A stretch of 36,959 nt of DNA from a virus. Shown one piece after another: positions 1-36,959 of the stretch. Below the pieces are notes generated by a model. It was not told the DNA's origin, did not search any database, and worked only from the letters and a program-made list of their open reading frames with translations. The DNA lies in the IMG/VR virus record IMGVR_UViG_3300044846_002246, positions 1 to 36,959 of that record. The stretch is one strand, 5' to 3'. The stretch's first letter is position 1; the number at the start of each line of letters is the position of its first letter. Both the position numbers and the translations under genes were made by a program.

Positions 1-2
1 AC

Positions 3-29
3 AAAAAAGCCCGGCGGGCGGCCGGGCTT
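3..29 (-). terminator. rho-independent terminator after the first minus-strand operon
   Basis: A 9-bp perfect stem (AAGCCCGGC at 7-15 pairing with GCCGGGCTT at 21-29, 5-nt loop) is followed on the minus strand by a T run (complement of the A run at 3-8). It lies about 20 nt past the stop of the 51-386 gene and would end the transcript carrying the 1119-1502, 383-1126 and 51-386 genes. Confidence 0.85.
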
Positions 30-50
30 GTGGGTAACCTACCCGAGCGC

Positions 51-386
51 CTACCCGGCGCGCACGGCCTCGGCGATCTCTCGAAAATTGGCGGCCGAGG
101 TTAACAGGCGGGCGGCCTCGCGCTCGGCCTCGGCGGCGGCGTTTTGGATGTAGATCCGCACCCACCCGGCGGGCGGCTTCCAAGGGAACACCCTTGCCCG
201 AGCGCCACCCTCGGCCTGATCCCGGGCAAAGTGGCGCTGGCGCTCGCGCTCGATCTCGGCCGGATCATCGGCGGCCTGCCGCAGGATCTCAGCGAGCCGG
301 GCGGCCTGCTGCGCGCGGGCGGCCAGATCGGCGGCCATCGCCTGCCAGCGGGCAACCTCGGCGGCCAGATTATAGGCGGCGCTCAT
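51..386 (-). CDS. hypothetical Ala/Arg-rich helical protein
   Basis: A 111-residue protein that I do not recognise. I start it at ATG 386 because that ATG overlaps the TGA of the upstream gene by 4 nt (ATGA), the standard junction in this phage; the longer open frame to 527 runs inside the neighbouring gene and is unlikely. The sequence is dominated by Ala, Glu and Arg with heptad-like spacing over residues 1-65, so a helical or coiled-coil fold is likely. A short segment near residues 75-85 (FPWKPPAGWVRIYI) breaks the helices. It is the last gene before the terminator at 3-29. No membrane segment or signal peptide is visible. Confidence 0.7.
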   Translation of the reverse strand: MSAAYNLAAEVARWQAMAADLAARAQQAARLAEILRQAADDPAEIERERQRHFARDQAEGGARARVFPWKPPAGWVRIYIQNAAAEAEREAARLLTSAANFREIAEAVRAG

Positions 387-1126
387 AAGGCAAAGGCGCT
401 CCCGGCGGCCTCGGCCTTGCGCTTGCCAGCGCCGTGGTAGCGAAAGCCGATTATGATCGAGCGGGCGGCCTTGCTGCAAAGTCCGCAGGTGGCGCAGGTG
501 ACTCCATCGCGCTGCTGCGCCGGGCAAACTACGATCTTGCGCCCGGCCGGGGTGGCCGAGGTGGCCGGAGTTTCTTCCGGGATGGTGACGCAGACGGGCA
601 GACCGAGATCGGCCAGCAGGTCGGCGTGGCCGGGGTTGTTCGCCGAGGCGTTAACGACAAAGCCCGCCCGGGCGGCCTCGCGCAGCGCGCGGAGGTTTGC
701 GGCGGCCTCCGGCGCTTGGCCGGGCAGCAGGGGCTTGTGCGTATAGGTGAAACCTACCCGGCCGGAGTCGCGCGACACCCGGGCAAGTTGCAGCAGCGCG
801 GTCTTATCGATCCGCGCGCCATCGCCCGGGAGATCTCCGGCTTGGTTGTGCCGCCAGATCTTGGCCGGATTGCGCGCCAGCGCGGCCGCCAGATCGCGGA
901 GGAAGTCCGGCCAGATCTCGCCGCGCTCGCCTTTCGAGACGGCCGACCAATGCATCCCGAGTTTGCCGCCGAGGGCATAGCAGCCCGAGAGGAAGAAAGC
1001 GCAGCCAGACCAGCAAGTGGCGCGCGCCGAGGTAGTGACCACAAGCGCCCCGGTTTTGCTGTTCGCGCTTTTGGGCGTGATGTGAAACAGGGTCGGCGCG
1101 GCGGCCGTGGCGGTTTTCTTATTCAT
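383..1126 (-). CDS. DUF7227-type phage protein with conserved cysteine clusters
   Basis: A 247-residue protein whose pattern I recall from a phage family of unknown function (DUF7227). Visible landmarks are a CWSGCAFFLSGCYA block (Cys 38, 42 and 49), an almost invariant-looking WRHNQAGDLPGDG block at residues 91-103, FTYTHKPL near 127-134, and a C-terminal CPAQQRDGVTCATCGLC cluster followed by IIIGFRYHG. The seven or so cysteines suggest a metal or iron-sulfur site. The start at 1126 has a GGAGAG Shine-Dalgarno-like sequence about 9 nt upstream, one of the few good ones here; a longer frame to 1186 has no such support. It overlaps the 1119-1502 gene by 8 nt and the 51-386 gene by 4 nt. The family assignment is from memory; the biochemical role is unknown. 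Confidence 0.8.
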   Translation of the reverse strand: MNKKTATAAAPTLFHITPKSANSKTGALVVTTSARATCWSGCAFFLSGCYALGGKLGMHWSAVSKGERGEIWPDFLRDLAAALARNPAKIWRHNQAGDLPGDGARIDKTALLQLARVSRDSGRVGFTYTHKPLLPGQAPEAAANLRALREAARAGFVVNASANNPGHADLLADLGLPVCVTIPEETPATSATPAGRKIVVCPAQQRDGVTCATCGLCSKAARSIIIGFRYHGAGKRKAEAAGSAFAL

Positions 1127-1502
1127 AGTGCGGGCTCTCCGTGCTTTGATGTTCGCCGGGCTTGTCCTCGGTTTGGATGATAGCATCCTGCTGCGGCGAG
1201 GCGCTGCGGTAGCCCCGGAGGCCGGGCGCGGGCAATGTCAGCCCGAGATCAAGCGCGGTCTCGGCGAGGCCAGCGCGGGCGGCGGCCTCGGCCGTTTCCT
1301 GCTGCTCAAACGATCCGGCCGGGATGATCACGGAAACTTTATGATCCTCCCAAGTGTACCACCAACCGCCCTCTTCCTCGCCGCCGAAACAGAGTTCGAT
1401 CTGGTACAGGCCGAGGTAATACGGCGGGCAGATCTCGGGCGGGTTGTTAGTGGTGGCCGGGGGCGAGGCGGCCGGGGTGTCGCCCGGTGTTGCGTGTTGC
1501 AT
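1119..1502 (-). CDS. hypothetical protein with a YLGLYQIEL...EEGGWWY motif
   Basis: A 127-residue protein. The block around residues 28-55 (YYLGLYQIELCFGGEEEGGWWYTW) resembles a small conserved phage protein of unknown function that often sits beside DUF7227-type genes; this is from memory. The N-terminal 25 residues are rich in Pro, Thr and Ala, and the C-terminal 40 are polar and probably disordered. The protein ends 8 nt inside the next gene (383-1126), so the two are translationally linked. Transcription probably starts at the TTGACT element at 1535-1540. No catalytic motif is visible. Confidence 0.72.
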   Translation of the reverse strand: MQHATPGDTPAASPPATTNNPPEICPPYYLGLYQIELCFGGEEEGGWWYTWEDHKVSVIIPAGSFEQQETAEAAARAGLAETALDLGLTLPAPGLRGYRSASPQQDAIIQTEDKPGEHQSTESPHYE

Positions 1503-1540
1503 AGCGGCGGCGAGCGTGCGCGCCGGGGTCGGTCAGTCAA
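1503..1540 (-). promoter_or_regulatory. putative promoter: TTGACT 32 nt before the start codon
   Basis: On the minus strand TTGACT (1540-1535) is followed by 32 nt and then the ATG of the 1119-1502 gene. With a normal -35 to +1 distance the transcript would begin at or next to the ATG, giving a leaderless or very short leader. No good -10 hexamer is seen at 16-18 nt. It is one of six such elements in the window. Confidence 0.5.
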
Positions 1541-1901
1541 TCCCCTTTTAAACGGCCAGCGCCGGGAGCGCTCCGGCCGGGCGATCGGCCGGGAGCGGGC
1601 GCGGCCGAGATCTAGACCGGGGGCGAGCGCTTGCGCTGGCCGGAGCGCCGGGCGGCCGGGCGGCGAGGCCGCAGGCCGGGAGCGGCCGCGATCCTCGGCC
1701 GATCCGGGCGGCCGATCTTGGCCGGGAGCGGAGGCCGTGGCCGATCGCGGCCGAGGCCGGAGGCCGGAGGCCGAGGCCGGGCGGCCGATCTCGGCCGAGG
1801 CCGAGCGCCGGGAGGCCGGGCGCGCTCGAGCGCCTACCCGGGCGGCCTACCCGGCCTACCTACCCGGACGGCCTACCGCCTACCCGGCCTACCCGGGCAA
1901 C
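1541..1901. other. gene-free, extremely GC-rich, low-complexity stretch
   Basis: About 360 nt lie between the terminator at 1902-1927 and the promoter at 1535-1540. They are built from short words such as GGCCG, GCCGAG, GGCCGGAG and CGATC in direct and inverted order, so almost any part could fold back on itself. The open frames crossing it on the plus strand are Arg/Gly/Ala-rich and look like artefacts of stop-codon scarcity. I see no tRNA, no coding gene and no AT-rich unwinding region. It could be a structured untranslated region, a binding region for a phage protein or simply expanded low-complexity sequence. Confidence 0.6.
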
Positions 1902-1951
1902 AAAAAGCCCCGGGGGCTACCCGGGGCGCGTACCGCCTACCTACCTACCGC
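1833..1951. repeat. CCTACCCGG repeat cluster
   Basis: CCTACCCGG or its core CCTACC recurs in irregular tandem between 1833 and 1896 and again from about 1935 to 1951 (CCTACCTACC...). On the minus strand this reads CCGGGTAGG, following the TAG stop of the 1952-2440 gene and surrounding its terminator. A smaller group (CCTACCCGAGCGCCTACCCGG) lies at 38-58, again around a minus-strand TAG stop. The two sites suggest a 3'-end-associated repeat. Confidence 0.55.
1902..1927 (-). terminator. rho-independent terminator after the 1952-2440 gene
   Basis: GCCCCGGG (1907-1914) pairs perfectly with CCCGGGGC (1920-1927) around a 5-nt loop, and the minus strand continues into five T (complement of the A run at 1902-1906). 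It lies 25 nt past the stop codon of the upstream minus-strand gene, inside the CCTACC repeat cluster. Confidence 0.85.
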
Positions 1952-2440
1952 CTACCGCAGCAAACCTTTGCGGAGATCGGCCTTCGCGCTATGGAAGGCA
2001 TAGGTGAAATTGCGGACGATCGCTTTGATGTCTTCCTCAAGCGCCTTATTTTCCACTTCCCGCTCGCTGTTATGGCACAAGTCGTACAGGCGCGAGGTCA
2101 AGTCATCGTGGGCGCTATCAAGTGCCACCTCGAAAGCGGCGGCCGCATTGCGGGCTTGCTCGGTCTTGGCCTTGTCGGAGAAGTGCGGCAACTTTTCGTC
2201 CGGCTCGCCCCAAGAGATGAGGTCGATGCATTGGCGGGTGAAGCGGCGATGAGCGCGGACGATGCCGTGGACGCGGATCATCTCCTCGCGGGCGGGGTCG
2301 GTTTCGCCGCCGCTGAAGGAGGGGTCGGGGGTGTCGCGGATTACGGATTCCACGCGCTGCTCTTCATCGGCCATCTTGAACCAGACGGACTGGAGCGAGT
2401 CGAGCGCGGGGAGCATCTTTTCGGGCAGGATTTGTTTCAT
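1952..2440 (-). CDS. hypothetical, predicted helical protein
   Basis: A 162-residue protein with no family I recognise. It is mostly helical by composition: an acidic N-terminal third (KMADEEQRVESVIRD), a central HGIVRAHRRFTRQCIDLISW segment and a charged C-terminal helix ending RKGLLR. No zinc motif, signal peptide or membrane span is visible. The ATG at 2440 lacks a Shine-Dalgarno sequence; instead the 30-nt gap after the preceding stop holds CCCACCAAAAACC followed by repeated CCGAAAA units. It is the last gene before the terminator at 1902-1927 and follows the 2471-2803 gene in the same transcript. Confidence 0.75.
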   Translation of the reverse strand: MKQILPEKMLPALDSLQSVWFKMADEEQRVESVIRDTPDPSFSGGETDPAREEMIRVHGIVRAHRRFTRQCIDLISWGEPDEKLPHFSDKAKTEQARNAAAAFEVALDSAHDDLTSRLYDLCHNSEREVENKALEEDIKAIVRNFTYAFHSAKADLRKGLLR

Positions 2441-2470
2441 ATGCGTTTTCGGTTTTCGGTTTTTGGTGGG
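2441..2470 (-). promoter_or_regulatory. non-Shine-Dalgarno leader with CCCACCAAAAACC
   Basis: The 30-nt gap between the TAA of the 2471-2803 gene and the ATG at 2440 reads CCCACCAAAAA and then CCGAAAA twice. The CCCACCAAAA core matches the leaders at 4807-4825 and 11519-11532, which suggests a shared translation-initiation signal that replaces a purine-rich ribosome-binding site. Confidence 0.5.
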
Positions 2471-2803
2471 TTACTGGGTGGGAAGGTTAAGCACCGCGTA
2501 AACATCGCGGAGGACTGCGTAGGCCAGCGCATCGCTGCGTCCGGCCTCGGCCATATACTTTTCGCGGTGGGCAACGGCATCGGGATTCGGCGCGTCCGAC
2601 ATTTCGCGCAGCGCGCGGGCGGCGTTGAAGTGGCCGATCGCGGCCTTGATCTGATCGTCAACGGCGTGGAGCGCCTGCTTGCGATCTTCGAGCGCGTTCA
2701 GTTCGGCCTGCGGCGCGCAACGGCGCTGGGCGTTTAGGATGTCAGTCCAGACCGCGTGATGGGCGGCGCGGATTTGCTCGGAGGCAGGGATCGGGAGGTG
2801 CAT
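2471..2803 (-). CDS. hypothetical Ala-rich helical protein
   Basis: A 110-residue protein rich in Ala, Arg, Glu and Gln, probably a bundle of helices (for example residues 6-55 and 60-95). I do not recognise it and see no catalytic or metal motif. The ATG at 2803 is chosen over an in-frame TTG at 2815 because the TTGACT element at 2836-2841 lies exactly 32 nt before the ATG, matching the spacing of the other promoters. It is the first gene of a two-gene unit with 1952-2440, bounded by terminators on both sides. Confidence 0.7.
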   Translation of the reverse strand: MHLPIPASEQIRAAHHAVWTDILNAQRRCAPQAELNALEDRKQALHAVDDQIKAAIGHFNAARALREMSDAPNPDAVAHREKYMAEAGRSDALAYAVLRDVYAVLNLPTQ

Positions 2804-2841
2804 AAGGATATCCAAGGTCTACAGGCGGCCGGCACAGTCAA
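2804..2841 (-). promoter_or_regulatory. putative promoter: TTGACT 32 nt before the start codon
   Basis: TTGACT (minus strand, 2841-2836) sits directly after the poly-T of the terminator at 2845-2873 and 32 nt before the ATG at 2803. The compact terminator-promoter arrangement supports a real transcription start here; the expected +1 falls at or very near the ATG. No convincing -10 box is present. Confidence 0.5.
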
Positions 2842-2844
2842 CCC

Positions 2845-2873
2845 AAAAGAAAAGCCCCCGGGGTGCGGGGGCT
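2845..2873 (-). terminator. rho-independent terminator after the 2879-5543 operon
   Basis: On the minus strand a 7-bp stem (AGCCCCC at 2873-2867 with GGGGGCT at 2859-2853, 7-nt loop) is followed by TTTTCTTTT. It starts 6 nt past the stop of the 21-codon gene at 2879-2944 and would close the minus-strand operon that begins near 5543. Confidence 0.85.
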
Positions 2874-2878
2874 GGTGG

Positions 2879-2944
2879 TCATTCCTCTCGGGGGTTCAGC
2901 GCGAGCGCCAAGACGAGGATGAGCGCGAGCAGGGCATATCTCAT
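2879..2944 (-). CDS. 21-residue hydrophobic peptide, possible membrane microprotein
   Basis: A 21-codon frame starts at ATG 2944 and overlaps the TGA of the 2941-3540 gene by 4 nt, the usual junction in this phage. The peptide is MRYALLALILVLALALN followed by a charged PREE tail, that is, a single hydrophobic helix with a positively charged start. It ends 6 nt before the terminator, filling the space exactly. Its role is unknown; a small membrane-active or regulatory peptide is possible. The support is positional, so a chance frame cannot be excluded. Confidence 0.45.
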   Translation of the reverse strand: MRYALLALILVLALALNPREE

Positions 2945-3540
2945 TTGCGTGGGTCGCGCAGGATCGCGTCCCAGCCCTCCTCCCGGCCGCAGGCCAGCGC
3001 GGCCTCGATCATCTCGTTCCAGAGATCGGCGGCCTTGATCGGCCGATCTTGGTCGGAGGCCGTGACGATGCCGATCACCAGATCCTCGCCGAGATCGATC
3101 GCCTCGCAGCGCCGGGCGCTGTCCGGCATCGATGCCCGCAGGCCGGGATCTACCCCGACCGCGCCTAGGCATCCCTCGTATACCAACCGGGCTACCTCCC
3201 GGGTGTTGGTCTTGAGGCTTTTAGCGTGGGCTACCACGAACATACCGAGGGTGACGGCGCTGTAGCAGCACCCGGGCAGGCACGGCCTACCTACCTGCCT
3301 GTCGGCGGCGATCATTGCGGCCTTGAAGGCGCGGAAGTTGCCGGAGATCGGGGCGCATACTTGGCCGCCCTCTTGAGCGCGGATCTTCTCTGGAATCTTC
3401 TCGGCCGCGCAGGTCTTGCACAGGGTGGCGCTCTCGCCCTTGTTGGCAGACGCGATGTCTACCGGGAGCGAGGCCACGCGAATGTCCGCACCCGGCTCGG
3501 CGCAGTTATCGCAGTACATAGTCTCTGTGCGCTTGCTCAT
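2941..3540 (-). CDS. hypothetical zinc-ribbon-like protein
   Basis: A 199-residue protein. The N-terminal region has two CxxC pairs (YCDNC near residue 9 and LCKTC near residue 41) separated by about 28 residues, a spacing suited to a zinc ribbon or treble clef. Further cysteines (CLPGCCYS near 88-95, CLGAVG, RRCEA, ACGREEGW) are scattered through the rest. I do not recognise the family and see no enzymatic motif. The start at 3540 overlaps the upstream gene's stop by 4 nt (ATGA) and its own stop overlaps the 21-codon gene, placing it in a tightly coupled minus-strand operon. Confidence 0.75.
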   Translation of the reverse strand: MSKRTETMYCDNCAEPGADIRVASLPVDIASANKGESATLCKTCAAEKIPEKIRAQEGGQVCAPISGNFRAFKAAMIAADRQVGRPCLPGCCYSAVTLGMFVVAHAKSLKTNTREVARLVYEGCLGAVGVDPGLRASMPDSARRCEAIDLGEDLVIGIVTASDQDRPIKAADLWNEMIEAALACGREEGWDAILRDPRK

Positions 3541-3752
3541 TTGGATTCCTCCTTCTCGGCCTCGGCCTTGATCTGCTCGGCCATCCGCTCGGCTTGGTTG
3601 ATGCCTACCAGCGCGTTACGCGCATAGGTCTCCAGCGCCTCGGTGTTTTCCATATTCGCCCCGAACTGGTTGATATAGTTGGCGAGGTGGTGCGCCTTGC
3701 GAGCGTCTACCTCGGCGTTTCGCAGCAGATTGATGAGGGCTTGGATGCTCAT
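3537..3752 (-). CDS. hypothetical small helical protein
   Basis: A 71-residue protein, nearly all helix by composition, with a lysine- and glutamate-rich C-terminus (AEQIKAEAEKEESK). I do not recognise it. Both ends use 4-nt ATGA overlaps, with 3749-4234 upstream and 2941-3540 downstream, which strongly supports it as a gene. No motif suggests a function. Confidence 0.75.
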   Translation of the reverse strand: MSIQALINLLRNAEVDARKAHHLANYINQFGANMENTEALETYARNALVGINQAERMAEQIKAEAEKEESK

Positions 3753-4234
3753 TTGTTGGCCTCCTTATTCTGCTCGGGATTGCGGTAGACTCCGTAGTGG
3801 TCGTCCTTGCACAGGGTGTTGGCGATCACGCCAGACCAGTCCTTGGCGAGGCGGGTGATCTTGAACGAGATCGAGCGCCGGATGTTCCAAAGCATATCTT
3901 GGATCGTGCGCTCCTCGGTGTGGCCGCCGCTGACATATTCCATCCCGACCAGCGCCCAATCGATCTTCTTCTGGGTCTCTTCGTCTAGGGTAGACGCGAG
4001 TACCTTGATCTCATTCTTGCTCTTCTGGGAGTGTTCGTGCATTTCGGTGCGGCGCTTGTATTCGGAGGGCTTTATCTGGTAGCGAGCCTCCTTGAGTTGG
4101 GCGTAATAGTTCAGCAGGCGCTCGGCCTCGGCCGCGACCATCATCTCGCGGTACATAGTGTCGGGGCGCTTGGATTGGCTTTCCTCGGCCTTGATGTCGG
4201 CCAGCAGGCGCTGGATGAATTCTTCGGTGATCAT
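3749..4234 (-). CDS. hypothetical charged helical protein
   Basis: A 161-residue, strongly charged protein (many Lys, Glu and Arg) that I do not recognise. The middle has the amphipathic run YREMMVAAEAERLLNYYAQL and a Lys/Arg-rich segment (IKPSEYKRRTEMHEH) that could bind nucleic acid. The C-terminal part has WNIRRSISFKITRLAKDW. The ATG at 4234 has no Shine-Dalgarno; it is preceded by CCAACCCAGAAAACCT, related to the leaders elsewhere in this block. It couples to the next gene by a 4-nt overlap. Confidence 0.75.
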   Translation of the reverse strand: MITEEFIQRLLADIKAEESQSKRPDTMYREMMVAAEAERLLNYYAQLKEARYQIKPSEYKRRTEMHEHSQKSKNEIKVLASTLDEETQKKIDWALVGMEYVSGGHTEERTIQDMLWNIRRSISFKITRLAKDWSGVIANTLCKDDHYGVYRNPEQNKEANK

Positions 4235-4265
4235 AGGTTTTCTGGGTTGGAGGTTTGAGTGGGTA
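4235..4265 (-). promoter_or_regulatory. non-Shine-Dalgarno leader with CCAACCCAGAAAA
   Basis: The 31-nt gap after the TAA of the 4266-4424 gene contains TCCAACCCAGAAAACCT immediately before the ATG at 4234. The TCCAACCCA core is shared with 4807-4825 and 5069-5087. Confidence 0.45.
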
Positions 4266-4424
4266 TTACAGGCTACCCCCCTTCTTGGCCGGGCGACCCT
4301 TGGGCTTGCCGAAAGCGCCCTTGGTGTTGCGCTTCCGAGCAGCGGCCTTGCGGGCGAGTTCGGCGAGGTTGATCTTGTCGGGGGTGGCCGAGGGAGCGGC
4401 CTGCTCGTTGGTGTTGGTGTCCAT
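4266..4424 (-). CDS. 52-residue basic protein with an AT-hook-like motif
   Basis: A 52-residue protein: an acidic/polar N-terminus (MDTNTNEQAAPSATPDK), a short helix (INLAELARKAAARKRN) and a basic tail containing KPKGRPAKKGG. The GRP core flanked by Lys resembles a degenerate AT-hook, a minor-groove DNA-binding element, but the first Arg of the usual RGRP is replaced by Lys-Gly. It lies between 3749-4234 and 4438-4806 in the minus operon, with 13 nt before its ATG that keep the TAATTTCC start of the neighbouring leaders. A DNA-binding role is inference from the motif and charge. Confidence 0.65.
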   Translation of the reverse strand: MDTNTNEQAAPSATPDKINLAELARKAAARKRNTKGAFGKPKGRPAKKGGSL

Positions 4425-4437
4425 TGTGCGGGGGAAA

Positions 4438-4806
4438 TTAGCCTGCGTTGTAGTCGTTGACCTCGGCGCGGAAGTCCTTGAGTTTATACTTTCCGTTGGC
4501 GATGTCGGCGAGGATCTCGGCCAATTCCTCGATGCCGTGGTCAGACCCGTGCCAATTGAGGATATCGTCTGCGGTCATCTTCGGGTCAATGGCAGGCTCG
4601 TAGAAGTCGAATTCATCGGAGGTGTGCGCCTCGATCTCCCAGCGGGTGCTGGAGGTGGAGGTGCAGCCAGCGCTGACGACTTCCTGCCAAACGCCGGGCT
4701 GCTCCTTGATGAAGGCATTGTAGATCTTGAGCGCCCCCTTCTTGGAGCGTGCGGGGATCTCCTGCGTGATGGAGATCGTGTGGGAGATGAAGTATGTGCG
4801 GATCAT
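4438..4806 (-). CDS. hypothetical acidic protein
   Basis: A 122-residue protein starting MIRTYFISHTISIT, a predicted beta hairpin, then a helix (GALKIYNAFIKEQPGVW) and an acidic C-terminal half (SDEFDFYEPAIDPKMTADDIL). I do not recognise it. The frame remains open to 4995, but the ATG at 4806 is chosen because the 19-nt leader just upstream of it is nearly identical to the leader of the next gene up. No metal or catalytic motif is seen. Confidence 0.75.
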   Translation of the reverse strand: MIRTYFISHTISITQEIPARSKKGALKIYNAFIKEQPGVWQEVVSAGCTSTSSTRWEIEAHTSDEFDFYEPAIDPKMTADDILNWHGSDHGIEELAEILADIANGKYKLKDFRAEVNDYNAG

Positions 4807-4825
4807 ATTTTTGGTGGGTTGGAAA
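4807..4825 (-). promoter_or_regulatory. 19-nt leader TTTCCAACCCACCAAAAAT
   Basis: The whole gap between the TAA at 4828-4826 and the ATG at 4806 is this 19-nt sequence. The next gap upstream (5069-5087) is also exactly 19 nt and matches at 16 positions. The absence of a purine-rich ribosome-binding site and the conservation of CCAACCCA followed by A-rich sequence suggest a specific translation-initiation element. Confidence 0.55.
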
Positions 4826-5068
4826 TTAGGATTTGCGGTTGTAGAAGTCCTTAAACGATTGAGCGAGATCACGGATGTGGCTTGCGAGTTCCTCGCCGCA
4901 GAATCCCTCAAAGGGATACCACGCCTCGATTTCTTCCGAATAGTCATCGGCATTCTCTTCAAGATAGGTGACGATCTTCTCGCCAGACCATCCATCGGGA
5001 AGCATAGACAGGTAATGGCCTGCGGCTTCGTGAAGGAAGTCGGGGGCGGTTTTCTTGGATTTGGGCAT
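4826..5068 (-). CDS. hypothetical small acidic protein
   Basis: An 80-residue protein with a basic start (MPKSKKTAPDF) and then a strongly acidic body containing YLEENADDYSEEIEAWYPFEGFCGEEL, ending in a helix (HIRDLAQSFKDFYNRKS). I do not recognise it; its size and acidity are like those of many phage host-takeover proteins, but that is only an analogy. The start at 5068 is fixed by the 19-nt leader described at 5069-5087. It lies in the 2879-5543 minus-strand operon. Confidence 0.72.
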   Translation of the reverse strand: MPKSKKTAPDFLHEAAGHYLSMLPDGWSGEKIVTYLEENADDYSEEIEAWYPFEGFCGEELASHIRDLAQSFKDFYNRKS

Positions 5069-5087
5069 ATGTGTGCTGGGTTGGAAA
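5069..5087 (-). promoter_or_regulatory. 19-nt leader TTTCCAACCCAGCACACAT
   Basis: The full gap between the TAA of the 5088-5543 gene and the ATG at 5068. It is the same length as the 4807-4825 leader, identical over the first 11 nt and at 16 of 19 positions overall. Confidence 0.55.
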
Positions 5088-5543
5088 TTAGCCAAAGACG
5101 ACTTCGCCGTAGACAGCGATCTGGAGGATCGCGCCGGAATCGACCACATCCATATCGCCTGCGACATCCTCGTCCCCGGCGATGAGGCGGGCGATGAAAG
5201 CGCGATGGTGTCCGGCGATCTTGGGATCAAGCAAGCGGAGGTACAGGCGGCGGCCGAGTTCCTCCGGGGTGAGCCGGATGTCCGGCAATTGGGCATTCTC
5301 CGTGTGTGCGTCCGGGCTGGGCGAGACAGTCACCTCGGCGCGGAAGTACTTCTCGGAGACGAGCGATCCGTTGACCATCGAGGCCAGCAGCGTATCGCCG
5401 TGCTTGTAATTCTTCCACTCGCTGAAGTCCTCCCGGGTGTAGTGACCGCCCTCCGTGGCGGTAACAATGACATAGGAAAGAGCCTCCAGAGCCTTAGCGG
5501 AGAAGGCCGGAAGCGTGATATCGTTTTGATCTTGGTTGTGCAT
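5088..5543 (-). CDS. hypothetical protein, first gene of its operon
   Basis: A 151-residue protein I do not recognise. The N-terminal half is mixed alpha/beta (LPAFSAKALEALSYVIVTATEGGHYTREDF); the C-terminal half has a helix-rich block (LTPEELGRRLYLRLLDPKIAGHHRAFIARLIAG) followed by an acidic beta segment (VVDSGAILQIAVYGEVVFG). The ATG at 5543 is preferred over the upstream in-frame start because a TTGACT element lies 33 nt before it. A short GCCCG/CGGGC hairpin lies between that element and the ATG. Confidence 0.72.
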   Translation of the reverse strand: MHNQDQNDITLPAFSAKALEALSYVIVTATEGGHYTREDFSEWKNYKHGDTLLASMVNGSLVSEKYFRAEVTVSPSPDAHTENAQLPDIRLTPEELGRRLYLRLLDPKIAGHHRAFIARLIAGDEDVAGDMDVVDSGAILQIAVYGEVVFG

Positions 5544-5582
5544 AAGCCCGATCTTTCTCGGCCGGGCGCACAGCCAAGTCAA
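5544..5582 (-). promoter_or_regulatory. putative promoter: TTGACT 33 nt before the start codon
   Basis: GGGTTGACT (minus strand; TTGACT at 5582-5577) lies 33 nt before the ATG at 5543, giving an expected +1 at or near the start codon. GCCCG and CGGGC flank an AG-rich loop just before the ATG and could form a small 5' hairpin. No -10 consensus is obvious. Confidence 0.5.
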
Positions 5583-5586
5583 CCCA

Positions 5587-5877
5587 TCATTTAACTTTTT
5601 TCACTTTGCCTCGGCGGCGCTTCCGGGCGCGTCCGGTGGCCGTGGTCTCGGCGTGGCCTGCGCCGGGCGCAAGCCGGGCATAGCGGATCTCAAAGCCATT
5701 CACCGCGAGGCCGCAGATATTATAATCGACCCACTCAACTGCGTCTTCCTCGGTCATCTCGTACAGATCTTGGCAAATCTCGATGAGCCGCCAGTAGTTG
5801 TATACCAGACGGCCGTCCGGCCGGACGGATTGGATCGCCCGCTTGAATTGGGCGTGGGGTTCAAGTTTGATGTTCAT
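5587..5877 (-). CDS. conserved phage protein of unknown function with a basic tail
   Basis: A 96-residue protein. The middle (RLVYNYWRLIEICQDLYEMTEEDAVEWVDYNICG) fits a small family seen in phages and bacteria with the pattern YE-DAVEW-DYNI, function unknown; this is from memory. The last 20 residues are extremely basic (RARKRRRGKVKKVK), an addition that could contact nucleic acid. The start ATG at 5877 overlaps the stop of the methyltransferase gene by 4 nt, so the two are co-translated. Confidence 0.75.
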   Translation of the reverse strand: MNIKLEPHAQFKRAIQSVRPDGRLVYNYWRLIEICQDLYEMTEEDAVEWVDYNICGLAVNGFEIRYARLAPGAGHAETTATGRARKRRRGKVKKVK

Positions 5878-6515
5878 AGGGAATATTTGTCCTCGGCCTC
5901 CAGCGCGAGGCATACCGCAAGGGAGAGTGAGTAAGGCACGACTGCCCGGTGCGCCGCGTCCGAGGCCGTGACGATCGCGCCCTTAGCCGATCCGGCGGCA
6001 GAGGTGTGGCAGGATGCTCCGGCCTTGCAGGGCATATGCAGTACCAACTCCGGGGGGAATCCACCCCACAGGTCGGTCGGCTTCTGGGCGGCCTCGCCGT
6101 ACTGGCAGTAGGTTACAGTCCTGCGTTCAAGGCCGCATACCTCGGGCATCCGGCGCATCTTGCCGACCGGGTTCTCGATGATGAAGTACCTCGGCTGGAG
6201 TTCGTTGATGAGCGCGACTGTCTTCTGAAGGATCTTGATACCTAGGTTGGCCTTGACGCTGATCGCTTTCAGTTGCCCTACCTCATCCGTCTTCCAGTTG
6301 AATGCATACCTCAGACGGCTGAAGCCCTCGCACGGCGGGGACGCGAGTATGATGTCCGGGCGCTGCGGGAGATCCGATGCCTTAACATCTAGGATATCCT
6401 TGCACAGCGTTGGAGTGAAACGCTTGGACTTGTCCAAGGTAAACACATCGTGTCCGCGTTCTTTGAACGCAGCACTCCAGCCGCCTAGGCCGCAGAATAG
6501 ATCAATTACCTTCAA
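5874..6515 (-). CDS. DNA (cytosine-5) methyltransferase, compact phage type
   Basis: A 213-residue protein with the ordered motifs of C5-cytosine methyltransferases, which transfer a methyl group from S-adenosylmethionine to C5 of cytosine in a specific DNA site. Motif I is VIDLFCGLGGWS (3-14, SAM binding), motif IV SPPCEGFS (59-66) with catalytic Cys62, motif VI FIIENP (111-116), motif VIII QYGEAAQKPTDLWG (138-151), and a motif X-like RAVVPYSLSLAV near the end. It is much shorter than bacterial enzymes such as Dcm; the region between VIII and X, where target recognition normally lies, is only about 40 residues. It starts 14 nt inside the 6502-6873 gene. Protection of phage DNA against host restriction is the likely role; the target site cannot be read from sequence. 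Confidence 0.9.
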   Translation of the reverse strand: MKVIDLFCGLGGWSAAFKERGHDVFTLDKSKRFTPTLCKDILDVKASDLPQRPDIILASPPCEGFSRLRYAFNWKTDEVGQLKAISVKANLGIKILQKTVALINELQPRYFIIENPVGKMRRMPEVCGLERRTVTYCQYGEAAQKPTDLWGGFPPELVLHMPCKAGASCHTSAAGSAKGAIVTASDAAHRAVVPYSLSLAVCLALEAEDKYSL

Positions 6516-6873
6516 TGCCTAGTATGGCTTTGAGGAAGCGGGTGCGGAACTCGATGACATCCTCGCCGAGATCAGGCTGTACCTTGGCCTCGTTGATCTT
6601 GCTGCCGTAGAGGCGCACGGCCTCGGCGATGGAAGACCACAACTTGTCATACCTCCGATACATAATCACCTTCTGGGACAGGGTGATTTCCTTGGCCGTG
6701 GTCTTGGGGTCACGGCAGGCGAAGGCGAGGCAGCGCAGCGTGTTCCAAGAAAGTTCGGGGATGGTGTCGTCTCCGACAGCATCGTTGAATCGCTCGGCCG
6801 CCCGGGGTAGCAGTTTGAAATAGGAGACTGCCTCATCGACAGTCTTGGGCTTGGTGGCTTTGGTAGTGGTCAT
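6502..6873 (-). CDS. hypothetical helical protein upstream of the methyltransferase
   Basis: A 123-residue protein beginning with a Lys/Thr-rich stretch (MTTTKATKPKT) and continuing as probable helices (VDEAVSYFKLLPRAAERF, LSQKVIMYRRYDKLWSSIAEAVRLY). I do not recognise it. It overlaps the methyltransferase start by 14 nt and the preceding gene's stop by 4 nt, so a role linked to the methyltransferase, for example as an accessory or regulatory protein, is possible but unproven. TTCCATCCCACCAAATG at its start resembles the CCCACCAAAA leaders. Confidence 0.72.
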   Translation of the reverse strand: MTTTKATKPKTVDEAVSYFKLLPRAAERFNDAVGDDTIPELSWNTLRCLAFACRDPKTTAKEITLSQKVIMYRRYDKLWSSIAEAVRLYGSKINEAKVQPDLGEDVIEFRTRFLKAILGIEGN

Positions 6874-7145
6874 TTGGTGGGATGGAAGTTGTTGACGCAG
6901 TAGTCATTCGGGACGATGAAAGCGCCGTCTGCGAAGGCTGCGTGGAGGTCGCACTCGATGATGGCGCACTCGGCTTTAAGGTCGGAGTGGACATCCCGGC
7001 TGCCATTCTTGATGGCGGCCGCCTCGGCTTCCTGCCTGCTCTGGAAGAACAGGAGGGAGGTCATCTTGATGTCAGTGGAAATCCCGGTGCGGCTGATGAC
7101 GAGGCCGTAGATTTTTGCAGATGTGAATTCAATAGTGTGGCTCAT
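6870..7145 (-). CDS. hypothetical small protein, first gene of the methyltransferase operon
   Basis: A 91-residue protein starting MSHTIEFTSAKIYGLVIS, probably beta-rich at the N-terminus, with a helix near residues 35-50 (SRQEAEAAAIKNGSRDVHSDL) and an AECAIIECDLHAAF segment. I do not recognise it. The ATG at 7145 is chosen over an upstream in-frame start because a TTGACT element precedes it at a leaderless-type distance (36 nt). It is the first gene of the unit 6870-7145, 6502-6873, 5874-6515, 5587-5877. Confidence 0.7.
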   Translation of the reverse strand: MSHTIEFTSAKIYGLVISRTGISTDIKMTSLLFFQSRQEAEAAAIKNGSRDVHSDLKAECAIIECDLHAAFADGAFIVPNDYCVNNFHPTK

Positions 7146-7187
7146 AGGAAGGACGGATAGAATCCGTACCCCGACCCATAGAGTCAA
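7146..7187 (-). promoter_or_regulatory. putative promoter: TTGACT 36 nt before the start codon
   Basis: GGTTGACT (minus strand; TTGACT 7187-7182) is followed 36 nt later by the ATG at 7145. The spacer contains GGTCGGGGTACGG (complement at 7164-7176), which recurs at 15278-15289 on the plus strand. The weak -10 candidate GATTCT or ATTCTA sits 17-18 nt from the TTGACT. Confidence 0.5.
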
Positions 7188-7196
7188 CCACTAATT

Positions 7197-7685
7197 TCAG
7201 CCTTTTGTATTTTCTTCGCCGGGAGGATTAACATCAATAATAGGGCCGCCGAATCCGAGAAGTTTGTTGATGTCATCGGCCGAAATCTTGAGTTCAGCCT
7301 TGACCTGCACAGTCGGGGTGGGGTCGATTAGTTTTTCCATCTTATCGATGGCGATGGCCGTGGGCAGCATCAATTGACCAATCGGAATATCATCCACCTC
7401 ATTGTCCAGCCGCTGCAAAGACTTGTCAATGAAGGAAGCGAGGCGGGCTGCGGTGCGGCGCTTGAAGGCCAGCATATCCAGTTGCCCAGCGTCAGCCATA
7501 TTGTTTCGGATCTCGCGCACCATCGTAGGGTCGGCGGCCACAAGTTTGGCGGTCTCGACCGGGGGTGTGCCTTGCTTGAGCAGGCTTTCGATCCGCTTCT
7601 TGGTAGCAGGAGGGAGTTTAGCCCCGGCCTTCTCGGGGGTGCTGTCAAGGCGCTCGTACTTAGGCTCTGAATCCATACCCGACAT
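7197..7685 (-). CDS. helix-turn-helix protein, possible terminase small subunit
   Basis: A 162-residue protein. A likely HTH occupies residues about 25-62 (ATKKRIESLLKQGTPPVETAKLVAADPTMVREIRNNM), followed by a long helical region and a C-terminal segment (IAIDKMEKLIDPTPTVQVKAELKISADDINKLLGFGG) of the kind seen in small-terminase-like HTH proteins. It could therefore recognise the packaging site, but no large terminase is adjacent, so a transcription regulator remains equally possible. ATG codons exist at 7685 and 7676; I use the first. It is transcribed divergently from the RusA gene, with 42 nt between the start codons, where it might also act as a regulator. Confidence 0.65.
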   Translation of the reverse strand: MSGMDSEPKYERLDSTPEKAGAKLPPATKKRIESLLKQGTPPVETAKLVAADPTMVREIRNNMADAGQLDMLAFKRRTAARLASFIDKSLQRLDNEVDDIPIGQLMLPTAIAIDKMEKLIDPTPTVQVKAELKISADDINKLLGFGGPIIDVNPPGEENTKG

Positions 7686-7693
7686 ATAACTGG

Positions 7694-7727
7694 TTGACTC
7701 GCAATAGCAAGCGGGATAAAGGGCGCT
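7694..7727 (+). promoter_or_regulatory. putative promoter of the replication operon
   Basis: TTGACT at 7694-7699 is followed 17 nt later by TAAAGG (7717-7722), a poor -10, and by the ATG at 7728, 28 nt after the TTGACT. The expected +1 is at the ATG. AAAGGG a few nt before the ATG could alternatively act as a ribosome-binding site if transcription starts upstream. This is the divergent region between the minus and plus blocks. Confidence 0.5.
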
Positions 7728-8189
7728 ATGGAATTCATCCTATCGCTGCCTCCACCCCCTACGCACCAAGCAGCCCTGCGTATCCTTAAGACCCGTGACG
7801 GCCGCCAGTTTATCGGCAAGATGGCTAGGTCTAACGCTGTCAAGTGGTGCAAGGCCGCAACCCTGCTGCTCAAAGCCGAGGCTGGTCGGCGCGGCTACCA
7901 GATGGTATCCGAAGCCTGCTATGTCTATGTTAAGTTTTACTACCCCCACACCAAGGAGTCCAAGCGTGAGGCCGTGCGGGGTGGCTACACCGTTGTGGAC
8001 AAGGCTACCCGTCCCGACCTCGACAACCTAGCCAAGGGTGTGCTGGACTGTCTGGTGGATGCCGGGGTACTGAAGGATGACGGGATGATCTGCCAGTTGA
8101 ACCTCTGCAAATATTATGCAGATACTGAGAAGGTTACTATTGACATCGTCAAGAAGAGCATCGATAACCAACCCGCACAACGCACCTAA
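7728..8189 (+). CDS. rusA: RusA-family Holliday junction resolvase
   Basis: A 153-residue protein of the RusA family, dimeric metal-dependent endonucleases that cut Holliday junctions symmetrically. The N-terminal beta strand with prolines (MEFILSLPPPPTHQ) and the signature RPDLDNLAKGVLDCLVDAGVLKDDGMI (95-121) are diagnostic, with conserved Asp97, Asp99, Asp107 and Asp117/118 as likely metal ligands. It is the first gene of the plus-strand operon and touches the next ATG (8189) by one base. In this phage it would resolve recombination intermediates made by the RecE-like and Rad52-like proteins before packaging. Confidence 0.9.
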   Translation: MEFILSLPPPPTHQAALRILKTRDGRQFIGKMARSNAVKWCKAATLLLKAEAGRRGYQMVSEACYVYVKFYYPHTKESKREAVRGGYTVVDKATRPDLDNLAKGVLDCLVDAGVLKDDGMICQLNLCKYYADTEKVTIDIVKKSIDNQPAQRT

Positions 8190-8995
8190 TGAGCAATAAC
8201 AACGCCATCATCAGCGGTCTTCCTGCAAAGGAGTACCGCTCCCGTCCCGGGGCTAACGCCTCGTATCTGAAGAAGTTCGCCATCTCCCCGCTCTATGCGG
8301 AGAATGACGAGTTTGAATCCTCCGCTGCCACCGACCTCGGCGAGTACATCCACGCGCTGACGATCGACCCGGCCAGCCTTGAGAACTTCGCCTGCCTGCC
8401 GACTACTGGCGAGGGCAGCAAGAAAGCCCGTGAGGCTTGGCGCGCCGAGCATCCCGAGGGTATCCTGCTCTCGCCCTCGGCGATGGAGAACGGCAAGGCT
8501 GCTGCTGCTTCGCTGAAGGCTTACCCGCACTTCAACGAACTGATGTCGCTGGACGGCATCGACACCGAGGTCTCCCTCTTCTGCAAGCACCCCAAGTACG
8601 GCTTCCCGATGAAAGCCCGGGTGGACATCTTGGCCGACAACAGCCACGGCCTGATCCTCGGGGATGTGAAGTCGTATGGCAAGCCGCTCACCAAGAAGAC
8701 CCTGTTCTGGGATATCCGTGACCGGGGATACGACATCCAGTTGGTTCACTACCGCCGCTGCCTCCAGATTATCGGCAATCGAGGCCCGGACGAGATGGCT
8801 CTGTACTTCGTGGAGAGCGAGACTAAGGCGCACGACTGCTGCAAGGTCATCCTCGATGAGGGCTGGTTGGCGCACGCCGAGCATCGTCTTGACGAGTATT
8901 ATCGGATCTACAACGAGTGCAAGGAGTCGGGCGTGTTCCCCGGCTTCAACTTTGGCAAGCCGCTCACCCTAACCCTCGGGGATAACCTGTCGTGA
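8189..8995 (+). CDS. RecE-like PD-(D/E)XK exonuclease
   Basis: A 268-residue protein resembling the RecE-type/DUF3799 PD-(D/E)XK nucleases that resect double-stranded DNA ends for single-strand annealing recombination. Visible elements are LGEYIHALTID with His55 (residues 50-60), Glu127, the active-site pair ARVDIL (Asp146) and GDVKSY (Asp159, Lys161), and the following helix IQLVHYRRCLQ typical of the fold. Residues 75-115 are a charged helical insert. It lies directly after RusA (TAATG-type junction) and a few genes before the Rad52-like annealase (11533), the usual exonuclease/annealase pairing. Its stop overlaps the GTG of the initiator gene by 3 nt. Confidence 0.87.
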   Translation: MSNNNAIISGLPAKEYRSRPGANASYLKKFAISPLYAENDEFESSAATDLGEYIHALTIDPASLENFACLPTTGEGSKKAREAWRAEHPEGILLSPSAMENGKAAAASLKAYPHFNELMSLDGIDTEVSLFCKHPKYGFPMKARVDILADNSHGLILGDVKSYGKPLTKKTLFWDIRDRGYDIQLVHYRRCLQIIGNRGPDEMALYFVESETKAHDCCKVILDEGWLAHAEHRLDEYYRIYNECKESGVFPGFNFGKPLTLTLGDNLS

Positions 8996-9657
8996 GCGAA
9001 CCCAAGGAAGGTTTCGGCCTCTGGATTCCGGGGGCGGTACTCTCACGCCGTGACATTAGCCTAGAGGAGAAATGCCTCTACGGGCTGCTGGAGGTCTTGG
9101 ATGACGGCAAGGGGTGTTGGGCATCCAACGACTGGCTTGCGACCCGTCTGAGCGTCAGCGAGAGGGCAATCCAGCGGTATCTGGCTCGGCTGGAGGAGGT
9201 CGGTCTGGTCATCAAGGTGATCAACGAGGCCGCTGGCAACCAGCGCCGGGTGCAGACCGTGGGGGTGCAGGCTGTCGCTACCCCCTCACGCCAATCTGTC
9301 GTGACCCTCACGCCAACTTGTCGTGACCCTCACGCCAATCTGTCGTCCAAGAGTAATAATGAGAATAGAAATGAGAAAGATACAGAACCCCTACCCCTTG
9401 TTCTTCCTCACGGTGAGAACTTCAAGAGGTCTTGGACTGAATGGGTGAACTACCGAACCAAGACCAAGAAGCGTCTCTCTCGGTTCGCGCAGGAAAAGCA
9501 ACTCATCCTCCTCACCGGGCTGACCGAGGACGATGCCGTGGCCTGCATCAACCGCTCGATCGCCAACGACTGGCAGGGACTGTTCCCCGAGAAGCAGAAT
9601 AATAGTAAACCTTTTAAGAAAATCCTAACTCCGAAAGACCACGCCAATGGCTTCTGA
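8992..9657 (+). CDS. replication initiator-like protein with winged HTH, carrying iterons
   Basis: A 221-residue protein starting at GTG 8992 (GTGA overlap with the nuclease stop). Residues about 20-78 (ISLEEKCLYGLLEVLDDGKGCWASNDWLATRLSVSERAIQRYLARLEEVGLV) are a helix-turn-helix of the type found in phage O-like and DnaD-like initiators. The middle (about 97-120) is encoded by three 22-bp DNA repeats and reads as unstructured, polar sequence. The C-terminal 80 residues (FKRSWTEWVNYRTKTKKRLSRFAQEKQLILL) are a helical domain of the sort that contacts helicase or loader. A DnaC-like loader follows at 9868. The parallel with lambda O (initiator gene containing its own origin) supports origin binding; this is inference. 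Confidence 0.82.
   Translation: MSEPKEGFGLWIPGAVLSRRDISLEEKCLYGLLEVLDDGKGCWASNDWLATRLSVSERAIQRYLARLEEVGLVIKVINEAAGNQRRVQTVGVQAVATPSRQSVVTLTPTCRDPHANLSSKSNNENRNEKDTEPLPLVLPHGENFKRSWTEWVNYRTKTKKRLSRFAQEKQLILLTGLTEDDAVACINRSIANDWQGLFPEKQNNSKPFKKILTPKDHANGF
9283..9390 (+). repeat. putative origin: three 22-bp iterons plus AT-rich stretch
   Basis: Three head-to-tail copies lie at 9283-9304, 9305-9326 and 9327-9348, consensus CCCTCACGCCAAYYTGTCGT plus GA (CC in copy 3). Copies 1 and 3 are identical over 20 nt; copy 2 differs by a TC/CT swap. Within each, TCACG and CGTGA form an inverted repeat around a 9-nt centre; the right arm is broken in copy 3. The unit is 22 nt, not a multiple of three, so each copy is read in a different frame and encodes different residues; conservation is therefore at the DNA level. 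Immediately downstream, 9349-9390 is the AT-richest part of the gene. A related half-palindrome, TCACGCCGTGA, lies at 9043-9053. Confidence 0.78.
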
Positions 9658-9871
9658 AGAAGAAATCAACCGCCTCGGCTTTGACGCTTGGGCTGACAAC
9701 AAGATGATCAACGCCATCGAAGACTTCGTGATGCCCGGTGAGGGCTGGGTACGCCACGAAGGCAAGACCCACGAACTGTTCGTCAAGTGGGACGACAGCA
9801 GCATCCACTGCATCATCCGCGCCTACACGGCTGACGGCTGGCAGACCTACGAGCGGGACATCAAGCGATGA
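9647..9871 (+). CDS. hypothetical small acidic protein
   Basis: A 74-residue protein (MASEEEINRLGFDAWADNKM...) that I do not recognise. It is acidic at the N-terminus with a probable beta-sheet C-terminal half (THELFVKWDDSSIHCIIRAYTADGW). It starts 11 nt inside the initiator gene and overlaps the helicase-loader start by 4 nt, so it is made in fixed proportion with both. A replication accessory role is possible from position only. Confidence 0.72.
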   Translation: MASEEEINRLGFDAWADNKMINAIEDFVMPGEGWVRHEGKTHELFVKWDDSSIHCIIRAYTADGWQTYERDIKR

Positions 9872-10557
9872 GCAAGCAAAAGTGCCAAGGCTGCGGTGGC
9901 GCTGTCACCCCAGTCTACAATCCCATCAAACATTCGTTCAAGGGACTGCACACCTGCAAGATCTGCGCCGACTCCGGCAAGACCTCGTACTGGGAAGCCC
10001 CATTTGACTTCGGGAAGATGATGGACAAGACTGGCCTGCAATGGGCTGAGCGTCACCCCGAGTACCCGGCGGCCTTCATCGACACCGACATCAATAGGCT
10101 CGGTGGTAGCCTGAAGTCTGCCGTCAACTGGATGCCCTCCGACAAGCCCTTCCTCGTCCTGCACGGGACGACAGGCGCTGGCAAGAGCCGCACCGCTTGG
10201 CTCGTCTTCAATCGGATCTGGCTGGAGAACTTCCCAGACAAGGCCGTCTGGCTGCCGATGCGGAAACTGGAAGCGGCCATTGAGAAGGGGTTCGATGACC
10301 ATAAGCACGGACAGGTGCTGGACTACTTCTGCAATGTGCCGCTGCTGGCGTTTGACGACCTAGGCAAGGAACGCCTGACCGCCCGTATGGAATCCGACCT
10401 CTTTGGGATCATCGATGAGCGAACCCAGAATCTTAAGACCACCATCATCACGACCAACTACAATGGACAATCCCTCCTTGAACGCTTCGGCAACCAAGAG
10501 ACAGGCCAAGCCTTCATCCGGCGCATCCGTGAGTTCAGCACCGCAGTACAAGGTTAG
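9868..10557 (+). CDS. DnaC-like helicase loader (AAA+ ATPase)
   Basis: A 229-residue AAA+ protein of the DnaC/DnaI helicase-loader group, which delivers the replicative helicase to the origin using ATP. The N-terminus has CxxC pairs (Cys6/Cys9 and Cys30/Cys33), a likely zinc site, as in DnaI-type loaders. Walker A is GTTGAGKS (100-107), Walker B LLAFDDLG (159-166), sensor 1 TTNY (195-198), and IRRIREF near 217-223 supplies the arginine finger. It follows the O-like initiator, as in many phages that borrow the host helicase and polymerase. No phage helicase or polymerase is in the window, which fits. Confidence 0.9.
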   Translation: MSKQKCQGCGGAVTPVYNPIKHSFKGLHTCKICADSGKTSYWEAPFDFGKMMDKTGLQWAERHPEYPAAFIDTDINRLGGSLKSAVNWMPSDKPFLVLHGTTGAGKSRTAWLVFNRIWLENFPDKAVWLPMRKLEAAIEKGFDDHKHGQVLDYFCNVPLLAFDDLGKERLTARMESDLFGIIDERTQNLKTTIITTNYNGQSLLERFGNQETGQAFIRRIREFSTAVQG

Positions 10558-10768
10558 GGGTCTGGACAACACCACATTCCCTATGCGCTGGAAGATCGAG
10601 TCGGAGAAGGACGGGTACTCGGTCAACCTAGCCGAGGACACCTGTACTTGCAGCCACTGGGTATTCCGGCTCTCCAAGAACACTGGCCCTGCCCGGCGCT
10701 GCAAGCACATCGAGATCGCCCGGAACAGGCTGCTGGATTATTTCATCAAACATCAAACTAATCGTTGA
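10529..10768 (+). CDS. SWIM-type zinc-finger protein
   Basis: A 79-residue protein. The core CTCSHWVFRLSKNTGPARRCKHIE matches the SWIM zinc finger (CxC...CxH), a module that binds DNA or protein and is found in recombination factors. The start is uncertain: GTG 10529 (GTGAGT, like other GTGAGC starts here) gives 79 residues and a 29-nt overlap with the helicase loader; ATG 10583 would give 61 residues and still keep the whole finger. Its position between the loader and the recombination genes suggests a DNA-binding accessory factor. Confidence 0.75.
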   Translation: MSSAPQYKVRGLDNTTFPMRWKIESEKDGYSVNLAEDTCTCSHWVFRLSKNTGPARRCKHIEIARNRLLDYFIKHQTNR

Positions 10769-10803
10769 CACATCCCCACCCCGTACACAAAACATCCTCA
10801 CCT
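10765..10803 (+). promoter_or_regulatory. putative internal promoter: TTGACA 33 nt before the start codon
   Basis: A perfect -35 hexamer TTGACA (10765-10770) overlaps the stop codon of the SWIM gene and lies 33 nt before the ATG at 10804, the same leaderless-type spacing as the other TTGAC elements. No clear -10 is present; CAAAAC lies at 17 nt. It could give the secreted lysozyme-like gene separate expression. Confidence 0.5.
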
Positions 10804-11268
10804 ATGAAGCGTATCCTATCACTCCTCTTGGCGTTTTCCACCTGTCAGGCCAAGTCCATCGTCACCGAAGATCTCGTCCACAAGGTCGGCATCATTGAGT
10901 CCAATCTCAACACCAAGGCGGTCGGTGATGACGGCGATAGCCTCGGGGCTTTCCAGATTAGCCGCCGCTGCTGGTCTGATGCCGCCGCTTATAGCCGCCT
11001 CATCGCCGGGCCGCACGACAGCATCCTGCCGGAAGCGTGGAAGGACTGGGCGCACGACTACGAGATCTCGCACCGCGCCGCCACTTTGATTCTCCAGATG
11101 CACGAAGAGCGTATGTTGAAGAACAAGATTAAGCCGACCCCGTTTAAGTTGTATATGGCCTACAATATGGGATACTTCGGTGCTGCCCAGCACGATTTCG
11201 ACATCAACCAGACTTGGGGTATGCGCCGCGCCATCCTCGTCCGAGCGCAGACCATCCTCTCCCGATGA
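10804..11268 (+). CDS. secreted lysozyme/transglycosylase-like endolysin
   Basis: A 154-residue protein with an N-terminal signal-like segment (MKRILSLLLAFSTCQA, probable cleavage near residue 16) and a lysozyme-like fold: catalytic-type Glu32 in GIIESNLN, then GDDGDSLGAFQIS (41-53) and a late YMAYNMGYFG motif, as in soluble lytic transglycosylase-like and goose-type lysozymes. It would cleave the glycan strands of peptidoglycan after Sec export. The ATG at 10804 is preferred because the signal peptide starts there and the TTGACA element is 33 nt upstream. It sits in the replication/recombination operon rather than with the holin-like genes at 15.4-16.8 kb. The family is clear; use at lysis rather than elsewhere is inference. 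Confidence 0.8.
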   Translation: MKRILSLLLAFSTCQAKSIVTEDLVHKVGIIESNLNTKAVGDDGDSLGAFQISRRCWSDAAAYSRLIAGPHDSILPEAWKDWAHDYEISHRAATLILQMHEERMLKNKIKPTPFKLYMAYNMGYFGAAQHDFDINQTWGMRRAILVRAQTILSR

Positions 11269-11540
11269 GCAACATCAAGTCCATCCTCAAGATCGCCGAG
11301 GAGGAGGCGGCCCGGCTCGATAACGAACTGAATATTTCTAACGAGCAAGTCATCTATCTTGCTGACAAACTAGCCAAGGTGTTCCACTCTCTGCGCCGCT
11401 TCAATGAGACGCACGGCCGGGATCTCCACCCTGATGTACTTGATGCGTTCAACTCGGCGTGGCGCAACCACGAAGCCACCTTCGACATCTGGCAGTCCTA
11501 TCAAAACAACAACTCTCAACCCACCCAAAACAATGAGTAA
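11265..11540 (+). CDS. hypothetical helical protein upstream of the annealase
   Basis: A 91-residue helical protein (MSNIKSILKIAEEEAARLDNEL...) with heptad-like spacing over the first 45 residues and an Asn/Gln-rich tail (YQNNNSQPTQNNE). I do not recognise it. It starts by a 4-nt ATGA overlap with the endolysin and ends 8 nt inside the Rad52-like gene; the tail codons themselves contain the CAACCCACCCAAAACA leader of that gene. A recombination accessory role is possible from context only. Confidence 0.72.
   Translation: MSNIKSILKIAEEEAARLDNELNISNEQVIYLADKLAKVFHSLRRFNETHGRDLHPDVLDAFNSAWRNHEATFDIWQSYQNNNSQPTQNNE
11519..11532 (+). promoter_or_regulatory. plus-strand copy of the CAACCCACCCAAAACA-type leader
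   Basis: CAACCCACCCAAAACA immediately before the ATG at 11533 matches the minus-strand leaders at 4807-4825 and 2441-2470. There is no Shine-Dalgarno sequence. Its presence on the other strand, in front of an unrelated gene, argues that it is a functional signal rather than local duplication. Confidence 0.5.
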
Positions 11541-12414
11541 CGAAGAAATCATCAATCAACTCCGCGCCCCCTTCTCTGCTGACCGCATTGAATGGCGACT
11601 CCAGTCCTCCGGCGACAAAGCGGACGGCAGCATCTGGGCGAAGTGCCTAGCCTATATCGATAACCGCGCCGCTATGGAGCGCCTCGATGCGGTCTACGGT
11701 ATGCTCTGGTCGCACAGCGAGGAGTTCAAGCAGATCGGCAACCAAGCCGTCTGCACCGTGACCATCACCATCGAGGGTCGCACTAACGACCTGTTCCCCT
11801 ATCGCACTGTCTGCGGTTCCTGCTCCGTAGAAGCCAACGGCGACATTGATCCGTTCAAGTCGGCCGCTTCCGGCGCGATGAAGAGGGCCGTGGTGAACCT
11901 AGGGATTGGCCGATATCTCTACGACCTCCCCGAGGCGTGGGCTGTCATCGACCCCAAGGGTAAGTATGACGGCAAGACCAAGAATGGTACGCGCTTCCGC
12001 TGGAATCCTCCGCAACTCCCGGGTTGGGCTGGTGGTGGCAACGCCGCCCCGCAGTCCATTAGTCAGGCCATCGATGACTTCGTAGACGATGTCGCCCCGT
12101 CCAAGGCCGCCGCTCCTGTCGCTCGTCCGGCTGCCCCGGTTGCGGTCACCTTCACCAACGACCCGATCATCCCCTTCGGCGACTGCAAGGGTCAGCCACT
12201 CTCCAGCCTCCCCATCAAGGGCAACAAGGGCGTGAAGTGCGGTGACCTATACTACTGGGCTAAGGTCTACACCCCCAAGGAGTACAAGGGCAGCATCAGC
12301 CCCAAGGACATCGCCCTTAAGAAGCGCGCCGAGGAACTGTACGCCGCCGCCAGCGGGTCTCCCTCCGAGCCGACCGCCGCCCCGGAAGACACCATCGACG
12401 AAGTCCCCTTCTGA
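11533..12414 (+). CDS. Rad52-like single-strand annealing protein with SSB-like tail
   Basis: A 293-residue protein. Residues 1-140 match the Rad52/22-type (Sak) phage recombinases: RIEWRLQSSGDK, then the SAASGAMKRAVVNLGIGRYLYDLPEAW signature (110-136). Such proteins form rings that anneal complementary single strands, here probably those exposed by the RecE-like nuclease at 8189-8995. An Ala/Pro-rich linker (about 180-215) leads to a second small domain (DPIIPFGDCKGQPLSSLP...DLYYWAKVYTPKEY) like DUF3820. The last residues are DTIDEVPF, resembling the acidic DDIPF tip of bacterial SSB that docks replication and repair enzymes. The start is fixed by the leader at 11519-11532; the upstream in-frame extension lies within the previous gene. 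Confidence 0.87.
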   Translation: MSNEEIINQLRAPFSADRIEWRLQSSGDKADGSIWAKCLAYIDNRAAMERLDAVYGMLWSHSEEFKQIGNQAVCTVTITIEGRTNDLFPYRTVCGSCSVEANGDIDPFKSAASGAMKRAVVNLGIGRYLYDLPEAWAVIDPKGKYDGKTKNGTRFRWNPPQLPGWAGGGNAAPQSISQAIDDFVDDVAPSKAAAPVARPAAPVAVTFTNDPIIPFGDCKGQPLSSLPIKGNKGVKCGDLYYWAKVYTPKEYKGSISPKDIALKKRAEELYAAASGSPSEPTAAPEDTIDEVPF

Positions 12415-12417
12415 CCT

Positions 12418-12603
12418 ATGAACCCCACGCACAATGAAGACGAAGTCGAGGAGATCCTTCCCCTCGATGAGATGAACGGAAGTAACCACTCCTCGGAGGT
12501 GTGCATCGTGAACGCCACGGTGACCATCTCCGATGAGGAGGTTATGAATATCCTCAACTACGCCCTTAACCGTCACAAGAATGACCAACGCCAAAACGCT
12601 TGA
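12418..12603 (+). CDS. hypothetical small acidic protein
   Basis: A 61-residue acidic protein (MNPTHNEDEVEEILPLDEMNGSNHSS...) with a C-terminal helix (DEEVMNILNYALNRHKNDQ). I do not recognise it. It starts 3 nt after the Rad52-like stop and overlaps the next small gene (12581) by 23 nt. No motif suggests a function. Confidence 0.65.
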   Translation: MNPTHNEDEVEEILPLDEMNGSNHSSEVCIVNATVTISDEEVMNILNYALNRHKNDQRQNA

Positions 12604-12745
12604 ACAGTTCCTGTCGGAGGTTGCTAATCGGATCGATACCCTTGAGTACAAACTCAACGAGGCCATCGATCTTGTCGGCTGCCTCCAGACGGAGAACGAT
12701 GACCTCAAGGCTCGCCTAGCCAAGTACGAGAATGAGCGTCAATAA
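12581..12745 (+). CDS. 54-residue coiled-coil protein
   Basis: A 54-codon frame (MTNAKTLEQFLSEVANRIDTLEYKLNE...) with leucine, isoleucine and valine at heptad spacing over nearly its whole length (EYKLNEAIDLVGCLQTENDDLKARLAKYE), so a short parallel coiled coil is likely. It overlaps 12418-12603 by 23 nt and the HTH gene start (12732) by 14 nt, filling what would otherwise be the only sizeable gap in the operon. Function unknown; dimerisation with a partner from the same operon is plausible. Confidence 0.65.
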   Translation: MTNAKTLEQFLSEVANRIDTLEYKLNEAIDLVGCLQTENDDLKARLAKYENERQ

Positions 12746-13196
12746 GATTATGGCTCCGCACCGGGTGCGGGAATTGATGGCTCAAATGAACAAGGAGCAG
12801 GAGGCTAAGAACCCCGCTCCCGTTGTCGGCAAGAAGCAGGGCAATGTGATGCGCGCCTGCGAGATGATCGTGAAGACCGGGTGCAGCATCCCTGCTGCCG
12901 CCCAGTCGTGGGGCGTGAAGACCAAGTCTATCATCAAGTACGCCAAGGAGAACAACATCGCCGTTGTCCATCAGCCCGCCGAACTGGACATCAAGGCCAA
13001 GGAGATTGTGAACAGCGGTGCTTACCGCACGCACATCCCCCGTGGCTTGCGTCAGCGCGTGGCCTACTACCTGTCGTTCAAGTACAGCGTGAGCGAGGCT
13101 TGCAGGCTCGCCCGGGTGTGCCGCCGTGGCCTGTACTACTACTGCCAGCGGTACGATCTGCCGACCCCACTTCGTGCGACTGGAGGTATGTCGTGA
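12732..13196 (+). CDS. DNA-binding protein with two helix-turn-helix motifs
   Basis: A 154-residue basic protein. Two HTH-like blocks are visible: CSIPAAAQSWGVKTKSIIKYAKENN (about 51-75) and YSVSEACRLARVCRRGLYYYCQRYDLP (about 118-144), both with the helix-turn-helix spacing of homeodomain-like transposase or resolvase domains. An N-terminal helix (RVRELMAQMNKEQEAK) precedes them. It is probably a transcription regulator acting inside the phage cycle, for example on late genes; no catalytic domain is present. Its stop overlaps the GTG of the next gene. Confidence 0.75.
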   Translation: MSVNKIMAPHRVRELMAQMNKEQEAKNPAPVVGKKQGNVMRACEMIVKTGCSIPAAAQSWGVKTKSIIKYAKENNIAVVHQPAELDIKAKEIVNSGAYRTHIPRGLRQRVAYYLSFKYSVSEACRLARVCRRGLYYYCQRYDLPTPLRATGGMS

Positions 13197-13561
13197 GCAA
13201 CCTTCCCTTGGAGGCTTCGATGATGAAACGGATTGGCGAACTCAATGCAGACATTGATCGTCTACGAGACAGACACGGCGAGTTGTGTGCCGAGAACGCC
13301 CGCCTCAAGGCCGAGGTCGAGCGACTGAAGCAACAGGTTGATTACTGGCGCATCGAGTCTGACTGCAACCACGGGCGATGGCTCCGCTGCTTGGAAGACC
13401 TTGAGCATCTTCGTGCATCGTCCTTCGTGACGGCAGTTCCTTCGGAGCAATACGAGCGAGTCATCAAGGCCGGGGATAAGATGGCTAACAACCTTTCACA
13501 TATTGGTTGGCAAATCGGCGTTGACGAATGGAACGCCGCCAAGAAGGAAGGCCAGCCGTGA
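13193..13561 (+). CDS. hypothetical leucine-zipper-like coiled-coil protein
   Basis: A 122-residue protein starting at GTG 13193 (GTGA overlap with the upstream stop). Residues about 12-62 (KRIGELNADIDRLRDRHGELCAENARLKAEVERLKQQVDYW) have regular leucines at heptad positions and form a strong coiled coil. The C-terminal half is polar and helical. The family is unknown. It may oligomerise or pair with the similar coiled coil at 12581-12745. The GTG start is also used by its neighbour at 13558. Confidence 0.68.
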   Translation: MSNLPLEASMMKRIGELNADIDRLRDRHGELCAENARLKAEVERLKQQVDYWRIESDCNHGRWLRCLEDLEHLRASSFVTAVPSEQYERVIKAGDKMANNLSHIGWQIGVDEWNAAKKEGQP

Positions 13562-13758
13562 TCCACGAATTCCACAACCCCATCCCGGTAGAGACCGACC
13601 TAGGCTACGGGATGCTGATGTATGTCCGTGACGGAGGTACTTTCTGCAATGATGTCTTCGCCGTAGTACTCGATAAGGACGGCATCATTCGACATATGAC
13701 CACAGACCAGTTCCGTCTGGTTCGCAACGACACCTTTACTATCCGAACCAATGAGTGA
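13558..13758 (+). CDS. hypothetical small protein
   Basis: A 66-residue protein starting at GTG 13558, overlapping the upstream stop by GTGA, and ending 8 nt inside the phosphoesterase gene. The sequence (IHEFHNPIPVETDLGYGMLMYVRDGGTFCNDVFAVVLDKDGIIRHMTTDQFRL) looks like a small all-beta domain. I recall similar short phage proteins of unknown function beginning with HxFxNPIPVxTxLGxG, but cannot name a family. Confidence 0.65.
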   Translation: MIHEFHNPIPVETDLGYGMLMYVRDGGTFCNDVFAVVLDKDGIIRHMTTDQFRLVRNDTFTIRTNE

Positions 13759-14524
13759 AAAATACGACATCATCGCTATGGGCGATAACCACGGCGACCT
13801 AGCCTGTGAGGATACGCTAGATGCGATTATGGAGTTCGTGGGGCGGGTGAAGCCAAAGTACCGGGTACACCTAGGCGACAACTGGGACTTCCGCTGGGCT
13901 AGGCGCGGCGTGGACAAGGGGTCTAAGGAAGCCCGTGAAGGTTTCGAGGAAGACCTAGAAGCGGGGCTGGCTTGGATCCGGCGCTATAGACCCACCCATT
14001 ACCTCTGGGGAAACCATTGCGACAGAATTATGCAAATCATCCGCAACACCGACTCCATTAAGGACAAGGAGGATATGATTGAAATCAAAAACAAGATTAT
14101 GCGGACGCTGCGTGAGGTCGGCTGCAAGGTCATCCGCTTTTATAATGTGAAGACCGGGTTCATCAAAATCGGGCCGATCACTTTCATCCACGGATTCTCC
14201 CACGGAATGAACGCGCTGCTTAAGGATGCCCGCATCTTCAGCACCCCGGGCGGCGGCTTCTGTATGGGTCACCTGCATCGCCTTGAGCAGTTGAACATCG
14301 AGAGCCACGCTGGTGGCGCTGCTTGGCTGTGCGGCTGGGCTGGCCGTCAGGAGGATGCCGAATACGCATACAGGTTCACCGGGTCACTGCGTTGGCAGAA
14401 CGGCTTTATGTATTTTGTAGTGGATGGAAACGAGTACATCGGCAAGCAGGCTCACCGCTTCGGCGATGGCTGGTACTTCCCCAACGGGGATATCTATGTT
14501 AAGGAGAAAAAGAAGAAGCGATGA
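13751..14524 (+). CDS. calcineurin-like metallophosphoesterase
   Basis: A 257-residue protein with the ordered metal-binding motifs of calcineurin-like phosphoesterases: GDNHGD (11-16), GDNWD (42-46), GNHCD (87-91), HGFSHG (147-152) and GHLH (173-176). Such enzymes hydrolyse phosphomono- or diesters with two metal ions; in phages they are linked to DNA end trimming, nucleotide turnover or RNA repair, and the substrate cannot be told from sequence. The tail ends in Lys/Arg (VKEKKKKR). It lies in the replication operon and overlaps the next gene by 4 nt. Confidence 0.87.
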   Translation: MSEKYDIIAMGDNHGDLACEDTLDAIMEFVGRVKPKYRVHLGDNWDFRWARRGVDKGSKEAREGFEEDLEAGLAWIRRYRPTHYLWGNHCDRIMQIIRNTDSIKDKEDMIEIKNKIMRTLREVGCKVIRFYNVKTGFIKIGPITFIHGFSHGMNALLKDARIFSTPGGGFCMGHLHRLEQLNIESHAGGAAWLCGWAGRQEDAEYAYRFTGSLRWQNGFMYFVVDGNEYIGKQAHRFGDGWYFPNGDIYVKEKKKKR

Positions 14525-14739
14525 GCAACCCGATCGAAAAGGATGACTACAAGAAGCAACTGGCCGATATGAAGAAGGCAGGCAATGCCCTCGGGCGTCA
14601 GGTGTTGCGCCTGCTGCTCACCGGGGTCAAGGATGACGAACTCATCAAGGCTTACTACGGCTGGCGCGATGTGTCTATCGGCCCGCCCAACTTCGGCAAG
14701 ACCGCCAAGAAGCGCCACTGGAGTAAGGTCAACCTATGA
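14521..14739 (+). CDS. hypothetical small basic protein
   Basis: A 72-residue basic protein (MSNPIEKDDYKKQLADMKKAGNALGRQVLRLLL...) with an N-terminal amphipathic helix and a Lys-rich tail (FGKTAKKRHWSKVNL). I do not recognise it. It is joined to the phosphoesterase upstream by ATGA and to the 34-residue membrane peptide downstream by ATGA, so it is very likely a real gene. Confidence 0.68.
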   Translation: MSNPIEKDDYKKQLADMKKAGNALGRQVLRLLLTGVKDDELIKAYYGWRDVSIGPPNFGKTAKKRHWSKVNL

Positions 14740-14840
14740 GCAACACGAACCCATTTTTCTGGGGAGTCACGATTGCTTTTCTTTACCTAATCGTGGATCG
14801 ACTCAACGACATCATCGAACTATTGAAGGCAATCAAATGA
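14736..14840 (+). CDS. 34-residue single-span membrane protein
   Basis: A 34-codon frame with ATGA overlaps at both ends (with 14521-14739 and 14837-15031). The peptide (MSNTNPFFWGVTIAFLYLIV, then DRLNDIIELLKAIK) has one hydrophobic span at about residues 7-20 followed by an amphipathic helix. Function unknown; small membrane proteins of this type in phages act as inhibitors, holin modulators or anchors. The double coupling is the main support. Confidence 0.6.
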   Translation: MSNTNPFFWGVTIAFLYLIVDRLNDIIELLKAIK

Positions 14841-15031
14841 ACAACGACATCGCCAAATGCTCCGGAATCATCGAGGGAGAGCCTTGCGTCAACCGGGATC
14901 GCTGTCTCCGCTTCACCATCAAGTCTGACGATATGTGGCAGGCTTGGCTCACCCCTTCCTATGGCAGCAATAAGCAGTGCCGTGAATTCGTCAATAACTA
15001 CAAAGATGAAAAGAAAAGAGAAGCCCGCTGA
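14837..15031 (+). CDS. hypothetical four-cysteine protein
   Basis: A 64-residue protein starting at ATG 14837 (ATGA overlap). Four cysteines (KCSG, EPCVN, DRCLRF and KQCREF) are placed so as to bind one zinc ion. The last 15 residues are strongly charged. I do not recognise the family. It overlaps the next gene by 26 nt. A small zinc-binding regulator or adaptor is possible. Confidence 0.65.
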   Translation: MNNDIAKCSGIIEGEPCVNRDRCLRFTIKSDDMWQAWLTPSYGSNKQCREFVNNYKDEKKREAR

Positions 15032-15278
15032 CATCCTCAGGACTTATCTGTATCGGAACAGCAAGGAGCAGGAACTGCCGAAGGGGTATATGAGCAAGCC
15101 CCAGTTGAAGGATATGCTTGAGATGTCCGAAAACCAGTTCGCCCGGATCATCCGTGAGTTGGTCAGCAGAAAGGATGTACACCGCATCGACATCAAGCGG
15201 GTCAAGGACGGACGCATCTACAAGATGCCCTTCTTCAAGTTGAGCAGCAAGATCATCAAAATGCTGGCCTCCCGATAG
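15006..15278 (+). CDS. winged-helix-like DNA-binding protein
   Basis: A 90-residue basic protein starting at ATG 15006. Residues 30-85 (YMSKPQLKDMLEMSENQFARIIRELVSRKDVHRIDIKRVKDGRIYKMPFF) fit a winged helix: a recognition helix (SENQFARIIRELVSR) followed by a beta hairpin wing. It is the last gene of the plus-strand operon and may regulate the convergent late operon or its own. There is no ligand-binding domain. Confidence 0.68.
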   Translation: MKRKEKPADILRTYLYRNSKEQELPKGYMSKPQLKDMLEMSENQFARIIRELVSRKDVHRIDIKRVKDGRIYKMPFFKLSSKIIKMLASR

Positions 15279-15399
15279 GTCGGGTACGGGGGCCATAATC
15301 TCTAGGTATCCTATGAGCCGCGCACAACGGCAACCGACCTACGCTAGAGACTGAGGTAATCCTCTAAGCCCCGGTCGGCTTGTCAAAGGGCTTATTGGT
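15279..15399. terminator. convergent intergenic region with weak hairpins
   Basis: The 121 nt between the plus-strand replication operon and the minus-strand late operon contain AAGCC/GGCTT (15366-15370 with 15377-15381), AAGCCC/GGGCTT (15366-15371 with 15388-15393) and a longer-range CCGACC/GGTCGG pairing. None has a clear T tract, so bidirectional termination is only suggested. GGTCGGGTACGG (15278-15289) followed by TCCTATGAGCC copies the start region at 7145-7176. A 13-codon frame from 15313 is too short to call. Confidence 0.35.
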
Positions 15400-15732
15400 T
15401 CACAGCCTATCCCTAACCGTCTTCCAGAACAAAGCCCCGGCTATAAGGACGCAACCGACAGCCAGAGCATAGGCCACATCGCTGGTCACCATTAGCGCCT
15501 TGGTGGCAGAGGACAGGCGCTCCCCGGTCTTGCCGTCATCGGATACGAAGTTCGTCCCGGCATCCACGATGATCAGCGCCATCGCCTTGGATGAGGACAG
15601 GGTCTGCAAGGTGACATCGATGATGTAAGCCGTGTAGATGGCGCACCCTCCCGAGATGCCTAGGATGAACCAGACCGACAGGAGAAGGTTATTCTCAGCG
15701 GCGCTTCTTGGACTTGGGCTTGGACTTTGCAT
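15400..15732 (-). CDS. small membrane protein, holin or holin partner candidate
   Basis: A 110-residue protein with two hydrophobic spans: residues about 16-40 (LLLSVWFILGISGGCAIYTAYII) and about 85-104 (VAYALAVGCVLIAGALFW), ending in a short basic tail (KTVRDRL). Size and topology fit holins or antiholins, which time lysis by permeabilising the inner membrane. It starts 38 nt inside the second holin-like gene (15695-16054), and the spanin-like lipoprotein follows; together these form the distal lysis cassette of the late operon. No family signature is recognised. Confidence 0.62.
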   Translation of the reverse strand: MQSPSPSPRSAAENNLLLSVWFILGISGGCAIYTAYIIDVTLQTLSSSKAMALIIVDAGTNFVSDDGKTGERLSSATKALMVTSDVAYALAVGCVLIAGALFWKTVRDRL

Positions 15733-16054
15733 TGGGCTTAACCTCGGCGAGTTTCTGTTGGAATCGCTTGTTCAGGTAGGAGAGGGCAAAGTTCGTAACC
15801 TCGGGTGCGGCGAACCCGGCAAGCCCGGCTACGGCCAGCCGCAAGGGGTAGGACGACACATAGTCCGTCACGGCCAGACCGACCAGCACAGCGACCACGG
15901 CAGCCGAGGCTGTGCTTCTGATCATCCAGATAAAGCCGACCGGGTTTGGCGATAGCAGGGCGCGGGCTACGGCCGCAGACGATCCTAGGGCGCTGGAGAT
16001 GACACCGTCCTTGGCAAGTTGGCCGTAGTCGGTTGGGTCGTTAGGGCTGCTCAT
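15695..16054 (-). CDS. holin-like membrane protein with basic C-terminus
   Basis: A 119-residue protein with hydrophobic spans near residues 38-62 (GFIWMIRSTASAAVVAVLVGLAVTDYV) and 70-92 (LRLAVAGLAGFAAPEVTNFALSYL) and a highly basic C-terminal tail (KPNAKSKPKSKKRR). This is the usual pattern of class II/III-like phage holins, with a charged cytoplasmic tail. It overlaps the spanin-like gene by 14 nt and the next membrane-protein gene by 38 nt. Holin assignment rests on topology and neighbourhood, not on a named family. Confidence 0.68.
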   Translation of the reverse strand: MSSPNDPTDYGQLAKDGVISSALGSSAAVARALLSPNPVGFIWMIRSTASAAVVAVLVGLAVTDYVSSYPLRLAVAGLAGFAAPEVTNFALSYLNKRFQQKLAEVKPNAKSKPKSKKRR

Positions 16055-16757
16055 TATTTTTATCTTTGATGTAATCGAAAAATCTCCAAAGCAAGAGGGC
16101 GGCTGCGATTCCTAGGGTGACCCCGATGATCCAAGCGAAGTACTCGGAATTGATGATCACCGGGATAGCCGCAGCCAACGGGGCGCAGGCGATGATAGAC
16201 CCGCCCACCCGCCAGCCAATCAGCGGGATAGCCCCAGCAAGCACCCCAATAAAGAACAGGCCAATGGCTGCCATCGTCCAGAGGTTGCGACTGGCATCCT
16301 TGACCTCCTGCTCCAGTGTCTGAATCTTGGAGCGGGCATCTACCAGTTCATCGGCATTCTTCTTGGACTGCTTGATTGCCGCATTCCATTCGTCCTCTAC
16401 GGACTTCAGCCAAGCCTTAGCCTTGGCGATCTCGGTCTCGTATGCCTTGAGGTCTCCGGCAGCAGCCCTGACTCGGGCCGCCTTGAGGTCTTCATCTTCT
16501 GGCCGGGGAAGGTGAGCAAGCGCCACCTTTCCTTCATTCTCGACCACGACTGGTTTAGTGCGGTTTTCAATCATTACCGTAACGGCCGAGGCGACCTTGG
16601 AGTCCCCCTTGTCAATATTGCTACCTAGCGCCCCTAGGCTCTCAGGGGTCGGGACGGCCACAGGGGGCTGCTTGCTGCTCTCGTCCGACCCGAACCACCC
16701 ATCGAGGGTAGAGCAGCCCGTGGCGGCCAAGGCAATGAGCAGGAACGCAATCCTCAT
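16041..16757 (-). CDS. lipoprotein with C-terminal membrane helices, unimolecular spanin candidate
   Basis: A 238-residue protein. Residues 1-15 are a lipoprotein signal (MRIAFLLIALAATGC; lipobox AATGC with Cys15 as the acylated residue). A periplasmic region follows with a coiled coil at about 90-155 (KAYETEIAKAKAWLKSVEDEWNAAIKQSKK...IQTLEQEVKDA), then about three hydrophobic spans (TMAAIGLFFIGVLAGAIPLIGW, IIACAPLAAAIPVII, WIIGVTLGIAAALLLW) and a charged tail. A lipid anchor at one end and a membrane anchor at the other is the layout of unimolecular spanins, which fuse inner and outer membranes at lysis. Known u-spanins have one C-terminal span, so the extra spans are unusual. It precedes two holin-like genes. 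Confidence 0.68.
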   Translation of the reverse strand: MRIAFLLIALAATGCSTLDGWFGSDESSKQPPVAVPTPESLGALGSNIDKGDSKVASAVTVMIENRTKPVVVENEGKVALAHLPRPEDEDLKAARVRAAAGDLKAYETEIAKAKAWLKSVEDEWNAAIKQSKKNADELVDARSKIQTLEQEVKDASRNLWTMAAIGLFFIGVLAGAIPLIGWRVGGSIIACAPLAAAIPVIINSEYFAWIIGVTLGIAAALLLWRFFDYIKDKNNEQP

Positions 16758-19700
16758 CGGTCGGTCTTGGGACTCATCGGCAGATACCGCTCAACGCCGG
16801 GGATACGCATAGTCTGCTGCTCCTGTAGGCTGACATTGCTCGGACGGCGGCGAGCCGTGGCAGGCTCAGAACCCAGACCTTCGACAATGCTGGTGGCAGC
16901 CTCGCCGATACCGATAGCGTCCAGATTCTTACGGACACCGACTCCAAGCGTAGACTGGAAGCGGCGTTCAAGGTTTTCGATGGCCTCGACCGCATCCTGA
17001 GCATCGTTGGTAGTCTTGATCATCGCGCCGTTAGCCCCGTACACCTTGTAGGTCACGATGTCACGGCCAGCCGCCTTGTCGGCGTTCTTGTACTCACGGA
17101 GCAACCTAGCCCCGGAATTCTCGGCCACCCACATACGGCTGTTGATGAGGTTGATACCCTGCTGGGCTTGCATCGGGCCTTGGAACGCCTGCGTGGCGAT
17201 GGCCTTGCCCTTGCCGATTTCAGCGCCGTGCAGGTAGTTGAAGAACGCCTGCTGGAACGCCTGCGTCTGAGCCTCAAAGCCAGACCAGTTCTTAAGGTAG
17301 ACGATGTTGCTTCGGGTCGTCACGGAAGGCGTGTTGACAGTATCCGTGATCACAGGCTTGCGCTCGATGGCGATAGGCAGGCGGTCAATGTCAACCAGCA
17401 GCAGGCCGGGGGCGATGAGCGGCTGGTTACCAGACAGGGCTAGGTCGAGCAGTTTAGCAGTCTGGTCGCGCTTAACCGTCGCCTTAGCACGCTGAGTCTC
17501 GACACCCTTCTCGAAAGCGATACGGGCGGCATCAGCCCGAGCCTGCGCTTGGTCGGCCAGACGCTGAGCCTGAGCGGCAGCCCGTGCATCACGCTGGGCT
17601 TCCTGCTGAGCGCGGCGGCGTGACTCGGCAGCAAAGCGTTCTTCGCTGGCGACAATGTCGGCGTAACGGCGATTCTGCTCGGCGATGAAGATACGCTGCT
17701 GTCGGTCAAGGGCGGTGGCTGTATCCTTAACTTGCTGCTGACGCTGCTTGAGCAAAGCCTCGAAACGCTGGCGCAGGCGGGTCTGCTCCTCGACAACCTT
17801 CATCGGAACACGGGTGATCTTGCCCGTGGCATCAACCCGCAACTCCCGTGTCCGGGCAATCTCATCGGGGGTCATCTCGGGGACATCCGGCAGAGGGCGA
17901 GTAGTAGGCTCTGGCTCAAACCCAAGTTCCAATTGCTGTTGATTCACAGGCTTCACTTCAGCAGCACCAGCCACGGGCGCTTCAGCCGCAGCCGCAGGCT
18001 TGGCCTCCCAGAGTTCAGGAGCATTCTTCTCAAGACGCTTTAAAGCCCGCTCGGCTGTATCCTTCATTTCCTCCAAGGGCTTGCTCGCCTTGGTGAATTC
18101 ATCACCCTCAAGGCTGGCAGCATCAAACAACTGCTCGTCCAACTTGGCGATGAACGCCTCAAGGTACTCCTTGTTGTTAGCGAACTGGTCGGGGGCGAAT
18201 TGCTTGTTGAACTCAAAGATTCGTCCAGCGACACGCTGGTCTGCGTTGTCACGACCAAGCCTGAATGTATCATTGATAGACCTAAGGCTATTATCAAGGG
18301 TGGGGACGACATAGGCTTCCTTCTGCGCCCACGACTGGTCACGAACAAGGTCACGCGCTTCCTCAAGGTGCTTGGTGATCGCCCGGTACTTGTCCCCGGA
18401 AGACTTCCAAGAATGACGGTTCTTTGAAACCTCGATGGCAGACTCAAGGATGGCCTGAGCGTCCTTACTACCCCCGGAGAACTCGGCGCTGAAGTTCAAC
18501 TCATTCAGGAACTCCCGCATAGACGGAGGCATCTTGCCACCCTTGGCAACAGCAAACACCCCATCGACAGCACCCATAAATTCGTTCTGGGAACGGACAG
18601 GATCGTAGATGCGGGAAGCAGCGCCAGCCTTAGGCTTCTCGGCCTGCGTGGCAGCCAAAGCCTCGTTATTGTTGTCACGCCAATCACGCAATGCATCATC
18701 AACCCAAGCAGCATCCTCACGGGCAGCGACCTTATCACGAATAGCCGCAACGGCACGGCGCTCATCAGCCGAGTTTAGAATGACAATACGACCATCACCA
18801 ACAGTATAGGCGAGGTTCTTCGTCTGCTTGCCGTCAACACCCTTCTCGTAACCGATGAACAACTTGACCTCGGGAAGGCTAGGATGAACCCTAACCTCGG
18901 ACACGGAGAGTTCCGGGCCGTTAAGGAATCGACTTTCGCCAGCCTCCGCAACAGTCTTGATGGTCATCGTAGACGCACCGTTGATGGTCGGGATCTTCTG
19001 AGACCCCCACCCCTTGACGGACATAGCAAACTGACCAGACGAAACTCCAATCTGGTCGATGTACATAGACTGACCATTTTCCTTCAGCGGCCCGAACTGA
19101 TCTAGACGGAAGTCGCTGATGGGGAAGTTAGTACCACGAATTGCAAAACCTGTGGCCGTGTTGGTCTGGCGGTTATCCTCCACCCAACCAAGTCGCTTCT
19201 TGCCGGACTCAAGTCCCATAATAGCACGGAGTGCATCACGCATAGCAGCGCCACGCGCTGGGTTAACAGGGTCTAGAACCTCCGCAGATACAGGGTTGAC
19301 CTCACGGGGAGAGCCATTCGGGTGAAGCGGGACAGGGGCTGTAGGATCAAGCGGGCCGTGCTTATAGTAGTGGCGCATCCACAGCGTGGCCTTGTTCATA
19401 AACTCGGCATCGCTGCCGAATAGGCTACGGATATAATTTCCAGTATACGGGTTTCCAACCGGATCTTTCAGGTAAACCTTAGCACCATTATCATCCAGCG
19501 TGAACAAGCCCTGCGTGAAGGCATTGTTCGTGGAGGCGGTAAAAGCCTTTGTATCGAAGGCACGGAGTCTGACAACACGCTGGGTTGCATCGACCATCTT
19601 GCCGTCTGGGCCTTTGACTTTTACCTTCTTGCCGTTGGCATCGTAGATAGGCGCTTCGCCCATCGTGAAGGCCAACGGAACGATACTACGGTTCTCGACC

Positions 19701-22700
19701 TTGCCGGAGATATCCTTGCCGACACGAAGACGATGCTCGGTAAGGAAGTCCGTATTGACCGAGAACACATTGCTATACTCAGCAGCAAGCACGGACTTGG
19801 ATTCCCCGGAAGCCAGCGTACGAAGGATTGTCAGGAAGTTCTGCTTGTAGGTCTCAGGGATGCTGGTGTCAGCCGTGATGGCGGCGATCTCCTGACCAGA
19901 CGGGATACCCGTGCGGATAGGATTACCGTTGGGGTCGATGTACACTTGCATCCCACGCTGGTCTTCAGGGACGGAGTTGAGCGCGTCTTCCATCGCCCGG
20001 GTGAACTTGTCACCAAGACGGCCGACCTCCTCAGGGGTGCGGATATTCTTTCCGTCATCGGTCAGAACCCAATCAAGGCCGTTGCGCTTGATGAAATCGA
20101 TGCGGTTCTCTACAGGAACCATCGGGTCATACAGGTTGATAGGACGAACCCGATTGGAACCCTTGCCGCCAGTAGCAGCGATGACCTTGTCGTAGAACGC
20201 ATCCAGAACAGGGGAGCGAATAATCTCGTTCTTTTCGTTCAGGAAGTAACCACGGAGAGTGCCGTCCCCGGACTCGATGAACCGCATCCCGGCAGCCTCC
20301 AACTGGGCGGTAATGCCTTGAGCGTGCTTGCGCGAGAACACCCCGTAGGTGGGGTCGAACAGGTTCTTGAGCAGACTACTGGCATTGTCGCTGATAGTGC
20401 GGTCACCAAGCAGCGTCTTCTTAAGCACATCAAAGTTGATGGCAGAAGCCTCGCTGCCACGGGGAGTGGCAAGACCCGGACGATAGCCTGTCCGGCGAGT
20501 GTTCAAGTCCATCGAGGCCAAAATCCAAGTCATAGCCTCACGGGTCGGGTCAACGAGACCATCCTTATCCTTGAACCCGGAATCACGGTAACGGCTCAGA
20601 CCGTTCTTGTAATCCATCATAAACCGGGCGCGCTGCTCAGGGGAAAGGTCGGCAGCATAAGCCTTGAGGATCTCATCAGTAACCTTCCAACTGACAGCAT
20701 CGGGGGTATAGCCGCCACCCCACATCATATCTACCATCTCCGGCATCAGTTTCTCAACAGCAGAATCGGACAGCAGAGCGTGCCAGCCTTCGGAGATAGC
20801 GCCGATGTTATCGATGGTGTCGATATTGATATAGGTTGTCTTGCCCTGAGGGCCGTCAACAATGTAGAACCCGTTAGCCGCGCTGCGAACCGTAGAGCCG
20901 TCAGGCATAACACGGGTCTCATACGGCCGCATCGGAGACTTCACCTGAGACTCACCCCTAGCCGCAGCCAGATCGCCATCAATGACTGTCTGCTGCTCGA
21001 TGGCAACCTTCATCGAAGTATCAATCTCAGACCTACGCTGACGAAGTTTGTCCAAGGCGATACGGTTGGCATCGACCTTCTTCGGGTCAGTCCACTCAAT
21101 CTTCTCGGCTTCGACCAGCGCCTCGGCGGTCGCAATCTCGTTATCGATTGCCTTTAGTTCACGGGCGAACCCATCCATCTTAACCTTGTTGGTCTCGGAA
21201 TCCCCAGCGAGGGCTGTGGCTCGGTCGGCAGCGGCACGGGACTTGTCTAATTGAGCCTTGCGCTGAAGTGCGTATTCCTTGGCCTTGACAGGGTCGCCCG
21301 GATGGAGACCAGAAGCCTCCTCCATAATCATTTTGGCTTCGGCCGAAGTAGACTGTGTAAGGATTGTTGCAGCCTCAAACTCAGTGCCTTTAACAAACCG
21401 AACATTTCCTCGGTGAGCCATATGTAGGTCACGCACGATATTCGCGCGCTGAATGTAAGCGGCCGAGTCGTCCCCGGCACGGCCAAGGTACTCAACGATT
21501 GTAGCACGCTGAGCCGAATCCTTCATATCAGACAAGATTGTGGCTACATCGCCCAAAACCATTTTGGCGTGGACAGGGTCTGCACCCTTTGGAGTCATCG
21601 AGTACAGACGGTTAATAGTGCGAAGCGTACCAGAAAAACCGATACCCATACCGACACCAGCACCAACGGCATCCTCATCGGCCATACCAGCCAAAAGACC
21701 GCCAGTGATGCCTGCGATAACACCATCCTCCCAGACGACCTTTGAGCCGGAGCGCAAAATACGCTCGACTCCCAAGCCCTGCATACGGCGAAGAGAGGTG
21801 GCATCTTCAGCAAGGTTAGTGGCCTTTAGCATAGCCGCAGCCTGTTCCTTTGTGAGAGGAACACCGGGTGTCATAGGAATGCCGCTTACGATCTTACGGG
21901 CCTCTTCCTCCAAATCGATGGCCGTACGCAGGAAGGTGGATTCACCGTACTGCTTGCCGAGGGAAATATTCTTGGCGACAGCGGACTGGATTCGACCCAT
22001 CTGCTGAACACTAGCGCCGATGGCACGAAGCGTATCAGGACGAAGAACCTGAGAGAAGGTGACATACCCAGCACCAGTCAGAGCAGCACCGACAATATCG
22101 CCCTGAACCAAATACGCTCCAGCAGCGAGACCACCAATGGTCTTCCCGGCGACACTAGTGTTAGGAAGCAATGCTTTAAAGACCTTCGATGTAGCACGGC
22201 GAATAGCGCCAGCCTTTAGATTGGACTCGGACTGCTCATCAAGGAATTCAGCAACCCAGTTAATGCTTTTTCCTGTTGCGGATGTCGTAGCACCAGCAGC
22301 AGTTCCTACAGCGCCAAACTTAGGGCGGGATCGCAGTTTATCAATGCCAGCGGCATCATCAGGAAGGGCATCCAACTGCTTCTGGAGTTCGGAAACACGG
22401 GTAGACAGGGACTTGTTCTTGGAGATGGTAGAGCCAATCTCTTTGCGGATCACCTGAGCGGAGGGTGTCTGGCCGATACGGCTCTTGCGGTCGCCAAGGG
22501 CGAGGCCGATGACATCGTCATCTGTAAAATTGGCCCCCGGTACGAGCGTCTCCAGTTCGGCACGCATCTTTCCGACAGCATTACTGAACACATCGCTTGT
22601 CACATTGGCGGTAGCCCGCAGGCGGGAAGCCTCGGCAGCAACCTCGCCAAGGCCGGAACGGACGGCGGTCATCGTCTGGGCGGCCTGAGCAGCCTTAGCG

Positions 22701-24259
22701 CCTACACCAGCCAACTTGAGAGCGCCCATAAACACCAGCACAGGGTCGGCCATAGCCGCAGCATCGATGAGCCGCTTCTCCTGATTTGTTCTTTCGGCGT
22801 ACTTCGCCAAGTCAGTAGCACCTACCTGACGATACATCCAGCCAGTCACCGACTCGCCAGTACCACGCTGTTCATTATAGTTCGCTTCCCACTGGTCGAT
22901 ATAGGTGTCAAGGTGGGCAGGCGACATATCCTTGTACATATCGCTACTGCGAATCCAAGCATCAACGCCAGCCCCGAACAGACTACCCATATTCTTCATC
23001 TGATACTCGGTATGGAAGAACAGGGAACCGGGGTCAGTGGACTCAGAAACAAGCCCAACCAAAGACGGGATGGCTTTCAGAACACCCTCACCAAAGTTAG
23101 CCAAACGCTCATAGGACATTTGGGGACGGAAAGCGCCTTGCTGCTTAAGTTCGGCAAGACGCTTAAATGCGCTGAGTTCGTCAGGGTCTGCGTACTTACC
23201 AAAGCGGCGCTGAAGAATGGCGGCAAACTTACCTTGATCGTCATTAGCCTCGATGAGTTCAGGGCCATACTTACTGGCAAGTTCGTGTGCGCGCATCAAG
23301 ACGCTGTTGGCTTCATCACGCTCCTCACGGCTCTTGGACATCCATCGGTCGGATAGCACTGTCCGGCCATTCTCCATCAGGACTGCACCCTCGGAGCCAA
23401 TTGCTACAAGAGTGCCGATAGAGCCTTCTAAAAAGCCGCCAGCAGCATAACCACCCTCGGCGATAACCGTAGACAAACCCTCGACAACACCAGCACCAAA
23501 ACTAACACCGTGCTTATCCTTCCAGCGAGCCATAGCCTTGAAAGCATCACGGCGAGCCTCAGGTGTCTTTCCGAACAGATACTGCTCGGGGTTATTGAAC
23601 ACCATCTCGCCCCACTTGCTGTTCACATCAAGATTATCCACCATAGGCTTAAGTAGGCCCATCGTGTATGTCTTGGTGGTCTTGCGGGCGAAACTTTCAG
23701 CCTCCTCGCCCATCATCTTGCGGATGATGGATTGGTCTACGCCTGCGGCAGCGGCGATCTCAAGGATCTCCTTTGTCTGAAGGTCGGCTGGATAGAAGGT
23801 TGTTCCGGCAGCCTCGGCCTCGGCCATCTTGGCCTCGATGATAGGACGGATCTTCCCGAACACATACTTGGCATCGTGGTTGGCCTGCGGGCGCAGCGTA
23901 TTGACCGTAAACCAAGCAGCCTCCTCGGTTGACCTCTTACCCTCAGGGAGGTTCGCCTTGATGTTGTTGTAGAAGTCGGCGATTGGCCCTCGGGAGATAT
24001 CATCAGTAACAGAAAAATCCCCTCCCAACGGTGTCTGCGGAAGTGGAGTATCCGCTTTCTCAAACATCTGGAACAGGCTTCGATTGACAGACCGGAACTG
24101 GGGGTTCTTCCGCAGTTCGTACTCGTCAGTCCCCGGCTGCCACTGAGGGTCAGAAAACATCGTTCCCGCGCTCTGCCCATCAGGCAATGTGTAAAGGAAC
24201 GGTTCAAGAGGGTACGAACCCTCGCTGACCTGAGCCTTAAGGGGATTGGTTTCTGCCAT
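16754..24259 (-). CDS. giant internal virion (DNA ejection) protein, 2501 residues
   Basis: A 2501-residue protein, the largest in the window and the last gene of the virion operon. By position it corresponds to the largest ejection protein of podoviruses (T7 gp16 has 1318 residues), but I recognise no sequence match. It has several Gly/Ala-rich hydrophobic stretches that could insert into a membrane: about residues 250-300 (AGVVEGLSTVIAEGGYAAGG...), 706-743 (GGLAAGAYLVQGDIVGAALTGAG) and 843-883 (AGITGGLLAGMADEDAVGAGVG). A long Arg/Gln/Ala coiled coil spans about 2150-2270. No lysozyme-type Glu motif, RNA polymerase motif or protease motif could be identified by eye. It overlaps the spanin-like gene by 4 nt. 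The likely role is forming a trans-envelope conduit with the 24260-26392 and 27197-28033 products. Confidence 0.78.
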   Translation of the reverse strand: MAETNPLKAQVSEGSYPLEPFLYTLPDGQSAGTMFSDPQWQPGTDEYELRKNPQFRSVNRSLFQMFEKADTPLPQTPLGGDFSVTDDISRGPIADFYNNIKANLPEGKRSTEEAAWFTVNTLRPQANHDAKYVFGKIRPIIEAKMAEAEAAGTTFYPADLQTKEILEIAAAAGVDQSIIRKMMGEEAESFARKTTKTYTMGLLKPMVDNLDVNSKWGEMVFNNPEQYLFGKTPEARRDAFKAMARWKDKHGVSFGAGVVEGLSTVIAEGGYAAGGFLEGSIGTLVAIGSEGAVLMENGRTVLSDRWMSKSREERDEANSVLMRAHELASKYGPELIEANDDQGKFAAILQRRFGKYADPDELSAFKRLAELKQQGAFRPQMSYERLANFGEGVLKAIPSLVGLVSESTDPGSLFFHTEYQMKNMGSLFGAGVDAWIRSSDMYKDMSPAHLDTYIDQWEANYNEQRGTGESVTGWMYRQVGATDLAKYAERTNQEKRLIDAAAMADPVLVFMGALKLAGVGAKAAQAAQTMTAVRSGLGEVAAEASRLRATANVTSDVFSNAVGKMRAELETLVPGANFTDDDVIGLALGDRKSRIGQTPSAQVIRKEIGSTISKNKSLSTRVSELQKQLDALPDDAAGIDKLRSRPKFGAVGTAAGATTSATGKSINWVAEFLDEQSESNLKAGAIRRATSKVFKALLPNTSVAGKTIGGLAAGAYLVQGDIVGAALTGAGYVTFSQVLRPDTLRAIGASVQQMGRIQSAVAKNISLGKQYGESTFLRTAIDLEEEARKIVSGIPMTPGVPLTKEQAAAMLKATNLAEDATSLRRMQGLGVERILRSGSKVVWEDGVIAGITGGLLAGMADEDAVGAGVGMGIGFSGTLRTINRLYSMTPKGADPVHAKMVLGDVATILSDMKDSAQRATIVEYLGRAGDDSAAYIQRANIVRDLHMAHRGNVRFVKGTEFEAATILTQSTSAEAKMIMEEASGLHPGDPVKAKEYALQRKAQLDKSRAAADRATALAGDSETNKVKMDGFARELKAIDNEIATAEALVEAEKIEWTDPKKVDANRIALDKLRQRRSEIDTSMKVAIEQQTVIDGDLAAARGESQVKSPMRPYETRVMPDGSTVRSAANGFYIVDGPQGKTTYINIDTIDNIGAISEGWHALLSDSAVEKLMPEMVDMMWGGGYTPDAVSWKVTDEILKAYAADLSPEQRARFMMDYKNGLSRYRDSGFKDKDGLVDPTREAMTWILASMDLNTRRTGYRPGLATPRGSEASAINFDVLKKTLLGDRTISDNASSLLKNLFDPTYGVFSRKHAQGITAQLEAAGMRFIESGDGTLRGYFLNEKNEIIRSPVLDAFYDKVIAATGGKGSNRVRPINLYDPMVPVENRIDFIKRNGLDWVLTDDGKNIRTPEEVGRLGDKFTRAMEDALNSVPEDQRGMQVYIDPNGNPIRTGIPSGQEIAAITADTSIPETYKQNFLTILRTLASGESKSVLAAEYSNVFSVNTDFLTEHRLRVGKDISGKVENRSIVPLAFTMGEAPIYDANGKKVKVKGPDGKMVDATQRVVRLRAFDTKAFTASTNNAFTQGLFTLDDNGAKVYLKDPVGNPYTGNYIRSLFGSDAEFMNKATLWMRHYYKHGPLDPTAPVPLHPNGSPREVNPVSAEVLDPVNPARGAAMRDALRAIMGLESGKKRLGWVEDNRQTNTATGFAIRGTNFPISDFRLDQFGPLKENGQSMYIDQIGVSSGQFAMSVKGWGSQKIPTINGASTMTIKTVAEAGESRFLNGPELSVSEVRVHPSLPEVKLFIGYEKGVDGKQTKNLAYTVGDGRIVILNSADERRAVAAIRDKVAAREDAAWVDDALRDWRDNNNEALAATQAEKPKAGAASRIYDPVRSQNEFMGAVDGVFAVAKGGKMPPSMREFLNELNFSAEFSGGSKDAQAILESAIEVSKNRHSWKSSGDKYRAITKHLEEARDLVRDQSWAQKEAYVVPTLDNSLRSINDTFRLGRDNADQRVAGRIFEFNKQFAPDQFANNKEYLEAFIAKLDEQLFDAASLEGDEFTKASKPLEEMKDTAERALKRLEKNAPELWEAKPAAAAEAPVAGAAEVKPVNQQQLELGFEPEPTTRPLPDVPEMTPDEIARTRELRVDATGKITRVPMKVVEEQTRLRQRFEALLKQRQQQVKDTATALDRQQRIFIAEQNRRYADIVASEERFAAESRRRAQQEAQRDARAAAQAQRLADQAQARADAARIAFEKGVETQRAKATVKRDQTAKLLDLALSGNQPLIAPGLLLVDIDRLPIAIERKPVITDTVNTPSVTTRSNIVYLKNWSGFEAQTQAFQQAFFNYLHGAEIGKGKAIATQAFQGPMQAQQGINLINSRMWVAENSGARLLREYKNADKAAGRDIVTYKVYGANGAMIKTTNDAQDAVEAIENLERRFQSTLGVGVRKNLDAIGIGEAATSIVEGLGSEPATARRRPSNVSLQEQQTMRIPGVERYLPMSPKTDR

Positions 24260-26392
24260 TTATTTTTTGGGCTGGAATTTTGCGGGGTTGGAGCCTTCAA
24301 GTCCCTTCGCCTGTCCAGCCTTGCTTAGGGCGTTCCAAAGAGTTGTGCGGGCTTCAAGCAAGGCTGCCTTCTCCTCAGGGGTTGTCAACGCCCGACCACC
24401 CGGCCTAATGCCATATCGGTTATAGAACTTCTCGGAGTCGGCAACCGTAGCCTCAAGGGCTGCGGCCTGAGTTTCCGCACCAATGGAGCGAAGGTCAACA
24501 GCCTGTTTCTTGATCTGCTCAGGGTTGTAAACCATCCCCTGACCCTCAAGACCCTTGCGGTACATATTGTCAATAAAGACGGCCAAGGCGCGGGTGTTAG
24601 CCTCAAGGTCTGATGCGTCCAAATCGGGGGCAGCAGTATTCAGGTAGGTAATAGCCTTCTTGACAAACTCTCGGTCAGCGTCAGAGAAGTTACCGCCGGA
24701 AACAATGGCTCGCCGGAATGTGGCAACGCCGAATGTACTAGCCAGTTCGCCCTCAAAGTAGTTCTGCATATCAGATGCCAGAAGACGGAAACGCTGCGTG
24801 TAGTCATTGTTACCAGCGACACGGGACTTAAGCGTATCATCAAGGCGAATCAGGAAGTCAGTACCCTTCAGCCAGCCATCGTAGGTTTCGGCGACAGTAT
24901 TCTGCTGCGCGGTAGAAAGCGGAGCAATGCCGAATCGAGCCGGGTTGACCTTGTTGCCAGCCTTATCCTTGAGGTCGTAACCGATATGAACCCACGGCCC
25001 CTTGATAGGATATTCGGAAACAGCAGTACGCACGGCCTCCTCACCCTTTGCTGCCTCCTCACGGCCAGCGCGGTTAGCAGCCTCCTTAGCCAATTTGTCG
25101 GACGCTTCATTGCGTTTGTCCTGAATAGCCTGTCGAGCGGCAGTAGCGGCGCTCTCAGCGGCAGTGCGCTGAGCCGTAGCGGCAGACTGATAGTTGGCGA
25201 ATTCACGATTAATCGTAGACTCACGATCATCCAACTTCTTCATATCACGCTGCTCAGCCTCATCAATGCCCTTGAGCAGGTTCTGATTATAGGAGTTGGC
25301 GGCACTTGCTAGGTCGATGCCAACCTTGTTAGCCGGAAGCCTTTGAGCCTGCTTGCTTCTTGCAATAAGGACATTAGTCCTATCACGATCAGTGGAATAT
25401 TTCGTGCGAGTCGCATCGCGCTCAGCCTGAATGGTTTGCAACTGACCGCTGACACGGGCGGCTTCCTTCGGGACATCGTAGGTAGCCGGAGCAGCCGGAG
25501 CAGCAGCAGGGGCAGGGGCAGCAGCCCTAGCAGGAGCAGCCGCAGCAGTGGCAGCAGGCTTGGGGGCTGTCGGAGCGGCAGGGGCGGTAGCCTTGGCCGC
25601 AGGAGCCGCAGGCATAGCAGCCGGGGCAGCGGCAGCCGGAGTTGCGGTAACCGGAGCGGTATCTGCCACGCCAGCAGGCTTGTTGTCCACACTAGGAACA
25701 GCAGTGGCAGGCTCAGCAGTGGCAGCGGATGTAGTAGGCTTATCAAGCCCGGTAGGCTGATTGTAGACACCAAGCGACTCACCCGTAGGAGCGACTTCAG
25801 CAACATTAGGAACGGCAACACCAAAGCCCATCCCTGCGATGGCAGAACCATAAGTACCAGCATTGGCCTTTCGCTCAGCAGCCTTTGATTTCAGTTCGTC
25901 AATCTGCGCCCGCTTAAGATCCAGTTCGATAGCAGCAGTAGCCTTGGCAGCCTGCTCAGAAGCATACTTCTGTTCGCCCTGATACATAGAGGCGAACCTA
26001 TTAAGAGATTCGCCGCTCAACTTGGAGCCGTCACCGCCAGTGCTATTGTAGAAAGCGAGGTTCTTGTTAACCTCGTCCATATTGACCTTACCAGCCATAT
26101 TAGCCGAAAGCACGACAGTGCCGTCATCAGCCTTGACGAACTTTCCTTCTGATAGCCAATTATTGACAGCCTTAGTGCGTTCGTCATTCTTGATGTACGG
26201 AGCAAGGGCGGCCTTGGTGGTAATCTCTTGTTCTTGTTCTTTTTTATATTGATTAATTCCACCAGCAATAGCCTGAGAAGCAGTGGAAATGCCCTGACCG
26301 ATGGATGCGGCGGCGCGACCAAAACCCTCAACAAAACCGGGGGCAATCTGTTGAACCTGTTCAGACTGATATTTAGCGAATGGAGAGGCCAT
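24260..26392 (-). CDS. internal virion protein with Ala/Pro linker
   Basis: A 710-residue, predominantly helical protein directly upstream of the giant gene (TAAATG junction). The N-terminus (FGRAAASIGQGISTASQAIAGGINQYKKEQEQE) is a helix of the kind seen in phage ejection proteins. Residues about 197-305 are an Ala/Pro-rich low-complexity linker built from PAAAPAAP-like units. The remainder is long charged helices (for example EQRDMKKLDDRESTINREFANYQSAATAQRTAAESAATAARQ). Its position matches T7 gp15. No enzymatic motif is visible. The end of its coding sequence supplies the AATTCCAGCCCAAAAAA leader of the next gene. Confidence 0.72.
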   Translation of the reverse strand: MASPFAKYQSEQVQQIAPGFVEGFGRAAASIGQGISTASQAIAGGINQYKKEQEQEITTKAALAPYIKNDERTKAVNNWLSEGKFVKADDGTVVLSANMAGKVNMDEVNKNLAFYNSTGGDGSKLSGESLNRFASMYQGEQKYASEQAAKATAAIELDLKRAQIDELKSKAAERKANAGTYGSAIAGMGFGVAVPNVAEVAPTGESLGVYNQPTGLDKPTTSAATAEPATAVPSVDNKPAGVADTAPVTATPAAAAPAAMPAAPAAKATAPAAPTAPKPAATAAAAPARAAAPAPAAAPAAPATYDVPKEAARVSGQLQTIQAERDATRTKYSTDRDRTNVLIARSKQAQRLPANKVGIDLASAANSYNQNLLKGIDEAEQRDMKKLDDRESTINREFANYQSAATAQRTAAESAATAARQAIQDKRNEASDKLAKEAANRAGREEAAKGEEAVRTAVSEYPIKGPWVHIGYDLKDKAGNKVNPARFGIAPLSTAQQNTVAETYDGWLKGTDFLIRLDDTLKSRVAGNNDYTQRFRLLASDMQNYFEGELASTFGVATFRRAIVSGGNFSDADREFVKKAITYLNTAAPDLDASDLEANTRALAVFIDNMYRKGLEGQGMVYNPEQIKKQAVDLRSIGAETQAAALEATVADSEKFYNRYGIRPGGRALTTPEEKAALLEARTTLWNALSKAGQAKGLEGSNPAKFQPKK

Positions 26393-26396
26393 AAAA

Positions 26397-27197
26397 TTAG
26401 TCTTTCATATAAGAAAGTGGTGTTTGGTCTGCCCAAGGATATCTTGCTGATGCGTTCTCAACAGCACCCTTGAACTTAGGACAATAAACAACCTTAGCAG
26501 CAGTTGGCCTCTTGTCGAGACACGCTGTGCAAGCGTGGACATAATCTACATTGAAAGACCTGTCAGACTTTTCACGATACTTTCCGTCCACTTTCTCGTA
26601 TCGGTCTTTGTCCCAAGGTACATCGTTTTTCTCGATATAGTTCCAGATATCATCGTGCGACCAATCTCGCAGCGGGAACATAAAGTTCACCCAGCCCTCA
26701 CCAAATCGGCTGTTAATCCTAGTGCCAGCATCGCCACCCAAAATTGGGTCGCTGTCGCATCCTTTGTGTCCAATCCAGATCATATCCCAATTAGCCTGAA
26801 TGTTCAACTGCTTCGGGCGGTTAAGGATATCAATAGCGCACGCCCAAGGCTTACCTTCTACCGGGGGAGTAATCCCAGTAGGACAGGTCATAGTGGAGGT
26901 GTTCAATCCGTAAACATTTTGAACCTCAAACTCATCTCCTGTCTGCTGGAAAGCAGAACTCATAGGATGCCAAGAGTACACCTCAAGGGCATAGTCGGCA
27001 ATTACCTTGTTCTGGAATGAGTACTTAACTGGTTGCCAAGGCTCTTTGAAGAACACCACAGGCAACTTGATCCCAAGCGTATGCAAGATATGGAAAAGAA
27101 CCATAGAGTCCTTACCACCCGACCAAGCCAAGGCAGAGCGATTAGGGACAGCAAACCCAGCGCGGATTAGTTCTATGGTTTTATCCAGTTTGCTCAT
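26397..27197 (-). CDS. PP-loop ATPase of the PAPS reductase/sulfotransferase-like family
   Basis: A 266-residue protein with the ATP-pyrophosphatase P-loop SGGKDS at residues 26-31 (ALAWSGGKDSMVLFHIL), as in PAPS reductases and the sulfur-transfer enzyme DndC. Further landmarks are FFKEPWQP, FPLRDWSHDDIWNYIEKNDVPW (typical of the family's C-terminal part) and CTACLDKR plus VVYCPKF near the end, which may form a redox or metal site. Such enzymes activate a substrate by adenylation, often for sulfur chemistry. It lies between two internal virion protein genes with TAATG-type junctions, so it is expressed late with the particle. Substrate unknown; assimilatory PAPS reduction, nucleic-acid thiolation and another nucleotide reaction are all possible. 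Confidence 0.85.
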   Translation of the reverse strand: MSKLDKTIELIRAGFAVPNRSALAWSGGKDSMVLFHILHTLGIKLPVVFFKEPWQPVKYSFQNKVIADYALEVYSWHPMSSAFQQTGDEFEVQNVYGLNTSTMTCPTGITPPVEGKPWACAIDILNRPKQLNIQANWDMIWIGHKGCDSDPILGGDAGTRINSRFGEGWVNFMFPLRDWSHDDIWNYIEKNDVPWDKDRYEKVDGKYREKSDRSFNVDYVHACTACLDKRPTAAKVVYCPKFKGAVENASARYPWADQTPLSYMKD

Positions 27198-28033
27198 TAG
27201 ATCATTGCCGCCCCAATAGTTGCCGCCCCACCGATAACAGCGCCACCAATCGCACCAGAACGCTGGGCATTTGCAGACTGAACGGCCGTTTCCATCTGAA
27301 TGCGGTTGGCACGGATGTTAGCCAGATACTGGGACTCAGGTGTAAGGAAGGAGGACTGGCCGAGAGCGCCGTATGTAGACTGGGCGGCATTAACCATCCC
27401 AGTAAGGCCGAACTGCTGTCCAGCACCAAAGGCAGGGGTAAGGTAGCCCTGATAGCCCATCTGCTGCTGACCAGCACCCATCTGGTAGGCCGCCTGAGCG
27501 GTGGCCTGACGCTGCTGCTGGCGCTGCTGACCCAGACCATAGGTGTTCAAGATCTCAAGGTCACTACCCTGACGGCTGAACTGTAGACCACGCGCCTGAG
27601 CAGCCGCCCGGGCCGCCTGCTGGGCTTGATTGGTTTCCTGCGATGTAAGACCAGTCCCGGCCTGAAGACCCTCAAGCGCCTGCTGGCCGAAGGTGTTATA
27701 GATACCCCGGGTGTTCGCATCGAGGGATCCAATGGCAGCCTGAGTAGCCTGAGCGCCAAGGCCACCCATCATATTCAACTGGCTGGTGGCGTACTGCTGC
27801 TGGAACTGGTCAGCCCTAGGCTGCAAGTCTCCATAGAGGCCAAGAAGCCCAGTAGCCTGACCTCGCATCGAGGACATCTGCTGGGCAGTAAGCATAGGCT
27901 GCAAACGAGCCTCCGCATCTGTTTGTCTAATCAGGAGTTGTTCCTGCGCCCGAAGGGCATTAGACCCCTCAGTCAGATACTGTTGATAGTCCGCTTCCGG
28001 GTTGGGAGCGGGAGTTTTTTCTTTTCCACCCAT
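27197..28033 (-). CDS. internal virion protein, Gln/Ala-rich (T7 gp14-like position)
   Basis: A 278-residue protein very rich in Gln, Ala and Gly (QQQRQATAQAAYQMGAGQQQMGYQGY), mostly helical, ending in a Gly/Ala-rich hydrophobic segment (SGAIGGAVIGGAATIGAAMI) that could insert into a membrane. These features and its position beside the 710- and 2501-residue proteins match T7 gp14-type ejection proteins, which are released into the host envelope before DNA. No direct sequence match is claimed. Confidence 0.72.
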   Translation of the reverse strand: MGGKEKTPAPNPEADYQQYLTEGSNALRAQEQLLIRQTDAEARLQPMLTAQQMSSMRGQATGLLGLYGDLQPRADQFQQQYATSQLNMMGGLGAQATQAAIGSLDANTRGIYNTFGQQALEGLQAGTGLTSQETNQAQQAARAAAQARGLQFSRQGSDLEILNTYGLGQQRQQQRQATAQAAYQMGAGQQQMGYQGYLTPAFGAGQQFGLTGMVNAAQSTYGALGQSSFLTPESQYLANIRANRIQMETAVQSANAQRSGAIGGAVIGGAATIGAAMI

Positions 28034-28452
28034 TAGATTTGTTCGGTTAGGTTGATATATTTGTTAGAGATTTCGACCACCTTGTCGAATTGAACCGCCC
28101 ACTTCTTCTGGTTTTCCCAGTTAGGGTAACGCTGCTTAAACTTCCAGACAAGGCCAATCCGGCCTTTGGCGTTTAAAGCGCACCAGTCCATAATGCAAAG
28201 TTCTTGGTTAGGCTCGTCTTTGAGCGTAACTCCATAGACTGGGTTAAGGGCATTCTCGTCCCCTACATACGGGTTGGCGATAGGGTACGCTACGCCCACT
28301 CCGGCGATCCGACCCTCGTCATAAGAGACGAATAGGTAGTCGTGAAGGAACGCCCAACGAAGGTAGTTCTTCGTGTTATTAATGCCAAACGCCTCCCTGC
28401 GACCCTTGTAGCGGTTCGCATCAACGAAGGAGGTTAGTTCGGAAAGGAGCAT
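28033..28452 (-). CDS. GNAT-fold-like protein in the virion operon
   Basis: A 139-residue protein whose layout (N-terminal helix, then YLFVSYDEGRIAGVGVAYPI, then ELCIMDWCALNAKGRIGLVWKFKQRYPNWENQKKWAVQF) resembles the GNAT acetyltransferase fold. The usual acetyl-CoA loop (Q/RxxGxG/A) is degenerate here (NAKGRIG), so activity is doubtful. T7 gp13, a small protein required for assembling the internal core, is also GNAT-like and sits next to the ejection genes; a similar assembly role is an attractive inference. It overlaps both neighbours by 1 nt. Confidence 0.6.
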   Translation of the reverse strand: MLLSELTSFVDANRYKGRREAFGINNTKNYLRWAFLHDYLFVSYDEGRIAGVGVAYPIANPYVGDENALNPVYGVTLKDEPNQELCIMDWCALNAKGRIGLVWKFKQRYPNWENQKKWAVQFDKVVEISNKYINLTEQI

Positions 28453-29549
28453 CAGGCGGTCTTGTATTTGTAGATGCGGAACTTTGTTGCAGGCATAGCA
28501 ACAAATACAGAAGGCTGACCAACACCCAAGGTATAACCACTAAGGGGGTAAGCCATTTCAAATGTATAAGTTGATGTAAATGAAGTCCCAGTATTTTCAA
28601 TAGCATTTAGATACAACGGAGCCATTCTTGACGCCGCCCCCGTGCTGGTGTGGTCTACATCATTACCTCCAATCAAATCTAAGGAACCAGAAGTTCTTTT
28701 AAGTTTATAACTAACATAACCAATAACGTTGTATTGCAAACCTCCAATAATTTCTACACACCAGATTTCGTTTGATGGTTTGGTGTAACTTGAAGAAGTA
28801 AACATCACAACAAAATTACTTGCAACTGAGTTTGCAGTAAATGGTGCAACAGTTTCTTCAACAATTTCAGTAAGCACATAACCGACTGTCCCATTGACCT
28901 GCAAAGCACCTGTAAAATTAGCAGTACCGCTATAAGTTAAAGCACCAGAAATCGTAGTATCCCCAGTAAGAACCGAAGAACCAGCAACGAAAAGGCTTCC
29001 ATTAATAGACTCGCTGCCTGCGTTCCTGATAGCGCCCTTCTTCGTGTACGAAAGCGTACTCGATCCAGCCGTAGCCGCCGTGGTCATCACATAGGTGAAC
29101 GAGTTCGTAGCGACAGTAGCCACCCAGAATGTGCCGTTGTAACCAGTAGCGGCGGCGGTGACTAGGATGACTTGTCCAACGGTCAGGGTGTGAGCCGTAG
29201 AAGTGACCGTGACAGTCAGGCCGTCAGCAGAGGTGTACGCTTGCCCAGTGACGATAGTGCCGTCATTAGGCGTGACAACGATGTCGCTGTTAGCGCCAGC
29301 CGTGATAGCGGAGGTCGTGACAGGCACATTAGACCCAAGCACATCAGAGACATTAGCCTCACGCAAGCCCGTGGCAGACAGGTCGTACAGCAGGATAGAG
29401 TCGCCAGAGGCAACAGTGTTAGCCTCGATATTAGGCTGATCGGTAATAGATCCGGGCAGCAGGATGGCGCTGTTGGTATGCGCGTTAAGATTGGCGGCGG
29501 TGACTTGGTCGCCAGTAGCAAAGGTGTAAGGGGCTTGGAGTTGAGCCAT
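28452..29549 (-). CDS. tail fibre-like protein
   Basis: A 365-residue protein rich in Thr, Ser, Gly and Val. The N-terminus (MAQLQAPYTFATGDQVTAANLNAHTNSAILLPG) is a motif I associate with phage fibre or spike proteins that attach to the tail. The middle has repeated beta elements (GSLFVAGSSVLTGDTTISGALTYSGTANFTGALQVNGT), typical of beta-helical trimeric fibres, and the C-terminal 130 residues form a beta-rich domain that probably binds the host receptor. Local base composition changes at about 28.5-28.95 kb (more AT-rich), consistent with exchange of the receptor-binding end. Confidence 0.72.
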   Translation of the reverse strand: MAQLQAPYTFATGDQVTAANLNAHTNSAILLPGSITDQPNIEANTVASGDSILLYDLSATGLREANVSDVLGSNVPVTTSAITAGANSDIVVTPNDGTIVTGQAYTSADGLTVTVTSTAHTLTVGQVILVTAAATGYNGTFWVATVATNSFTYVMTTAATAGSSTLSYTKKGAIRNAGSESINGSLFVAGSSVLTGDTTISGALTYSGTANFTGALQVNGTVGYVLTEIVEETVAPFTANSVASNFVVMFTSSSYTKPSNEIWCVEIIGGLQYNVIGYVSYKLKRTSGSLDLIGGNDVDHTSTGAASRMAPLYLNAIENTGTSFTSTYTFEMAYPLSGYTLGVGQPSVFVAMPATKFRIYKYKTA

Positions 29550-31165
29550 TATTGTGTGGATTGAGTGTTATGTCCCGGGACGACAGCCTCTACAGTTACC
29601 GACCGAACAGACGGCCTGCGGCTCGTTGTAAGGAACTTAACTTGCGAGTAATACGCTGTTTTACGGGTAGGGATACGAAGAAGATAGTCCTCGTCACCAG
29701 ATGATGTCTTAGTAATGAGGTTTGTAGTGAAGTCCGGGTTTACGGTGATGAACTGCATCGTAAGAGAAGCAGCAGAAGGAATCAGCACATCAGCCTGAAC
29801 GCTAGAAAAACGCTTGTCCCGGTTCGTGTCAAACGAGTAACCACGGGTAACAAGTTCACCTTGGATCTCATTGGGCAGGAATGTGCCACCAGCAGAGATT
29901 GGAATGGAGGGGAGGATGAACGGCAAGATGGGAAGACCAGCAGTGGCTCCGTATTCATCGTAGTCCAACTCCTCCATCATAAACACACCTTGCTCGGTAT
30001 CAACGGCAAACAGACGGCGGCGGTTACCCTTCTTAGCCACGGAAAATGCACGGATATCGAATCCGGCAGGGTAGGAATCAACGGATTCCCATCCTTTGTT
30101 CACGAAATTATAGACAAGAACGCTGTTGTTTGTGGTAGAACCATCCAAAGGGACTGCAAGGTAGTAACGATTTTCCCAGTAAATACCGACAGACTTATCC
30201 ACATAGTTATAGTTGATTCGCTCGATGACATCAGCAATAGGCGCTGAAAGCGGCTCGGAGATGGTCAGCAATCGCATTCCCTCAGGGGTGTTCCCCTGAC
30301 CGCCGGAAGCGCCAGCGGGATTCAGGAAATACACCCCGTTATCAGATAGGAAAATAATACCTCCCCCCGCTTGGACTACGGATCCATTGGCAATGCACCC
30401 GATGTCAGTAGCAAGGGATTTAACATAGGAGTCGTTCATATGGACGGGGTCGCCAACCGCCGTCGCCCCGACTCCTACGGAGGCGTAAAAGATACTATTC
30501 CGCATAAACACCACGAATTCATTAAGAGTCCAAGGTGTGATTGCAATTAGGCTATCGTTACCACCATCATTGATACTGAACATATCCAAGGACGACCAAG
30601 CATCATCCTCTAGATAGTGACTGACCTTAATGGTATTACGATCCGTCTGGACGATATGCCGATTGCCATAGTAGATGGCGTGACGGCTATTCGGGTAGTT
30701 GTGATGATTGCCTACGCTCGGCACTACGATGCTGCCAGCGGCATAACTACCATCCCAGCGCAGGGTGCTTTTGCTGAAGCCACGGCAGATGTAGATATAG
30801 CCAGCACCCTGAGCCTGATACATATCCACCTCATCGGAAGATGTAATGGTCTGCCCTGCCGGATATGTCACCTTGCCAGAGAGCGCCTCGGTGTCTGGAT
30901 TATATGTATAAAGGCCGTCAGCGACAGCCATCACCAGCAGTTCACTATTGCTAGTGTCTGTATAGGTGCAGCAGCCGTAGATGGAGACCCCGGCAGCCAC
31001 CGTGGTCAATCTTTCAACCCCCTTGCGGAGGCTTGCAACGCCACGGTCGAAACGGAAGTTTACCGACTTGGAGACGAAATTCTTGGAGACGCTGACAGGG
31101 TTGTCCCGTGAGTTTACACCCACGAACCCTTGGTCACCATCAATTGCGTACTCACGGGTCGGCAT
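29549..31165 (-). CDS. tail nozzle / DNA stabilisation-like protein
   Basis: A 538-residue beta-rich protein. The opening (GDQGFVGVNSRDNPVSVSKNFVSKSVNFRFDRGVASLRKGVERL) and the many blade-like repeats with Trp, Tyr and Asp (for example ITPWTLNEFVVFMRNSIFYAS, YNFVNKGWESVDSYPAGFDIRAFSVAKKGNRRRLFAVD) resemble beta-propeller tail proteins such as T7 gp12 nozzle and P22 gp10-like stabilisation proteins. It would form the distal part of the short tail. Its start ATG overlaps the stop of the 45-residue membrane-peptide gene (TAATG). Confidence 0.75.
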   Translation of the reverse strand: MPTREYAIDGDQGFVGVNSRDNPVSVSKNFVSKSVNFRFDRGVASLRKGVERLTTVAAGVSIYGCCTYTDTSNSELLVMAVADGLYTYNPDTEALSGKVTYPAGQTITSSDEVDMYQAQGAGYIYICRGFSKSTLRWDGSYAAGSIVVPSVGNHHNYPNSRHAIYYGNRHIVQTDRNTIKVSHYLEDDAWSSLDMFSINDGGNDSLIAITPWTLNEFVVFMRNSIFYASVGVGATAVGDPVHMNDSYVKSLATDIGCIANGSVVQAGGGIIFLSDNGVYFLNPAGASGGQGNTPEGMRLLTISEPLSAPIADVIERINYNYVDKSVGIYWENRYYLAVPLDGSTTNNSVLVYNFVNKGWESVDSYPAGFDIRAFSVAKKGNRRRLFAVDTEQGVFMMEELDYDEYGATAGLPILPFILPSIPISAGGTFLPNEIQGELVTRGYSFDTNRDKRFSSVQADVLIPSAASLTMQFITVNPDFTTNLITKTSSGDEDYLLRIPTRKTAYYSQVKFLTTSRRPSVRSVTVEAVVPGHNTQSTQ

Positions 31166-31302
31166 TACTTCTTGATGTCGTCGTAAGCGTCCCGAACCTT
31201 GTGTTCAATGCTGGCGACTTTCACACCGTTCTTACGGTAGAAAAGAGCGCCGCACAAGAAGCCAGCGAGGAGGCTGAGCGTGATAGAGATAATGTAGATC
31301 AT
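31165..31302 (-). CDS. 45-residue single-span membrane protein
   Basis: A 45-codon frame from ATG 31302 to TAA 31165, one base after the fibre-like gene's stop and overlapping the nozzle gene start. The N-terminal 22 residues (IYIISITLSLLAGFLCGALFY) are a membrane span; the rest (RKNGVKVASIEHKVRDAYDDIKK) is a charged helix. Exact fit between two genes supports it. Small membrane proteins occur at this place in other podovirus tail operons; function unknown. Confidence 0.65.
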   Translation of the reverse strand: MIYIISITLSLLAGFLCGALFYRKNGVKVASIEHKVRDAYDDIKK

Positions 31303-31303
31303 A

Positions 31304-32113
31304 TTAGCCGATAACCCAAGTATTTGCTGCGACCTTAATCAGATGATAGATGCCCGTTGTGAAGGATGTAGTGCCTTGAATAACAGGTGCAGGAGTCATT
31401 GTGTCGCTAGCAATAACGCTAATAGTGCAACCATTAGTTGCTACCATAATGTGAGTTCCAATAGGGAATGAGTAGGTCGCATCATCTGAAATTGTAATGC
31501 TTCCACTAACACTATTAAAATAAAGAATGTTATTTGTGTCTCCAGCGAGAAGCCCATAGTTAGAGGTCTGAACATTTACAGTCTTTGACGGAACAGAAGT
31601 AAGATAACCAAGACCAGAGATGTAACTGGTGAGGTCTGTTTGGGCTGTGACCGTACCTGTAATCCCGCCCCAAGCCACGCCGCCGCCACCGCCACCAGCA
31701 GCCCAGACAAGAGCCGTACCGTTAAACTGCAAAACATCACCAGCCGTTGTCGGGGCAGCAGCCGGATTAGTAGTGTATGCGGCATTGGTCAACTGGCTGG
31801 CAGCGGTAGCACCGCCACCACCAGTAGCAACAGCCCAAGCAGCGTTCTTGCGAACATACTCGTTGCCGTTATTAGGGGCATCTGTCAGATAACCACGGGT
31901 AACAACATATTCCTCAGTAGCGTAGCCTTGGCTTGTTACAAAGGTCTCGGTTGTATATCCGAACCCGGAGATATAAGCAACAGTAGCAAACGGGTTAACA
32001 GTCGAAGGCGCGGAGGCTGCCGCCAAGGCATTGATTGCACTCAGGCTGATTTCGTTGCCGACCTCGACAACATTGGTAGGGATCTGGACTCCTACGGAAG
32101 CGGATAGGCTCAT
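31304..32113 (-). CDS. tail fibre-like protein with GGGG linkers
   Basis: A 269-residue protein rich in Ala, Thr and Gly. It contains short fibre-type repeats (SGFGYTTETFVTSQGYATEEYVVTRGYLT), the NEYVRKNAAWAVA motif common in phage fibre stalks, two poly-Gly linkers (TGGGGAT and AAGGGGGGVAWGGITGTV) and TSYISGLGYLT, echoing the first repeats. The C-terminal 90 residues (NYGLLAGDTNNILYFNSVSGSITISDDATYSFPIGTHIMV...) form a beta-sandwich-like tip. A second fibre or head fibre is likely. Its start overlaps the 24-residue gene by ATGA. Confidence 0.68.
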   Translation of the reverse strand: MSLSASVGVQIPTNVVEVGNEISLSAINALAAASAPSTVNPFATVAYISGFGYTTETFVTSQGYATEEYVVTRGYLTDAPNNGNEYVRKNAAWAVATGGGGATAASQLTNAAYTTNPAAAPTTAGDVLQFNGTALVWAAGGGGGGVAWGGITGTVTAQTDLTSYISGLGYLTSVPSKTVNVQTSNYGLLAGDTNNILYFNSVSGSITISDDATYSFPIGTHIMVATNGCTISVIASDTMTPAPVIQGTTSFTTGIYHLIKVAANTWVIG

Positions 32114-32184
32114 TTGCGGATGCTGTTGAGTTTAGAAGAACGCTTAGCGATATCGTCAGATTGGTTGGTAGAGACCAACGCCAT
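32110..32184 (-). CDS. 24-residue microprotein between two structural genes
   Basis: The 70-nt gap between the 32184-32489 and 31304-32113 genes is filled exactly by a 24-codon frame: ATG 32184 overlaps the upstream TGA by one base and its own TGA overlaps the next ATG by ATGA. The peptide is polar and basic (ALVSTNQSDDIAKRSS...) without a hydrophobic span. It may be a real peptide, or a translated spacer that keeps ribosomes coupled. Confidence 0.45.
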   Translation of the reverse strand: MALVSTNQSDDIAKRSSKLNSIRK

Positions 32185-32489
32185 CAGACGGTAGCGACAG
32201 CCAAGTGAACCGTAGAAGCAGTGCCAGAGTCAGTGGTCACCCGAACAGGGCCAGTGTAGTTCTCGATGCTGGTATTGGACAGCGGAGGGACGAGAATACC
32301 AGCGGAGCCGGAAGCGTTATAAATAACGAACAGGTTGGCACTGGTGGACTTGTTCTGGATGAAGACGATGACGCGCTTCTGGGTAGCAGAGGCTGCGGCA
32401 AGGATTTCGGTCACGGCGGCATTGGAGACGGAGGTCTCCGTATGCGTAAGGCCACGGATAAACGGGGTGGAGAATGCGATATTGGACAT
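32184..32489 (-). CDS. small beta-rich structural protein
   Basis: A 101-residue protein, nearly all beta by composition (VIVFIQNKSTSANLFVIYNASGSAGILVPPLSNTSIENYTGPVRVTTDSGTASTVHLAVATV). Small domains of this kind occur as decoration, head-fibre base or tail proteins in phages. It lies between the head-tail adaptor and the fibre-like gene, so a virion component is very likely; the exact place is not known. Confidence 0.62.
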   Translation of the reverse strand: MSNIAFSTPFIRGLTHTETSVSNAAVTEILAAASATQKRVIVFIQNKSTSANLFVIYNASGSAGILVPPLSNTSIENYTGPVRVTTDSGTASTVHLAVATV

Positions 32490-32492
32490 AAA

Positions 32493-33257
32493 TTAGTAGG
32501 TCTTATTCATATTGATTCGGCCGACCTGTTGCTGCTGGCGCAGTACGATATCGACCGTGTCGGCCATATAACGCTCAGCCTCGGCTTCCGCAACCTGAGC
32601 AGCCTCAATTTGCAACTCGGAGCGAAGCCAGTCGGCATACGCGCCACGGGCAGCATAGGTCGAGAACAGGTATGGGATGGTCACAATCTGCCATTTGGCA
32701 GGGTGAGTGCTGGGAGACTGCCCAGCCGTGGTGAAATCCAAGCAGGCGTAGAAATTGCCGTAGTGCGGCTTACCAGCCTGAGGGGTATATGTACCCGTAT
32801 TGCTGCCGCTGTCGAAATAGACCTGAGCGCCGATGGAGTATGCCACGGTGACATTAAAAAGGTCGCCGACAAGTTCTGTACGCTTGGTACGATACTCAGC
32901 CCAGACAGTGCCGGGGTCGGAAACGAAGTTCAGAACCTGAGTGGTTCCGTTGTCGTAAAGACGGAAAGTAATCTGGGACGCGCGGCTGGTCACCAGAGGG
33001 TTGCTGTCATAGCAGGCCAGAACCTCCCCAGCGTCTGCCGGGATGGCCGCAGTGACACGCCCAGCGCCGTCATCGGTGACGGTCAACTGAGCAACACGGA
33101 CGAGATCAGGCCAGTCCTGCGACTCCCAGATGGAACGCAGGCGATCCGAGATGAAGTCCCGGAACTGGGCGAATGTCTCGTCAGTGATGTTGTGCCTATC
33201 CTGACCCGACAGTTGCAGGGCGTTAAACAGGATGGGCGAAAAGTGAGTGGTTCTCAT
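32493..33257 (-). CDS. head-tail adaptor (SU10 adaptor / tail tubular A-like)
   Basis: A 254-residue protein. The N-terminal block (ITDETFAQFRDFISDRLRSIWESQDWPDLVRVAQLTV) is the helical signature I associate with SU10-type adaptors and T7 gp11-like proteins, which form the ring between portal and nozzle. A beta-rich insert follows (GRVTAAIPADAGEVLACYDSNPLVTSRASQITFRLYDNG), and the C-terminus is a long helix (SELQIEAAQVAEAEAERYMADTVDIVLRQQQQ). Position after the capsid gene and before the nozzle fits. Confidence 0.78.
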   Translation of the reverse strand: MRTTHFSPILFNALQLSGQDRHNITDETFAQFRDFISDRLRSIWESQDWPDLVRVAQLTVTDDGAGRVTAAIPADAGEVLACYDSNPLVTSRASQITFRLYDNGTTQVLNFVSDPGTVWAEYRTKRTELVGDLFNVTVAYSIGAQVYFDSGSNTGTYTPQAGKPHYGNFYACLDFTTAGQSPSTHPAKWQIVTIPYLFSTYAARGAYADWLRSELQIEAAQVAEAEAERYMADTVDIVLRQQQQVGRINMNKTY

Positions 33258-33619
33258 TTTACGAGATAACCATCCCCGGTGAAAATAGCACCGTTGACGG
33301 TCGTGCGTTTGATGCGGTTGTTGACCGCAATCTCGGGGTTGTCTTTGATGTACTCATTGACAAACTGCTCATCGTTCCAGCACTCGTAGCCGAGACGATT
33401 GCCCCAATAGTGGATAGCAGAAATGGGGATACGAGCCTTCAACTCGCCTACCCCATCGATGGACTTAGCAGCGTTTGCGTGATTGAAGGCCGCAAACTGC
33501 TTGGCTTGGTGATACGAAGCCGCCTCTTGGATCCTCCAGCCTGTGATGAGTTCCCTCTCCATCTCCTTGCGAAGATGGGAGGGAATGGCATCAGCGAATG
33601 ACTGGATGATGTCCGACAT
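33254..33619 (-). CDS. hypothetical head-region protein
   Basis: A 121-residue protein of mixed alpha/beta character (FADAIPSHLRKEMERELITGWRIQEAASYHQAKQFAAF, then IPISAIHYWGNRLGYECWNDEQFVNEYIKDNPEIAVNNRIKRTTV). Similar proteins seem to follow the capsid gene in other SU10-capsid podoviruses, from memory, with no assigned role. It overlaps the adaptor start by 4 nt and begins 6 nt after the capsid gene, so it is probably a head-completion or connector component. Confidence 0.65.
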   Translation of the reverse strand: MSDIIQSFADAIPSHLRKEMERELITGWRIQEAASYHQAKQFAAFNHANAAKSIDGVGELKARIPISAIHYWGNRLGYECWNDEQFVNEYIKDNPEIAVNNRIKRTTVNGAIFTGDGYLVK

Positions 33620-33625
33620 TCCGCT

Positions 33626-34657
33626 TTAGGCGGTGAAGTCGAACTTGCCGAAGGCCAGCGGGTTGTAGACGCAGAGACCAGCGACCGCTTCGATGAGACG
33701 GGCAGGGCCGCCACCGTTGTCAGTCAGTTCAGTCACCTGAGCAACATTGCCGCCGTAGCGCACCTCGACCATATCAAAGGGAATGATATAGCCGGAGAAG
33801 TTGTTCTTCAGGAACAGGCTCGGGTGCAGACGGATCTGACCGAAGTCGCCTTGGAACACATCAACCGAGGAGAGGTAGACGGAGTCGCTGGACTCACGGG
33901 TCAGCGTACGGACAGCCGAGAGGGCGTTCGCGCCGCCGCTAGACGTAGTCGTGAAGACGAGATTCGTGAAGGCTCGCTTCAGGGTCGGGCCAACAATGGC
34001 ATCGTAGTTCTTGAACTGACCAGTCTGGTTGTAGATACCAGTCAGGATGTCCTGAACCACGGTCTCGGTGAGGGCAGCAGTGCCTACAGCGGAGATCTGG
34101 GCAGCAGCCGGGCAGAAAGCCGAGGCAGCAGCCGGGAGGTCAACGGTGTCGATGTTGGCAGCGGCGACGATCCACTTGTCGAGACCACGGGTGCGGTAGC
34201 CGACTGTGCCGTTGTCCACCTGAGCGGTCTGGTTGCTGCACATCGCAACTTCCATATCGCGCTTGAGCATCGTGATCGCCTTGGAGACATTGTTCGCCAG
34301 TTCGTCACGGACACCAGCCACATTGGCGACATCCTGCGTCAACTTGGACACACGGACAGCCTTGCGGAAGATCTGGATGCGGTTCGACAGTTCGACACGG
34401 TACTGAGTACCGCCATCGTTGACGAAGTTGGAAGTGCCGGAATTCGGATCGACATCCGTGCCGTCAACGACCGGGGTCGGAGCAGCAGCAGTGGGGAGGC
34501 GGTCGGCCTGCCAGCGGAAGATGGTGTTGCCGGGCTGAGCGCCCTTCTTCGCCATCGAGGTGAACGGGGTGTCCTTAGCATCGACAATAGCGATGAGGTT
34601 AGCGAGGTCTTCGCGCTTACCGGCATTGACGATATCTTTTTCGAGGAGTTTAGCCAT
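33626..34657 (-). CDS. major capsid protein, SU10 type (DUF5309)
   Basis: A 343-residue protein of the SU10 major capsid family (HK97 fold). Features include the N-terminal KREDLANLIAIVDAKDTPFTSMAKKGAQPGNTIFRW block, the NRIQIFRKAVRVSKLTQDVANVAGVRDELANNVSKAITMLKRDMEVAMCSNQ region (long spine helix) and the C-terminal beta strands (DFGQIRLHPSLFLKNNFSGYIIPFDMVEVRY). It lies between the scaffolding-like gene and the head-tail genes. Hundreds of copies would form the icosahedral shell. No protease gene is seen nearby. Confidence 0.9.
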   Translation of the reverse strand: MAKLLEKDIVNAGKREDLANLIAIVDAKDTPFTSMAKKGAQPGNTIFRWQADRLPTAAAPTPVVDGTDVDPNSGTSNFVNDGGTQYRVELSNRIQIFRKAVRVSKLTQDVANVAGVRDELANNVSKAITMLKRDMEVAMCSNQTAQVDNGTVGYRTRGLDKWIVAAANIDTVDLPAAASAFCPAAAQISAVGTAALTETVVQDILTGIYNQTGQFKNYDAIVGPTLKRAFTNLVFTTTSSGGANALSAVRTLTRESSDSVYLSSVDVFQGDFGQIRLHPSLFLKNNFSGYIIPFDMVEVRYGGNVAQVTELTDNGGGPARLIEAVAGLCVYNPLAFGKFDFTA

Positions 34658-34671
34658 AGTAGTATTGGAGT

Positions 34672-35700
34672 TTAGATGAAGCCTTTGGATAGCAAAACCT
34701 TTGCGAGGTCTTCAGCGTTAGTCGATTTGACGAATCGACCCTCGGCATTCTTGGCACTGGCTGTCTTAGTGCTAGTTTTTGCCGGAGCAGCGGTAGGACG
34801 AACTGGCTGGATAGGTGCTTTGTTTCCGAGTTTGCGAGCGGCCATATTCCCTTCCCGGGCCAAGTAGCCCCTGATGTAATCGCCCACAAAGAGCATATAA
34901 TCAGGATGATTCTTGAACTGGGGGAAGTTCTTGATGACTTGCTGCGCCAACTGGTACTCCTTGGCCTGAGGTGTCTTCCACCACGGATATTCGGACTCGG
35001 CGATGGGCTTGACGCTTTCGTAGGCTTGGATCTTAGCCATCTGCCTAGGCAGATGAACTTCAATAGCCTTCGTTGCGTTGACCAGCATCCGGCCGACATC
35101 TTCAGGGCCGTATTCGGTGTCCCCCATAACGAAACCGTTAGGGTTCTCCATACACTTATATTTCAACCACCGGGCTTGCTCAACCTCTTTGTCCACATCG
35201 GCTTTCGAGTTTAGGGACGAGAACGGATTAGATGCGTCTTGGACGCTGGTTTGGTTCTCTTCCCCCGAAGCCTTGGCTTCCGAGATTTGTTGCTTCAGGG
35301 CTTCGACTTCGCTGCGGAGGTTTTGGGCCTCCTCTTCGGCCTGCTTGCGCTTGGCCGTCAACTTGTCGATTCGCTTCTGAACGCCCTTGGAGAGGGTGTC
35401 TTCCTCTTCGGTGTCTTCCGCTGACTGTGAAGGAACATCGTCTTCGCCATCCTCGGCCGGGGGGACTTCTTCGGTTTCCTCGGGCTGTTCGCCCTGATCC
35501 ACCGCCTCATCCTTGACCTCCGTTTGGACTTCGCCTTCGTTTTCGGTCTGGGGCTGCACCGCCTGCTCATCGTCCTTGAACAGGGTGTTGCGGAGGACAT
35601 CCGCAAGTGATTCTTGATTCAACCCGGACTGGGGCTGGTTTGACTGTACCTCGGAGTTGTTTTGAGCCGTTCCGATATCGGCGTTGGTGTTTTCTGACAT
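34672..35700 (-). CDS. scaffolding-like protein
   Basis: A 342-residue protein with a very acidic, Gln/Glu-rich N-terminal third (QPEETEEVPPAEDGEDDVPSQ and similar runs), a coiled coil at about 105-145 (KRIDKLTAKRKQAEEEAQNLRSEVEALKQQISEAK), a helical middle and a basic C-terminal tail (RPTAAPAKTSTKTASAKNAEGRFVKS). This layout and its place directly before the capsid gene are typical of internal scaffolds that guide capsid assembly, with the basic tail contacting capsid. The assignment is by architecture. Confidence 0.8.
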   Translation of the reverse strand: MSENTNADIGTAQNNSEVQSNQPQSGLNQESLADVLRNTLFKDDEQAVQPQTENEGEVQTEVKDEAVDQGEQPEETEEVPPAEDGEDDVPSQSAEDTEEEDTLSKGVQKRIDKLTAKRKQAEEEAQNLRSEVEALKQQISEAKASGEENQTSVQDASNPFSSLNSKADVDKEVEQARWLKYKCMENPNGFVMGDTEYGPEDVGRMLVNATKAIEVHLPRQMAKIQAYESVKPIAESEYPWWKTPQAKEYQLAQQVIKNFPQFKNHPDYMLFVGDYIRGYLAREGNMAARKLGNKAPIQPVRPTAAPAKTSTKTASAKNAEGRFVKSTNAEDLAKVLLSKGFI

Positions 35701-35762
35701 ATCAGGGATGGGTCGCTCCCAGAGGCGTACGAGGATTAACCCTTAAAACCAAGCACCGTCAA
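35701..35762 (-). promoter_or_regulatory. putative promoter before the scaffold/capsid genes
   Basis: On the minus strand TTGACG (35762-35757) is separated by exactly 17 nt from TTAATC (35739-35734), with the scaffold ATG 33 nt further on. Unlike the other TTGAC elements this has a recognisable -10 and a normal leader. The 107-nt gap 35701-35807, the largest in the virion operon, holds this element and no gene. It would boost head-gene expression. Confidence 0.55.
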
Positions 35763-35807
35763 CTAGCGCAGGGGGTGTTTGTAAGATTTGGCAACTTCTA
35801 TCTCTTG

Positions 35808-36047
35808 TCAGATGGACAACTTGCCGTTCTTGGCCTCGTCCTGCTGGGCTTGAATGAGATCCTTGAAGTCCTTGAGGCTTTCAGCGCGGCCACAGGCGTG
35901 GATACGCTTTTCACCCTCGGTGGAATACGAAATAGCCCGGTCAACCTCCGCTTCGATGCTTGCATCTAGGAAAGCCAACACGGAGTCAAAAATCTCGTTC
36001 TTCTCGAAAGAAAGGGCGCGTTTATGCTCAATCAGGGTCTTAATCAT
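35808..36047 (-). CDS. hypothetical small protein of the head operon
   Basis: A 79-residue acidic, helical protein (MIKTLIEHKRALSFEKNEIFDSVLAFLDASIEAEVDRAISYSTEGEKRIHACGRAESLKDF). I recall similar short proteins near portal genes of podoviruses without known function. It begins 8 nt inside the 39-residue gene and ends before the promoter gap. No motif suggests a role. Confidence 0.68.
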   Translation of the reverse strand: MIKTLIEHKRALSFEKNEIFDSVLAFLDASIEAEVDRAISYSTEGEKRIHACGRAESLKDFKDLIQAQQDEAKNGKLSI

Positions 36048-36159
36048 TGTCGCCGCGCATCTTGTATTTGCACTTGTGCATAACCTTGACCTTCTTGTGC
36101 TTATGCTTCACAAGCGCGCTTTTGTTGCGGTATTTGCTGTCCTTGTATGTTTTGCCCAT
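36040..36159 (-). CDS. 39-residue very basic Lys/His-rich protein
   Basis: A 39-codon frame from ATG 36159, one base after the portal stop, to TAA 36040 inside the next gene. The peptide contains about one-third Lys plus several His (KYRNKSALVKHKHKKVKVMHKCKYKM) and has no hydrophobic segment. The exact fit between portal and the 35808-36047 gene supports it. Strong positive charge suggests binding to DNA or to the acidic scaffold, but this is inference. Confidence 0.65.
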   Translation of the reverse strand: MGKTYKDSKYRNKSALVKHKHKKVKVMHKCKYKMRGDND

Positions 36160-36160
36160 A

Positions 36161-36959
36161 TTAGAAAGAGGGAGGCTGCTGGCCCTGCTGCATCATCTGG
36201 TCAGAGACCGGGGTGACCCCGATTCGGCCGATGGACTTGTTCTGCTGCTGCTGAACGCTCATCTGGAGGTTCTTCACATAGTTCTGGAATAGCATCTGGA
36301 ACTGCTGGTCAGCCTGAGCCGCCTGCTGCGCCTTCTGGTTCTTCTGGAGGATGTCCTGCACAAACTGCAATTTGGACTTAGCGGCAGGATCGTTCTCGAC
36401 ATACTGCGGCTCCATCCCCGCCATCATTTTGGCAATATCAGTCTGGACATCAGCGTACATACGCTGCGAGGCGCTGGCTTGGTCTAGGACGATATCCTTG
36501 GCGGCCTCAGGGCTGATAGCCTCGACAAAGCGAGCCGTCAACTTATTGCGGTCAATAACGCCACCAGCGTCCATCGGAATAACAAAGGTGGAGATTGCCT
36601 TTAGTTTCTCAAGGACATAGTCAGTGTCGAGTTCGCGCACATTGTACGAGACATTAAAGTCGTACATAGCGGATAGTTCCTGAGGCTGTAGGACAATGGG
36701 CATACCGACCACACGCTCGATTTCAGAGCCATCCATATACTGGAGGGTCAGTGACATCACTTGCTTGTAGATGCGGCTCCACGCCGACAGCCAGTTATTA
36801 ACGAGGAACTGCTGAGTTGTCTGGGTCTTTACCGGAGGAATATTGTTGTGGTAGAGACCAAAATAGGCCGCATTAGTCTGTTCAACACGGTCGATAAGGT
36901 TGAACGCCAAAGCCGGATTGCCGGAAGGAGGACTCAGGAATGTGTAGTCGTCCGGGGTA
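36161..36959 (-). CDS. portal protein, C-terminal part (cut by the window edge)
   Basis: The frame is open through the right edge, so only about 266 C-terminal residues are present. The visible part is mostly helical (SDMYK-free; WSRIYKQVMSLTLQYMDGSEIERVVG, VLEKLKAISTFVIPMDAGGVIDRNKLTARFVEAISPEAAKDIV) and ends in a Gln-rich tail (QQQQNKSIGRIGVTP...). The pattern of a long helical wing and Gln-rich end, its place ahead of scaffold and capsid genes and its late-operon orientation support a portal. The portal is the dodecameric ring through which DNA enters and leaves. The large terminase is expected further right. Confidence 0.72.
   Translation of the reverse strand, partial: TPDDYTFLSPPSGNPALAFNLIDRVEQTNAAYFGLYHNNIPPVKTQTTQQFLVNNWLSAWSRIYKQVMSLTLQYMDGSEIERVVGMPIVLQPQELSAMYDFNVSYNVRELDTDYVLEKLKAISTFVIPMDAGGVIDRNKLTARFVEAISPEAAKDIVLDQASASQRMYADVQTDIAKMMAGMEPQYVENDPAAKSKLQFVQDILQKNQKAQQAAQADQQFQMLFQNYVKNLQMSVQQQQNKSIGRIGVTPVSDQMMQQGQQPPSF

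Follow-up and report, generated by a model that had tools for sequence, protein, structure and literature searches.

What does an enzyme of the PAPS reductase superfamily do among the virion genes of a phage? The question is raised by a locus in a 36,959-base IMG/VR record, the whole of which was analysed and is referred to here as the window. A first-pass annotation of this DNA had placed a PP-loop enzyme between two ejection proteins, had doubted that it was an ordinary metabolic gene, and had offered sulfur transfer to nucleic acid and late-stage sulfur metabolism among its possible roles. The association with virion proteins has held, since the C-terminus of an ejection-type protein tracks the enzyme; DNA modification and sulfur transfer to nucleic acid are not supported, as we discuss below.

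The PP-loop gene and its setting

The gene is genuine and encodes an intact protein of the PP-loop/PAPS_reduct superfamily. The interval 26397-27197 was correctly delimited at the outset; its minus strand is a single ORF of 266 aa, and its plus strand has in-frame stops. The product, P0001, retains the PP-loop motif (W25-SGGKDS) and has cysteines at C105, C120, C147, C223, C226 and C239, the last three being the C-terminal cysteines remarked on earlier. It reaches the gathering score of PF01507 (PAPS_reduct; 38.9 bits, cut-off 22.5). It misses the curated cut-offs for CysH and APS reductases (TIGR00434, 20.1 against 165.1 bits; TIGR02057, 18.1 against 254.2; NF002537, 31.9 against 154; TIGR02055, 14.9 against 235.3), for CysD (PRK05253, 33.8 against 195; TIGR02039, 25.3 against 396.6) and for DndC (TIGR03183, 24 against 290.4). 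By these cut-offs P0001 is neither CysH, CysD nor DndC. The catalytic C-terminal cysteine of CysH is of the ECGxH type; P0001 has none, its last cysteine being C239 and its end PLSYMKD. The QueC profile PF06508 did not match P0001 at E 0.001, and a PADLOC scan of P0001 alone returned a weak QueC match (21.9 bits).

The AlphaFold2 model of P0001 (pLDDT 89.0) has two nearest folds that are tied, CysD (1zun, Z 14.9) and the PAPS domain of FAD synthase (8rom, Z 14.8). Both are close in fold, yet only 18-22% identical over the aligned part, and P0001 differs from them in an extra Cys-bearing insert (about 76-125) and in its C-terminal part (200-266). The shared fold proves no function. The nearest predicted viral structure is that of an uncultured-phage protein, 54% identical to P0001 and named PAPS reductase; the relatives of P0001, which we call family A, are therefore present in databases under that name.

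Family A is encoded in 173 IMG/VR stretches and was examined in 107 distinct contigs (at least 106 besides the window). All members are metagenomic, and annotated phage records gave no relative at E 1e-5 and only partial matches at E 10. Cellular relatives occur at 11 or more loci. Of the 11 listed, two are on MAG contigs that share their module with IMG/VR phage contigs, and nine are 22-53% identical to family A over partial length. The contigs PAZU01000034.1 and PAZU01000030.1 (L082 and L083), binned as 'Euryarchaeota archaeon SP67', look like phage contigs inside a MAG, because they contain the group-2 phage module described below and the enzyme of L082 shares 97% identity with its counterpart in IMG/VR contig 3300020308_000002. 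Among 87 distinct members of the family, with pairwise identities down to 41%, 42 positions are invariant, SGGKDS, C105 and C239 included. The other conserved cysteines are retained less strictly (C226 in 85, C223 in 79 and C120 in 77 of the 87). C120 and C223 are lost jointly, to T and S, in eight members and C120 and C226 in two more, as if these residues made up one dispensable metal or disulfide site. Because of those eight joint losses of C120 and C223, a four-Cys cluster is no general feature of the family, and the candidate of a universal four-Cys [4Fe-4S] site is weakened.

The features of the locus are collected in Table 1. The proteins that flank the PP-loop gene, P0003 and P0002, have no Pfam or PHROG match, but the genes of the window (Hc3-like, fibre or needle, GNAT position, a protein of about 280 aa, PP-loop, 710 aa, 2501 aa) follow the order seen in cultured Bcep22-like phages, for example Burkholderia phage DC1, where a virion protein is succeeded by GNAT, a virion structural protein, the PAPS-reductase-like protein, a second virion structural protein and a DarB-like giant. 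The flanking proteins in DC1 are annotated as virion structural, among them gp64, the positional equivalent of P0003. The giant protein of the window matched nothing in Pfam or PHROG, and P0004 nothing in Pfam. The placement of the gene between two ejection proteins, and with it in a P22/Bcep22-like ejection module, is thus well supported by gene order; P0003 is a putative virion protein, a designation that rests on its position. The TAATG couplings reported for both junctions are present upstream only: the downstream gene starts at 26392 after a gap of four bases, with no TAATG. Across the window the motif occurs no more often than expected (44 occurrences against 44.3).

The late genes of the window also include a major head protein, and its replication genes encode O-like, DnaC-like, Erf, exonuclease VIII and RusA proteins. 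A DNA methyltransferase of 213 aa (phrog_757) is encoded at 5874-6515 on the minus strand; it is perhaps the methyltransferase named in the first-pass annotation. A GNAT acyltransferase gene was also seen directly upstream of, or near, tailed or Peptidase_S74-bearing ejection proteins at other loci (L333, L336-L339, L420, L422 and L424).

Table 1. Features of the PP-loop locus in the window, with the basis of each assignment.
Feature	Position	Strand	Basis
Giant protein, 2501 aa, gp16/DarB-like position	16754..24259	-	position
P0002, 710 aa, downstream virion/ejection protein position	24260..26392	-	order as DC1 gp66
P0001, PP-loop/PAPS_reduct-superfamily protein, family A, 266 aa	26397..27197	-	Pfam, family relatives, AlphaFold2 model
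TAATG stop/start overlap of P0003 with the PP-loop gene	27195..27199	-	
P0003, upstream Ala/Gln-rich protein, 278 aa, putative ejection protein, proposed partner/substrate	27197..28033	-	position as DC1 gp64
P0003 tail, NAQRSGAIGGAVIGGAATIGAAMI-COOH, codons of the last 24 residues	27200..27271	-	tail pattern
P0004, 139 aa, in the GNAT slot of Bcep22-like phages	28033..28452	-	position
P0005, 365 aa, fibre or needle position	28452..29549	-	position
P0006, 538 aa, head-closure Hc3/P22 gp10-like stabilization protein	29549..31165	-	

The C-terminus of the upstream protein

The setting of the gene recurs in its relatives more than chance would allow, a point that the first-pass annotation had proposed to check. 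The protein encoded immediately upstream of the family A enzyme (position -1) is of one family in 75 of the 107 contigs and of other sequence clusters in the rest. These upstream proteins, from about ten different clusters and many unrelated families, share a hydrophobic tail rich in Gly and Ala that closes with Ile or, rarely, Phe. An upstream gene had been called in 100 of the 107 contigs, and 99 of the 100 proteins end in [LIVMFA][IF]; at L078, the exception, gene calling had selected a wrong ORF, and the DNA before the enzyme reads ...AGALI-stop. The stricter end [GASTV]x[LMF][IF] was found in 90 of 100 proteins at -1, against none of 912 neighbours at other positions, and in the window P0003 alone passes the tail pattern. 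Redundancy was removed by requiring distinct last 30 residues (68 tails) or, for the comparison of relatives below, distinct whole sequences (106). A single lenient test was passed by 67 of 68 distinct upstream ends, against 10 of 706 other ORFs.

The constraint lies on the end of the protein and not on the DNA, because synonymous codons vary freely there (all six Leu and all three Ile codons occur) and because, in most of group 2 (below), 30-42 bases separate the tail gene from the enzyme gene; overlaps are also seen. The same observations reject translational coupling, or a Shine-Dalgarno sequence, as the cause of the conserved end. The body of the upstream protein was less informative: its predicted structure is poor (pLDDT 61.2), and a PHROG search with a 30-member alignment gave weak matches for two of the 30.

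Relatives of the upstream protein with and without the enzyme were compared in two groups. Group 1 was collected with the upstream protein alone as query in two scans (15 and 75 loci). Among its 106 distinct sequences the tail is present in all 66 with the enzyme and in none of the 40 without it, the absence of the enzyme resting in some cases (e.g., L199, L206 and L207), where fewer than 400 bases follow the gene, on the immediate start of the next gene. This set omits re-fetched copies of contigs, ORFs left open at contig ends (L166, L204 and L214) and truncated bodies (L192, L193, L200 and L227-L230). Group 2 was collected with the protein encoded three genes upstream and has 60 contigs, 24 with the enzyme and 36 without. 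The tail is present in 24 of 24 of the former (18 by the automatic test, the tails of L268, L269, L275, L277, L289 and L290 being read directly) and in 0 of 36 of the latter at the equivalent slot; one slot away, two enzyme-less contigs have proteins ending GNPGLFI (L261) and GKSFF (L240). No copy of the enzyme was found elsewhere in 38 enzyme-less records of group 1 (positive control, 12 of 12) or in the 36 of group 2, several of them about 85 kb long.

Bodies more than 95% identical switch end and enzyme jointly. With the enzyme, L015 ends AGAALI; its near-identical twin without it, L158, has the same zipper and ends AGAAMGKA. Similarly, L049, L069 and L046 end GAALI next to the enzyme, and their twins L175, L174 and L178 continue into an extra domain. 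In these exchanges the breakpoints fall close to where the upstream gene ends. A tree built from the bodies, with the tail columns omitted, shows 15 changes of enzyme state, of which well-supported branches force just three; a sign test on these (p = 0.25) has no power.

The extra domain is Peptidase_S74 in the tested proteins that carry it (L175, L172 and L194, by Pfam). Within group 1 this domain is found in 12 of 40 enzyme-less and in none of 66 enzyme-plus homologues; the remaining 28 enzyme-less proteins have neither the domain nor the enzyme. Peptidase_S74 has a fold unrelated to that of the PP-loop enzyme and, unlike the enzyme, acts in cis as a self-processing chaperone; in the sets examined the two are mutually exclusive at the same C-terminus. 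Peptidase_S74 was also seen at the end of putative ejection proteins, beyond its place in fibres and spikes, at L172, L175, L194, L420-L424 and L094.

A second enzyme family, B, repeats the pairing in cultured phages. P0001 has a divergent relative in the PAPS-reductase-like protein of DC1 (profile match probability 97.3, 17% identity). The Bcep22-like phages (Lessievirus DC1, BcepIL02, JC1, BcepMigl and CSP3) share the gene order of the window, and their upstream virion protein has a hydrophobic C-terminus of the same kind. Their gp65/gp67 differ in belonging to a divergent PP-loop family, in which CC and CxxC are invariant in 19 aligned sequences, and in having a partner that ends in Phe. 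That residue ends the upstream protein in all seven named phages (DC1, BcepIL02, JC1, BcepMigl, CSP3, phiA008 and MW202711). A family B query returned 80 IMG/VR loci with 56 distinct upstream ends, which finish in Phe (34), Leu (15), Met (6) or another residue (1). The lenient test was passed by 55 of the 56, against 3 of 301 other ORFs; at the exception, L363, a gene of 221 aa separates the enzyme from a tailed protein ending ...AAVFI. Peptidase_S74 was absent from the five enzyme-plus proteins tested and present in all six enzyme-less relatives tested (Parlo, PEp14, POI1126, Skulduggery, OspP_OH and MW202496), which were drawn from 38 records matching DC1 gp64 and nine matching the MW202711 protein. 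MW202711 and MW202496 come from the same spring, have bodies that are 73% identical, and form a natural swap pair.

Comparison of these loci shows that the enzyme gene and the hydrophobic end are gained and lost together, on unrelated and on near-identical proteins alike; as the two adjoin on the DNA, recombination alone would yield part of this correlation. The ends are, by the same comparison, (Gly/Ala-rich hydrophobic)-Leu-Ile-COOH next to family A and -Phe/Leu/Met-COOH next to family B.

Candidate roles of the enzyme

The enzyme and the upstream protein very probably function as a pair with that C-terminus at its centre, as judged from sequence comparison. We propose, with about even confidence, that they constitute a two-gene system of virion maturation, with a PP-loop enzyme that uses ATP working on the ejection protein's C-terminus. 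That the action is a covalent modification, by adenylation of the terminal carboxylate and transfer to an acceptor, is a chemistry that we infer with slightly less assurance. The PP-loop protein would bind ATP together with the free C-terminus of the ejection-type protein whose synthesis directly precedes its own, would adenylate the terminal carboxylate, and would pass the activated carboxylate to an acceptor, giving amidation, a thiocarboxylate or a conjugate. The hydrophobic tail would thereby be capped or matured before or during assembly and ejection. The fold group of CysD and FAD synthase comprises adenylyl-transfer enzymes, which adenylate anionic oxygens. Carboxylate adenylation and transfer are favoured because of this activity of the fold group and because the last residue is what stays invariant in the partner.

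Precedents exist in which a PP-loop enzyme is matched to the terminal tail of the protein encoded next to it. Cap9 of type IV CBASS and QatC of qatABCD act, or are proposed to act, in this way (PMC11996544; PMC13279940), and P0001 has weak matches, in structure and in sequence, that include a Cap9 chain (9nto_B). Cap9 and QatC belong to the QueC family and concern the N-terminal Gly of a defence protein, whereas the window pairs a PAPS_reduct-type protein with the C-terminal hydrophobic residue of a phage ejection-type protein. A model after QatB, in which the N-terminus of the partner (here an MG start) is modified, was rejected: the MG start is kept where the enzyme is missing, with MGS opening 19 of 40 such proteins. 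As for the partner, a review of ejection proteins portrays T7 gp14 as an outer-membrane pore that is insoluble in water (PMC8954989), a role that would be fitting, by analogy, for a small hydrophobic ejection protein.

The pairing would also be expected if the hydrophobic C-terminus were a loading peptide, by which the PP-loop enzyme enters the capsid along with the ejection protein and is injected to act early on a host or phage target. The position in the ejection module agrees with such docking, and a C-terminal peptide can act as a signal for docking just as it can act as a substrate. The constraint on the last residue (Ile in A; Phe, Leu or Met in B), however, suits a substrate carboxylate at least equally, and replacement by Peptidase_S74 points to maturation of the partner rather than to delivery of cargo. 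We consider docking unlikely, though still a serious competitor.

The replacement by Peptidase_S74 in enzyme-less homologues of group 1 and in the named phages is, for its part, what would be seen if the PP-loop protein were a chaperone in trans, holding the tail during folding or oligomerisation as Peptidase_S74 does, without covalent modification. The PP-loop motif, and the invariance of 42 positions in all over sequences as distant as those of family A, suggest catalysis instead, and the 28 enzyme-less proteins that have neither enzyme nor Peptidase_S74 also speak against a need for such help. This reading is accordingly given a low probability.

It is still less probable that the correlation is an artefact of linkage, with tail and enzyme merely adjacent on an exchanged cassette and the enzyme's function unrelated. 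Adjacency and the breakpoints near the end of the upstream gene would be explained in this way. The tail, however, is kept on about ten upstream clusters, whether the genes overlap or stand 30-42 bases apart, and across enzymes that diverge to 41% identity with free synonymous variation, and a second enzyme family repeats the pairing with a different last residue.

Sulfur modification of DNA or tRNA, DndC- or TtcA-like, was the role that the first-pass annotation had thought worth testing. It would account for the common superfamily, the cysteine motifs and the weak match to the DndC profile (on DndC, see PMC10853773). The score is far below that cut-off, as it is for CysH and CysD, and no other gene tracks the enzyme: in a comparison of five enzyme-plus with six enzyme-minus genomes, nothing but the enzyme gene occurred in at least three of the former and in none of the latter. 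The five enzyme-plus genomes have no second tailed protein; in one of them, G039, the tail ends AAI, outside the strict pattern. The late ejection module and the covariation with a protein C-terminus make such a role very improbable, and DNA phosphorothioation is rejected on the profile cut-offs and on what co-varies. The usual annotation, an auxiliary metabolic gene of sulfate assimilation (CysH), draws on the PF01507 match and on publications that read the PAPS reductase gene of JC1 (PMC9144972) and such viral genes in Cariaco Basin viromes (PMC7785012) as sulfur metabolism; with the CysH and APS reductase cut-offs missed, no cysteine past C239 to serve catalysis and the enzyme coupled to the end of an ejection protein, sulfate assimilation is rejected on the same grounds, and we regard this as the least credible of the readings.

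Implications for viral cysH genes

The pairing of enzyme and tail did not appear in the titles and abstract openings covered by a literature search. We tentatively suggest that these proteins represent a new class of C-terminal protein-modifying enzymes, in which the last residue is read differently by each subfamily, which can be swapped for the self-cleaving Peptidase_S74, and to which a sizeable part of viral 'cysH' may belong as enzymes of virion maturation. Viral PAPS reductase (cysH) genes are usually read as altering host biogeochemistry. If a large group of them serves the C-terminus of an ejection protein, those ecological readings would need revision, and a sizeable share of the 'cysH' sulfur genes of viromes would be virion-maturation enzymes. 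The proposal, if true, would also open up a step in the maturation of podovirus ejection proteins of which we found no description, and would give a prediction at the level of single residues for cultured phages.
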